A stretch of 64,000 bases of DNA, taken from positions 93,775,001 to 93,839,000 of the forward strand of contig NC_072800.1 in NCBI RefSeq assembly GCF_028583425.1, given 5' to 3'. The DNA comes from Eublepharis macularius (Eukaryota; Chordata; Lepidosauria; Squamata; Eublepharidae). Below the pieces are notes generated by a model. The model did not search any database and had not been told where the DNA came from. It was given only the letters and a program-made list of their open reading frames with translations. Made by a program: the position numbers and the translations under genes. Numbering within the stretch: position 1 is the first letter of the stretch; each line of letters opens with the position of its first letter. This document shows positions 1-64,000 of this stretch, one piece after another.

Positions 1-605
1 GTTCTGATGAGCTCAGGAAAAGCTGGGCTATTCAGAGTATAAATGAAATAAATCAATAGAATGAACCAGGAGAGAAACACTTACCGTATGGAGGCTGTTT
101 CTGTGGCCATGCACGGCCCAGTTCTGAATCAAGAGTTTCTCAGGCTGACTTTTACATCTTCCAGGCGTACCATGGGCAGGCAAGCTTGTATCTGTCATAG
201 CTAATAGCCACTGATGAACCACTCCCTTCACAAACATATAAATCCCCCCTTTCAAGTAAGTTAAGCCAGTGGGTGGGTCCATGACTTGGTGGCAGAGGAG
301 CTCCTTCACACACAGCAGGTCCCAGATTCAGTCTCTGGCATCTTCCATTAGAAAAATCAGGTGAAAGGTAACAGGAAACACTTTTGGCTCAAGACCCCGG
401 AAAGCCGTAGCCAGTCAGAACGGACAAGGCTGACCAAGATCGACCAGGGGTCTGACTCTGCAAAGGGCAGATTCAGGCACTCAGTGGCCATCCCCCGACT
501 TGCACCAACAAATCTCAGTCAATTAACTGAGCATGATGTGAAATGTTTTGTCTGGAATTTACTGCCCACCTCTTTGAGAATGGCAATTTCAAACACAGCT
601 GGATG

Positions 606-810
606 GCCCAGACTAGCCAAGTCTCGTCAGATCTCCCAAGCGAAGCAGGGTCAGCCCTGGTGAGTACTCGGATGGAAGACCAGCACGGAAGTCCGCAGCT
701 GCTACGCAGAGGCAGGCAACAACAAACCACCTCTGGTCGTCTCTTGCCTTGAAACCCCTACAGAGTCACCATTAAGTTGGCTGCAACTTGACAACACTCT
801 CCACCACCCG
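606..810 (+). repeat. 5S-Sauria-type SINE (5S rRNA-derived)
   Basis: The 5' part resembles the 5S rRNA internal promoter: GATCTCCCAAGCGAAGCAGG, then AGTACTCGGATGGAAGACC. The 3' part carries the CTTGCCTTGAAA and GTCACCATTAAGTTGGCTGC tail. SINEs of this type are known from lizards and are the best lineage marker in the window. Confidence 0.85.
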
Positions 811-1189
811 AACTCTCCACTAAAACTCAGAATCCTCTTCCCCAGCCCGTCCAGAGCATGGAATGCATCCAAGGTGAACCAATGTGGGCCACGGAGAGGC
901 ATCCTCTAGGCACACAGGAAGAAGTTTTAAAAAAAAAATTTAGAGGACAAGAGTGAGTTGGGGAACAGGAGACTGAAACATTAAAGCTGGCTGAAGAATC
1001 TTCACAAACTCAGTCAGGTACATTCCTCAGAGGAAGGCCAGACAAGCAGACCCCAGCCTCTTAGAGAGGGCATCCATCAAGCATCAGAAAAATCCAGATG
1101 TCAGTTTCTAAGGCTGAAAGGGCACACGTGCAGCACCAGATGGCATGAGGCAGATGTTCATGTGCGCCCCGAGGCACCCCCGGCATTAT

Positions 1190-1510
1190 GAGCCTCAAGC
1201 AGAATTACTCCTTTGCAAAGCATTTAGGGGGGGGGGGCTCTTGAAAAATCCTCTGGGATGGGGGCAGTAACATGGAGGAGAACTGGATGAAATTGAAGGG
1301 GAAAGCTGTCTCGATGCAACCCAATAGAATTTCATTGCAACTTTTACAAAATGTGTAATATTTGCTTTGTTGTACAATTAGGGAGGGGAGGCATTGATTA
1401 AGAATGGCTCATTAATGTAGTGGTATCTTTAATACTGTTGGGGAACTGGCAGTCGAACCCCTTGCCCTAAGATGACACAACTTTCACTCCAGAATAATGC
1501 TGAGAGGCTG
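1190..1510 (+). repeat. Unclassified interspersed repeat, copy 1
   Basis: From about 1240 this shares AAATCCTCTGGGATGGGGGC, ATGCAACC-AATA and AATTTCATTG with the stretch at 4100-4260. A second similar block at 1440-1510 matches 4478-4550. I do not recognise the family. Confidence 0.6.
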
Positions 1511-2024
1511 CTGGACAAGATCTTTAGCTGCTTTTCACATTCGATTTTTTTAAGCCATTCCTCACCCTGGCAGTCTGTATCGCTGGATTCAGAAACACTA
1601 CATGCTGTCAGAAGTGGAGAACTGGGGGTGAACTGGACAGACAATCCTCAGAGGGGAAGGGAGGGAGAAGTCACCCTTGAACAAAGCTCTTTAGGCCTGC
1701 CTCAGAGGAAGCACGGTCCCAAGAGCTGAATTCAGCTGAAGGCGCCGTCTGCTCTCTTAACTTAAAGGACTGAAGTGCAAGACAGTCGTCTTTACAATCA
1801 GAAACAGCTTCCCCGCCAGGAATTACTAGAAGGAAAATAGAAAAGAGACAAGAGTGCAAAAGTGGCGGAGTGCAGCATGTTCCTAAACCATGTGGGGCGT
1901 TTGGAAAACCATGGCAGGCATAATCATATTAGACGCTGCCAGATCAAAGCACCAGTAAAAATTTAAAAATAAAGTCCACACAGTTGAAGATACAATTTGC
2001 TACCTCAAAGATCTTTAGAGGCCA

Positions 2025-2545
2025 GAACACCTTTCCTATGAGGAAAGGCTGAAGTCTGGGGCCTTTCAGTTTAGAAAAAAAGACAGCCCAAGGAAGACAA
2101 GAGCTTATAGATTATGGCTGAGGCAGAGAAAATAGGTAAGAAGAGGGAGCCTTTTCTCCCACAAAATTAGAACTTGAGGACATCCAAGGAAGCTGACGGG
2201 CAATAGTTTCAAGATAAACAAAAAGCGAGTATTTATTTACTCAACATTGTGGAACTCACTGCCAACGGATACAGCGATGGCCACAGGAAGAGACGGCTGT
2301 GAGAGAGGGCTGGACAGATCCATGGGGGATAGGGCCACCAGACTACTAGCCATTGAGACTAAGGGGACCTCGGTATTCTGACATCCTTAGCCTATCACTG
2401 CTGGGAAGCAGCAATGGGGAAGGCCTAGGGCCTCAATGCCCTATTCAGTCCTCCAGGGCAGCTGGCTGGCCGGTGCACGAAAAGGCTGCCCGACTGGATG
2501 GACCACTGGCCTGATCACGCAGAGCTCTTATGTCCTACACCCAAG
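2025..2545 (+). repeat. CR1/L3-like LINE 3' portion
   Basis: Degenerate but recognisable: GAGGAAAGGCTGAAG, AAGCTGACGGGCAATAGTTT, GTGGAACTCACTGCC and a final block like CTGGATGGACC-CTGGCCTGAT-CAGAGCTCTTATG. This is the usual order of an amniote CR1-type 3' end. Confidence 0.7.
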
Positions 2546-2639
2546 ACCCATCAAAATTTCAACAGACACCTCACAAATAAATAAATAATAAATGGACTGG
2601 ATTGGGTGTAGTGCTCTTTTTTTAAAAAAAGTGTTGACA

Positions 2640-3250
2640 ACCAGTGGCTTATGCATTCAAATCTCTTACTAATGCAGAGACCAAGTATGTGCAGACTGAG
2701 TAAGAGCTATTCAGTATGTTAGCTCCTTGTGAGAGATTTAATCAATCCATTTACAGACCGGCTGTGGAGGCAGATCATAAATCCACGTCCGGCTTTATTT
2801 AGAATATTACCAAATGACTTTGCATTAAAGATCCAACAGATGATGATCAAGCTACAGAAATATGACTTCGCTGTGCCTCATACCCCAGGCAAACTTTGGT
2901 TTAATGCTGATGCATTTTCCTGGGCAGTTCTGCAAACTGTGGCAGCAGAAAACGCTTCGTCATATGAAATGAAAAGCATACGTGGATATGATTATCCATT
3001 CACTTTGGATGGCAAACATTAAAAATTGCAACCTTATTGAGGAAGAAAAAAGATCCAGCACTGCAGATCCAAGTTGTGACTCTTCAATGGCCAGAATCTG
3101 AAGATACTTCTGATCTGAAAAATCAGAGAATACTGGAATTGTAGGTATGAACTCAGTGATAAACTGAGCAATCTTTTAGGGGAACAAGGTAGGTATACCA
3201 AGTAGCCTTTCACAGAGAAACATTGCAGAACATCAATGGGCACCATCTGG
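2640..3250 (+). repeat. Broken Ty3/gypsy-type LTR retrotransposon fossil (pol fragment)
   Basis: A fragment resembling the RNase H end of Ty3/gypsy pol, recognisable from LQKYDFAV and TPGKL. It is broken and old; no LTRs, gag or integrase are recognised around it. The outer limits are approximate. Confidence 0.6.
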
Positions 3251-3789
3251 GCACCAAAAAGGGGGTGGGGGAGAAACTCAAGTAGTAATATATTGGTCCT
3301 GAATTAATCAGGGCCCATAGCAAAGATAGTAGAAAGCTTCTTTATCTGCTTGAAATACAAGCCAGGCCAACCACCATAGCTCCCATACGGACACCAGAAA
3401 GCAGGCACTACTTATTCACATGGAGATTTAATTAGCAATAGGCCTATGTGGGTTCTCCCTGAAAACACAAAGATGATGCCTTCTTGGTTCTTCTAAAGCA
3501 TCTCCTAATCCGATGCCATGATGGAAGGGCAGGACTGACTCTTTGCTATAGAGGAAGAGACACTTTGCCGAATTAGCAAATGGGCATCAGGAAACCCATC
3601 TGTGGGTGCCACAGCACACACGGACACCGAGGCAGGGAATCACTATCACTGATCAATATTCGTTATCTCCGGTAAAATGCACGCTAACAAGAACCAACGA
3701 ATCAGTGATTGCCCGTCCCGAAAGGGTTACTTGTATATGGTATCCTTCGGGAAGTTTTCAACACCTCCCCCCCCTCCCCCCATTTCCCT

Positions 3790-4100
3790 GTACAGAATTC
3801 AAGGCTTTGACTCTTGTTGGTCTTTAAGGTGCTGCTGGAGTCAACTCTTGCTGGTCTACAGTGCACCAGCAGAGTTACCCACCTGGGACTGACAGAGACC
3901 GCGTATGATGCACTCAGCGCAATAGTAAGCGGTGAAGAGAACGGGTGGGATACAATCAGCTTTTCTGCTGATGAGAAAGGATGGACGCATCCCCTCTCCG
4001 ACCATCCAGAACAGCTATGGTGGGACTCACGGGAACTGCATGGGAACTGAGCCTGCTTGCGGGGAGGGCGGAATATAAATACGGTAAAATAAATAAATAA
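3790..4100 (+). repeat. Composite of Penelope-like tail and LINE-type tail
   Basis: GACTCTTGTTGGTCTTTAAG and GTGCTGCTGGAGTCAACTC match the Penelope-like termini seen elsewhere. The end, GAGCCTGCTTGCGGGGAGGG then TATAAAT and a TAAA repeat, matches the LINE tails at 30145 and 47793. Confidence 0.55.
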
Positions 4101-4560
4101 ATAAATGTGCAAAATCCTCTGGGATGGGGGCAGGAGCATGGAGGGAATTGGATGAAACTGAGGAGAAAAGCTAGCTGGATGCAACCTAATACAATTTCAT
4201 TGTGACTTTTAAACACTGTAATATTTTGCTTTGTTCTTGTGTAACTGTGGAGGGAAATGTAGTGAAAGAATATGTAAGAGACATTTGAGTGCAGCAGCAC
4301 CTTAGAAACCTTTTCAGGGTATGAGCTCTCAAGAGTCAGCGCTCCCTTCTCCAGCTCTGACTCTTGAAAGCGAATAGTCTGAAAATCTTGTTCGCTTCTA
4401 AGGTGCCACTTGACTCAGATCCTTCTGTTCTACTGTAAACCAACACAGCTACCCATCTAAAACTGTAAGAGACTGGTAGTTTGAGGGTAAACTGGTAGTT
4501 TGAGGGCCTGCCCTAACACCACATGACCTTAATTCTAGAGCAAGACAGGCTACTGATTCT
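4100..4560 (+). repeat. Unclassified interspersed repeat, copy 2, with an insertion
   Basis: Same family as 1190-1510. It is interrupted at 4283-4463 by a Penelope-like terminal fragment flanked by a 10-bp duplication (TGTAAGAGAC at 4273-4282 and 4464-4473). Confidence 0.6.
4283..4463 (+). mobile_element. Penelope-like terminal fragment with target duplication
   Basis: It contains GACTCTTGAAAGCGAATAGT, TTCTAAGGTGCCACTTGACTC and AACCAACACAGCTACCCATC, all typical of the Penelope-like termini repeated through this window. The flanking 10-bp duplication is exact. Confidence 0.7.
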
Positions 4561-4848
4561 GCGAACCTGGGTAGATCATGAGAGGGAGGGCAGGAAGGGT
4601 TACATCAGTGCTTAGTTCTTGTAGCCCCTTCTCACACGCCCAGGGTAACGCCGATCACCACTTTGGGGTCAGAAATTTTCTCCAAGCTAGTTTGGCTTGA
4701 GGTCCTGGAGGTGTTTTGCCATCTTTTGGGCATGGAGCAGGGGGTTACTGGGGGTGTGGAGGGGGAGGGAGTTGTGAATTTCTTGCATTGTGCAGGGGGT
4801 TGGACTAGATGACTCTGAAGGTCACTTCCAACTCTATGATTCTACTGT
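4560..4848 (+). repeat. CR1 LINE 3' end
   Basis: It ends with TGCATTGTGCAGGGGGTTGG, ACTAGATGACTCTGAAGGTC, CTTCCAACTCTATGATTCTA, the classic CR1 tail. Confidence 0.85.
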
Positions 4849-7728
4849 TGTCTATCATATTTAAGCTGTAAGTCATTGCTCGTCCTGTTAAGTATCTGTG
4901 GACCCAGAAACATTTCAATCTGTCTATACACACACACTATTGTATGAGTTGATCTGATGTCACATTCTAATTTGGGGGAATAAATTGTCAACAACAGAAT
5001 GCTAGCAAACAATCCAGCTCTTTTGGATGGGAAAAATGCTACGCTAGGAAAAGGAACAGGTGCAGCTGTGTAGGCGGAGAGACACAGAGGGCTGGAAAGA
5101 AAGGATAAGGTGTAGGAAAGCCAGGCAAGGGAAAACTCAAGGGAAAGCGACAGGCACAGCAGGCTTAGGAGCAAAACTGGAAGGAAGGCCGAGCTGAAGC
5201 AGCAGAATCTTCAGAAAAGGCAGAAACGAAACAGAACAACTGGGGGAATGGTCCGACAGGGCCGAGAGCTGGGAGAAGAACAGGACTCAGCAGCACCCAG
5301 GCTCAAGGCGAGGAAGGAAAACGGGACAGAGCAGCAGCCGGCTGAAGAACACACCTTAAGTCATGGAGGAAACGATGGGCCAAGCAGAACACCCTCATTG
5401 TTGCAGAACTTTTGAGGCCGAGTTCCACTGGCAGGGAAAGAAGAAACGGACAAGGGAGACTGAGCACTTCGAGGGAGGGGCGGCAACGGGATTTCTTCTC
5501 CACTGGATCAGCCCGACCCAAATCTGCTTGCTTTTAGGTTTCTAGCTGGACCACACAGCAGAACATCTCCCCCAGTCTGGAATGGAGCTCGACACATTTT
5601 ACAGCTAATACTTTGGCAGCCAACAGATGGAAATAAACTCAAGCAAACCCTTTGGAGAAGGATGTAATGGGAGCGTATGAAGTGAGTGCTGAGGCCCCAA
5701 AGAGATCCGGATGGAACCAGCATGGAGTCTCAGGGACAATCACACCGTGACATCCCTAAGTCCAAGGGCCAAAGCATGCCTTTCTCTGACCAGAGGTACT
5801 CTGCTTGCAAGACACCCATTTATCTCCAAGCACTCGGCACACCAGCCCCCCGTTTCTAATGTACAGGAAAAAACCCACAATCTGCACCATACCCTATTAT
5901 TGGGAAGACTGCAAGGGCGGGGGGGGGGAACAGGATGAGTAAATGGAAGCCACTCTGCAATTCCAGCCAAGGGCTGGGCTTATGGGCGCCGAAAGATGTG
6001 TTGCTGCCTTCTTGCTGGCCTGGAAGTGGAACACAGCAGGCCATGAATTATTGAGGGGCATTGCATAACACAGAAGCAGCAGGCAAGGCTTGGTGGAGCA
6101 CCCCATCTTGATTGGTGCCAAGCCAGTTCCCCAGGAAGGAACAGTCGAGCTCTGAGGACAAGGAGAATTTCTCAATCATTATCTTGCTCTGCATCTGATG
6201 GAGCAGGCTGCGGCCCACACAGCAGAACAGCCAGCTTCCACGGCTACAGCACCTTTCATGCTCTTGCACCACACAATACAGTTCCAGACTTCTGAACTAG
6301 GAACCCAGAGTTCTGGATGGCCCTTCTTTTTTTTTTTTTTTTGTACAAGATACTCTTTGAAAGCAGTTGAAAGAAACCAGAACCAATCTGGAAGATCAAA
6401 CCTCAAGAAATACGACAGCCCAGAGCAAAGTGCCACTGGTAAAGACAGAATCCAGAGCAAACTGGATTCTGCAGATCCATTCCACTCACACACGTTTTCC
6501 TCTGGTGCGAGGTGACAAAGTCTCCTTGCACCAGGGTGAACTATGCCGCTGTGAAACAGATCCAACCCACTGCTAAGAGGACAGACATTCCTTTAAGCCC
6601 TCAAATTTTAGGTATAAGCTGGGCTGCAACACACAAGAAGGTTAGCATTCAGAGTAGCGCTGCCACCCAGTGGGTACTTTCTGCTTCATAAAATCTTTCT
6701 GCTTCATGGAAAAAATTGCACTGCCAGCCAACGTACAGTGGGAGGAGCTGACTTGTAGTCTTCCATTATTTTGCCTTGAGCCAATGAAATGATTGCTGAA
6801 CGTCAAAAATTACCTTTTGGAAGAGCATTTTAATCCCGCCACCAGAATTGTAAATGCTCATAGTTACCAGGGCAATTTCATCTGCTTTCATGTAGGATGA
6901 CAGCTCTCTCTGATTATACCATAGATTTCTCAAATTTTATTTGAATTTGATTACTAGCCTAATATTTTAGCATTACAAGCAGCCATTTAAGAGTGCAGCA
7001 GACACCACAGAAGCCTCAGGGATTTCTTAAAAGATCTTACCTTCACTCCTTACAGGCAGTGAGATTGAGAGTCAAAGCGGATGGGGAGAAAGAATTCACC
7101 AAGACATCAGCCTACAGCCTCATGCCAGGCCTCAGCTCTAGAATATATGAAATCCAGGTGGGAATGCACTTCCTCCCGATCAAGACTTGAGATTACAAGC
7201 AGATTTCCAAGGCAGTTGGTGCAACGTTCAGACCAGTCTCAGACTGGAAGCCACGCAATGTGGTCGGTGACCTGGATCCACAGAGTTATAGGGGAAAGGC
7301 TCGGGTTAACCCCAAGCCACTTCTCCTGGGCAAAGGAACCGTCTGCCACTGTGCCCTTAAGCAACAGATATCTTCCATATTTGCCAGGGGCATCTCTTGT
7401 TAATGGCTTGCTTTGGAGGACCACCAGCAGTGCCTCATGAAGCTCAGGAGAAGAGCAAGGTGCTTCAGGTGCTTCACGCTTACACATCTAAATACTTTCA
7501 GGCTACAAGGAAGTGATGCTTTCAGATTAACAGGCAAGTCCATACAGTAAAAATATTATAGGCCCTGAAAGATGGACGATCCACTTCTGGGCGCCACACA
7601 CTCAACGCAGTGTTAAGGTTCTTTTAGTAGCTGGGGGCTAAAGGCTTCTCCCTACTAGGCTGTACCTCGAACCAGCTGTTCTCAGGGGAGTAGGGGAAAA
7701 AGCACTACACACCTTGGGTGCTGGGCAA
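4849..7728. other. Intergenic, no gene recognised
   Basis: I see only short unsupported frames, a T run at 6327-6342 and no recognisable repeat family. It lies downstream of the inferred CDC25A transcript end. Confidence 0.5.
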
Positions 7729-9660
7729 TTTATTTCCTGAGCCTACAGAAGCAGGTGGTTTCAGCCAAGACCCGTTGCCTCCCTCTTCTGTTCGAGACAT
7801 TCACAATACGTTCAAACAAGAGCCTTTGCAAATGTCCTTCCTGAATTTAAAAGACAAACGCCAACGAGAACAAACAATACATACCCTCAAGTCTAGGAAG
7901 TGTGCACTGAGGAGCTGGAATAAGCACTTTGAGGAACATTCACAGGAAGAGGCCAGTAAGGCAGCCGTGGAATGTTCCGCCACAGGCAGACACTCGGTCA
8001 GTTTAAGCACCCGTGTATGTCTGGAGGGGTCCCCAGGCCAAGCCTGCACCTGAGGCTCTCTCCTAAGCACATTTCAGGTTGGGGTCCAAGTGCCTGAGCA
8101 GCACATAAACAAGCCACAGACTGCCGATTCAGGCTGCTAAAATATAGGCCCAAGCCACAAGGCTGCTCTACCAAGACACAAACACAAAATTCAACAGCTT
8201 CCTGCCCATGTTTAGATTACAAACCGCCCACACTGATTTCTTAATCGTTTTGCCTTCCCCCTCACCCCCTTTTTGCTATAAAAGCAAACAGACAGAACAA
8301 ACAGCGCAATTTGAGGAAAGTGAAATTTACAATGCCCTGTCCCCATCCCCCCTGCCCCAGCTTCTCCCTCACTGATCTGATGTTAAGAGGATTGGTGCTA
8401 CTGAGACACACAGCACCTACTAAAGGCAACAAAGGGGTGGATGCTGAGTATTCAGTGCCTTAATTCCATTGATAATTACAAACTACACACAAAATTAACA
8501 TTTCAATCAGATTATAATACAGACACTATTTGATAGCTGTGTTCATCAGACTTTGCTAGACTACAGATGCCAAGGGGAGCCCCCTCCAGTTCTCAGATCC
8601 GGTAGCAATATCCCGGGGATTCAGTTCCTTGCACCAGCCTCCGGCATCCTCATCAGCTGAGAAGCCCACTGACATCATCCCATTTTCTGTAATACCTTTT
8701 CCGAAAGGCACCTGGGAGTGAACTAAAACAGTCCCCAAATGGACAAGAACAACTGAAACAGCACCGTGATTACTCAGGGCCAGGTTAACGTTCCAGAAGC
8801 CTGCTGCAACCACACCTCCCAGAAGAATGAATACTGTTGTTGACTGTTGTGGGGGGGGGGGGGCAGCTTCTGAAAACCAGCACGTGGCTGTTGAAGTTGG
8901 GGCACTTTGCTGCCCACCTGATGCTCTGAGGCACCCACAAGAAAGCCAGCTGCACCCATTTAAAGACTGCCGACTTTCTCACTTAAGAAACTGATGAACT
9001 GAAGCCAAATGCAGCCAAGATCAGAGAGTAAGTTATGAGAACATTACAAAGCTGCTTTCCCCCCTTAGGCTGCAAACAGGCTTCCGGCAGAACACTGTCT
9101 AACTCCAAGCAGAAACTGGTCCTAAGTTTCTAACTTGTCCTCCTTCCCCACAAACACATTTCATTATAGGAAAGATTGGACATAAAAACATTAAATAAAT
9201 CAGAACTGTAGCTCAGTGGATGCCCTCGGACTCCTCCTGCTGGCTGTCCTTGCCAGAAAGAAGCCTTGAAACAATCCAGGCACCTCAGCCGCAGCAGTAA
9301 ATCAGCTTCATTTAACTGTACTAAAATTAAAAAGGTACACTTTTAAAACACGCACTAAAATTTCATGGTTAACACCCCAGAAGGCACGTACAGCTTCCCG
9401 TCGACGCTCTGTTTACATGGATTGTCTCAAGGGGCACACAAACACCGTGGGGATTCATGGGTGGAATGTAGATAGGGTCCAGGTCTGCAGCATGGCAATC
9501 CGAGCGCTCCCACACAGCCTTGCCAGAAGCGATTCAATAGGCGGCAAGACAAAAACCCTGCAAGGAGTGGACACGTCCCATTGGCTGCAGGGCTAAGGAG
9601 GCAGGACCGCTCACATCCTCCTTCAGCCCCAAAGGCAGGCAGGTGAAGTCTGGGGAGATC
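7729..9660 (-). other. CDC25A: Probable CDC25A 3' UTR and candidate poly(A) signal
   Basis: No reading frame or recognisable repeat dominates this stretch below the CDC25A stop. The first AATAAA on the minus strand that I find is at 7729-7734. It gives a 3' UTR of about 1.9 kb, similar to the long human one. The transcript end is inferred only from that hexamer. Confidence 0.5.
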
Positions 9661-9801
9661 TCAGAGCTTCTTCAGGCGACTGTACAGTTCCCTTTTGCTC
9701 TTCTCACCCGCCCATGTTCTGCTTTTTGTGCGGAATTTCCTCAGGTCTTCCCTGAAGTCTTCGTGGTGCATGGGGCGATAGCCCTGTGGCTCACAGTAGC
9801 T
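9661..9801 (-). CDS. CDC25A: CDC25A coding exon 15 with stop
   Basis: Residues 469-514 and TGA. It contains [16 protein letters not shown] and ends [13 protein letters not shown], the CDC25A-type C-terminus with the Chk1/14-3-3 threonine (T497). Confidence 0.97.
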
Positions 9802-12800
9802 CTGGGGGGGGCGAAACACAGTGATTCTTAGATGGCCTGACAGTCACTGACACAGCTCCTCCCACAATGCAACTGAAGGGCAACCATCTTTGCTAGTGAC
9901 CCTCCTGCAAATCCTCAGGGGCCCGACTGAGCATCTGTCTGCAGAGAGTCATCCGCTTCTCTTTCTAAAGTGGTCTGGGCAAGCCCAGTGGAAAACCTCA
10001 AAGGTCACCTTCCCCAATTACTTTCCCCTCAAAACCGCCAGAATCTAGAACCTGACACTTACTCACCGGACTAAATCCGCATAGTAAAGATCACCTGGTA
10101 CAAGAGGCAGCTGCTAACTGACCTGTAATGGTTCCCCAAGGGCAGCATCGACCCAGCCACTTCTCTCCCTGGCTGCTGCCGCATCTTTCCCAGATAAGCA
10201 AACAAAGTGTACTACAAGAGCACATGTTTCTTGGCCCTTTGAATCTGATGTTAGATGCGGTTTTCAACTCAACTCAAATTAAATTTCATTTGCTATTTAC
10301 AAAACTGTCCAAAAGCTACCCAGAGAAGAGAACCTCAGACCAGTTTCTTGGGTTCTGAAATTGGGAACACTGTTTGCAGTGGCTATGTGAACATGCAGCA
10401 CCACCTTATTTGTAGTGAGGTCATTGGTCCACCTCACTCAGTACCGTTCTCTTCAAAGCTCACAGGCCAGAGAATTTTCTAAGACATGATACCGAAATTT
10501 TTTTTAACAGGAAATGGCAGGGCTTCAATCTGGGGCCTTCTGAATGCAAAATATGAGCCCTGCCACCAAACCAGGGCCTTGTAAAAACAGCAGGTAACGA
10601 GGCAAAGGAAGCCAAGGAAGCCAAGCTGGATTTCCCAGTAAAACAGGCGATGTGAAAAGCCAGGTGTTACCACACAGGAGCACTAAGGAAGTTCATATAC
10701 TGCAGGAATAAAAAAATAAAGCTATTCTTCTCATTCACAGGAGCTCAAAAACTAGCCTGAGTCATGAATCTCCTCCCCCCACCCCACCCCCCAAAAAATT
10801 AGGGAAGAAGCACACATACAGAAAAGATCTAGACAATTAAGGTTTCAAGGCTCCAATGCAATCCAGGCCCAGCCATGAAAATCATTGTTGCCAGCCACTA
10901 CCTATCAAAGCCCAGAGCCCTCCCGCTGCATGGTTAATGCCAGGATAAAGTAGGAGGGAGAAAGAAACTAGGTGTACCACCCAGGCCCCCTGGAGAAAGG
11001 GGAGAATACAAATACACACTGCAAACACCACGTATAGAAGCAAGCGACAAAATTAAATATTAACTAAATAAAATGATACCTACCCTGCATTTTAAAAAGA
11101 AGTCCTTATAGCCCCCTTTCAAGACATACAGCTCAGGGTAGTGCAGGCTGGGATACTCATTCCCAAGTCTGTCTCTCTCCCTTACAAACCGGCACCTGCA
11201 GTTTGCGCAGGGGGGGAGAAAAAGAGAGCATTCATTCTTCTAGCATATTATCCACAGGGTAGTTATATGCAGGTTGGCACTTGACTTGGAGCTCCCTTCA
11301 AGGATGAGGTGGAAGCTTTAGCTGGTCCAGAACACGACAGCCTGCCAGACTGTCAGAATTCAACCTATTAAGCCAGGAATGACCTGGGCTCAAGGCATCC
11401 CAGGTGTGCTTCTGTATGAAAAGATAAAAGATCTTTTTCTGATGCTCTGCTCCAAAAAAGTTTAGGCAGGATGTCATCAGAGAAGGGGCCTTTAATGGTG
11501 GCACTTGTTACCAAACTCCCTCCACCATCTAATTCACCTAGGGCCAGTGCCTACACTCAACTTCTTCCAGGTGCCTGCTCATCATCTTAACATTCAAGTC
11601 CCTCAGCAATTTCCGATATCAATTTAATTATGAGTTGGATACGAAGTATTATCAGCTCAGTTCCACTAAGAGATCCAACCCACAGAATGCTTGACTTCAG
11701 GTTGGTAAGATGTATTATTGTTACCCTATTAGCACACTCCTTGATAGGGTTTTTTTTTAAACAGAAAAGCAGAATAAAAACTCTTAAATGATAAGCTATA
11801 GATGAAAGCCATTTCTAAAAGGAGAGAGTACTACACCTTTTGTTTTTCTAATTTCAACTTCCATTTTTTCCACCCTCTCAGCTGGCAAAAATTAAAACAC
11901 GTGTTCTAAGACGCACAGGTTGCAGGTGCCTTCAGCTCGCAAGTACACAGCATAGACGTTTCCCTATAGAAAACTACGGCATTTATACCTTTAAATTCCA
12001 TAAATGTGCCAAATAAGCTAAAATTCATTCATCTGGGTAAAGCGAAAAAATAAACTTAGGTTGGTTAGGAAAGTACTGCATATATTTGTTTTCCCACAAA
12101 TTTTCTGAAAATAAATTGGTTTTCTCCAGGACTTCTGAATTTTCAGAAGTTTTCATCTTTAAGGATGACTCCACCAAGTATATACATGTTGCCATAGGAA
12201 ATCAGCTGGGACCCATCGTTCTTAAGCAAACCCTTCCCTGAACCGCCATCCATCTCATCCCTACGCAGCCTCCACTGTCAGGGCCAATACTTGCTTACTT
12301 ATTTGGAAGACTTGCGTAACACCTTTCTGGCAGCACTCAAAGCACCAATCTGACTGTAACAGATAAATGCTTGTGCCACAATATATTTTTCCAGTATGCC
12401 CCTAGCAAAGGTGCTGATCGGGGCGGGGCGGGGGGGTGGGTGGAGGTGTCAGGGGATTCATGTACTCACATCCGAGGACCACGCTCTGATGAGAACTCGC
12501 AGTGGAAAACGATGATAACTCGCTTGCTGTCAGGTGACACAATGGGCTTTTTTAGCAAGAAGTCCTCTACGTCCTCTTCCATGTGGAGGTTTACGGCACC
12601 CTGGGAGGAAAGGGTATTTGGTTGGCTGGAAGATCTGGAGTTTTAGGGTACTGTGGTACTAGGTCATGTAATCACCGCAGTGTATGGGACAGATTTCATG
12701 GCCGCTGAAAAGCCACAGCCCACCCTCAATACCCCATCCAATTCACAAAGCCACTTCACACCCTCTTGGCACAACACCATTACATGAAACACAACAAAGA

Positions 12801-15800
12801 GGCAACCCTGAATATCAGAAGGGTGGGGAATACTCCCCAACAGGGCAGCAACACAAAGACTATTTGAACGAACTCTCCTGAATGGCCCAACACCATGACA
12901 GACATTGGGTGCAACTTCTCTGCACAAAGATTACCTGTCTCAGACTGCAGATTTCTTCAGTAATCAGCTCAATACATGTCCCATCCTACTCCTCCCCCAC
13001 TTCTAACCAGTTTGCCTTCCCCACTCCTGCTCCATTCCACTTTTTATGAAGAGAAAACGAAAAACAATCTCCGAAGTCTGTGAATGATCAAATAAATGGG
13101 CGTATGGGATCCTCACACTCTGATGAATTCCCAGAAGAAGACTGTTCCGCCTGGCTTTGGGATTCATTCTGGCCACCCTAAGCTGGATCTCCTGCTCCGC
13201 AAACTATTCAGGAAGCCCCTGAACTCCCCCATACCTTGATATGGCCTCCTTCATATTCATAGGGATATCTGCAGTCAATTATCAAACACTCCGTAATGAA
13301 CTTTGCAAAGCTGCCATTCAACACTGCAACAATCTAAAGGGAAGAAACAGTAAAAATTAGACACAAATACTGGGAAAACCAATTAAAGAGCTTGAAATCT
13401 TAGTTACCTGTGACAGTTTTCAAGGCTGCAATATCATGAGAGATGGGACACAAGTGAGAGGCCAATTCCTCTTGAAAAGAGGCTGTGGCTCATTGGTCTC
13501 TCAGTGGGAGGTGGCTTCGTATGTTCAAAATATGTGCTTTCACATAGGTGAGTTTACACACAACTAAGGGAGCGTAGCCTGTGAAACTCACCATTTCTGG
13601 GTCAATATATTTCAGATCTTGATGCTTTCCATCAACAGTGTGGAAAAGATAACCCTAAAAATAAAAAAAAGCTTGATTAAAGAAATCAAGTTAGCTGCAC
13701 AATCTCAGCACGGGAGAAAAGCATATGGGAAGTTGCAAGCACATGAGCTCTTGCTGCTCATAACAAGACACTCAACCCCTAGTTGTGTCAAGACATAAGG
13801 CCAAACAGGTTAGAGGCAAGGGGCGGAGCATACTCTTACCTTTGAGAAGTCTCCAATAAGGTCCCTTTGGTCACTGTCCAGAATATTCTCTATCTCTGTT
13901 GAAGGTGACAATGATGCCCCAACCAGGGCCTGACTCTGGAGAAAAAAAACAGGGAGAGAAATGGGACACTGAAGGCCAAGCTAGGTTCAGGTTGTGGTAA
14001 TATCTAATGTATCTGAAGACTAGTTGTTTTCAGCTCTTAGGGCCTCTCTTCAAGGATACAGTTTAGCTGGAAAGATTTGGAGAACAAAGACGAAGCATGC
14101 ACAGAAAGTAAGTAGTTAAGAAGCAGCAATGGGACCAAGTCTGTTCACAGGGTTTTCTCCTAAAGTAGCAAGCTGGAAGCCAATCTGAGAAGAGGCAAGA
14201 ATCAAGGGGAGAAGAGGACTGGGGTGGGAACAGTTTCTCTGAATTGTAGCTTGGAATTTTAAGCCCCAGGACCAGAAACAAAAAGGGAGAAAAACAACAG
14301 AAGTGCAGGGGGGGAAAACATGGTGTATTTCAGAGAATGCCTGGAAAGAACAAGTAGATAATACAATTAAGATGTTTAAGATATAGGAAACAAAGATTAA
14401 GTTAGACATTGGGAACAACTTTTAACTTTAAGAGCACTTCAGCTCAATAAAGGCTCCAAAGGTAAGACAGTCAAGAAAAAGTCTGAGTAGGAAGTGGTAT
14501 CCCACTTTTAATTATTTATTAATGTTATTTATAGTCGGCTTTCTCACCTAGACTAAAAAAGCACATACGCACTTACTTTATAGCATGGTTTTTAGTTGTA
14601 AGCTGCTTCGAGCAGGACTCTGAAGAGACAGCATCAAAATATTCTAATTGAATACTAGATCTCTAGCCTTCTACATCCGTGGACATCACATTCTCAAATG
14701 TCTCCCTTCTTCAACCTGGTCACACCATCTGAAACCACTAGGCAAAGATCCTGATACCCACTTGCTCCTTCTACACATCGCAGCCCAACTACATGCACAA
14801 AGACCCCTTTCCACCCCAAGTGGTAAGTAGGACAGCTAGCTGTTGCCCCTAGAGCACATCACCGGGGGGCGGAAGGGGAGAGGGAGAGGCGGCTGGGCAA
14901 AGTCCCACTCAGGATTCTACAAAGGGCCTCATATGTCCAGTTCCAACTTCGACTGCCCAAGGCAAGTGGGCTCTCGCATGCTTGTATCTGCCGCTTCCTC
15001 AGTGCCTATCAACACAAGTGCAGAAAGGAAGAGTCACCATGTTCTTCAGCTACCAACCGTGAGTTCTTCAGACGGTGCTCCACAAGCGCTTCTCCTCCTC
15101 TTATGGGCCCCTGAGGAGTTCTCTTCTTGGGATCTCTCCACTCTTTTCAGGGCAGCCTTGGCCATAGTGCACGGCTCACTTTCTGCCCTCAGCAGCCTGC
15201 ATCGTTTATTCTGGACAAAAGCCACAGTGGAATTAACGCTCTAGCAGCCAGCGACTTCACAATCAGCAATCCTTTGGGCCTTTCCTGTTCGGTCTTGACA
15301 AAGCCAGCTCCCTCACAAAAAGCAAGAACGTTCTACAGTCTGCAGGAGTAAGCTCTCAAGTGAGACTAGGCTCTGAACAGATTGTAAAAGGACAGGGGCA
15401 GCGCAGATTCAGCAAGGCTCTAGGCATGATTCTTAACTTGCACCTTAGTAGAAGACGGTTGAAGCAGATGACCGCACACTCCAAAGAGCTTTGACAGTTC
15501 AGAATTAAACAAGAATACACTAGATTCTGTTTTGACTAAAATAAATGTTTTGAATTCTAGAAAGTCAGCGATGTTAGTCTGCCGCAGCAAAAACAAACAG
15601 GAGACTTGACCCCAGCGTAAGATTTCAGGCACTGGAGAGCGCTCTGTCAAAGGCATGCAGGAGGTCCTCAGTAGACAAGCTTTAATATATGAAGGTATGA
15701 AAAACAGCCACGAAGCACAGGAAGTAGAGGGGGAGATGCAATTATGTAAACTTTGATGCAAGCAAGAAAGACCCGGAGCCCATTCACAGCAGCAGTAATT

Positions 15801-18800
15801 GGCCATTTCTATAGCTGTGCTAAGCTAGCCAACATCCATAATGAGCTAGAAGTTTTTTAATGCCTCCAAGCATTAAACACGACAGGACTACTCCAAACTA
15901 CACTGGAAATGGTGGGGGGGGGGGTTTTAAAAACAAACAAAGCCACAGCTTTTGAGCTCCCTAATGCTTCAATGGCCAATCTTACCTGGGTTTCCTGCTG
16001 TGTCTTCATAACTAGCGGTGCCGTCCACAGACTTGCTACACCAAATGGCATCTCTTCATCACTCTAAAAGAATTATCCAGTTAATTCAACAAACACTGGC
16101 AGTAACTGCAACAGGTGTCATTTTTATTTCATTAATGACCTTGTTTGGATACCAGAGAAACCCAGATTCGTAGTTCTTGGCCCTTAAATGGACAGCCTGC
16201 AAAGAGTTCCGGCAGCGACAGTTCCGGCAGTTCCGGCAGCGAGCAGCACTTTTTTGTCCAAAGTGATTTGGGCTGCTAGTCACTGGTAAGGCCTGTTGTT
16301 TATACGACAGTTCTCGGTTTACCATGCAGCCCATTAATGCCAAGCTGTACCAATTCTATCCCAAACGTGCAAATGTTGGTGTTTTTCCATCAGCCCCCCC
16401 TCAATTGCGTATACCAAATGACTTGGCACTGTTTAACTTTCTCTCTTCCAACTCTTACATTTCAAGGGCAAGCATACAGCAGACCTCTAATTTTATTCAG
16501 ATGGGAAAAAAGGGAGGCTCAAGGTAGGGTTGCCAGGTCCCCTCACCCTCCGGGTGGGAGGTGGGAGTCCCGACACTCACTTGTGTTGATGCTGGGGCTT
16601 TGCAATGATGTCACTTCCGGGAAGTGATGACATCATGTAGGGCATCATGCTGCAGCGGGCCGATTTGGGCCCCACGTGGGCTTGATTCAGCCCACCGCAG
16701 AGCACAGGAATGCAGCCAGAAGGGCCCTGGGGAGCTCCTGCACAGCAGATCCACTGTACTGAACTTGTTCTCCCGGCGCAGCTCTCTACCCCTGGCCACT
16801 TGCACAGAACTCTTGCTCAAGGTTTCAAAGGACTTCACCATCACTTACACTGGCATCTTGCCCATCGAGTATCTCTAGGAATCCATCATCCTCATCGTCA
16901 CTGCCGCAGGCCTTCGGAGAGCACTGCCTCAGAAAAGCAGGACTGCAGCTTCCAAGGCTATTCTCACCTTCGCCACTAGGAAACTAAAGCCAATGACAGT
17001 TTAATGCTTGCATTCAGACTGAGCGCGACGGCTTTTCTTCTCAATGAAGGAGATGGCAAAAAGGAGTTTTCATACAGCATACCATTCTCGATGCTTATGT
17101 AAGTCTCCTCTTCACCTTCGAAAATCCACAAATACAGATTCTAGACTCTTGCTGAAAGCACACGTTCAGCAGCTTAGCAAAAACCCATTCCAATCTACCC
17201 GCAAAACTAAGATGCACAGAAACACATCCTTCACCCCAAGCAGATCTTAGGCCTTAAAGACACTGCAGCTGTCAGCAACAGGCCTCCGTCACAGCCATCA
17301 GGTGTCAATAGCAATGAGGGTTCAAAGGGCTTGTTTTCCTCCCAAGCTGTGCTCTGAACACCACAGTGTTGTGTTTTGTACTAAGCAGCTTCTGCTGCAA
17401 ACAATTTTCTCCATGTCTACTGGGTCCTAAGGAGCCCCCGCCATTGTACAGTTCTAGACATGCAGAAGTAAGAATACAACCTAGTATTTGGCGCAGAATT
17501 GCATTTGTTTTTTAAAAAAATGTCTTCTAACAGCACATTTCTAGTTCAGGGAATTTTGGAATCTGGCCTGAAAACATACGCAGTATCTGCTAAAAGTACT
17601 GAGAACGAAAATGAGGCCTACATCGTTCTCAGACCTTTCTCCTCATACGCTCCAGTTGTATTTCCCTCTGCTAAAGACTCCCAAGCATAATGGCTATAGT
17701 TGAAGAGGAGGCTTTGAAACCTGCACAATGAGGGGCACAATTCAAACACTGCACATTGTAGGCAGAGCTTTCTGGATGAAAAACAGATTGCCTGGGAGCA
17801 TGAGCAGTCGCTGCTAAAGCCCACCTTACTTGTCAGTCACCTAAACTCTCCATCATGTTTCCGCTACCCCATAAGGATGACAAGCCCTAAAAAGGTGGTG
17901 ATGCCCCTTCCTGGTCCTCCCTGAACCAGGACTTCTGCTCCACAGACGGGCAGACTCCCTCTCCGATGAAACTCCAACATGTTTAGTTTAAAAAATTATA
18001 TCCCATACATTCCATTCCCTGGGGCAGATACATACCATAAACACTGGAGCAGACTTCAGCCTTAGCCCTAAAGTGTCTTGTTCACCTTCAAGGGAAGAGT
18101 GGCGCAGAGAGCTACGCGAAGCAGGCCGCACTGGCTTTTTGAACTCAAAGGGCTCCTTAAGGAAAAGACCACCATTTTAGCAACTGTATCGAAGAGAATT
18201 ATTTGCCCCCTTTGAAATAAGCCACAGCAGATTCCAAGAAAACCCTCACCATGAACAAGTCTCGTTCTGTTATATATACACCCTTTCTGTAAAGATTTAC
18301 GGCCCCGTTCTCCTCCAAGTTTCCTAGCTAATCTTTTTACGACGACAAGTTCAGCCAAAAGAACAAGAGACTCATGAAGATGAAGTTTAACAAAGACATT
18401 GGATGCAAGCGTTTGTGGGAGATGGATAAAACTGATACATAGCTGAGGAAATTTAAAATCTTTGTCTAATGGTTCTGCTGACTCTAAACAGATCTTCTTG
18501 ACCCTCTCTCGAGTTTCCAAGCTTTCTACAGGCCATCGGGACATCATCAGGGCCACCACCCTCCCCTCCCACCCCACTGCTCAGACAGCTGTTTGCAGGA
18601 CTGTGAAACTGCACTCACATTCTCTTTGTTCCCTTCAGAGTCACGTGACTGAAAGAAACCGCAGCCCAGCACGTCCGAGTGGCTCCTCTTCAGGGCAGGA
18701 CTACATCCCAGAAGGCTTTGCTGCAAAGTTGAAAAGGGTGAACCAGAAGTGAATCGCAGAGAACACCAGAAACCCAATGCCGTTTGCTGAAAACGAAAGG

Positions 18801-21800
18801 GGTTACAGCTACTCTCATGTACAAGACCAAAGCAGCCAGACATCAGTAAGGATGGCCATGCTGCTGCCAGGCACCCCAGGAGCTTTGGGGGCGGGGCAAA
18901 GGGCAGGCACGGTTTCAGCCAACAGAACTTCCAGAGCATCAGCTGACACAGGAGTCACACCCAGGTTTTCACCCGGACGTGACATTGATGCTTTGCATGG
19001 TATCATTTCTGAACTCCACTGTTCTCTGTAACCGAAAAGAATGCTAACCAGAAGTGGGCGCATAGCACGCCTGAAAGCAAACCATCTCATATGGGGGGAG
19101 CTGCAAGAACTGAGAGGGCTGCAGGGAGCCACGCTGGGCTTCCTTCCTCCTCCGCCCCCACCGGCCGGCCCCGCTTTGCCTACCTTCTTGCACCCAAAAC
19201 CTTCTTGCAGGCTCAGAACAGAGACTTCCTTTTTTCCACCCCGTTTGTGGCTCCCAAGTGATGCTCCCAAGCAGCTCACTGCCTTCTCACTCTGGCCTGG
19301 GAAAGCGGGTGGCTGGGATGGGCTGTGACTACTCGCGTAGCGCACCCCTTTCAGCGGGGCATGTCCAATCACCTAGTGGAGGTCTGCACATGCCCAGAGT
19401 TCAGTTAAGTGTTTTGGGGGGCTTAACCCCCACAATTTTTTATCCGGTTTTCAGATTTTTCTGCAACCTTGAGGAATCCCCTTAGATTGCTGATACATCT
19501 GTTACAATATTAGCAGGTTTCAGGTATTAGCAGATCGGGGCCACTTGGCTATTAGTATATAAGATAACCCGAAGCAACTGAATTATTTACAAGTTGGAGA
19601 ATATACCATCAGGACAGTAAGCATGATGCTTTGTATACAGCACTCAAGCTTAAGCTGCCTCGAGCAACATTCTGAAGAGGCAGCATAGAAATACTCTAAA
19701 TAAATTAAATGCTATTGTCTGACTGACATCTGTATAGTTCACAAGTGAGCAGGGTTGGATTCCACCGCACACCCACCCCAGAATTCCTAGATAACAGTCT
19801 CAGATTTTTGAAAGGTAGCATTCATATTTTCAAAACCCTTGATGCCTGGTGATACAACAGCTAGGAATTTTTTCCCCAAAGCCCTTCAAGTGGGGTTTAT
19901 GTAACCTGAATGCTCTGCATCACATAAAGAAGCCAAGCTTCGAGTTCACAGAAAGGGAGTCTCCTTTCCAAGCAACTTACCGGGATGGAACGCATTTTTT
20001 GCACAGGCAGTCGAAAGCTGAAATGAGAACACAGAGAGAGAGAGAGGCCTCAGAATGGATCCACATCAAAGCTCAAACAGTATTGGCAGGAAGCTAGTGA
20101 CACACCTCAGATTTCCCACTACAGGTTCAAATTAAGTGGATGGTAATTAGAGCTGATCATGAAATATAGAGTGAAAAAGTGGGACATGGCTCATCAAACC
20201 ACCCTTCTCCAAGCTGGAGGCGGAGGGTATTAGCTGGATAACAAGAGGGTACCATGTACAGTCAGTTACCTTGATTTGGCTCTGACAAACACCTCTGCCT
20301 CAACAAGCCTTAAATGCGACTCCCATCCACCACTCACCCTTTCATGCATCATAGTAAGGAAGCTGAAAACTACTTGGCTAGCAGAAAAATGCTGGTTTCT
20401 CTAGGATGAAGCTGTTATCTAGCCCCAATGTTCCATGAAAAGAGTTACCAAGATATTGTTTAAGGCATCTCAACTTGTGCAGGAGCATGGAACAGAAATA
20501 ACTGCCACTTGCTTAAAAGTAAATTCCACTGAAACCGTTATGCAAACCTAGATAGCTAATAAATGTCTAGCTGATCAAAATAGTCCAAAGATCTGCCGTA
20601 AAGCATACAACACATATCTGACACAGGGAGCTCTGACTCTCAAAAGCTCATGCCCTGGACATCCAGTTGGTCATTAAGGTGCTACTGGACCCAAATCTTG
20701 CATTTTATACTATCAGTTTTTAAAAAAGGTTAGGTTTGACAGGAAAGTCAAAAACTGCATGTATTTCAACTTTCACCAACATTTCCATTTTCCTCAGAAA
20801 AAAAGCTCCCACCTCCCCCCGGCTTCAAAATTCCCAGCCATTTCACATCTCTAAACACGGCCTGTAGAGTTGGGCCGAGAGAGACTGGCTGGACTACATG
20901 AGCTTCGTGATAGTGGAGAGGTTTGAACCATTCCTAATTCAGCTTTGTAAACACTATACAAGACTGACACTCAAATAACTGAGCTGCAAAAAAGCAACCA
21001 TGAAGAAGGGGATACGGGTGGGGGCCAGAGCAATCCTGCAGCGCTGAACTTGGGTTATTTCCAGCAACAGTCATTAAACCTTAAAGGAAGCAATAGCCAC
21101 CACATCTTGGATTCTCCAAGGGCCAGGCCCGGTGCGTCCATGGAGGCAGTGCCGGCAGCCACCTCGAGTGCTGAACTCTAAAGGAGGCGCTGTGCCAGCC
21201 CCCGACGACCCCCCCCAACCCAGAAGCGGGTCGCATCGCTGCTCACCTCTCTGCCCCTTCGCCATTGCCACCTGCCTTGCCTCGGCTCTCAGCGAGCCAG
21301 GTGCCCAGGTGGCGTGGCAGCGAGCAGGGAAGTGGGCCGCCTCCCTGTCCCTTTGCCGCTGCCACCCACCTCAGGTGAGGGGGACACTCTTGTGCGATGA
21401 CGGCACAAGTGACGTCGTCGCGCAGGGCTGGAGCACGCATGCGCAAAGCACACGCACACGGGCAGGCAGGCGGGGGGGGGGAGTAGGTATCTCACCTCAG
21501 GCCCCAGAAATCCTGGCACCGGCCCTGCCAAGTGCAAATCTCCTCTGTGGCATGGGATGTCAGGCACTGACTACTGGAAAGGCATGATGAATATATATGG
21601 AAATTGTAACCATAAGCTTAGGATTCTATGAATGAGACTTACTTCTACACTAAAGGAAGCCTACTATGAGAATCTGCAACTTGCAAGCTGAGACTCAACA
21701 GAAGAGCTACCACAAACATTCCAAGTACTGTGGCCTTTAAGCAGCCATCACTCCTCCTACCATGCGTTCAGAATGTGTATTTGGTATTTTTCAGATATAT

Positions 21801-24256
21801 TTAGGCATCAAGAATGATATTCAGGACTTTCTTAAACCTTGCTTAAATTTATTTAGATTCTCTGGGCTGACACTGGTTATGTAGTGGGTTTGGTTCTGTT
21901 TGCATTTTGAGGCTTTGGGCCAACGATTGCTCCCGTGTAATTGGCTATTGGCTTCTTTGCCCTGGAGAAAGCATGGATTTTCTTCTCCATGAGCAACGAT
22001 AGAGACAAGTAGGAAGGCCGGTGGCACATTGTCCAGGGACCTACGGAAGTGGACCCATGGATCCAATTTGGTGGAAACTTGGAGGGGGGTCATTAGGGAA
22101 CAGGCAAAGTTAGGCTCCCTGCAATTTTACTGTATTTTTCTTGGAAAGCAGCCGCCACTCCCAGCCCCCTGGAAAAAGCCCCCCCCCCCAGGGAATGGTA
22201 TTGAAAATTTTTGGAATTCTCAAAAAAACCCCAAAACCAAATCCAAAAACAGTATCAGGGACCGGAACAATCCAGAATTCTGGTATGGAAATTCTTGCCA
22301 AAAACCAAATATGAAAAATACCATTTTTTTTCAAGCACACTTCCCAATCATGCACACCTTCCAAAAGTTTAATGCAAACTCTTCTGAACCTTGAGGTACC
22401 CACCGAGAAGCTTTAAACAATACATAAAACCAAAAGGTGAGCATGTCGTCTACATACGTGTCATCAAGGTCTTTCATGCCAAGCAATGTGGGAGAATCCA
22501 CACAACAGCCTGTGGAAGAGAAATATTCATGCAGCTGAAAGGCGCTTCATAGCTCTTTAGAGTAGTAGCACTAAATCTTGTGAGTTTATGAACTGAGATA
22601 TGAATCAAGGGCTTCGCAATTTACAGAACAGCTATCATGAAAGTTTCACAAAGAAATAAGCTACACACATTTTGGGATGAAAGGATACACACCTGAATCT
22701 GTAGAATCAGAGGAGGTGGTCCTTTGCAGGTTGCTATTCCTTTCTTCCAGCATCTGCACACCATTTTCACTTTGGCTGTAGATTCAGAGATGTTGCTGTT
22801 ATCTTACAGAATGTTAGACAAAAATGCATCCGCATAGCATTCAAATGGAACATGATACGAGTTAGAAGCACCAAGACATGAGCTGCTTTCAGCCAAGCAG
22901 TGCACTGCCAAAGGGTAGCCTAGAAAGCTAGGCAGGGATTGCTTCTGTTTAAGAACATTTGTCATAAGCAAGAGACACACGGGTGTTTCCACATTCCAGG
23001 CAGCAGCTGTCAGCCGGATTATGGTGCCCATTCTTTCAGCAAACTGGCCTCCATTTGGAGAAAACTCCAGAAATGAATTGTCAGGTCTGTTGCCCACAGT
23101 CCCTCCATCTTCACTAGCTTTGCAATCCACCTATGTATTTGTGTGCAGATTCTTTTCACGGGCCATTCAGCTCCTGGGAAGCCAGCACACTTATCTCGGA
23201 TGGCTGGCCACAGTGGCCTTGGGACGGTTCCTGCCTCTGCTCCCACGGACTATGCCCAGCTGGTTGGGCACTGAGGGTGGGGGGCCCACAGGGAAGGGCT
23301 GGAACTGTGTAGCAAGCATTCCTTACGTCATTCTCAACAAGTGCTCTGTGTACAGCCAGACACTATAATAGCTTCTGTGTATTCTATGGACATATATACG
23401 CTATAAATTGGTTTCTCAATAAAGAACCTTGACTCAAGAGGACTTGGATTTCTTGCTGGAAGGGGGGAAGTCAGATTCCACGTATCCTGTTTTCCATAGA
23501 CTGACATGAATATTATCAAAACATCTAGCTTCTTCATATGAGGAAATGAGAAATCAGTTGGATTTTACAAAAGCTTTCAAAAAATTTTCAGAGTACTAGC
23601 TTATAAGAATTATTATTGACCAAAATCCAATGGAAATGTTCTAAATGGAAGGCCAGCTTATCTGGAGTAGGAAAGGGAAATATTACCTGCGCTACTCAAA
23701 ACCCATCAGAACAGACCACCTAATAAATCTATAAGTAGCGTATATTCAAGAAAACCTAATCTCATCCAAGTTCCACTGACACAGAATTCCAAGGATGGTT
23801 TACATATATGCACACAAGCACTTCGTATTAGTCAGCAGCTGAGGTCTTGCCGATGAACATGAGAACTGATTCACTGAAGAAATGCCCTGTTGAAGGCAAT
23901 GTTTTCAACTGTCCTACTGTCTACCCGTATTCCACTACTCACTGGCCCAAACAATTTATTCTGTAGGTATCCCCACCCTTCCTCACTCCAGGCAGCTTAT
24001 ATGGACTCCCACCACAGAGCCTTACCCTCTTAGAGGCAGTTTCAGGTGAGAAATTGGGAGTGGAGGAGGCTGACTGAAGGTTTGGACCAGGGCTTCCATG
24101 GGCCAACATTCAGTGTAGCTGCCTCTCACCTACACTCCCCCCCCCTCACAGTTTGGGATCTTTCTGGATCAGGGTCGCCTTGCATTTTCAGGCATACTCC
24201 TGCACTGCAAGACTGCAGGACCCTAACCCTAACCCTTCAGAAGAAGAGTCCCCCCT

Positions 24257-24300
<44 letters not shown>

Positions 24301-26832
24301 TGCACAGCATGATTGAAAAAGGAACCACAGGAGCCTCTCCCCATGAGAACCATCTACTGCAACTTTCCTCACTCCAAAACTTAAAAATGCCTCCCTCTCC
24401 CTTGTTTATGCGTGCAAAATGCAACACTAGGGGAGAAGCTTAAAATCTGGGAAATTCCAGTTCTAATCCCCATACTGCGATGGAAGCTCGTGGGTAGCCT
24501 TGGGCCAGTCACTCTCTCTCAGCTGCCCTACCTCACAAGGCTATCAGGATAAGCTGAAAAAGTGACAGAACCCTCTATCGGCCCTGATCTCCTTGAAGGA
24601 GTTAGCGTGACAGATCTCAGGGCACTTGACCTCTCTCAGCCTCACACACCTCACAGGCGAGGAGATAAATTTTATTTTTTAATGTAATTTATACTTCACC
24701 TTTCTTGCTGAGACTCAAGGCAGATTACACAGTGTGAACCAGTACAGTCAATTTCAAAGACATTTCAATAAACAATGAAATGGGGTCTATAAAAGCAAAT
24801 CTGCAAAGATTTCAAATCAACAGAAACCCAACACCGAGTTGAAGAAATGCAGAAACAGAGCATAAGCAATTTTGAACAACATCAAACAATATAGAACTAC
24901 TCAGTAGGATCATACCCAAAGCAACAGATAGCATCCAGTAATAAGTCTTTGGTACCTATCGCTCTACAGAGACATCCCTCACTACCTCTTTACAGTACAG
25001 CCCTCCTATCTGAGTAAAAAAAGCCCTCTTGAATAATTCATAGATCCAGAGGAGTTAGCCGTGTTAGTCTGCAGGTGCAAAATAGTAAAGAGTCCAGTAG
25101 CATATTTAAGACTAACCAACTTTATTGTAGCATAAGCTTTCAAGAACCACAGCTCTCTTCTTTTAGCTCTCTTCTTTTACTATTGACTAATTCAGTTTTG
25201 CATCGTTCCAGAAAGCCAGGAGAGTGAAGGCTTTCCTGGCCTCTTTAAGTAGGTCATTGCATGAAGGGGCCAGACCCACAAATGATGAGATTTAAAATCA
25301 TCCTACACTAGCTCCATTGGCTACCAATCAGTTACCGTGATCAGTTCAAGGTATTAGTTACATACAAAGTTCTTCAGGGCTTTGGTCCAGCATACCTATG
25401 GGTCCACCTCCCTCCCTATGTTCCTCCACGGCAGCTTCTGAACAGGGTCTCCTGCAGGTGCCAGGCTGCACACGAGTGAAGTCAGCAGAAGTCTGTACAC
25501 GGCTTTCTCTGTGGTGGCCCCTATCCTGTGGAATGACATGCCTGAGGAAGTCAGAAGAGCCCCCACTCTCCTGGCTTTTCGTAAACAATGCAAAACTGAA
25601 CTATTTGAAAAGGCTTTTTACTCAAATGGGAGGGCTGTAGTGTAGGGATGGAGTCTCAGATGCTTTGCTAATGAGTTAGGGACCATAAACTTCATCACTA
25701 TATTGCCTTACATATTATCAGCTGCTTTAAATATGTACTTCTATGTACCACCAATGCTCCATATTGTCTAATGTTAGTCCTAGAATTGATTATGTTCTGC
25801 TTCAGTATTTTTTCTACTCTGTATTGGATTCTTGCTAATATTATGTCTTTTAAACTTGTATCTATTTACCCTATGGCACTGTTTACAGAAATGTACTTGA
25901 TACTGATTGTACTAATCTCATACTGCGTAATACACCTTGAGTCTCAGTGAGAAAGGCGGACTATAAACGACATAAATAAAAGAATCATAGCGTTGGAATC
26001 ATCTAGTCCATCCCCCTGCACAATGCCGGAAATTCACAACTACCCCCCACAAACCCCCAGTGACCTCTGCTCCATGTCCACAAGATGGCAAAACGTAGTG
26101 GCTCATAGCCACTGATGGACCTTTCCATGAATTTGTCTCATCTTTTTTTTAAAAAAAACTATTGGCCTGTGGCAGTGAGTTGTGTAACTTAATTATACCG
26201 GGAATCATAGGCTTGGAAGGAACCTTCAGGGTCATCTAGTCCAACCCCCTGCACAATGCAGGAAATTCACAACTACCTCCCCCTGCAACACACACACACA
26301 CACACAGTGGCCCTTACTGCATGCCCAGAAGATGGCAAAACACCGTCAGGATCCCTAGCCGAACCGGCCTGGGGAAAACTGCTACCTAACCCCAAGGTGG
26401 GGTCAGAGCAGGGCATGGGACGTAAAACTTTCACAGCGGAACCGAGTACGGGGTTTTGCGGTGACAGCCATTAGAACATGTGGATATTGAAAAAGGAAAC
26501 CCGGAGGGACGGGCCCGAAAGTTTTGGAGCTGGATCCTAGACCGCCCCCCGCTTCTTTGGCCAGAGAGCCTGCAGGAGGGGACCCGGGCGGGGGGGGGGG
26601 GAGGCACTGAGATGTCGGCGGGGGCGGGAAGCTCGAAAGCGGCCGCGTGAGGGAAAGCAGGCGAGGGACGACGACGACGCCCGACTCACCCGCCGCAGTC
26701 CAGGCCCACGCGGGGGTCCAGGAGGGCGCAGGGGCTGGCCGCCTGCCCCGGGAAGCGCTGCTGCTGCTGGGGCACGAGAAGGAGGCGGCGGCGGTGGGAG
26801 GCGCGCAGCGGGGCGGGGGAACCGGCCTCCAT
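9661..26832 (-). CDS. CDC25A: CDC25A, M-phase inducer (dual-specificity) phosphatase, 15 coding exons
   Basis: CDC25A removes inhibitory phosphates from CDK2 and CDK1 to drive G1/S and G2/M. I followed 15 exons with GT-AG borders whose phases all agree; they sum to 1545 nt (514 aa; human is 524). The N-terminus has the cyclin-docking stretch HRRRLL (about residues 13-18). A DSG phosphodegron (74-76), the KEN box (137-139), the RLKSAP 14-3-3/Chk1 site (S174) and the C-terminal KSRTW site (T497) follow. The rhodanese-type catalytic domain carries HCEFSSER with Cys421 and Arg427. The protein ends in SRLKKL like human CDC25A, which separates it from CDC25B and CDC25C. The start ATG at 26832 sits in a good context in a CpG-rich exon. 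Oddity: exon 1 runs straight into the exon before the degron and lacks the SPVT-containing stretch of the human protein. Confidence 0.97.
11084..11195 (-). CDS. CDC25A: CDC25A coding exon 14
   Basis: Residues 431-468, [15 protein letters not shown] then [13 protein letters not shown], the most conserved block of the family. The donor is AGG|GTAGGT. Confidence 0.97.
12470..12600 (-). CDS. CDC25A: CDC25A coding exon 13 (active site)
   Basis: Residues 388-431, with the catalytic loop HCEFSSER (nucleophile Cys421, Arg427). The donor falls inside the following Met codon, AT|GTGAGT. Confidence 0.98.
13235..13333 (-). CDS. CDC25A: CDC25A coding exon 12
   Basis: Residues 355-387, including [16 protein letters not shown], the rhodanese-fold strand and loop before the active site. 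The donor is AAG|GTATGG. Confidence 0.97.
13592..13654 (-). CDS. CDC25A: CDC25A coding exon 11
   Basis: Residues 334-354 with [17 protein letters not shown], strongly conserved in CDC25 phosphatases. The donor is ATG|GTGAGT. Confidence 0.97.
13840..13935 (-). CDS. CDC25A: CDC25A coding exon 10
   Basis: Residues 302-333, containing [18 protein letters not shown], the conserved entry to the catalytic domain. The donor is AAG|GTAAGA. Confidence 0.97.
15058..15210 (-). CDS. CDC25A: CDC25A coding exon 9
   Basis: Residues 251-301 with NKRC at the start and [10 protein letters not shown] then HKRRRS, matching the basic nuclear-localisation region of human CDC25A. Phase forces the donor ACG|GTTGGT, which is a weak site; no better in-phase donor is visible nearby. 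Confidence 0.88.
15986..16063 (-). CDS. CDC25A: CDC25A coding exon 8
   Basis: Residues 225-250 with [10 protein letters not shown], identical to the human core. The donor is CAG|GTAAGA. Confidence 0.96.
16521..16780. repeat. Probable DNA-transposon-derived repeat in a CDC25A intron
   Basis: It starts AGGGTTGCCAGGTCCCCTCA and includes GATGTCACTTCCGGGAAGTG with a palindromic centre. The terminal word is shared with the inverted-repeat element at 28752-28970. Confidence 0.5.
16849..16983 (-). CDS. CDC25A: CDC25A coding exon 7
   Basis: Residues 180-224, a variable Ser/Cys-rich stretch ending in [14 protein letters not shown], which matches SDEDDGFVDLLDG of human. The acceptor GGCTTTAG was chosen over a nearby TTTCCTAG because only the former keeps phase 0 with exon 6. 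The 5' border is therefore slightly uncertain. Confidence 0.85.
18036..18155 (-). CDS. CDC25A: CDC25A coding exon 6
   Basis: Residues 140-179, beginning [11 protein letters not shown] and ending [10 protein letters not shown]174 corresponds to the Chk1/14-3-3 site of the human protein. The donor is ATG|GTATGT. Confidence 0.96.
18619..18720 (-). CDS. CDC25A: CDC25A coding exon 5
   Basis: Residues 106-139. It holds [14 protein letters not shown], a CDC25A signature, and ends exactly at the KEN degradation box. The donor is AAT|GTGAGT. Confidence 0.97.
19630..19710 (+). repeat. Interspersed repeat tail
   Basis: AAGCTGCCTCGAGCAACATT then CTGAAGAGGCAGCATAGAAA. The same words recur at about 14597-14645 and, more diverged, near 55250. 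Confidence 0.55.
19981..20017 (-). CDS. CDC25A: CDC25A coding exon 4 (37-nt microexon)
   Basis: Codes the end of codon 93 and residues 94-105 ([12 protein letters not shown]), aligning with the NPMRRIHSLP region of human CDC25A. The acceptor follows TCATTTCAG and the donor is CCG|GTAAGT. Confidence 0.9.
20625..20725 (+). repeat. Penelope-like terminal fragment
   Basis: GAGCTCTGACTCTCAAAAGC, then TTAAGGTGCTACTGGACCCA, the shared terminus family. Confidence 0.6.
21118..21535. repeat. GC-rich repeat block in a CDC25A intron, probable non-autonomous DNA transposon
   Basis: A sharply GC- and CpG-rich island with ends AGGGCCAGGCCCGGTG and CACCGGCCCTGCC that look like imperfect terminal inverted repeats. 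It includes a TGACGTCGTCG word. No gene start is associated with it. Confidence 0.45.
22458..22509 (-). CDS. CDC25A: CDC25A coding exon 3
   Basis: A 52-nt exon that completes the DSG glycine and codes CCVDSP, matching FCLDSP of human CDC25A. The donor is AC|GTATGT. Confidence 0.92.
22693..22775 (-). CDS. CDC25A: CDC25A coding exon 2
   Basis: Completes codon 48 and codes to the first base of codon 76. It contains SNLQR followed by SSDSTDS, the start of the beta-TrCP phosphodegron. The acceptor is CTACAG and the donor is G|GTGTGT. Confidence 0.93.
24261..24298. repeat. (CA)n microsatellite
   Basis: A pure CA dinucleotide run of about 18 units in CDC25A intron 1. Confidence 0.95.
24440..24650 (+). 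repeat. tRNA-derived SINE-like fragment
   Basis: CCAGTTCTAATCCCC resembles a decayed box B. It is followed by TAGCCTTGGGCCAGTCACTC and CAGCTGCCCTACCTCACAAG, the usual body of squamate tRNA SINEs. Confidence 0.6.
24660..25275 (-). repeat. L2-like LINE 3' portion (minus), interrupted by a Penelope-like copy
   Basis: This is the reverse complement of the family at 25275-25985: the tail appears as CTTGCTGAGACTCAAGGCAG near 24703. A Penelope-like element is inserted at 25041-25184. Confidence 0.65.
25041..25184 (-). mobile_element. Penelope-like element, single-arm copy
   Basis: It begins GATCCAGAGGAGTTAGCCGT and continues with AAGACTAACCAACTTTATTG and AAGCTTTCAAGAACCACAGC. Imperfect duplications GAATAATTCA (25031-25040) and GACTAATTCA (25185-25194) flank it. 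The ribozyme-like core is not intact in this copy. Confidence 0.75.
25275..25985 (+). repeat. L2-like LINE, C-terminal ORF2 region and 3' tail
   Basis: The conceptual protein resembles the LINE ORF2 end (SRTRLST-like block, then WNDMPEEV). The tail CACCTTGAGTCTCAGTGAGA, AAGGCGGACTATAAACGACA, TAAATAAA is shared with 34330-34730 and 42745-42870. Confidence 0.75.
25982..26160 (-). repeat. CR1 LINE 3' end, minus strand
   Basis: GAATCATAGCGTTGGAATCA, CTAGTCCATCCCCCTGCACA, AAGATGGCAAAACG, the reverse complement of the CR1 tail. Confidence 0.8.
26203..26395 (-). repeat. CR1 LINE 3' end, minus strand
   Basis: AATCATAGGCTTGGAAGGAA, then TCATCTAGTCCAACCCCCTG, with an internal (CA)n run at about 26287-26306. 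Confidence 0.85.
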
Positions 26833-27060
26833 GCCGAGGGACGGCGGGGCGGCCTTCCCCCTCTCGCCGCCTCAACCTTCGGAGGAGAAATGGCCCCTCC
26901 GGCCCCCCGTAGCTGAAAGACACAAGCCGCGGCCAACTGAACACTCGCGCGCGCGCGCGTGAGGAGGCGCCCCTTTGTTGTCTCCCGAGGGAGCCGCCCA
27001 CTCCGGGAAAGATTCGCGTCCTCCCGCCAAAAGTGGGAGCCGCCAATGGGAGAACGTAGA
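26540..27060. promoter_or_regulatory. CDC25A: CpG island over CDC25A exon 1
   Basis: This stretch is visibly GC- and CpG-rich compared with its flanks and spans the first coding exon and transcription start. It includes a short alternating GCGCGCGCGCG run near 26946-26958. Confidence 0.75.
26690..26832 (-). CDS. CDC25A: CDC25A coding exon 1
   Basis: Codes residues 1-47 plus two bases of codon 48. It opens [10 protein letters not shown] and contains the basic RRRLL cyclin-docking motif and a short glutamine run. The donor is GG|GTGAGT. Extending past this donor meets a stop at once, so the exon must end here. The divergent sequence makes the exact start less certain than the splice site. Confidence 0.85.
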
Positions 27061-27278
27061 CCCGCCCTCGTCTAACGGAGATGATCGACAGAACGAATGA
27101 CCAATAGAACAGAAAACCATTTTCAGAAAACCAATCAAAAGCAGGCTCTTATTTCCCTCCTCCTCCTCGCAGAGAGCAAATAGAAAACTTTCCCTCCGGT
27201 CCACCAATGGCCAGCCGCGCTCTCTGGAAGGGTGGTTGATCAATAATCCCCCAGCCACAATCCTGAAAGAAAACCAAT
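27022..27278 (-). promoter_or_regulatory. CDC25A: CDC25A promoter: E2F site and five CCAAT boxes
   Basis: On the gene strand an E2F-type TTTGGCGGGA lies at 27022-27031. Above it are five CCAAT boxes, all in the same orientation (27043-27047, 27101-27105, 27131-27135, 27204-27208, 27274-27278 on the plus strand). NF-Y/E2F layouts of this kind are typical of S- and G2-phase genes, and CDC25A is a known E2F target. No TATA box is evident. Binding is inferred from motif match only. Confidence 0.75.
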
Positions 27279-27376
27279 GGAAAAGGCGCAGGGGGATTGA
27301 AATATGGTTATATGGTTATATGGTTGCTAGTTCTTCGAGGGTAGCTTTGGGCGACTTCCTGAAGTCCCCCCATCGA

Positions 27377-27395
27377 ACTACAACTCCCAGAATGC
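27377..27395 (+). promoter_or_regulatory. ZNF143/THAP11-type (Staf) motif
   Basis: The 19-base ACTACAACTCCCAGAATGC matches the long Staf/ZNF143 consensus (ACTACAATTCCCAGAATGC) at all but one position. It lies about 100 bp beyond the last CCAAT box. It could belong to the CDC25A promoter or to an unannotated divergent transcript; the sequence shows no gene on the other side. Confidence 0.6.
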
Positions 27396-27596
27396 TCCAG
27401 TGTACCGACAGATAAAGGGCATGCTGAGATACGTAGTCCTAGGCGCTTACCTCGGGTTAGAATCTTCGTAGACGCAGCGCCGTATCTTATATGCACTTAA
27501 CGGGGAGTAGGCCCAACTGAAGCCAGCCCCCGGGGGAGGGGGCGAGACGCTAGGCTATTTCTTAAAGGTTGTTAATTCAGAGTCGCCATAAATCAG

Positions 27597-28010
27597 CATC
27601 ATAGGGTTGGAAGGGATCTCTAGGGTCATCTAGTCCAACCCCCTGCACAATGCTGGAGATTCACAACTGCTTCTCCCCCCACCCACCCCCGCCCTGCTTC
27701 ATGCCCAGAAGATGGCAAAACACCGCCAGGATCCCTAGCCAAACTGCCCTGGGGAAAATTGCTTCCCGACGCCATAGTAATGATCAGCCTTACCCTGGTC
27801 ATGTAAGGAGCCACAAGAACTAAGCACTGACGCAACCCTTCCTGCCCTCCTCCTCATGATCTGCCCAGGTTCATAGAATCATGGGAAGGTACCTCCAGGG
27901 TCACCCAACCCAACCCCCTGCACAATGCAAGAAAGTCTTGACTCTCTTTCTCCCCCCCCCCCTGCCTTTACACACACCCACCCAGTGCTCCCTGCTCCAG
28001 GCCCAGAAAA
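27597..28010 (-). repeat. Two adjacent CR1 LINE 3' ends, minus strand
   Basis: One CR1 tail begins at 27597 (ATCATAGGGTTGGAAGGGAT) and a second at 27868 (TCATAGAATCATGGGAAGGT). A 5S-SINE-like scrap (CAGAGTCGCCATAAATCAGC) precedes them at about 27575. Confidence 0.8.
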
Positions 28011-28274
28011 ACTAAATTTCAGGAGCTACTTGATGGCCCATAACATACGCAGCCCTCTGAAGTGGCCAGCTCATGCTTGCTACTACGTGCCATGGGAATT
28101 GTCTTCCAAGGAGGCCTCCATACCATTCTCTGACATTTATCGAGGAAGGAAGCCCCAGTTGTTTTGTGGCAATGGAAAATAGCTCTAGGCCACGCTCTGT
28201 ATGCAGAGGCAGCAAACCACTGAAGAGCAGTGCCAGGGGGCAGAGTCAGGGCAGGCCTCGGGCTCTGTGCCCTA

Positions 28275-28365
28275 CTTCTTTGGCCTTCCAGGCAAATGGC
28301 TGGCCGCGCACGAAGCAGGATGCTGGACTAGATGGACGACTAGGCCGATCCAGCAGGGCTCTGAG
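28275..28365 (+). repeat. CR1/L3-like LINE tail fragment
   Basis: ATGCTGGACTAGATGGACGA, then AGGCCGATCCAGCAGGGCTC. Confidence 0.7.
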
Positions 28366-28751
28366 TTTCCTGTGGCTGTCCCCTGGCAGCCGCACCCTCT
28401 GTTCCTTCAGGGTCCAAGATCCATGGCCTTTATTTATATTGTCAATTTTTTGTATTTCAATATACATTTTAAATGCTATTATAATGTTTTACATGTTTTT
28501 ACATTTGTCATTTCCTAGCTTGAGGGTCCTTTTTGGGTGAAAATGCAGCATAAAAAGGTTTTAAATAAATTTCAGACACTTTGAGCTCACCTTTTCCAAG
28601 GACTCGAGGTGGCTGTCACATTTAAAAGAGTGAGAATAAAGCAAACAATGAAAATTCTCCATAACACTGAGATTGAAGCAGATGACAGAAAGCCCTTTAT
28701 CAGCTGCAAGTTCTGTCTAAATAATTCAGTCATGCCCTGCTGTCAAAGTAC

Positions 28752-28970
28752 TAGGATTGCCAACTCCAGGTTGGAAAATTCCTGGAGGTTTGGGAATGCA
28801 GCCCGGAGCGGCTGGGGTTTGCAGTGGGGCAGGGCCTCCGCAGGGTGTAATGCCATAGATTCCATGTCCTAAAGCCGCCGTTTTCTCCAGGGGGAACTAA
28901 GCTCCGTAATCTGGAGATCGCTTGTAATACTGGGAGAATTCCTGGCCCCACCTGGACGTTGGCAACCCTA
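28752..28970. mobile_element. Non-autonomous DNA transposon with terminal inverted repeats
   Basis: The left end TAGGATTGCCAACTCCAGGT and the reverse complement of the right end, TAGGGTTGCCAACGTCCAGG, form inverted termini. The element is about 219 bp and non-coding. Pieces with the same words occur at 35640-35690 and 36655-36712. Confidence 0.7.
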
Positions 28971-29389
28971 TGAAATGATAATAACGTCGGGGCTTTCCTG
29001 ACCTACACCCCGCTAAGGAGCTCCTGCTGAGAAAATTTTGAAATGAGCAGATACTGCCCTAATTGAGTTGCAGGAGTGCAGTCCAGTCACTGGCAAAGTT
29101 CCATCTACAGAAACGTGGCTGATTCTTTTTGTCACCTGTTTTATTTCACCTATTTTGTCACCTGTTTTATTTCAAAGATATTTATTGCTTAAGTGCTTAT
29201 TGTTTAGCCTTATTCCAGGTTGTGATTCGTAATGACTTCCACAATACTGTTATGTATTATGTTTTAATAATTAAGAAACAAGAATCAGAAGCATTTCATT
29301 TGCCAAGAGGACCGAGAAAGGATTGCCGCCTGGCCCATTTTCACTTTGCATCGTCTGCACCTTTGGCAGGCCAGGCAGCTTGACCTCTG

Positions 29390-30195
29390 TCTTTCAACCC
29401 ATGACCTAACGACAGTGATCCATGCAATGGTCACCTCCAGGTGGGGCTACTGTAACTTGCTCTACACAGGGCTTCCCTTGGGCCTGACCTAGAAATTACA
29501 GTGGGTCCAGAACGCTGCTGCATGTGTCCTGATGGGTTAGGGCACACATCACTCCAATCTTGCAGCAGCTACACTGGCTCCCCATGGAGTTTTGGTTTTA
29601 ACCTATAAAGCCCTCAGCAGACTGGGACCAGCATACCTGAGGGATCGCCCCTCCCCATATGTACCCTGGAGGACACAGATCAGCGGGTGGTCCCTGGCCC
29701 CAGGGAGGCTCGGCTGGCCTCAACTAGGGCCACAGCGTTTTCAGTCCTGGCCCCTACCTGGTGGAACTCTGTCGGAGGATATTTGGGCCCGCCAAAATCT
29801 TGTTTCCTTTTGGCAGGCGTGCAAGACAGAGATGTTCCACCAGGCATATGGTTAAGGCCGGTATTAAGTCCATCAAATGAGCCTCCCTACCAATCTCCTG
29901 CTAGCAGGGGGGCTATATAGTCATCTCCATAGTGACCTGTCTTCCACACAGGAAATGCTACAGAGCGATATCAACTTGCACCTCCCTCTTTTTCTGTTTG
30001 GTGGGCAGGGCAGAGTGAAGGGGGCCCCATCTTGGGATGTCAGAATTTATATCTGTTGGGATTTTTAACTACTGAAAATTATACTTTAAGACTTCTAATT
30101 TTATTGTTTCATTCCTTGTATTTTCATTATTGTTGAAACTCACCCTGAGCCTGCTTGTGGGGAGGGCGGGCTAAAAATTAAATAAATAATTACAT
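29390..30195 (+). repeat. L2/CR1-like LINE, ORF2 C-terminal region and tail
   Basis: Fragments resemble the conserved LINE end: LTYKALSRLGPAYLRDRPSP then a WNSV-like block. The tail is GAGCCTGCTTGTGGGGAGGG with TAAATAAATAA. It contains frameshifts and is inactive. Confidence 0.75.
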
Positions 30196-30838
30196 AATAC
30201 AGAAGATCAACTTTGTTCAGGAGCACTGAGACTTATAAAGGCAGGTCACACACGAGAAAACACAACTTGCCTTAAGTCAATTATGTTGCTTTGATACTGA
30301 CAGAAAAGAAGTCTCAGTTTTTGAACTGAAAAAAAGATTCTCCTGGATTTTAGTTCTGTTGTAGGTTATACAGTACCTATAACAGCAGGACTTAGAAGTA
30401 CAACTATGATTACTATGCACCAGAGAGTACAAACTACATACCTGGAAGCCTGCTCATTATTTCCCAGGAAAAAAGTCATGGCTGGTGAATCTACATTGAA
30501 TAAATGCATTTATGGCTACTTTTGTCACTTGGGTATCCAGGATTAATCAAACATATAAAGTATGCCTAAAGTGAAAGTTTGCTCCTTCCTCAAGTACTAA
30601 CCCAACCAGTGCAGACTGAAAACTTTATTGTACCTGGATAAAACTTCTGCTTTATCTGGAACACGCAAAGTCAGAAGTCAGGTAAGTTTAAACACAAGTC
30701 TTGCAATTTTCTAATGGAAATAAGACCACCATTTGCTCTGAGCTAAGCTACAAGAGACAAATTACATGAGGAGGAGCACGTGAAGGGAGTCGCAATGTTA
30801 GCCGGGAAGCTGAGTTTTAAAAGAGATTAATCAAAAAG

Positions 30839-31105
30839 AGTCCAGTAACACCTTTAAGACTAACCAACTTTATTGTAGCATAAGCTTTCAAGAACCACAG
30901 CTCTCTTCCTCACATGCAACTTTATTGTAGCATAAGCTTTCGAGAACCACAGCTCTCTTCCTCAGATGCAACCTGACGGTTGCATCTGACGAAGAGAGAT
31001 GTGATTCTCAAAAGCTTATGCTACAATAAAGTTGGTTAGTCTTAAAGGTGCTACTGGACTCTTTGATTTTGCTACTACAGACTAACACGGCTAACTCCTC
31101 TACAC
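30839..31105. mobile_element. Palindromic Penelope-like element (copy B)
   Basis: Two inverted termini face each other: a minus arm (AAGACTAACCAACTTTATTG, present in a doubled form) and a plus arm (AATAAAGTTGGTTAGTCTTA, then AGACTAACACGGCTAACTCC). The flanks TTAAAAGAGAT and TTAAAAAGAGAT form a near-exact target duplication. Confidence 0.8.
30929..30965 (-). ncRNA. Hammerhead-ribozyme-like core in copy B
   Basis: Read on the minus strand: CTGAGGA (30959-30965), stem II GAGAG/TTCTC, GAAA, then GC-TTAT-GC. All invariant core bases are present. Activity is unproven and stem I is not obvious. Confidence 0.5.
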
Positions 31106-31459
31106 TTAAAAAGAGATCTGACGGCTTTGTCAATTTCCCCTCTCTACAGAGCCAGGGATATGGAGGCTCAGAGGGGTTGTTAATTTCCTCTTTGCCTCCC
31201 CTGTCAATTTCACCTCCCCTTCTAAGAGGCGAAGAGAAAATAAAAAAAAACCCTCTAAACAGATTTCCCTAACCCTAACCCTTCTGATCTCTTTTCAAAC
31301 TCAGCTTCCCGGCTAACACTGCGAGTCCCTCCACGTGCTCCTCCTCCTCATCTAATTCGTCTCTTGTAGCTTGGCTCTCTGTCATTTAAGCAATGGCTGC
31401 GCTAGGCTGTTTTCAGTGAGTGGCCAACTCTTGGGTCTACCAAAAAGGTGCAAATTTTA

Positions 31460-31680
31460 CTTCATTTATACACCACCTTACTCCCTAATAACCTGGCTTA
31501 CATCATTCTCCTCTCCTCCATTTTATCCTCACAACCAGCCTGTGAGGTAGGTTAGGCTGAGAGTGTGTGACTGTCCCAAGGTCACCCAGCAAGCTTCCAT
31601 GGCAGAATGGGGATTCAAACCTGGTTCTCCCTGACCCTAATCTAACAGTGACCCTAACCACTACACCATGTTCTCGTAAT
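31460..31680 (-). repeat. MIR/tRNA-like SINE, minus strand
   Basis: CAACCAGCCTGTGAGGTAGG, AAGGTCACCCAGCAAGCTTC, GGGGATTCAAACCTGGTTCT, ACCACTACACCATG: the reverse complement of a tRNA-derived SINE with box B. Confidence 0.75.
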
Positions 31681-32570
31681 AGTATTCCCCAGCATTATAA
31701 CCAAACCGTTAGAATGCAGCACCAAAACCTGCCACATCTGATTCAAGTACTGAAACAAATCTGAACAGCCAGGCAAGCAAGGCAACGGAGTGAAGGAGCA
31801 AGCAAATACTGTGTGATTGTTTGTAGATCCATTCACACCAAAAGCTTGCCCAAGAGGAAAACACGAAAGACTGTATTCTAGGAAAATTCTGTAGCAACTA
31901 TTTAAATGCTACAGCAGAGCTGAGAAACCTGAGTAACTGCAGTTAAACTTTAAACTAAAGCAAAAAGTGAAAGTAACTTTTTCTTTAAAAGGGTTTAACA
32001 TTTAAAGGGCTGTTGCATACATAAAGCCAGGTGGAACATACTTTGCCTTCAGTTTCTGCACTTCTAGAGGGTAGAAAATTTTTTGGCAACAATGAAGTCA
32101 TAGTGTCTCAGTTGTGCACAACTGGACCAACTTTGTGACCATTCAACCACCTCCAGTTCTAGTCTAGTCTAGTTCTCTGCAGTAGCCACAGAAGCAATAA
32201 AAAGGAAGAAAGTGGGCAACTGTGTAAATTGAGATCGTATGCTATAAAACTTGTGTACTGGAATATTTTTGGCGCGAATTATTCAAGGCAATGACAGAAA
32301 TGGGATTAGTAAAACATTTTGGGATGGAAGTGTTGGTATGTTATTGCATAATCCAAATAACTGCGTTAACAAATATTATGGTTGCATTGGAGCATTGTAC
32401 TCAAAAATATCGTTAAACTAGAGATCCAACATAGCTTTGAATGTCAGGAATCTTCAATTTTTTTAAATAAAAAAAATAGAAAGTTTTAATACAAGTCCTG
32501 GACTGACAGTAATACGTTCAATATTAGGTATTAGTACTTTGTATTTTTCTAAATAAGGTGTTACATAGTT
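31681..32570. other. Intergenic, AT-rich, no gene recognised
   Basis: Only short frames and no recognisable family. It lies downstream of SFT2D3. Confidence 0.5.
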
Positions 32571-32571
32571 T

Positions 32572-32795
32572 CTACAGTGGTTAAGTGGTTCTGCTGTGAA
32601 TCAGCACTCTACTGGTTCGAATCCCACTCCTGCCATGAGCTCAGTGGGTGGCCTTGGGTAAGCCCCTCCTCTCAGCTCCAGCTCCCCAGCTGCATTGTGG
32701 GGATAATAATAGCAGTAACTTGTTCACTGCTCTGGGTGAGGCACTAATCTGTCTAGAAGAGCAGTATATAAGCACAGTTGTTATTATTATTAAAA
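32572..32795 (+). repeat. tRNA-derived SINE
   Basis: A-box-like TAGTGG-type start (ACAGTGGTTAAGTGGTTCTG), box B GGTTCGAATCC, then TGGCCTTGGGTAAGCCCC and a tail ending in TTATTATTATTA. Confidence 0.8.
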
Positions 32796-33295
32796 ATTGT
32801 ATCTTGCATAAACCAAACTTAGAGTACATTGATTAACAAATAATTATAGGATACAGACAATTAATGTGGGCAAGTGCAGTAGAACATTATTCAGAATACT
32901 TTTTTTAATGTTATGAGCCCAGATTACTAGAAAGAAGGATGTGGGATCACCGTCTGCAATATAGCATGGAGTCCCCCTGTTCTTTAATCCATTGGTGTTA
33001 AAAAAGTAAAAAGAAAGGGATCATATGAAACGGGCTTTTAAAGAACAAGAGCACAGGATACAAAATTGCTTTTCCAGAATCAGAACAATGCTTCTGGAAC
33101 AGAGACAACAATTCTGTGAAAGGAAGAACTGGATGTTTTCATTTCATTCGTTTTCAAAAATTAGTATCCGACTTCTTGGATTGCATCCTGTGTGGTGCAT
33201 CGGCATTGAGCAGGTCTCAGGACTCTTTTGCACGAATATTAGCATTGCATGCCCACAGGCCTCTGTCCAGGAGACGGCTCAGTCAACAGCTGCCC

Positions 33296-33943
33296 TCAGA
33301 CTGGGAGAGTTTTAGACACACGCCGCCGCACAATACTGCTCAAGAACCCTCCAATATAGCGCAGTCCGGCAGTGCCACCAGGCAATGAGCCCAGCAAATA
33401 GGCCCCGCCAGCTATTAACTGGATGCCAGCACCAAGAGTAGTGAGTAAGGTGCTCCGGAGACCAAGTGCAGCATACAGAGTAGCACCCACAGAGCCCAAG
33501 TAAAGAAGGGCCAGGCCACGGCGGTCAGGCTCACCCAGGAGACGACTTGGGCCACGCAGAAAGCCAGCAGCACCCAGTGCGAAGGCTGAGCCCAGAGACC
33601 AAAGCAATGCAAACTTTCTGAGCAACAAGAGTGAGCCATAGAGGGCAGCAAGGCCAAAGCAAAGAACCGCCAGCAGCACACACAACACGCTCCCCACCAG
33701 GCGCTGCCAACGGGACAGGCCTGTCGGCAGCCATGGGTCTGGCTCTGGCTCTGGCTCAGACGCCCAAGGCCACGTTTCTGTTGAGGGGAAGGGGTTTATC
33801 TGCCCAAACCAAGCTCCAAAGCCTGACCCACGCTCCTCCGTTTTATCTTGCAGAGGACTCTGAGATACTGATGGGACTGCCGAACCACTGGCTCCCTTCG
33901 ACTGGGCCAAGTATTCTTGCAGCTGCCGGTTTAGATCCGCCAT
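33296..33943 (-). CDS. SFT2D3: SFT2D3, SFT2-domain vesicle transport protein, single coding exon
   Basis: SFT2 family proteins are small Golgi/endosomal membrane proteins implicated in retrograde vesicle fusion. The frame encodes 215 aa, the same length as human SFT2D3. It starts MADLNRQLQEYLAQ and ends in KTLPV, both close to the human protein. A soluble acidic N-terminus with an EPEPEPDP run (about 63-70) precedes four hydrophobic segments near residues 82-103, 111-129, 144-162 and 164-186. RKFALLWSLGSA and LGLRSTLLTTLGAG are family-typical. I chose the ATG at 33943 over an upstream in-frame ATG (33970) by homology. A good acceptor (CTCTTTTCCAAG) lies directly before the ATG, so a non-coding first exon is possible. 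It points away from TBRG4. Confidence 0.95.
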   Translation of the reverse strand: MADLNRQLQEYLAQSKGASGSAVPSVSQSPLQDKTEERGSGFGAWFGQINPFPSTETWPWASEPEPEPDPWLPTGLSRWQRLVGSVLCVLLAVLCFGLAALYGSLLLLRKFALLWSLGSAFALGAAGFLRGPSRLLGEPDRRGLALLYLGSVGATLYAALGLRSTLLTTLGAGIQLIAGGAYLLGSLPGGTAGLRYIGGFLSSIVRRRVSKTLPV

Positions 33944-33948
33944 CTTGG
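33934..33948 (-). promoter_or_regulatory. SFT2D3: YY1-type motif overlapping the SFT2D3 start codon
   Basis: The start codon is embedded in CCAAGATGGCGGATC, a close match to the YY1 consensus (AAGATGGCGGC). It may be a promoter-proximal element, or simply a Kozak context that resembles YY1. Confidence 0.45.
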
Positions 33949-34329
33949 AAAAGAGTTGGGCAGTCAGCAACTTGGCAGAGAAAAGATGTGATGCAAAGAC
34001 ACTCGTCTACAGGCAGGTTTTTTTTTTTAACAGGCAGTTTCTTCACAGCCCCTTGCTCAAACAGCACACTTCAAGGTTGCTGGTCACTGCCACTGAAACA
34101 GTGCCAGCACAATCCCAGAGTCATGTTGGCTGTTGTGCTGACAAAAACCAGCCCATGTTGTTCAACACCTACATGAAGCCAACATCTCTGAAGTTAGGAA
34201 TTCCACATGCTCAGAGGCCCTCAGCGAGTCTTGCAACTGATGGGAAAGAAAAAGTTAAAGCAGTCAAGCAAGGATAGAGACAGCTGATACTCACAGCACA
34301 AGCCTATAACCTGTCCACTGCCTAGTCAA

Positions 34330-34730
34330 GAGCTTCAACTTCCAGGCAAGGCCTGGAATTACACTCTCTTAGCTGTCCTCAAACAACGCAGAACTGAGTT
34401 ATTCAAAAGGGCTTTTGTATTGTTGTAGGGAGGGGGGTCTCAGATGCTTCACTTAGGGGTTAAGGACCATAGACATCACCACTATGTTGCCTTACACACT
34501 ACCTGTTGTTTTATGAATTACCTGTGTTTCATGTTGTCTAATGTTAGCTGTAGAATTGCCTATGCTCTGTTTCAGCATTTCTTCAACTTTGTATTGGTTT
34601 CTTGCTAATTTGTTTATGGAAATGTCCTTGACTGTACTAATCTCACACTGTGTAATCCACCTTGAGTCTTAGTGGAAAAGGAAGACTGTAAATGACATAA
34701 ATACATACATAAATAAAATGAATATTCATT
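34330..34730 (+). repeat. L2-like LINE 3' portion
   Basis: Co-linear with 25560-25985: AACTGAGTTATTCAAAAGGG, TCTCAGATGCTTC, TAATGTTAGCTGTAGAATTG, CCTTGAGTCTTAGTGGAAAA. Confidence 0.75.
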
Positions 34731-34794
34731 TACGGAGCTATTTATACCCTGCCTTTTTCACTAAGACTCAAGGCAGACTCAAATCTTAGGAAAG

Positions 34795-35045
34795 CCAGTT
34801 TGGTGTAGTTGTTAAGAGCCGCAGGACTCTAATCTGGAGAACTGGGTTTGATTCCCCACTCCTCCTCTTGAAGCCAGCCGGGTGGCCTTGAGTCAGTCAC
34901 AGCTCTCTCAGGGCTCTCTCAGGCGCACCCACCTTACAGGGTGTTTTGTTGTGGGGATAACAATGACATTATTTTGTAAACCGCTCTGAGTGGGTGTTAC
35001 GTCATCCTGAAGGGCGGTATATATATCTAATAGTATTACTAGGTA
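34795..35045 (+). repeat. tRNA-derived squamate SINE
   Basis: AGCCAGTTTGGTGTAGTTGT, GGGTTTGATTCCCCACTCCT (box B), GTGGGGATAACAATGACATT, and an end GGGCGGTATATATATCTAAT. Confidence 0.8.
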
Positions 35046-35194
35046 GGCAGCCCTGCTGGAGCAAGATTCGGGTCCAGCGGCACCTTAAAGGCCAACCAGA
35101 TTGGCCGGGGGTGATGGGCGGGGGGCAGCCCTCCCTCCTTCAGTCCGGACCATCCGCCTGACCCCCACCCACCAACAGCTTCCCATTATTCCTC

Positions 35195-35620
35195 ACCTGA
35201 CAGAAAAGATGGCGACCCCCGACCTCCCTCCTTCCTTCCTTCCTGTCCCGACCAACGATTCTAACGACTGTTGGAGAAAGGCAGCCGCCTCTCCAACGTC
35301 ACTGGACCCACAACATCCCTCAGTAAAAATGGCGCTCTCGACGCTTCCGTTTCCTCTTCGGAACGCGAAGGGCGCTCCTGTCGCGGAGGAAATGACGTCG
35401 CCGTCCCGCGCCGCCCGGTCTCTCCTCTGGCGGCCGTGTGCGTGCTCGAGGTCAGGACTGGCTGGCGGATGAGGCCCGAGAGAGCCGCGCCGGTGAGGGA
35501 GCGGTGGGCGGCGGCTGGCTGGCGGCGCGGGCGCGGGGAGAGGGAAGGGGGCGAGGCGGCGGCCGTTCGGGGGCGCCTCTTTCCCCCAAACTCTGCCGCA
35601 CGCCGGCGAGTGACCCTTGG
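35195..35620. promoter_or_regulatory. TBRG4: CpG-rich promoter of TBRG4, possibly shared with SFT2D3
   Basis: This CpG-dense block contains two YY1-like ATGGCG motifs (35210 and 35329 areas) and an ATF/CREB-type TGACGTCG at 35393-35400. On the plus strand a donor CCG|GTGAGG at 35492 fits the end of a non-coding TBRG4 exon 1. On the minus strand CTGTCAG|GTGAGG near 35198 fits a donor of a 5' exon that could splice to the acceptor just before the SFT2D3 ATG. The bidirectional reading is inference. Confidence 0.65.
35400..35492 (+). other. TBRG4: Probable TBRG4 non-coding exon 1
   Basis: The first coding exon opens with a splice acceptor (GCCTATAG before 38910), so an upstream non-coding exon is required. 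The CpG-rich sequence ending in GCCG|GTGAGG at 35492 is the only strong candidate. Its 5' end is not visible. Confidence 0.55.
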
Positions 35621-36159
35621 GCCTCAGGTTTGCTTCGTCTCCAGAGTGGCCAACCTCCAGGTGGTGGCTGGAGATCCTCCGGAATTTCAACGGCTTCCTA
35701 AGATCCCGGTCCAGTAGCACCCGACCAACTAGGTTTCCAAGGTATGCGCTTTTGAGAGCCAAAGCTCTCTCTGTCAGATGCGCGCGTGCCTATTTTGTTG
35801 TTCTTATTTAGACTTTTTGTCCGTTCTCCCCACAAGCGAGCTCAGAACGGAGCACAGCATAATGGTATGCGAAAAGATAAAAGCAATGGTAGCAATTACA
35901 GCCATGGTACAGAGCACTCAATACATCCCCATTTTTCTAAACATCAGGGCCTGTGGGGCAGGGTGGCCACCCACTTGATGACAATGCAGAGTCGGGAGGG
36001 CAACATGTTCCCCTCCCTACTCTATGGCAGGAGGCCAGTTGGAGAAACCGCCTGCCTCAACCCCCATAAGCCTGGCAGATCATCTCGGTCTTGCAAGCCT
36101 GGTGGAACGCAATAGGTACCGCCTATTATCAATAGATCTACCTTTTGTTGTATTTGAAG

Positions 36160-36270
36160 AAGGGAGTTCTGATTCTTAAAAGCTCATACCCTAGTTGGTC
36201 TTTTTAGGTACCACTGGACCCTGATCTTGCTCTTCAGTTGCAGACCAACACGGTTACCTACCTGAAATTG
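36160..36270 (+). repeat. Penelope-like terminal fragment
   Basis: GGGAGTTCTGATTCTTAAAA, TACCACTGGACCCTGATC, GACCAACACGGTTACCTACC. It lies directly before copy C. Confidence 0.6.
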
Positions 36271-36364
36271 ACCTGCAATTTTACAGAGGAGTTGGCCATG
36301 TTAGTCTGTAGTAGCAAAATCAAAAAGAGTCCAGTAGCACCTTTAAGACTAACCAATTTTATTG

Positions 36365-36401
36365 TAGCATAAGCTTTCGAGAATCAGGTTCTCTTCGTCA
36401 G
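36365..36401 (-). ncRNA. Hammerhead-ribozyme-like core, minus arm of copy C
   Basis: On the minus strand: CTGACGA (36395-36401), stem II with GAGAA/TTCTC, GAAA (36375-36378), GC-TTAT-GC. It faces the plus-arm motif. Confidence 0.6.
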
Positions 36402-36470
36402 ATGAGATATGTCTCCTTCTCTCCCCTATCTCCCCTCCTCTTCTGTATTTGACCAGTTTGGATCATGCAT

Positions 36471-36507
36471 CTGATGAAGAGAACTTGATTCTCGAAAGCT
36501 TATGCTA
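36471..36507 (+). ncRNA. Hammerhead-ribozyme-like core, plus arm of copy C
   Basis: CTGATGA (36471-36477), stem II GAGAA (36479-36483) with TTCTC (36489-36493), GAAA (36494-36497), then GC-TTAT-GC followed by TA. These match the hammerhead core with a minimal stem III, as described for Penelope-like elements. Stem I pairing is not evident in this copy. Confidence 0.6.
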
Positions 36508-37189
36508 CAATAAAATTGGTTAGTCTTAAAGGTGCTACTGGACTGTTTTTGATTTTGCAATTTTACAGAGATCTATTTCTCAGGAGAAAAAGGCAGCTTT
36601 GGAGGGTAGAGTCTGTAGCATTATAATCTGCTGAGGTCCCTCTCCCGAACTTGCCCTCTCTTGGCTCCACCCCCAGAATCTCCAGGAATTTTCCAACCTG
36701 GAGCTGGCCACCCCATCTCTTTATCACATTTTATCCCTTTCCTCCAAGGCGCTCAGGGTGCTCCTTCTTTCTGTCTATATCTGACCTCTAAGCCTCCCTC
36801 AAAATTAACATTCCATATCCACTCTGTTTTTATTCAGCTCCCCTTTTTCAGCAGCAATGAAGATTGGGACTGTATTAAGATCCTTTTAAAAGGATGAATC
36901 TGCTTGCGCCAAGATTAAGTTGATGCTTTAGTTTCCTCTCCTGATTCTGTCCCTGTAGGGATTCTGACCCTGCAAGCATTGTAAGATTGAGTGTTTTCTG
37001 CCTCTGTGGCAACGGTGAGAGCCCAGGTGGCTGACACAGCAACACCTGGTAGCTCAGGGCCCCCAAGTTTCATTGTGTGGGTTCTGGGGATAAATCTGTA
37101 GTACAAGCATAGGCAGGATCATGCACCTTCCTTGTATCCTTCTCCTTCATTAATAAGCCACTATTCCTTCCTGAAGCTGAGGGTCGCGA

Positions 37190-37360
37190 TCCTGGTTCTC
37201 CCCTCCTCCACTATATCCTACAACAACTCTGTGAATTAGGTTAGATTGAGAGGGAAATTTACTGATTTAAGCTCAGCTAGTGAACTGTATGCCTAAGTGG
37301 GGATTTGAGCCCCAGATCCCTCCAGTCCTGCCTGAGACTAATCACTGCCCTACGCAAAAT
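37190..37360 (-). repeat. MIR-like SINE, diverged, minus strand
   Basis: CAACAACTCTGTGAATTAGG, then GGGGATTTGAGCCCCAG and AATCACTGCCCTACGC. Confidence 0.6.
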
Positions 37361-38909
37361 CTCAGTACAGGTGAGAGTTTGGTTCAAGATTGGCCAATAA
37401 ACTTTTTATAGAGGAGTGAATTGTTCTGCTTATTTTTGAGGAGAGGCAGCCCCAGAGAGGAGGTTTGTTCAGCAGCAGTTCGGGGCTGAATGGGGTTGTG
37501 TAGTAGTAGCTCTAGAGCTGGGTGGTTAATACGACTACTCTTGCCAAAGTTGATTGCTGTTGATCTAAAATAACTTTTAATATGGAATATAAAGATATTT
37601 GATGCTAGTAATCAAAGTTAAAATTATTTCTGCCAGACTTTAGGAAAATAAGGGCTGTGTTAAGGAATGCAGTGCTACAATTGATCTCTCAAAGCAAAAA
37701 CTTGCCTGTTTGTGGCCTTAGTCAACATTTAGCACTACAGTTCAACATAAACTGCTTTACAGGCTATTGCCCTGGAAGGGGAAGGCCTTGGTGCTGTCAC
37801 TTTGCACAAGCATCCTGTCTAGATGGAATCATACACTCTTTTGAATCTTTTGAAGGGCAGACTCAGCATGCAGGGCTAGACCAAGACATTCTGCGCTATG
37901 TTCACAAACCTATTAAGCTGTCATCCTGTTTGAGTGTGTTTAACTTCTTTAACCCTTAAAGGGTGGGGTAATTGTAGCTGTGCTTTCCTTTGAAGGATGT
38001 ATTTTGGGGGGGGGGGGTTTTGCAAAATCCCTTGAGTTTTGATAAGATATAAGTCAGTGTATCAGGCTCAGTTCCCAGGATTGCTGTACGTGTTCCAATG
38101 CAGTTTCTTTTGAGAAGGCTCTCAAAAGGTTTGATTAGCAGATTCAATCTTTATTAAGATCCCTCAAATGGAAATTATGACCTGAGGGGTGGAAGATGTA
38201 TGACTCACCTCCTTCTTCCTCTTTCCTCCCCAATTAGAAAACTGTTTCTGTAATTTAATTAGATAATTGCTTGTTTTATAAATTTACAACAATACAAAAT
38301 ACAATTCCATAGGGTGTCTTGGGTTAATTCAAAATCCATGTTTCTATTTTGCCATTGATAAGTTAATTACATTGATTTCCCTTTAGTGTTTTGAGCCCTG
38401 GTGAACGCAGACGGACCTGAAAAGAGTCCAGGTTGTTGTTCAGTCCAGATCTCCTTCTGACATGATATCTTCATATGTATGATATGCCCAAGAGGCGCAA
38501 GGCCAATTCATTCCTCAAAGTCTCCGTGAAAGTTGATGCTTTAGTTTCCTCTCCTGATTCTGTCCCTGTAGGACTGTATTTTTCGTGGATGTTTGACCAA
38601 AATACACTTTCTTATGCTACTAAGCTTGTATAGTTTGCCTTGTATTTTATTTACTATTCTTGCAACCCTTTTTTCCTGCTCAGCTTGTCTCCATCTTTCC
38701 AAGTGTGGTGTGCACAGTTGACCATAGTACTCTAAAATGGGTCTCAGTGCTATCTAGATCTGTGTATTTATTTCTCTAGGCTTGGAAATGTTGCTTGGAA
38801 ATTCTGGCAAATGTATTTTTTCTGTTTTCTCTTATGCAGATCCTTGGAAATGATACGTTGATGTCACTACAGCGTTTCTGCTCTTTCCCACCCTCGTCCC
38901 TGCCTATAG
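37361..38909. other. TBRG4: TBRG4 intron 1, distal part
   Basis: A G run at 38008-38017 and LINE-like scraps only. A phrase of about 44 bases at 38532-38573 (GTTGATGCTTTAGTTTCCTC onward) repeats one at about 36919-36960. No gene is seen. Confidence 0.5.
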
Positions 38910-39330
38910 ATATAAAATGGCAGCCAAGTTGATGCAGCGTTGCTGTCGACTCTTTGGTGTCTCATCTCCCTTGTGCATCCACACTAATACAATGTGTGGA
39001 AGGGGCAAGATGGTGATTTCCAGAGCACCGTCCCAGATGCCTCTTGCGTTGTTGCATGTTCCGAGCTTCACCAGACAGACAGACAAACTCTCAGCCCAAG
39101 AGCAAGTGTATAGAACAGCCTATGAACGCGATGAGATGGAAACCCTCATTGACTCAGCATCCACCACAGAGGACCTCTTACATTTCAGGGCACTTCGCCC
39201 CATAAATGCAAACCAGGCTGCCTTAATAATCTGTCGGCTCTCACGCCTGGTGGTGGAGAAAAAACTGGAGCCTGGCAGCATTTTGGTGGATGCACGTTTC
39301 CAGCGCCTGCTCCAAATTGTGCACAGTCAG
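38910..39330 (+). CDS. TBRG4: TBRG4 first coding exon
   Basis: Seven 5' UTR bases, then residues 1-138 from the ATG at 38917. It contains the presequence and [15 protein letters not shown] (human SNQAAMVLIRLSHL). The donor is CAG|GTACGT. Confidence 0.95.
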
Positions 39331-42300
39331 GTACGTTCCATAGCTCTGGAGTGAGCGAGCAAATGACTTCCCTGAGAAAAGCCAATTGCAGAGACAAGAG
39401 AAGTTGAAATAATGCACCTGATTCCCAAACCTAGACATGGCCAGAAGGGCCTGCTGAGACAAGGTCTTTCTCTTCCACGCGCCACCGGCAGAGTTCAGCA
39501 AATAGGCATTTATACGTAGCTCAAGCTTACAGTTACTCCTGTCATTTCCTGTCACAAGGATCACTTTCCAGTGTTGTGAGGGGACGTGCTGTGATGACTC
39601 CATAACCAGCACTCTCATTTTCCCTTTTTGAGCCTTAGAGATACAGGCAAGAGGTGAGACAGACCGCTTCACACGCAGCCTTCATAGGACTTGGCAGGGC
39701 TCCCCAACCGTTTTGAGCCTGTGGGCACCTTCGAATTCTGACAACCGGGAGGTGGGCGCAACCACAAGATGTCAGGGAGTCAGATTTTGTACAAGTCTAA
39801 TAGTAAATCTTCAATGTTTCAGGCAGAGCCTCTGTTTAACAAGATGCTTTTTAAAGATTAAATGAAGGCTTTAAAATATTTTCTTGCATGTACGCAGCTT
39901 ACCTTCAGTTGTCCAGTGAAGATCCTTTTGCTGTGGTGGCTGTTGCTTCCAAAGCACTGTTTTTAAAGATGTGCCCAGCCAGGGGGGGAAGCCCTGCTGA
40001 GCAAAAGGCCCTCCCGCCATTCCTGTCCACTCTCTGAAAGCACTTGGGACGCAGCGTGTAAGGGACACCACCAGGGTTATGCTATGGAGACTGCATACAG
40101 AGCCCCGTCCCAGCTGCTGGATGTCAGCTGACCCTGGGGATAGCTCTGCACAGGGAAGAGGAGGGCAAGTGGCAGCAGCTGGGGGGAGCACAGGAGAGGG
40201 ACTCGAGAGAGTGAAGCAGGCAGCTCAGGTACTGGGCGAGTCCTCCTGGAATAACTGCAATGCTGCACTCGCCGGAGATTGCCCAGGCATTGGTAGCTGG
40301 TTCGGTAGATTGTGCAGATGGAAGAAGCAAGAGGCACCCGGTAGTTTTTATTGAGGGCCGGATCTTGTAGGTCCGCTGAAGGAAGCCGGCGTGGTTTATT
40401 CAAGTGTTTCACCTCTTTAGCATAGATAAGGAGCTTGAGAAAGCAGAAGTGTTTGAAATTCAGGGCTATAAACTTTAATCTCCTTTTTTTCTGTCGGTGG
40501 AGACCAAATCTGTATTTTTTTTCTCAACCCAGTCGTGGTAGGGCAGATACCTCTTGCTCCTTTGCCTTGTTTAAACAGGCGTGGTCCTGTGACCCGTGCG
40601 AGCCAACTGGAAACTGAAAGCAGTGTGTCTCAGGTTGGAGCACTGCGGTATGGCTTGCTGCCTTTTCTCTGGGCTCCAGACACCTTGTCCGGTTCAGTGC
40701 TTGCCTGCTCCCTGGCGGGGACTGCCCCGTTGGCTGCCTGTTGTTCGTAGGCCCCGAGTCTTTGTTGATGGGAAGCTGGAAGTAAAATCATGCTACAGAC
40801 ACTGTAGTGAACAATCGAGGTTTCTTGTCTAGGTGAAGGGTGGTTGTGAGAGCGATGGGCTAAATGTGCCGGAAGTGCTTTGAGCGCTTGATGTGCCGTT
40901 GCTGCTCTCTGTGTTGCTGGCCATTGCTTCTTGCCCCAGGAGTGCAGCTGTTTGTGTGTCGGTTTGGGGGACCTGTTTGCCACCCACAGGTTTCATCCTG
41001 CAAAGAACCTCCTGCAGGCAAAGTGTTGTTTTCAGTCCTCCTCCTATCCCCAAGTAGCTCAGACTCATGCTGAAGCGAGAGGGGGCAAGAGAGGCCCAGC
41101 CCCTGGATTTGTCGAAACAAGCTTGCAGAAAGATGCAGGCAGCACCTGGCGACACTTCAGGACCCAGCAGAGGCTGAGCAGAACTTTCAGTTGTTGGAGT
41201 GGCTGGGCTTGTCCCAAATTTAGCAGCAGTATCTATTTCCCCTTTATATCCTTTAGAACCCTCGCCCCCTTCTTGGCACAGATTAGTTTATTGGAATGTT
41301 TTTGTTCTACCTTTCCTCCCAAGAAGTGTTTGCAGAAGTGGTCTTCCCAAGGCAGAGACCATAAACACTGCAATAAAACCCAGTACGCACACAAAAGAGT
41401 AACAGTGTAAAGCCAAGTGCCTTTTACCAAGCTGGCAGTCTAAAAAGAGACAGCAGACAACTGAACTCAGCGTTCTTCCAAACAAAGCTGTCTTGCAAGT
41501 CCTTCGGGCTGGAGAGGGCAGGGGCCAGTCCAGACCTCTCTTGGCAATCCCTCCTTTTCAGAGCTCTGGGGAGCAATGGCAGAGAAAGCCCTGGGACATG
41601 CCGCCACTTTTCCAGCTTCTGTGCGGGGAGGGACAGAGGAAGAATCAACGTATACAGAAGTGGCACATGGATTCTGGTTGTGTTTGACAACAAGTTTTTT
41701 AAGAATGCCATTCCTGGAGCCTTCGTTGTGACTTGTCCCCCCTCTCCCCCACCCCTAGCCAAGAGCTAACCCACCTCCTTGTTTTACCCAGCCCTCGCAG
41801 GTCTGGAATGCTGCTTTGGTGAACCTCCTGAGAAGCCTTTATTTACTGGGCCTGGAGCAGAACCAGCTGCGCTCGGTGGAGCAGGAGGTGTGGTGGCGGT
41901 TGAGGCGCTTGTCGCTCAGGCAGCTGGTCTTCTTAGCTGAGCACTTGGCTCACCCGGGGGGGTGCTGGCTGCCGAGAGACTTGCTGAGTGACCTGCTGAA
42001 GCACCTGGAGCTGCGCTGGACGGAGATTAAGGACACCCGGACTGTGGTCGTGCTGATGACTAAAGTGGGGGCGTTCTCTTCAGTCCTGATGGACCGACTG
42101 GAGGACAAGGTAAAGGCAGGGGCGCTGCCAAGTCGGCCGGGAAGGGGGTGTTGCAGGGGATTCTCTAGAGCTCGTCTGAGGGCCCCTCTTCCGGCCTGCT
42201 CGGGTAACCAGAGCATACCAGACCCACCCCCACACTCCTTGAAGGGTGCTAGTGAGGATAATTTCAGATGGGTAGCCATGTTGGCCTGCAGTAGAACAGC

Positions 42301-45300
42301 AAGAGTCGAGTCCAATAGCACCTTCAAGACCAGCAGAATTTTCACAGTTTAAGCTTTTGAAAGTCAAAGCTCCCTTCGTCAGATACTTGGGGATGCTTCT
42401 GCAACTGTGTCAAATTCATTGCTTGCCTTTTCCATGGCGAGGATCGGTCCAAACAGTTGCCACAGTGAATATCTGTAGCTCATGGGCCTCAGAGCTCTTT
42501 GTGGGCTCCGGGGATAGTTTTGCTGCACACAGGCATAGGGTGCCCCAGGGCCAAGCAGCCAACGGACAGAAGTCTCCGGAAGGAGGCAGATTTGCTGGCA
42601 GGAGGAGGAGGGTCAACATCTTGGTTTGCGCCTAAGTCCAAGAACAGCTTCGGTCAACAGTGTAAATAATTGCCTGGGAGTGGGTTTCCCCTTGCTCATG
42701 CGGACATGACCTGTTAACGCTTATGGTTCGTTTCGCCTCTGTTTCAGATATCTGCAGTCCCGACCCCTCTGCATGGTTTTGGTGTTCTTTGTGGATTCGG
42801 TGACTTACATTGTGCAGTGTGCCTTGAGTCTCAGTGAGAAAGGCAGACTACAAACAGTGTAAATGAAATTGCTCAGCCACTGAATCCGCTTCTGCTTCCT
42901 CTCCCACCTGCATCCTTGCATCAGTCCCTCTTTGACCATGAAGAGCCATCAGCTCTGTATTTTTAGGGACAGGCCAGTGTCACTGCAGACTAATAATGTA
43001 ACCTCAGACTTTGTTGTCATAAAACGTCCTGGTGGTGGAGTTTGTTTTCCCCATGCGTAATTTCCAATTTTTTTGTGCCAAACAGGGCTTAGAGTTGGCA
43101 GAGCAATTCAGTTCAGAGGATATTCGGAAAATAGCCATGGCTTTAGCACTTCAGAACCGACGTTCCATCCCTCTGCTGCGGGCCATTTCGTACCATTTGG
43201 TCCAGAAGCATTTCAGTCTTAGCACCAATGTCCTCCTCGATTTGGCTTTTGCCTACGGTAAGCAACATGGGCTGACCTCTCCCCTCAGGCCTTTGAGTCT
43301 CTCCTGTGAGTTGTTCTTTTGTCTTGAACTTGGGCTGTCGGGGGTTTATACAGGACAGCCCCCGCCAGTGGGGTTGTCCTGGGGAAGATACAGGTCCCAG
43401 GAGCAGCACGTTTCCTTCCCAGACAATTTGCCATCTGCAGTTGAGGGATTGGACAGGAGGGTTGACGGGATGGCATGTTATTAAACGACACTTCTTCACA
43501 GGAGGGTGGTTTAAAAAGATAACAGGCAGAGATGCTCCTCAGTGGGTTTGCTAATTAGATGCAATTAACAAACCCTTTGAGGAGGGATGGGGCTCTATCT
43601 TTTCAAACTACCCTCCTGTGGAAAATTGATGGAGCCTTTGGCTTTTAAACTATGTCTCCTGGCTGTCATTACGTCTCCCTCCACTTGACTGTCCTCGTGA
43701 AAGAAGTATCGTATAGAGAGACTCTGTGGGTGTCTGGCAGATGCAAGAAGTGACTGAGCAGCCTGCGAGGGTAGAAGGACCTTCTCTGCAGGCTGCCGGC
43801 CGGCCTGTTTCCCAGCAGCTCCCCCGGAGGTGGCTGATCTTCCCTCAGCCCCTGCTTGCTCTGGTTGTGAACTGGGTCAATGAGCCCTCCAGCCAGCCCA
43901 TGTACCTTCACACGGGTGGAAACGCAAGAGGAGGAGGAGGAGGACCCAGACTTGCTCTAGCGAGCTTTAAAGGAGAAGTCTGTAGCGCAGGGTACCTGGT
44001 TGGCATGCAAGTTCTGCCCTTCCATAACCATGTCAAAGTTCCAACCCGCTTTTCTGCTGGTGAGGAAAGAAGGAAGGAAGGAAGGATCCTACTTGACCGC
44101 GGTGCTGGGAAACGTGGGACCTGCAAGCATAAAAGCCACACGGGGCTCGGCTGCGGGATAGAGGAGCGTCGGACAAGATTGAGTAAAAATGCTGGCGGGA
44201 TACAATTCACAGGTTTTGATTGACTCAGCGTGGAAATAGGATTGTGGAAAAGCTCAAATACGCTGGGCTCAGGATTGGGCTTGCTAGAGTCTTGGCTTTC
44301 ATTGTTAAATCTTTTCAAAGAGTAAGCATCTTGTTCTTCCGAATGCAAGGATGGACTTGAACGCATGCGAGCAGCATCCGCTTAAAAACTCAGAAGCTAG
44401 GCGGCGGGGGAGATGGAAGAAGGATTCTAGTCACTGAGAGATGAGACTTCAGTGACGGGCCGAGCTCATGGCCCCTGCTCACGAGTAACTAGAGCGGACT
44501 AACTTTTGTACAATAGGCGAATTTGCTTGGTTTCCAAGGCAAGTACGAGTTGCAGAATTAAGTTTTCTTTGCATGGAGGAATCTGCTTAACTGTACGCTC
44601 TTGGGAGTTTAATTCTGAACCCGTTCCGAGAGCCTCCATGTAAGGCAGCCTAAGCAGTGATAACTTTGTGAAGCTACGAGGAAGACTTTCCTCTAAATTT
44701 CTGAATGGTTCAGGGCCTTTTTGTGTGTAGCAGGAGGAGGCAACCAGGCATGGTGATAACAAAAGGCTTTATCCTGAGCTTCGAGGGACAGGCTGCTCTT
44801 ATAACATCATCCCTCCTCCCCCTGAGACCTTCTTCCTCTTCCTCTCTGTTTTAAGCAGCTGCTGATTTCTTCTCTTCCTTTAAGGGAAGCTGAATTTCCA
44901 CCAGACGCAGGTGTTCCAGAAGATCGCCTCAGACCTGCACCCCCATGTTGCTGCGATGTCGCATGGGGACGTGGTGCGCTGCATCAAGTCCTTCGCTCTC
45001 CTTAAGTGGCTCAACCTGCCCCTGTTTGAGGCCTTTGCACAGGTGAGTGGTAAGGGGGTCAGGAAGCAGGAAGATGCCCTCAACGAGTTTGGGGTCACTG
45101 AACTCGGCGACGCGGCTTGAATCACTGGCAGATCAAATTGGGCCAGGGTGGGCTCCCACAGATCTCTTCCGCTAACACAGTGGCATTTCCCCCTGGCGTG
45201 AGGAACCTTCCTGGCAGTTCCTTGTGTCAGCAAGAAGTGCCACCACCAACCCTGGGGCCTTGAGATGTGCGCATGGATGATTTGCCTTCTGAGGTTGAGT

Positions 45301-48300
45301 GCAGGATGCCGGATTTGACCATTTTGGGGGACAAAATGCAAGCATGGACTATGAGTTCAATATAATGCACCAGGAACACTGTTTAAGACAAACCAAATGT
45401 GTTTCAAACCAGATCTGACCGTTCTTCAGGGGCCCCTCTGTCGTGGCCCACTCACTAGTCTGTGCGGTGGCTGGCTGTTGTTACAGGCATTTAGACAGAC
45501 CAGGTAAACTCGGTATGCAGGCTAAAGGTTGCACATTCCTTCACTTAAGGAAAACAGTTGCCATTTGACCTGTTGCATTGCCGCAGTTGTTAAAGAGTGT
45601 GTAAAGGTAGCCACAAGCAATGTTCTGCTGCTTTTTTAATATGCCCTTCGCACCTTGCTGTGATCCTCCCTACCACAATCACTTAGCGATTAGAATTGGT
45701 TCTCCCTGGAAACAAAGAGCAGCGGGGTGGTTTTTCCTTGTGGATGCTCCTACCCTGATCCTGACATTCCACTGAGCAAAGTTTATTCATTCATACATGC
45801 ATTTATTAAAATATTTATACCCCACCTTTCATTTTGGCTCAAGTTTGAGGGTTTCCTCCAATCTAAGGGGTCTGAAGAGCCACTTAAGTGGGAGGAAGGC
45901 TACTTAGAGGGTGGCTGGATCCATCCCACTGGGGCACTCCCTAACTGGAGGCACTTGGCATGCCTCTTCATTTGAAATGCTCCATGGATTGCTCCCAGCT
46001 TGGTTGGTCAACTCTTATGGCATTAGTATTTTAAAAGAATTAACTTTCTGCCAGTGCTGCACTTTAGCTAATGGGCAGAGGTGTTTCTCTCCCAAGCTTG
46101 TTACGCACATTGGCTTCTGTATAACTTTGAGCTTAAAAATGCTTCATCATCCTCTTCGTCTTTGTTTGCATTGGCTCAGTGCTCTTTCAAAGAACAGCAC
46201 ATGCAACTGACAGTTCCCCGAGAGGGCCCCCAGTGGTCCAGAGTTTCTAAAGCTTCGCCATCTGCAGGCAATGATGAAGACAAAAGTCAGCATTTAATAA
46301 ACTTTTATTTTGTTTTTATCTAAGATTTTTATTATTCAAAGTACTTTACATGTATTGCTCTGTTTGTTCCGGGATAACCCAGTGAACTAGAAGTAGTCCC
46401 CAAGATTCATCACCTGTCTTATTTTTCTCCCACCTCCAAGGGACTTGGCTCTCAAGGTCACTTGGCAAACTTCATGACCAAATAGATCCAGAGGAGTTAG
46501 CCGTGTTAGTCTGTAGTTGCAAAATAGTAGAGGCCAGTAGCACCTTTAAGACTAACCAACTTTATTGTAGCATCTTCGTCAGATGCATTGCCAGCTTTCG
46601 AGAACCACAGCTCTCTTCATCAGATGCATCTCCAGATGTATCTGACAAAGAGAGCTGTGTTTCTCAAAAGCTGACAATGCAGCTGACGAAAAGAGCTGTG
46701 GTTCTCGAAATCTTACGTTACAATAAAGTTAGTTAGTCTTGAAGATGCTACTGGACTCTTTACTATGACCAACTAGGGATCTCCCAAGTCAGACAGTCTA
46801 GCTACTGCACCCATTGGGAGCTATCACCATGACTGGACCAAATCCATAGTATGGCTCCTTGAGCTTTGCTCCCGGTCCCACACCTGTTTGTTGTGCCAGG
46901 TGATGCTACCTTTGGGTGCTTAATTTCTGCTCTAATGCAGCTGAGGTGGGGACCTCTCCTTCCTGATTGTGCCGCTACCTTCCCATAGAAATTAAATGTA
47001 TGCCATTGACTTCTAGGGATTGGGGGCACAGGTGTGTGGGGGGGTATCCTTTCCTGTTCAGACCCTGTTTAACTGGCTGGATTTTTCCCCCCAGCCTGTT
47101 CTTGAGATAATTGTAAGTCTTCTGTAGTCTGCTGGGGTTTAAAACATTTTATATTGCTCTTTTTGGCAGCGCTCAAGATGATACCAGATTGGTTGTAGCT
47201 GTCATGTGGACTTTATATTCACTTGCTATGTGAATAGGCTTGGATGCAAAAGCAATGCATAGAACCTGGAAACTAAGCTATCTCTTTCTTCCTCCCCAGT
47301 ACACAGTGGACAAGGCCGACAGATTGAACCCCGTCCATCTTAGCAATGTTGTCCTCGCGTTTGCTCGCCTGAACTTCCAGCCCAGCTGTGGAGAGGCCTT
47401 CTTCAGTGCGGTAGTCCCCTTCTTCATCCTGCAGGGGGAGCTGTGGCTGTGCTTAGTGTTGGGGGTGGCTTCTGTACCCCTTGGTCCTGAGTAGGGGTGT
47501 GCGCTTCAGGTTTCCGATTCAGATAGATTCGGTATTCCCGAATCAGCCCCAGCATTGCTGAGCCGATTCGGAAATACCAAAGCAAAGCTTTCTGAAGTGC
47601 GTCAGAAAGCTGTGGGTAGAGCAGCAACAGCTGCAGCACTTTTTTTGCTACTTGCAAATGGCAAGAAAAGTGCTGCCTTCAAGCTTCCCGCCACTTAGAT
47701 AAACCCGAAACAGGAAACCCAAATCTTTTTTGGGTACAAACCCGTAGTCCCCTGAGCAGGTTCTGCTTTATTGTTACTATAGTGTTGTAACCAGCCCTGA
47801 GCCCACTTGCGGGGAGGGCAGGTAAAAATCAAATACATTAAATGACTGTGGTAGGCTAGAGGGACCTCCTTGTAACAGTTGCTGGGTTCCCTTCCTCAGA
47901 TCCACAAGCATCTGGATGATGCCCTCGACACCCTGGATCCCTACCTGCTGGTGGACCTGGTGTGGTCGCTGTGCGTGCTGCAGCAGGTGAAGGCTGCCCA
48001 CCTGCAAAAAGTGCTGGCTCCAGAGTTTTGCGCTCGCTTCTTAGGTATAAGCAGGCGATGCACCAAAGGCACGGGGTGGGGGTGGGGGGGGAGTGTTCCT
48101 TGGGTGCAGACGAGGAGCTTCCTTGGCCAGGGATTGGTCACTGTGAAGGCTCAGTGCCGTCAGCTCTTCTCCCAGCAGGCAGCTGGAATCAGGATCAGCC
48201 ACTAGATGGCAGTGCCGCAAAGGAAATGGAGGGGCGGGCCAGTTGGAAGGCCTTGGTTCCGAAAGAGAAGCTTGAGGCCCATGTTGACCACCAGTTTTCC

Positions 48301-51300
48301 AGACAAGTGAGCAGCAGAGGTGGTTGGCCATTGTGTGAAGTTAAGAATTTGTCTCCCCTGCTGCTCACTCTGACTTGGAAGCACACTGCGCCTGTGCATG
48401 CAGCTCGCAATTTAGCTGTCAGGGCATTAGGCAGAGCGTCCTGCCATGCTCCTGATCGGTCTGGCAAGGCTTGCGTGGGAGAGCATCCTACTGGGATATG
48501 TTCGTGCTGGTTTCCCTCAGGTTTCATTGTGCTCCCCCACCTTTCTTTCCCGCATAGGTAGCAAGTCCGCCAAGGAGCAGAACTACCAGATAAAACTGAT
48601 CCACATCAACTCCACAGCCCGGCTGGAGTGTGGCAGCTACGGCGGGCCCCTCTTGCCACAGGAAGCCCTGAATATCAAGAAGCTGCAAGGAGAAAGAAAG
48701 GAGACCCCCCTGCAGAGCGGACTGAGGGAAGTGCTGCAGAGTGTCGCTGGAAATGAAGCCAAGGTGCATTTCAAGGTGGACACTGTCTATGGCTGGCAGC
48801 TTGGTAAGCTCTGCCTGGCAAAGGGCGGTTGGCGAGATGGAGCTGCGGCCTGCCTTGCCTGTTCCACGGGGGGTTTCTGTGGCATCTCAGGCTCTGCCTC
48901 TATGCTGTGTGTTGCTGACGTTGGACAGGGAGGGAAGTAAGGCAACCAGTCCACCCAGTGAGGTGCTGTGCACAAAACTGCAGGCTGCGTAACAGCCGGG
49001 TGTCAGGCTGCTGCAGGCAGATGCCATGCAGTGACTGCTGCACGTGAAGAGCAGCAAGCAGCTGTCGGGTGCTGGCTAAAGGCTGAGTCAGACGAGGAGG
49101 GTCAGAGGACTGATCTCCCAGGGGCGATGGCTCTGCAGAGCAGTCGTCTCGGAACATGTCAGCAAAGCAGCAGCACTGGGAAGTCCAGCCAGACTTTCCC
49201 CTCCTTGCCAGCTCCCTGGAATAAAGCATCTCCCTCCTGCAGCAGCTGCTGGGGGCCGTGGGGAGGAAGATACCTGACTCATAGCTCCCGGCCCACCCCA
49301 TGGCAGGTGTAATAAAAGCTGCTGCTTAGATTTGGGAGTGTACGGGGGAGGGAGTAACCCTTCCCCCCCCACCTCAGTCAAAATCAGCTGCTCTGATGTT
49401 GGAGGCAAGCATCTGTTGAGACATCTGGTCTCAACAGATAACACAGAAAGGGCCCGCTGGGTCAGACTGAAGGGCCTTCTCCTCCCGCAGCCTGTTTTCC
49501 CACAGTGGAGGAGGGGCAAGCTGATGACCCCGGGAGACCTACAAGCAGGGCAAGGGGGCTGAAGCCTCCCCCCGCAGATGCCTCCCAGCCCCTGGAACGC
49601 TGTGGTCAAGGAGCCGGTCAGGGCACGGCAAAGGGTTTCACTTAAGCCTTTCCGTTTCCGGTTCTTTTCAGAATCTTTTGTATACATTCATAACTTTTTG
49701 AGTTCTCCCATCTTCTCTGTACCTAATTTTTATATCCGTGAGTGTTTGACGACCAACGGGTGGGGAAACCCCCGACTGGGAGCTTTTCTTTCCCTGAGCC
49801 TGCTCTCCTGGAGATCTGTTCGGGTCGCCTTGGCATCTTTCTGTGATGCCTGCTGCCGCTTGCACCACAGGTGTGGCTGTTTCCTTGGCTCCACCTGTCC
49901 TGGCTGGCCTCCGGGAAGCAGCCCCCTTCCCACCCAATTACTGTATCACAAAGAGAGGCTATCCAAGGGACAAACTCCAGAGCATCACGACGACAATCCC
50001 TCGGTACAAAATCAACCAAACTCTTACACCGTATCTTAAAACAAAACTGAAATGCTCACCCAAACTGATGTCACTTCAGAAGTATTGATTCAATATAAAT
50101 ACGATTTTACTCATGACATTTCATTCATAAATTTCCAACAAAATAACTATATACATTTATACAGAAAATAGACCGTGTATTATCTTCCTTAACAAACAAT
50201 ATATCACGTTAATGAGGCAGTGCACCTACACGAAGCCTTTGAACAAACTCGTCATTAGTCCTCCTTCCAAATTGCTTCACGATGCCCTGCGATTAACGTT
50301 GCTGAAGATCCGCCAAAATGAAAGAGTTCTGTCAGGAAACACCGTTCCAATGCTGGCTTGACCGGAGCAGGCGAAAAAAGCCCTACTAGTGGTACAGGTC
50401 AAGCCACGGGGTCACCCCTGGACCTCTGTCTTGACCTGTCTGGGTGAGCCCCTCTGCCCCAAGTGTGAGCCATCCATGCAGACGGCTAGAACCTGGCAAT
50501 TAGGTTCCTCACTTTCAAGCTCCTAAAGCTTCAGTGGTACAGCAGAAGTTTATGTTCAAAGGCTTCGTGTAGGTGCACTGCCTGATTAACGTGATATATT
50601 GTTTGTTAAGGAAGATAATACACGGTCTATTTTCTGTATAAATGTATATAGTTATTTTGTTGGAAATTTATGAATGAAATGTCATGAGTAAAATCGTATT
50701 TATATTGAATCAATACTTCTGAAGAGACATCAGTTTGGGTGAGCATTTCAGTTTTGTTTTAAGATACGGTGTAAGAGTTTGGTTGATTCTATACCGAGGG
50801 ATTGTTGTCGTGACCCTTCCCACCCAGAGCGAATCTGTGGGGTGGTTTGAGTATGCAAAGCTTTGTCTTCTTCTGGAGAAATGTGGACTCAGGAGCCTCG
50901 CTGCTTGTTTTGCCTGTCCTCTGCAGATGCAGAGATGGTGTTGAACAGCATCAACCAGCCTCTGCCTGTAGCAGACTTTGACGCACCTCACCTGCTCCAG
51001 TCCGAGGGATCGAAACCCCTCCCACCAGGGGCCCGGAGGTGAGCACATGGCTTTTGTCTGGTGGGGGGGGGTGCTGTCCCCTGTCTTTGCTGACCTTTCA
51101 GTGGCCAGAGAGAAGACGCTGGCTTCACCAGGGAAGACACTAGATTCTAGAAGCGAGGACGGGAGGGCTTGTGTGCTCAGCACCCCAGAGCAGTAGAGCA
51201 GGCCAAGCCAAAATGTGGCCCCGGCACCACGTGGTTCCCAGGCCAGATTTCCTCTTCTTAGCCACCCTGCCTCGTCCAGGCAAGAAATCAACTCTCAGTG

Positions 51301-54300
51301 CAGAGCCAGACCCCGTTCAGGAGCTCCAGCCATGCGCCCTTCAAAAAAGAGTGGCATGAGAACAGCACCCCTGGGAAAGGCTTCTCCAGAGTGGCTCCCC
51401 CCACCCTCCACAGCTGTGGCGATTCCTCTCTACACAAGCAGCAACTCCCGTTTTCAAGGGTCAGAGTAGCGCACGTGTCCCCTTGCCAACCAAGTCCACA
51501 CCTCCCTGGGAAGGCTTCTCTTATTCTTCAAGCCAGAGGGTTCTGGGAGCATGCTAAAGGCCGGGGGGCGGAGGCAGAGAAACGTTCTGGGTCTCTTCCT
51601 AACCCCCCCCCCACCACCACCAGTGTATTCAACAGGATGCTAGCCTACGATGGTGGGTTTAATTCCCTGCCGTTGTAGGCCAGCACTCCATTTTCCATGG
51701 TGGCCAACCAGAAAGGTACTTACGCGGATGCACGTAGCTGCATTATATCAAGTCAACCTACTGGTCTGTCTGGCTTCACGGGGTCTGGTAGAAGAGGCCT
51801 GGATCCTGGGACCTGCTGTGTCCTGTGGAAACAAGGGTCCGCCTGCAAAGCATGCGTCTAGCAGAATTAATAGAAACATAGAGCTGGAAGGGTCTCCAAG
51901 GGTGATCTAATCCAGCCCCCTGCACAGTGCAGAAAATTCTCAGCTGTCCACCCTCACCTCCCCCATTAACCCTTGTTCTATGCCCAGAGGAAGGCAGAAA
52001 ACCTCCAGGATCTCTGGCCCAGAGGAAAATTCCTTCCTGACTCCCAACTGGCAACCGGCAGTACCCTGGGCATGTGCGAAAGGACCACGGGAGCCCAGCA
52101 CCGGCTCATCCCCTCATGCTCTCCCCCCACCCCCCCGATCTGTGTACATTCACATTAAATCAGCATAGCTGTCAGGTGACTGTCGAGCCTCTCCTTAAAT
52201 ACCTCCAAGGCTGCTCAGGATGCAAGAGGCCTCGGGGGGGGGGGGGTGGCAGGGAGCGACCCAGCGCTGCTGACTGCGGCTGCCTCTTTCCCTGGCCCTT
52301 CGTTGCAGGCTCGCCTTCCTGAGGTGGGAGTTCCCAAACTTCAGCAACCGCAGCAAAGACCTGCTGGGGCGGTTTGCCATGGCCCGGCGGCACCTTCAAG
52401 TTGCTGGATTCTTGCTTGTTGATGTGAGTAACTGTGCACTGCTGTGATACACTGCTCTGTGTGTGTATGTGTGTGCTGTACAAGTACAGGTCCTGGTACT
52501 TAGGGGAGAGCACTGTTGTGCCTGACATTTCAGGCTTTTTTAAACAAGAGCTGCTAGCCCTTATGGTGCCTACATGTAGGCAAATAATAAAGAGTCCGGT
52601 AGCACCTTTAAGATTAACCAACTTACTTGTAGCATAAGCTTTTGAGAACCACAGTTCTCTTCGTCAGATGCGTCATCAGCTTTCAGGAACCACAGCTCTC
52701 TTCGTCAGATGCATCTGACAAAGAGAGCTGTGGTTCTCAAAAGTTTATGCTACAAATAAGTTGGTTAGTCTTAAATATGATACTGGACTCTTTACTATTT
52801 GGCGACTACAGACTGACACGGCTAACTCCTCTGGATCTATGTGCATGTAGGCAGTACCCTTGTGATTTCTTCAGGCTGAGAAGGATCCCTGGTGCCCTGG
52901 CTAGAACACAGCTCAGTCCTGAAGTTTATAGAAGTGCATTAATTTATGTAAAAATTTAAAAGCACTTGCAGATTTAATTTTTATAATTTGTGCAGGATGA
53001 AGAATTCAACCTTTTTAATTTCTGTAGTTTCAGTGTCCTGGCTGATGGAACACCCAAGTCATCGAAGGTTGAATTCTTCAACCTGTACAAATTATGAAAA
53101 TTAAACAAAGCACTTAAAATTTACATAATTTTTATCCTGCCTTCTTTGAAGGTGCTTACTTCCCTGTTTTACCCTCACAACCACCTTGTGAAGTAGGTTA
53201 GGCTTAAAGACTGACTTGCCCAAGATCACTCAGCAAGTTTTCTGGCAGAGCAGGGATTTGAACCACGCTGCCATCGTCGTCCGGGGATAAACACACTTCC
53301 ACTGGAACAATCCCCTTTGGGCGTGTGCCAGGAAAATGAGATGAAAATCACTCCACACCATCAAGACCGGCATGTGGAGACTCCTGGCCAGATCCGGCAC
53401 CCAGTGGCCGTACTCAGTCTCTGCAGTGGCCAGCCCGGGGGGACGGTGGCAGCTCTGGCCAAGGGCTTTGACTTGGGGGGGGGCAGCCTTCCACCTTCCT
53501 CTCTTGCACTGAGCCTTCAGCTAAGTTTGTACCACTGACCAAGGCGCAGGGGCGCCCTGTAGTTTGGAAATCAGCTAGCCTGTTGCCTCTGAAGCTCCCA
53601 CTTGCTTCCTTGCTTGACGAATGTCTGTGTATCGGGACTTGTCAGAGTGCTCCATATGCCCCCCCTGCCCTCTAGGTTCTTTGCCAAAGTTGGGTGTCTC
53701 CAAAATGCCCCCAAATGCAAGAGGGCAGCTAGCCCAGCCTGACTGGCCCCAGGAGCCCCAAATGTGCCTCTTCACAGGATGCAACTGCTCTGTGCCTGAC
53801 CAGGAAGAGGGAAAGGACGGTGGGGCCCTACTCCAGGCCACCTAACCCCGTTCCAAGCAGCCCCCCCCCTTTCTGGGTAGCAACGGGCACCATTTGCACC
53901 CAGTCCTGGAGGTGCCGTAGTGTGGAGAGGGACGTTCCTTGGAGCCCTTGGCCGTTCCCGCTCTGCCTGGCGTCAGGCTGCCTGCCCAGGGATTGGGGGA
54001 GGGGCTGCATTTGAGCAGAGTCATTCATTATTTAGCTCTCAAAAGTAATTATAGCTCTTCAGTCATCCTCAGCACCCTGCTCTGCTCTCTAGCAACTAGG
54101 AGGGGGTGAGAGCCATGGCACCGTTAGAAAACCCCCATTTGAGTCGGAGGGGAGGGCTGACTCCTTAGAAGGCACCTGCCAAGACACGCTTGGGCTCCCA
54201 GGCTGTAGCTGTGCTGCCTTCCCTGGGCCTGTGTGTGTTTTCCTCTCCTGCTGCCTTTCGTAGCTAGATCACCTTGATGGAAGGGGACATGAGATATTAC

Positions 54301-57300
54301 AGACTGTGTGTATTTCACCCAGGCACAGAAAAGCTGAACAGTTTGTTTTAAGAAAAGAGCATGCTTCTTGTTTTAACCAGGGGGTGGACACTGCCTGGAG
54401 AAATTTCACGAGCCAGAATGGGTGTGGTTGAATCAAGTTTCCCAGTGTTGGGGCCCAATACAGCTCCAAACCCTTTTAGATGTAGAATAATGCAAAATAG
54501 CTAGATGATGCAAAATAGCTAGATAGATGGGTGTAATTGATAGGAGTTTCCTTTCTCAGCAGAGAGCACACTTCACTCTTATAGCAAAGAGACCAGTAGC
54601 ACCTTTAAGACTAACCAACGTTACTGTAGCATAAGCTTTCAAGATGCATCTGATGAAGAGAGCTGTGGTTCTCCAAAGGTTATGCTACAATAACATTGCA
54701 TCTGATGAAGAGAGCTGTGGTTCTTGAAAGTTTATGCTACAATAAAGCTGGTTAGTCTTAAAGGTGCTCCTGGACTCTTTTACTATTTTGCAACTACAGA
54801 CTAACTCGGCTAACTCTTCTCCACTCTTATGTGCTTCAGTCTGAAGGCGCAGTAGGAGATTCTGGGGGGGGGGGGAGAGCAGGGAGCGTGGCTGCTTTCG
54901 ACCTGAGTCCCTGTAGCCCCCGTCAGCAGTTAGCTGAGAAGAAGGGAGGAGATTCCTTTTTGTTTCCCATCTTGCTGTTCCCTATTTTTCGAGTATGTTA
55001 TCATCCCACCCCTTCTTCCAGCAAGTTTAGAGCAGCGTGTATAGTTCTTCCTCATTTTAGCTTCAGTTTAGGCGGAGGGGGAGTGACCACCCCAATGCCA
55101 GCCATGCCAGCGAGCTTCCCAGGCTGCGCTGGGGTCTGAACCGGCAACTCCCAGAGCCTAGGCTGGCACTGTAACCACTACCCCACACTGCCTGTTAATT
55201 GCTGGTGGGAGAGCAGCAGGAGCACTGCCTCCACTCCCTCCCGTTACTTTGAAGAGCGTACCCTGAAGAGGCGGCATAGGGATAATAATCGGGTTGTACA
55301 AAATATTCTTGACTTCCAGGTCAAAAATCAAGAGTGATTTTGATGGAGCAAAAACATTTTCCCTTAAAATAGCTGTGCTATGTAAATATTCTTTGGTTTT
55401 GTGTGTTAACCATTTGTCCTTCCACCTGGATTAGTCACATGGGGGGGCTTACAACATAAAAACACGAAAAGCAAAACTTTAAAAGATATTAATTGAAATC
55501 CAGCATTAAAAACGCACCTCAGCATAAGAACAGACCACCAAAAGCCTAAAACAGCAGTTTCCATACTAAAATACTGTTAGAAGGTGGTTAAAAGCCTGAG
55601 TGAATAGAAATTTGTCCACTTGGGGATTATGTAGCGGAGGGGAAAATGTCGCCACGCTGCGTGGCCGACCAGATCAGTGTGCGTGGGGTGTGTGCGTGAG
55701 TGACGGGGCAGTGCGTTCTGGGTGAGTCACACGGGGGATGCTGCCTTGTCACAGGTTAGAGTGACTGGGAAAATGTTGCCGTGCTGCATCATGCAGCAGA
55801 TTTGGTAAAGTGACCGCATCCGAAGGGCTCCCGCTGGCACAGCCCCAAGCCCTGTTTCACACAGTGCCTCTTATCTGTATGCCTTGGGAAGGCCTGGGCC
55901 TGAGGCTGCGGAGGCTGACGCCTGCCCCTGCCCCGCAGAGACGCTCAGCATTCCAACCTTCACCTGCTTGGCTTTGCATCATTTGGTGGCGGTCTAACTT
56001 CCCTGTTCATCTCCAGGGCCCTGACCCTCCTGTCGTGTCACGTCCTGTGGTTGCTGCCTCTGAGGCCGTGATTGGTCTAGTCACCTGCTCTTGCAACACA
56101 CCCTGGCTCATAGGGGGGGTTTCAGAGGAAAACTGTGCTCCAGGCATGCTCCTGTCTGTCCTGTCAGTCACTTTTTATCCTGCCCTTCCTTGACAAAGCA
56201 CGCGGGTGGAGCACCTGGCTCCCTCTCTCTGGTTTTATCTTTTTGCCAGTTCCGTAAGGTGGGTTAGGCTGAGTCTCTCTAGTCTGACACACTCCCACTC
56301 ACAGGTCTGCCTCACTGGTGTTTGCCCCCTGGAGGGCAGGAGGTCCTCTTGGAAAGCATGATAATCAGACTTCTTTGTATTTTAAGCTTATTTATACGGT
56401 CAAATGTCAGAGGTTATCACAGCATGGTCAACCCTACAGAAAATCCCATTTTTACCTGAACCAGGAATTCCATAGTGCTTTCATTCATTTCTCCAGAAGG
56501 AGTTAGCCGTGTTAGTCTGCAGTCACAAAATAGTAAAGAGTCCAATAGCACCTTTAAGACTAACTTTATTGTAACAAGCTTTCAAGAACCACAGCTCTCT
56601 TCTTCAGATGACGATGCGTCTGACGAAGAGAGCTGCGGTTCTCGAAAGCTTATGCTACAATCAAGTTGGTTAATCTTAAAGGTGCTACTGGACTCTTTAC
56701 TACCATTCATTTCTGTTGTCTTCGGGATCTCTTAGAGGGCCCACGTGCACACAGAGGGGCAGCACGTGGCTTTGGGATTTAGCTTGGCTTTTGACTGCTC
56801 GCTGCCCATTGGAAAAATAGCATCTCAGGAGGTTTGCCTGGTGCTTATCTTCCTTGCGTGTTTGTGATGCATGGAATAGTTTGTTGGGAAGTTATTCTAG
56901 GACCCTGTGCTGTGAAAGGGTACGGATGCTGCATTGTGTGAGGCTGCTGAAGAGCTCGGCTCTTCCCTCCACCCAGCAAAAGTGTGAGCAGAGCAGAGCC
57001 ATTCCTGAAGCTGCGGCAAGCGTGGGGCCTCTGCCTTCTGGCATCACGGAGCCGTCGAGGCCGTCTCTCTTCTCTCACGGCAAGAATGGGGCCGGGGACA
57101 GTCGACCTTTCCAGATTCAAAGGGTGGTGGGCATCGGGCAACTTCTGCATGGCAGACGGCCGCGTTTCCAGTCCAGGGGGCCCAGTCTCTGTTGCTCCAG
57201 CTTGGGGCTGAGCTGCTTGCAGTAACTGGGTTTCCCACGCCTGCCAGTCCTCTGAACGGGTCGTGTTTGGTTGGGCTTTTATTCTTCCAGGTACCGACCA

Positions 57301-58329
57301 GTCACTTGTTTGCACAAGTTTGAGCTGGGGCATTGAAATCCACCCGGGCAGAAGGGGACAGAGATTATCCCTGAGCAGCCAGCCGTCTGCACTGGCTATG
57401 GTTCCCGTCCTCCCCCCTCCCCCCTGACTTGGCACTGCCCGTCTCCCTCTTGCTAGAGGCCAAGAGGGTGACCTGTCCAAAGAATATTCAGGCTGAGGCC
57501 AGACAAGACATTTCTGTTTAGGAAAGGTTTTCTGTTCTCCTGAAGGGCAGAGTGCTCCGTACCTCAATGACAAGTTGAGCTTGTGGGAATTAAAAGAGCC
57601 AGTGTGTGTGTGGGGGGGGTGGGGGGGGGGGAGTAAGAGAGTGGCCCTCAGTTCTGTGAGCCCAGGATCAAATCTCCACTCCACCATGAAGCAGCCGGCT
57701 GACCTTGGAACCATCACTCTTTCTCAGCTTAAGCCTGCCTCACAGGGTGGGTGTTAGGGTAAAATAAGACACGGAGAACCATGAAGGCCCACTGAGCCCC
57801 TTGGAGAAAAGGTAGGATAAAAGTGGGCTTGCTAGAAAAATGTGCATAAAAAAAGAAAAAAGAAAAAGCTTCTCATCTCTGGGTGCGCTCGCCGGATCTG
57901 ACGAAGAGGCTGGGACTGTGTTTACGGAGGGTGTCGTTTTTGCATGCCACAGCAGCTGGTTGGTGTTGCAGGAATGACGCTCTCGTCGCCATCTTGGAAG
58001 CAACAGCAGAGACGTTTTTTGCAAAGAGCCGCGGAGTGGAGCTCCCGTATTTCTGGAGCTCCAGGACCTGCCACAAGCACACAATCCTGTGATTTTCCAC
58101 CTGCCTTTCCGATCTGGCTGGCGCAGCTGACCTTCTCTCCCCAGGAACAGGAGCAGCCTGGCACGGCTCTGATTCGCCTTCCTCATCAAGGCCTGACCCA
58201 GTTCCCCCCTCCCTCCTTATGTTGCAGGTTCCCTATTACGAATGGCTGGATTTGAAGTCGGAGTGGCAGAAGGCGGCCTGTCTCAGGGACAAGATGAACA
58301 AAGCAGTGGCCGAAGACATGGCAAAATAA
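38917..58329 (+). CDS. TBRG4: TBRG4 (FASTKD4), mitochondrial RNA-regulating FASTK protein, 10 coding exons
   Basis: TBRG4/FASTKD4 binds and stabilises subsets of mitochondrial mRNAs in the matrix. Ten exons with matching phases give 1893 nt (630 aa; human is 631). The N-terminus [13 protein letters not shown] is basic and fits a mitochondrial presequence. Signature stretches include [46 protein letters not shown] and [10 protein letters not shown] (FAST_1/FAST_2 region, roughly 250-440). The C-terminal RAP domain (about 559-617) reads [11 protein letters not shown] and [13 protein letters not shown], and the protein ends AVAEDMAK (human AVAEELAK). Introns hold a snoRNA, a foldback element and several Penelope-like copies. 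No truncation or frameshift is seen. The human gene is on 7p13 beside NACAD and RAMP3; neither neighbour is recognisable here. Confidence 0.97.
41792..42109 (+). CDS. TBRG4: TBRG4 coding exon 2
   Basis: Residues 139-244. It opens [13 protein letters not shown] and contains [13 protein letters not shown] and MDRLEDK. The donor is AAG|GTAAAG. Confidence 0.96.
42250..42390 (-). repeat. Penelope-like terminal fragment, minus strand
   Basis: GGTAGCCATGTTGGCCTGCA, CAATAGCACCTTCAAGACCA, TTTGAAAGTCAAAGCTCCCT, CTTCGTCAGATAC. It ends just before the snoRNA. Confidence 0.65.
42400..42532 (+). ncRNA. SNORA5: H/ACA snoRNA, SNORA5-like, in a TBRG4 intron
   Basis: In human, TBRG4 introns host SNORA5A, B and C, H/ACA RNAs that guide 18S rRNA pseudouridylation. 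Here the 5' hairpin is closed by GCAACTGT (42401-42408) pairing with ACAGTTGC (42453-42460). The 3' hairpin is closed by GTAGC (42475-42479) with GCTGC (42522-42526). An ACA box follows directly at 42527-42529, three bases from the end. The internal GTGTCAAATTCA resembles what I recall of human SNORA5. The hinge between the hairpins lacks a perfect ANANNA H box (ACAGTG is nearest). I found no second copy in the other introns. Confidence 0.75.
42745..42870 (+). repeat. L2-like LINE tail
   Basis: GTGTGCCTTGAGTCTCAGTG, then AGAAAGGCAGACTACAAACA, as in 25930-25980. Confidence 0.65.
43086..43257 (+). CDS. TBRG4: TBRG4 coding exon 3
   Basis: Residues 245-301 plus one base, GLELAEQF through LLDLAFAYG. 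The acceptor is CCAAACAG and the donor is G|GTAAGC. Confidence 0.97.
43497..43620. repeat. 124-bp inverted-repeat hairpin (MITE-like) in a TBRG4 intron
   Basis: The left arm CACAGGAGGGTGGTTTAAAA pairs with a right arm whose reverse complement is CACAGGAGGGTAGTTTGAAA. The arms continue with matching blocks to GGGTTTG, leaving an AT-rich loop of about 18 bases. Confidence 0.75.
44885..45042 (+). CDS. TBRG4: TBRG4 coding exon 4
   Basis: Residues 302-354, [13 protein letters not shown] through FEAFAQ. The acceptor is CCTTTAAG and the donor is CAG|GTGAGT. Confidence 0.97.
46482..46764. mobile_element. Palindromic Penelope-like element (copy D)
   Basis: The minus arm starts TAGATCCAGAGGAGTTAGCC and a plus arm (partly doubled) ends TGCTACTGGACTCTTTACT. 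The flanking duplication is ATGACCAA (46474-46481 and 46765-46772). Its ribozyme-like motifs are degenerate. Confidence 0.8.
47300..47410 (+). CDS. TBRG4: TBRG4 coding exon 5
   Basis: Residues 355-391 with [12 protein letters not shown]. The donor GCG|GTAGTC was chosen because it keeps phase 0 and joins FFSA to IHKHL, as in the human FFSLVHEKL region. Confidence 0.93.
47490..47850 (+). repeat. Unclassified repeat plus LINE-type tail
   Basis: TAGGGGTGTGCGCTTCAGGT opens a stretch with repeated GATTCGG words. It is followed by the tail GAGCCCACTTGCGGGGAGGG at 47799-47818. Confidence 0.45.
47900..48044 (+). CDS. TBRG4: TBRG4 coding exon 6
   Basis: Residues 392-439 plus one base. It includes [12 protein letters not shown], nearly identical to human VDLVWALCVLQQ. 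The donor is G|GTATAA. Confidence 0.96.
48307..48368. repeat. Short hairpin in a TBRG4 intron
   Basis: GTGAGCAGCAGAGG (48307-48320) pairs with CCCCTGCTGCTCAC (48355-48368) with a single mismatch and a 34-base loop. It lies in the intron between TBRG4 coding exons 6 and 7. It could be part of a non-coding RNA or chance. Confidence 0.5.
48558..48803 (+). CDS. TBRG4: TBRG4 coding exon 7
   Basis: Residues 440-521 plus one base, [10 protein letters not shown] through VDTVYGWQL. It is more divergent from human than the rest, as expected for the linker before the RAP region. The donor is G|GTAAGC. Confidence 0.95.
49985..50813. mobile_element. 829-bp foldback element with 261-bp inverted arms
   Basis: Left arm 49985-50245 and right arm 50553-50813 are reverse complements with about five mismatches and no gap that I can see. 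The termini read TCACGACGACAATCCCTCGG and, from the right, TCACGACAACAATCCCTCGG. The 307-bp centre shows no coding potential, and no clear target duplication is found. It sits in the intron between TBRG4 coding exons 7 and 8. The family is not recognised. Confidence 0.85.
50927..51038 (+). CDS. TBRG4: TBRG4 coding exon 8
   Basis: Residues 522-558 plus two bases, DAEMVLNS through ADFDAPHL to PPGAR. The donor is AG|GTGAGC. Confidence 0.94.
51879..52205 (-). repeat. CR1 LINE 3' end, minus strand
   Basis: ATAGAAACATAGAGCTGGAA, TCTAATCCAGCCCCCTGCAC, GTGACTGTCGAGCCTCTCCT. Confidence 0.8.
52309..52423 (+). CDS. TBRG4: TBRG4 coding exon 9 (RAP domain start)
   Basis: Residues 559-597, [20 protein letters not shown] through AGFLLVD. 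The donor is GAT|GTGAGT. Confidence 0.97.
52583..52843. mobile_element. Palindromic Penelope-like element (copy E)
   Basis: Inverted arms as in copy C, flanked by CATGTAGGCA at 52573-52582 and 52844-52853. The core GAAA of the ribozyme-like motif is altered in both arms. Confidence 0.85.
52940..53132. repeat. Long hairpin (about 70-bp arms), MITE-like
   Basis: Left arm 52940-53013 and right arm 53065-53132 are near reverse complements; both share TTGAATTCTTC and ACAAATTAT-type blocks. The loop is about 50 bases. It lies in the last TBRG4 intron. Confidence 0.75.
53140..53290 (-). repeat. MIR-like SINE, minus strand
   Basis: CAACCACCTTGTGAAGTAGG, GCCCAAGATCACTCAGCAAG, GGGATTTGAACC. Confidence 0.7.
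54583..54821. mobile_element. Palindromic Penelope-like element (copy F)
   Basis: A short minus arm and a doubled plus arm, flanked by CACTCTTAT at 54574-54582 and 54822-54830. Confidence 0.8.
54702..54739 (+). ncRNA. Hammerhead-ribozyme-like core in copy F
   Basis: CTGATGA (54702-54708), stem II GAGAG with TTCTT (last pair wobble), GAAA (54726-54729), short stem III. The core bases are intact. Confidence 0.45.
56493..56703. mobile_element. Palindromic Penelope-like element (copy G)
   Basis: Inverted arms flanked by an exact 11-bp duplication CATTCATTTCT (56482-56492 and 56704-56714). It is the smallest and tightest palindrome of the set. Confidence 0.9.
56620..56657 (+). ncRNA. Hammerhead-ribozyme-like core in copy G
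   Basis: CTGACGA (56620-56626), stem II GAGAG (56628-56632) with TTCTC (56639-56643), GAAA (56644-56647), GC-TTAT-GC, then TA. All core positions agree with the hammerhead consensus. Confidence 0.6.
57635..57840 (+). repeat. tRNA-derived SINE, diverged
   Basis: AGGATCAAATCTCCACTCCA (box B-like), CTGACCTTGGAACCATCACT, CACAGGGTGGGTGTTAGGG. It is preceded by a TG/G run at 57602-57632. Confidence 0.65.
58228..58329 (+). CDS. TBRG4: TBRG4 last coding exon with stop
   Basis: Residues 598-630 and [18 protein letters not shown] closes the RAP domain. It is separated from the previous exon by a 5.8-kb repeat-filled intron. Confidence 0.97.
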
Positions 58330-58468
58330 GGCTCGAGGAAGTGGGGGGGGGGTCAGGGTCTTGAGTGCCGCTTATAAGGGATCCTTCCTGTCTTCTCCCC
58401 GTTGCTGATGGGGATGCTGTGAATTTGGGGCTGAGGAGCATCTCGTGCCCTCTTCAGCTGTGCATTTG

Positions 58469-58474
58469 AATAAA
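58469..58474 (+). terminator. TBRG4: TBRG4 poly(A) signal
   Basis: A canonical AATAAA lies 140 bases after the stop codon and is followed by T-rich DNA, giving a short 3' UTR. Confidence 0.8.
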
Positions 58475-59079
58475 TGGCCTGTTGTACAGTTCAGTTCCCC
58501 CCCCCCCCCTTCAACTGCTTGTTCAGCTTTTGTGCCACACCGCCGAAAAGGCAACACTCTTGAATCCCGGTGTTAAGGAAGAAGATGGCAGGGTTTTGTC
58601 CCCAAGTGGCAGACAGTAAACAGGACTCAGTTCTGGGTACCTCAAGGGCCATCCAAACATTCAGCCTCTCCAATAATTCTGAGATTTCCCCCCTTGGCTC
58701 TGACACAACTGTGTGGAAATGGTGAGAGGGTGGCAGAGTGGTGCTGGAACAATGAGTTCATGTTACACATGGAACTGAAAAATCCACGATTTCAGTGCGG
58801 AAAGTCTAGATCTGTAGGATTTGAGCAAAGCGTCTTTTCAGCTGCTGTAAGATCCCACGTGCTGCAGGTTGGGGGGGAAATGCTGGCTGCAATTAATTCT
58901 CATGTGTGAAATCCATGTGGGTGTATTCTGTGTAGCAACTTCCGGGAATAAGATTTGGGGACTATGGTAGAAAGTTCACTGGAAGAAGCAGATGCTACGG
59001 TGCATAGATTAGTCTCTTACTGGGAATGGCTAGGAACACACTTTAGGGTGCTTTTACAGTGTGCAGGATATCATACCAA

Positions 59080-59500
59080 GCCATGCCATGTTCAGCGTTT
59101 TTATAAACGGTTTGGGTGAAGGAATAGAAGGAACGCTTATTAAATTTGCAGATGGTACTAAAGTGGGAGGGGAAGGAAATGCAGGATGATTTTGACAGGC
59201 TGGAAAACTGAACCTGAGCAAATAAAATGAATTTCAGCAGGGATAAATGCAAAGTTCTGCATTTAGGTAGGAAAAATCAAATGCATAATTATAGGATGAA
59301 GGCGGCTTGTCTTGGCAGTAGTATGTGCAAAAGGGAACTAGGGATCTTAGTAGACCATGCACTGAACATGAGCCAGCAGTGTGATGTGGCAGCTAAAAAG
59401 GCAAATGCAATTTGGGGTGGGGTGGGGGAATTTCCTGCATTGTGCAGGGGGTTGGACTAGATGACCCCGGAGGTCCCTTCGTACTCTTGTAATTCTGTGT
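59080..59500 (+). repeat. CR1 LINE: RT C-terminal remnant and 3' tail
   Basis: Conceptual peptides MNFSRDKCKVLHLGRKNQMH and MSQQCDVAAKKANAI are typical of the CR1 ORF2 end. The tail has TGCATTGTGCAGGGGGTTGG and GACTAGATGACCCCGGAGGT. It is 5'-truncated and degenerate. Confidence 0.85.
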
Positions 59501-61890
59501 TTTAAGGAATTTAACTGCTGTCTCAAACTGATGCTGATGTGTGAACAGCCAGCAGGTGTAGAATCAGAAGCCAGGGGTTGGATGCTCTGCATCGGTCCAG
59601 CTAACAGTGGCACACTTAAGAGGGACCCTCTTGTCTTGGGATGCTGTTACCGTTAGTGGAATAAATCCACAGGATCCAACTCTGGTGTGATGTGGCTTTT
59701 GAATGCCTGGCTTCTGATAGCTGTAGTTTGGTGCAGCCTGAGTGGGCCAACCAGCCTTGCTCGCCCTCCAAAATGGTCTCACTCTTGAAATGGGAGAGGT
59801 GGACGAGTGGAAAGATGGGTGCTGACAAGCATCTCTAAGCCGCAGTTTGGCCTTCGTCTTTTAGCTTGCCTGAAAATGCTGAAAAGGAGAGCTAACGTTA
59901 CCGCAGTGGGTCTTCCTCTAGAAACTTTTTAAGATGGGGAAAGAGATGAGTGTCTTGCTCAAGGCTACACAGAGAATCAGTGGCAGGGGATCTCGCAGCT
60001 TGTTGGGGCCACGGGTTTTGCATTCTTCAGTTTGAGGCCCTGTTTTTTCCCCCCTTCAGGAAAAAAAAAAGCTTAAATATTTAAATCGAGAAGTCTGGTA
60101 GCTGTGGAGAAGCGCATCTTGCAGCAGAGTGTGTGAATGTGCACCCTTTCCAGTCATGATTTTCCTACTGCACACGAAAGGAAGAAAAAAAGTGTGTGTT
60201 GTGTGCAGATGGTATGGCGTCCATGTGCAAGAAGAACACGGGGCATTTTTCTGAATGTTTTTTGCAGGGGCTCAAAGCCTTTTGCGTGTCTCGTCCTGGC
60301 AATCCTGCATGAGGTCTTGTCAAGTGGGGCAATGTTTGTTTCCCCCTGTTCGGAACCTGCAATGGCTACTCGGGTCAGGTGGTGAATGTGGATGTCATAG
60401 GTGAGGTGCACACTGTCACGTGACTGCTGCACATCATAGCTGTACGGAAAAATGCCACATATGAAACACTGGTAAAGCCGGAACATTTAAAGCCGGTCAG
60501 GGGAAGGGCTTGTCTGCATGCGCGCCCTTCTGCCATCAGATTCTCTGGCTTAGTTGGTGAGCCGTGAGCACCAGTCGTGCTTCAGGAGACTGTTCTTTCC
60601 AGCAGACTTGAGCGTCCGTATTGTCTCATCTCTGTCCCCTTCTCTGTCCATCTCCGGAGTCCTGCTCAGTTGTCTTTGGGGCCATGCTGCAGGGAGCACG
60701 CTCAGTCATGCATGCCCTGCCTGCTGCCCAAAAGGGACGGGGGGTGTCTGCATGTCTCTCGTGGCCTCCCATTTCACTCTTTAGTTCTGCACAAGTTGCT
60801 GCTGCTCGCCAGGTGAGCGTTTCGTCATCCTGCACTACTAGGGAGGGTGGGGCTCATGGAGGAAACTGAAATAAGGCCCCTTTTCCTATTCCTCCTCATT
60901 TTTAGAGTCTCTGCCTATGAAAATGATGGCCGTGGGACAGGGTCGCAGTCTTTCTTTGGGCAAGGCGTCCTGTACTTAATGCATTGGGGAGAGGGACTGT
61001 GGCACCAAAGGAGATGGAAGTCTCCAAACTCCCCAGAGCGATGGACTATAATTGTTGGGGGATGGAGCCTGTCTTTTTTTTTTGGCTAATATTTCCCAAA
61101 GGGCAATGTGCCATATAGATTGCAAATCCCCTGTTCCAAGGGAGCTGTCGTGCAGAGTCAAGGAGGGCTTGTATAACCTGAGCATGGAATATATGGTGAA
61201 GTAAAGCTCTTGCACATCAGGGCCCCAAATGCCTGACCCCTGAAATGCATCTGTAGGGCTAAATCCCTGTTGTGTCTCTCTGGGGAAAATCTAGGCGTGC
61301 TGCCGTGGGCTTCAGTGGGCAGTCGGGGTTCTTCACCGAGAGGGAAATGACCGTGAGCTGTGGTGGGTGGCTTGCTGCCCCTCCTCTCCCATTACCCAAT
61401 TTGGCTTCCTTGGGCTCTACCTGGTACATCCACACACACAAGTCCCTCTCCAGTATGAATTTATGGGCTGCTCGGTTTCCCCTCTGCCCTCGGCCTTTCA
61501 ACAGAGCCGTGTGCTCTGTTGGGGGCTAGAGACACACTTGATCACACTGGTGTTTAGGGATGCAAGGGGGTGCTGCGGTTCCCTCTCCTGTTGAGAGAAC
61601 CAAAGGTGGCATCTCATCCCCTCTCAACCCAGCACCTATTCAAGTCTGCAGGGTCTGTTGCGCAAAGTGCAGGTGCAGGGCTCTAAGAGGAAAGGTGGAA
61701 GCATCTCACGCATTTTTCTTCTTTAACTTCCAGCCTGATGAAGAGTTCTGCGGGGCTTGAAAGCTTGCACTCTTTTTGGGGGGAGGGGCATGTGATTCGG
61801 TCTTAGTGAAAACGATTGCATGGCTTTGTCTCTGCAATAACAACATTCTGCCGTTGCCCCAATGACTGTTTTGGCCAAGCCTCGTGTCTC
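59501..61890. other. Intergenic, no gene recognised
   Basis: Short overlapping frames without family resemblance. A Penelope-like scrap (CCTGATGAAGAGTTCTGCGG) lies at about 61734. RAMP3, the human neighbour of TBRG4, is not seen. Confidence 0.5.
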
Positions 61891-62009
61891 CTCCGTTCCT
61901 CGTCTGTAAAGCAGAATAGTGATTCTGCCCTCCTTCACAGGGCAGTTATGAGAACAGGCACAATAAAAGGCTGCAAATGCTTCACAGCTTAATAATAAGT
62001 GGCAGTAAG

Positions 62010-63290
62010 GAGGTGGCTGTGTGTGTGTGGCTGTGAGGCTGGCTGGCTTCAGGGAGAAAGTGAATGCAGAAGCAAAGGGACCCAGGCTGGGCCTCAGTGT
62101 CAGATTCAATTAACGGGTAACTAGGTAGTGACCTCGTTTGCGAGAGTTGGAAGGAGAAGCGGGAGAGAGGCAGCAAGCGGAGCATGGCCTGGAGCACGTG
62201 GGCACGCTGAGCGCTCTGCTAGATCAGGGCAGACCTCCTTGGAAGCGCTTGGCTCCTCTGTTCCTGCTTATTTAAACAGCAGCTTTGCAAGACACAGAGC
62301 TAGGATTTTAATGGCTACCTTTTAACATTATCAAGAATTAGACAGTCCAGCAGGATAAACATGCTGGGCTTAATTTAAGCACGATGCCGGCTATGGTCAA
62401 AGAGTGCACCCGTGGGACTTGGCACTCACACAACGTCTCAATTCAGCTGTGCGAAGCAGCTACAAGTGAAGCAGCATTCATGAGTGCACAATCTTGCCAG
62501 CGAGTTCTCATCCTTATCTAGCATCATGCTAAAATCACGCCCAAGTCTGTCGCAGCACCTTCAAGGCTAACTGAGGCCCTGGAGCAGAAGCGATCGATGG
62601 CTGGAGTCATTTTAGTATTGCTACCCAGCAGAAATTGTAACCTGTTTTATCCATATGGACAGGCTAATCTCGGTGTATGCATGCACTTTGCTGTCAGTCT
62701 TGGGTCTCTCACAGTCACCACGTAAAGAGAGCTGAGCCTACATCAGCCGGTGCGCACTCTCAGAGGAAGAGCAATGCCTCCCCACCCCATTCTGTTCACC
62801 TCCCACTGCAGCTGCTGCTGCTACTTCCCTTTCCCAGATGTAGAACCAAGGCTGAAGGTGACGTGTTCCCGGGAAAGCAGCGTGTCAGTGGCAGAGGCAG
62901 ACCTGGAACCCAGCTGTCCCATATGCAAGCTCAGCTATCCATTAGGACCACGCAGGGCTTCCCCTTGATACCATGCAGGGACGTATGCATCTGCCCTTTT
63001 TTGTGGGATTTTTTTTGTCATTTTGAGCCATTCCGTTTCACCCAATTTGTGTTTCCCCCATGTTCCAGATTAATTTGTATATCTTATACTACGTTTATGC
63101 CATTTATATGTACAAGTGAGGAATCTACTAGGAATTTTGGAGGGAGGTCTCATTTTCCCCTACCAGGCTATCACCTCTTTCCCTGAAAGCCCCCATACCC
63201 TTTTCCTGCTTCCTTCGCTCCTTCCCACCCACCAGCCAACCTACCTTTTATCTGCCCCCCATCTTCAGATATATTATTTGCTTCAGATAT
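62010..63290. other. Intergenic, no gene recognised
   Basis: Nothing recognisable except a short Penelope-like word (CAGCACCTTCAAGGCTAACT) at about 62553. Confidence 0.45.
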
Positions 63291-63500
63291 ATTATTCCTT
63301 CCTTTCTCCACAACAGGGACCCAAATCAGATTACATTATTCTCCTCTCCCTCCTGTTATCCTCACAACAACTTGTGAAGTAGGTTAGGTACATGACTAGA
63401 CCAAGGTCACCCTGTGAGTTTCCATGGCAGAATGGGGATTTGAACCTGGGTCTCCCAGATTGTAGTCTGAAACTAGTCACTACACCACACTGGCTTTTGA
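63291..63500 (-). repeat. MIR-like SINE, minus strand
   Basis: CAACAACTTGTGAAGTAGGT, GGGGATTTGAACCTGGGTCT, CACTACACCACACTGGC. Confidence 0.75.
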
Positions 63501-64000
63501 GGGGTGGCTGCTCTTGAAAAATGGCAAGCAGCTGGACCTGGGTGAGTCATGCGAGTTGTGTGGTAGCAAGTAGCCCAGTGGTTGCTGCCAGGCATAGCCC
63601 TATGAGTCCTTCCTCAGAGGAGAAAACAGCCCTGGAAAGGACCCTGCCCTCTCCTGTCTTACTGACAGAAACCAAGGCTTGAAGGCTGACAATACTGTTG
63701 TGGTTGCCTAGCAACTAACATTGAGGGCATTCCTTTCTTAAAACTACAGGTGCTGCTTCTATAATGCAAAAAAGGCAATTTTTCAGTTTTCAGGTTTTTC
63801 TGCATATATGGAGCATTTTCAGGTTTATAAAGATCTGTTTTGTCTCATCATGGCTACAGTCTCGGCATTTAAGTATCCACAGATTTGTCCATGTTGAGAA
63901 TTAAATATATTGATGTTATGCAGTTTACATGTCACTTAAGCACAACTAATGTAAAAACCTGCTTAAAGTTAATGGGAAAAAAACTGTGTGGGGAATCAAG

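Follow-up and report, generated by a model that had tools for sequence, protein, structure and literature searches.

Minimal hammerhead ribozymes of Penelope-like elements were reportedly described by Cervera and De la Pena in 2014. In PAc, a Penelope/Poseidon element of Anolis carolinensis, two adjacent internal positions serve as starts of reverse transcription and delimit the tail, and each of the two target strands undergoes cleavage and extension (PMC11167929). The PAc hammerhead needs protein in vitro and is dispensable for insertion (PMC11167929). Excerpts of a study on the rotifer Adineta vaga describe head-to-head inverted pseudo-LTRs as typical of its Penelope elements, with a 31-bp tail optional on one of them and 8-10 bp duplications, and stress the palindromes at the inverted junction (PMC3846280). 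Hammerheads of Penelope-like elements usually lack helix III, according to part of PMC6155905, and part of PMC7229834 describes animal retrozymes as spreading via circular RNAs. Here, we analyzed short palindromic insertions with hammerhead-like motifs in a 64-kb window (the whole stretch of gecko DNA under study) and their relatives across the 2.24-Gb genome. Element coordinates count the C of CTGATGA as 0, and features of the window are collected in Table 1.

Table 1. Palindromes, arms and hammerhead-like motifs in the 64-kb window
Feature	Coordinates	Strand	Description
Older palindrome H	insert 4283..4463	.	profile matches; duplication by eye
Copy A, tailed arm	25040..25162	-	~12-nt tailless stub past 5' end, stub by eye
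Copy B	30828..31105	.	left arm tailless with second hammerhead unit; right arm tailed
Target duplication of C, left	36274..36288	.	exact 15-nt repeat
Copy C, whole insert	36289..36555	.	inverted arms and flanking duplication
C tailed arm	36289..36404	-	element about -3 to +117, mapping to L038
Hammerhead-like motif, C tailed arm	36367..36405	-	read from sequence
C tailless arm with 63-nt 'spacer'	36403..36555	+	element about -68 to +87, mapping to L038
Hammerhead-like motif, C tailless arm	36467..36505	+	GCAT-CTGATGA-A-stem II-GAAA-GCTT^ATGC; sequence, fold, covariation
Target duplication of C, right	36556..36570	.	exact 15-nt repeat
Copy D	46486..46764	.	left arm tailed; right arm tailless
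Copy E	52583..52843	.	left arm tailless; right arm tailed
Copy F	54583..54818	.	left arm tailless; right arm tailed with second hammerhead unit
Copy G	56493..56703	.	left arm tailed; right arm tailless

Inverted ends of an endonuclease-bearing Penelope-like element

Copy C is a head-to-head inverted pair of one terminus inside a perfect 15-bp target duplication, as the initial annotation of this DNA had described it. Its arms (36314-36404 and 36468-36558) show 97% complementarity across 91 nt. The exact direct repeat TGCAATTTTACAGAG gives a duplication score of 15, whereas the 99th percentile for 300 random place pairs in the window is 9. The arms are unequal: the left one carries a tail, the right one stops short of it. 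The central 63-nt spacer is the right arm's own element sequence upstream of the hammerhead, with up to 100% identity to long copies. A genome-wide search with C as query (40 of 2651 candidates scored) returned, among the scored matches, many that comprised only the spacer and a single arm, at 95-99% identity. A 135-nt query assembled from words highly frequent in this genome gave no matches.

These ends belong to an endonuclease-bearing Penelope-like element. Locus L038 contains an open frame of 612 aa, truncated at the border of the stretch examined, with RVT_1 (E 7.1e-13) and GIY-YIG (E 5.7e-8) matches. About 330 nt downstream of its end come the hammerhead and tail found in the palindromes, and this linkage bears out the Penelope-like assignment first made from the window alone. 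The family traits agree: a tail on one terminal repeat of the inverted pair (25/25 loci) and a target-site duplication around the insert (score ≥9 in most palindromes). L038 is a rearranged copy, since part of its GIY-YIG coding stretch is duplicated at element -2165 to -2048, before the reverse transcriptase frame. An older hammerhead palindrome is also built into its 3' untranslated part (about -273 to -220), and the arms of L064 and L065 join at this internal palindrome.

The six palindromes B-G reported earlier for the 64 kb were all found again, and the older palindrome H, which had been missed, makes a seventh (profile matches 4259-4356(-) and 4353-4458(+); 10-bp duplication TGTAAGAGAC by eye). 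Copy A keeps its tailed arm and an imperfect 9-bp duplication readable by eye; its description as a single-arm copy does not hold strictly, given the inverted tailless stub. The extra tandem hammerhead units in B and F (30917-30973 and 54642-54694) lie ~52 nt apart with a short match at the join and look like reverse transcriptase slippage. Besides H, the profile search detected several old arms. Two of them adjoin C, at 35700-35782 (-) and 36147-36268 (+, tailed), and may form a large decayed palindrome over 35700-36268; in 42261-42534, a further old Penelope arm (-) comes to within ~10 nt of SNORA5 (+, match at 42400-42534, 71.6 bits), a match that identifies the DNA as vertebrate. The window is denser in arms than eight chosen, evenly rounded 10-kb stretches, which yielded four arms besides a single old palindrome (L058).

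A minimal hammerhead-like motif in both arms

The initial annotation had seen CUGANGA, a 5-bp stem II, GAAA and a 2-bp stem III in both arms of C. The first three are present in both, the first as CTGAYGA; the stem III is not backed by covariation. Across 53 distinct units, the first C of the core is kept in 50, G in 51 and the second A of GAAA in 53/53, while A replaces the G of CUGANGA in 15 units and that of GAAA in 9. Pairing in stem II is maintained across substitutions: its paired share and double changes were reached by 0/500 shuffles, which is not a probability because the 53 units are related, and its number of pair types was matched by 206/500. For stem I (GCAU/AUGC) the signal is marginal, as 33 and 36 of 500 shuffles reached the observed covariation, again over 53 related units. 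Helix III is present as letters (GC...GC), and 469/500 shuffles over the 53 units pair as well. Minimum-energy folding of the C arm gives stem I and stem II, with an unremarkable energy (z -0.39). Judged from these letters, folds and covariation, the motif is a predicted minimal hammerhead without helix III, with a putative cut at GCU(U/C)^AUGC; the base at this site is U in 44/53 units and C in 8/53. The predicted cut falls at 36501/36502 in the tailless arm of C, and 5' truncation leaves the tailed-arm motif a stem I of 3 bp.

Rfam hammerhead models recovered none of the cores proposed earlier, either at gathering thresholds in the window or at E ≤10 in 36200-36700. This negative is weak evidence, since forms without helix III may be missed. 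MIR1435 and the other Rfam matches over C were below gathering. Self-cleavage had been suggested for the transcript of each strand; in the predicted fold, the transcript of a palindrome is a single extended hairpin (-153.8 kcal/mol, z -20), which would hide both cores. Outside this genome, the pattern GAAAGCTTATGCTNNAATAAA had 0 matches in viral contigs and occurred in 8 stretches of bacterial genomes, probably by chance.

Junctions, tail state and a proposed insertion mechanism

The palindrome had first been viewed as a distinct non-autonomous element, conserved and mobilised as a unit. Duplications do flank whole palindromes, and ~12 genome copies match C nearly end to end (86-91%), yet shared arms and spacer suffice for alignment along C's length, lone arms with the same sequence are common (43/74 loci) and arm lengths vary widely. 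All 39 central junctions compared differ, none being identical in any pair, and with a shared junction in 0 of 39 we rejected this reading, which we regard as very improbable. Exact strings common to junction windows reached at most 21 nt and were confined to one arm.

Over the loci mapped, arm 5' ends range from about +40 to about -966. The tailed/tailless 5' ends are -3/-68 in C and, elsewhere, -24/-62, -20/-42, -102/-122, -238/-966 and -852/-79. Single stop points recur among tailed arms (-24 in L017 and L020; -20 in L022, L024 and L029; near -37 in L088 and L091; near -162 in L051, L102 and L114) and may mark pauses on the RNA. The two stop points of a copy never recur together, and the tailless arms of these loci do not stop at common points. 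Arms mostly join with 0-7 nt of overlap or gaps of up to 22 nt, the outliers being L028 (14-nt overlap) and L098 (~84 nt of filler). The filler (about 634-717 of L098) resembles, by eye, the start of the Anolis Poseidon RNA printed in PMC11167929, as if reverse transcription had switched to the RNA of another Penelope element. At L026, the tailed arm starts at position 582, the base after the predicted ribozyme cut, a single case to which we attach no weight.

Duplication scores of at least 9, reached by about 1% of random places, were found for 28/31 (all but L023, L049 and L058), 9/9 and 4/4 palindromes, and the duplications enclose the whole insert in 41/44 scored. Whole-insert duplications and differing junctions together indicate that each palindrome is one event, as had been proposed for C, and that the events are independent. 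Chance neighbours or assembly artefacts, for which we found no support, are made extremely implausible by these duplications and by the identical orientation and end types of all 25 two-arm loci described below.

Tail state was counted with two tail-blind queries spanning element -62 to +78, so that the tail does not affect an arm's score (40 of 931 and 40 of 1708 places scored; 38 + 36 loci read). They gave 12 + 13 = 25 two-arm inverted loci, head to head in 25/25, and exactly one arm carried the ~40-nt tail in 25/25. If tails were chosen independently at the rate of lone arms (20 tailed, 23 tailless), 25/25 mixed pairs would have a probability of 2.6e-8. Ends lie at about +113 to +124 for tailed arms and at +75 to +94 for most tailless ones; L065 (+68), L101 (+58) and L029 (+26) have shorter tailless arms. 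Here 'tailless' denotes an end before +105, and arms below 85% identity or with E >1e-4 were left out. Two direct pairs of tailed arms (L074, L083) were set apart, and three-arm loci (L037, L040, L043, L073) are outside the 25, L043 being kept in the order counts. Also outside the statistic are L017-L029, chosen by likeness to C (mixed pairs in 12/13; L029 shows one arm), and L058, L064 and L065, which are mixed pairs too, the latter two found by a tail-containing query. L036, matched by the C query and not by the tail-blind one, is outside the 38-locus set. Within the window, copies B-H have one tailed and one tailless arm in 7/7.

The locus sets are biased towards young copies similar to L038 or L028. 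Flanks were read over ~2 kb for L030-L054, ~0.9 kb on the 5' side for L066-L079 (less for L076) and 0.55 kb for L080-L115, where five stretches were extended after a cut-off partner or second arm was seen. Duplications at a score ≥9 flank lone arms of both kinds (tailed L035, L069, L084 and L110; tailless L041, L066, L103, L105 and L108), in 5/16 and 5/19 cases, the latter five including direct pair L074. Since most lone arms tested have no duplication at this score, part of them may have partners beyond the stretch read.

The pairing, taken with the published biochemistry of the Anolis relative, suggests that an inverted insertion is built from two cDNAs, each begun at a start site of its own. 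We consider it likely that the palindromes are one-off Penelope-like insertions, shortened at both 5' ends, made by such a two-cDNA mechanism. The element protein would cut the two target strands with a stagger of about a dozen bases, and each freed 3' end would prime reverse transcription on element RNA. One cDNA would start at the outer site and keep the ~40-nt tail; the other would start at the inner site and lose it. Both would halt at differing 5' points, their ends would be joined head to head with little homology, and fill-in would create the target duplication. Arms running upstream of the hammerhead would have been copied from RNA uncut there. We infer the joining step, as well as the origin of both cDNAs from one RNA or from one asymmetric dimer or complex.

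Self-priming, in which one cDNA or antisense RNA folds back and copies itself, was proposed for rotifer Penelope elements in excerpts of PMC3846280. It accommodates the head-to-head orientation, the resemblance that arms of a locus show on average, the palindromic look (by eye) of the B and E centres, and the joining of the L064 and L065 arms in the element's internal palindrome. However, the tail is on one arm, yet the tailless arm extends >10 nt further 5' than the tailed one in 16/26 pairs; in these, each arm contains sequence absent from its partner and cannot have been copied straight from it. The remaining 10/26 pairs are compatible with fold-back copying, and the discordant arms of L019 and L039 speak against it; overall, we judge self-priming improbable.

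Within the two-cDNA mechanism, the order and likeness of the arms bear on whether one RNA or two served as template. The tailless arm is further 5' in 18/26 pairs (p 0.08), or 23/32 (p 0.02) with window copies added; order in L032 and the window copies was judged by eye, with D (a tie) and A left out. An earlier count of 17/21 (p 0.007) fell to this 18/26 once five more pairs were included, and we dropped 5'-end order as proof of an enzyme convoy. A head start of ~40 nt might by itself account for the remaining tendency, and 5' ends of the two arms were not significantly correlated (near-equal in 6/21, p 0.15). Arms within a locus are more alike than shuffled pairs (0.0111 vs 0.0160, p 5e-5, 25 loci), a result that fits 'same RNA' and 'same subfamily at the same time' equally. 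L022 has two bases in both arms seen at no other of the 25 loci, and L017 and L020 share rare variants between arms (by eye). L019 and L039 each have four non-CpG differences between arms, and for 9/20 tailed arms a tailless arm from a different locus is strictly closer than their own partner (CpG sites kept). The evidence is mixed, and we place one RNA and two RNAs at nearly even chances.

A concerted reaction is one candidate: an asymmetric complex on a single RNA would use the outer and inner starts, each for a different target strand, making the tailed/tailless pairing obligate, with the inner enzyme tending to run ahead. Two enzymes on one RNA would keep the tailless arm always ahead, and 18/26 counts against this. 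In vitro, PAc start-site use did not differ between top and bottom strands (PMC11167929), which counts against paired starts. We hold the concerted reaction tentatively, at somewhat below even chances. Separate reverse transcriptions of two RNAs by an asymmetric dimer, always with one outer and one inner start, would explain the strict pairing, the weak 5'-end order and correlation, and the discordant arms of L019 and L039; the Anolis protein is predicted to dimerise (PMC11167929). Against two RNAs stand the average within-locus likeness and the rare variants common to both arms in L017, L020 and L022, and we regard it as possible, if rather doubtful.

Comparison with described elements

The origin of Penelope inverted terminal repeats was ascribed to self-priming in a 2013 suggestion (excerpts of PMC3846280), and two start sites were reported in 2024 (PMC11167929). 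The strict tailed/tailless pairing joins the inverted repeats of the self-priming era with the two-start-site finding. A tail-state count is usable in any genome, and the pairing could also be assayed with purified Anolis enzyme. What is new here is the count of one tailed and one tailless arm per inverted insertion; our search, mainly of open-access literature and thus a weak negative, found no paper with per-insertion tail-state counts.

The element adds a new member to a known architecture. Inverted ends that face head to head, one of them tailed, are an already-known Penelope trait, as the excerpts of PMC3846280 document for Adineta vaga, whose elements share these features and the target duplications. 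The rotifer elements are typically full-length in that account, whereas the gecko inserts are shortened. Like the minimal Penelope-like hammerheads in part of PMC6155905, the predicted motif has a core without helix III; it differs in its cut-site base, U in most units and C in few. Animal retrozymes, as presented in part of PMC7229834, resemble the palindromes in being short hammerhead-bearing retroelements with no coding sequence, whereas the palindromes are truncated ends of a coding element. PAc shares with this element the reverse transcriptase and GIY-YIG domains, a hammerhead in the terminal repeat and a tail between two start sites (PMC11167929). By our reading, both predicted hammerheads have a layout without helix III, GAAA-CG-UC^AGG in PAc RNA (PMC11167929) and GAAA-GC-UU^AUGC here. 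The two differ in sequence, and the present element is represented by genomic inverted pairs in which start-site pairing was counted per insertion.
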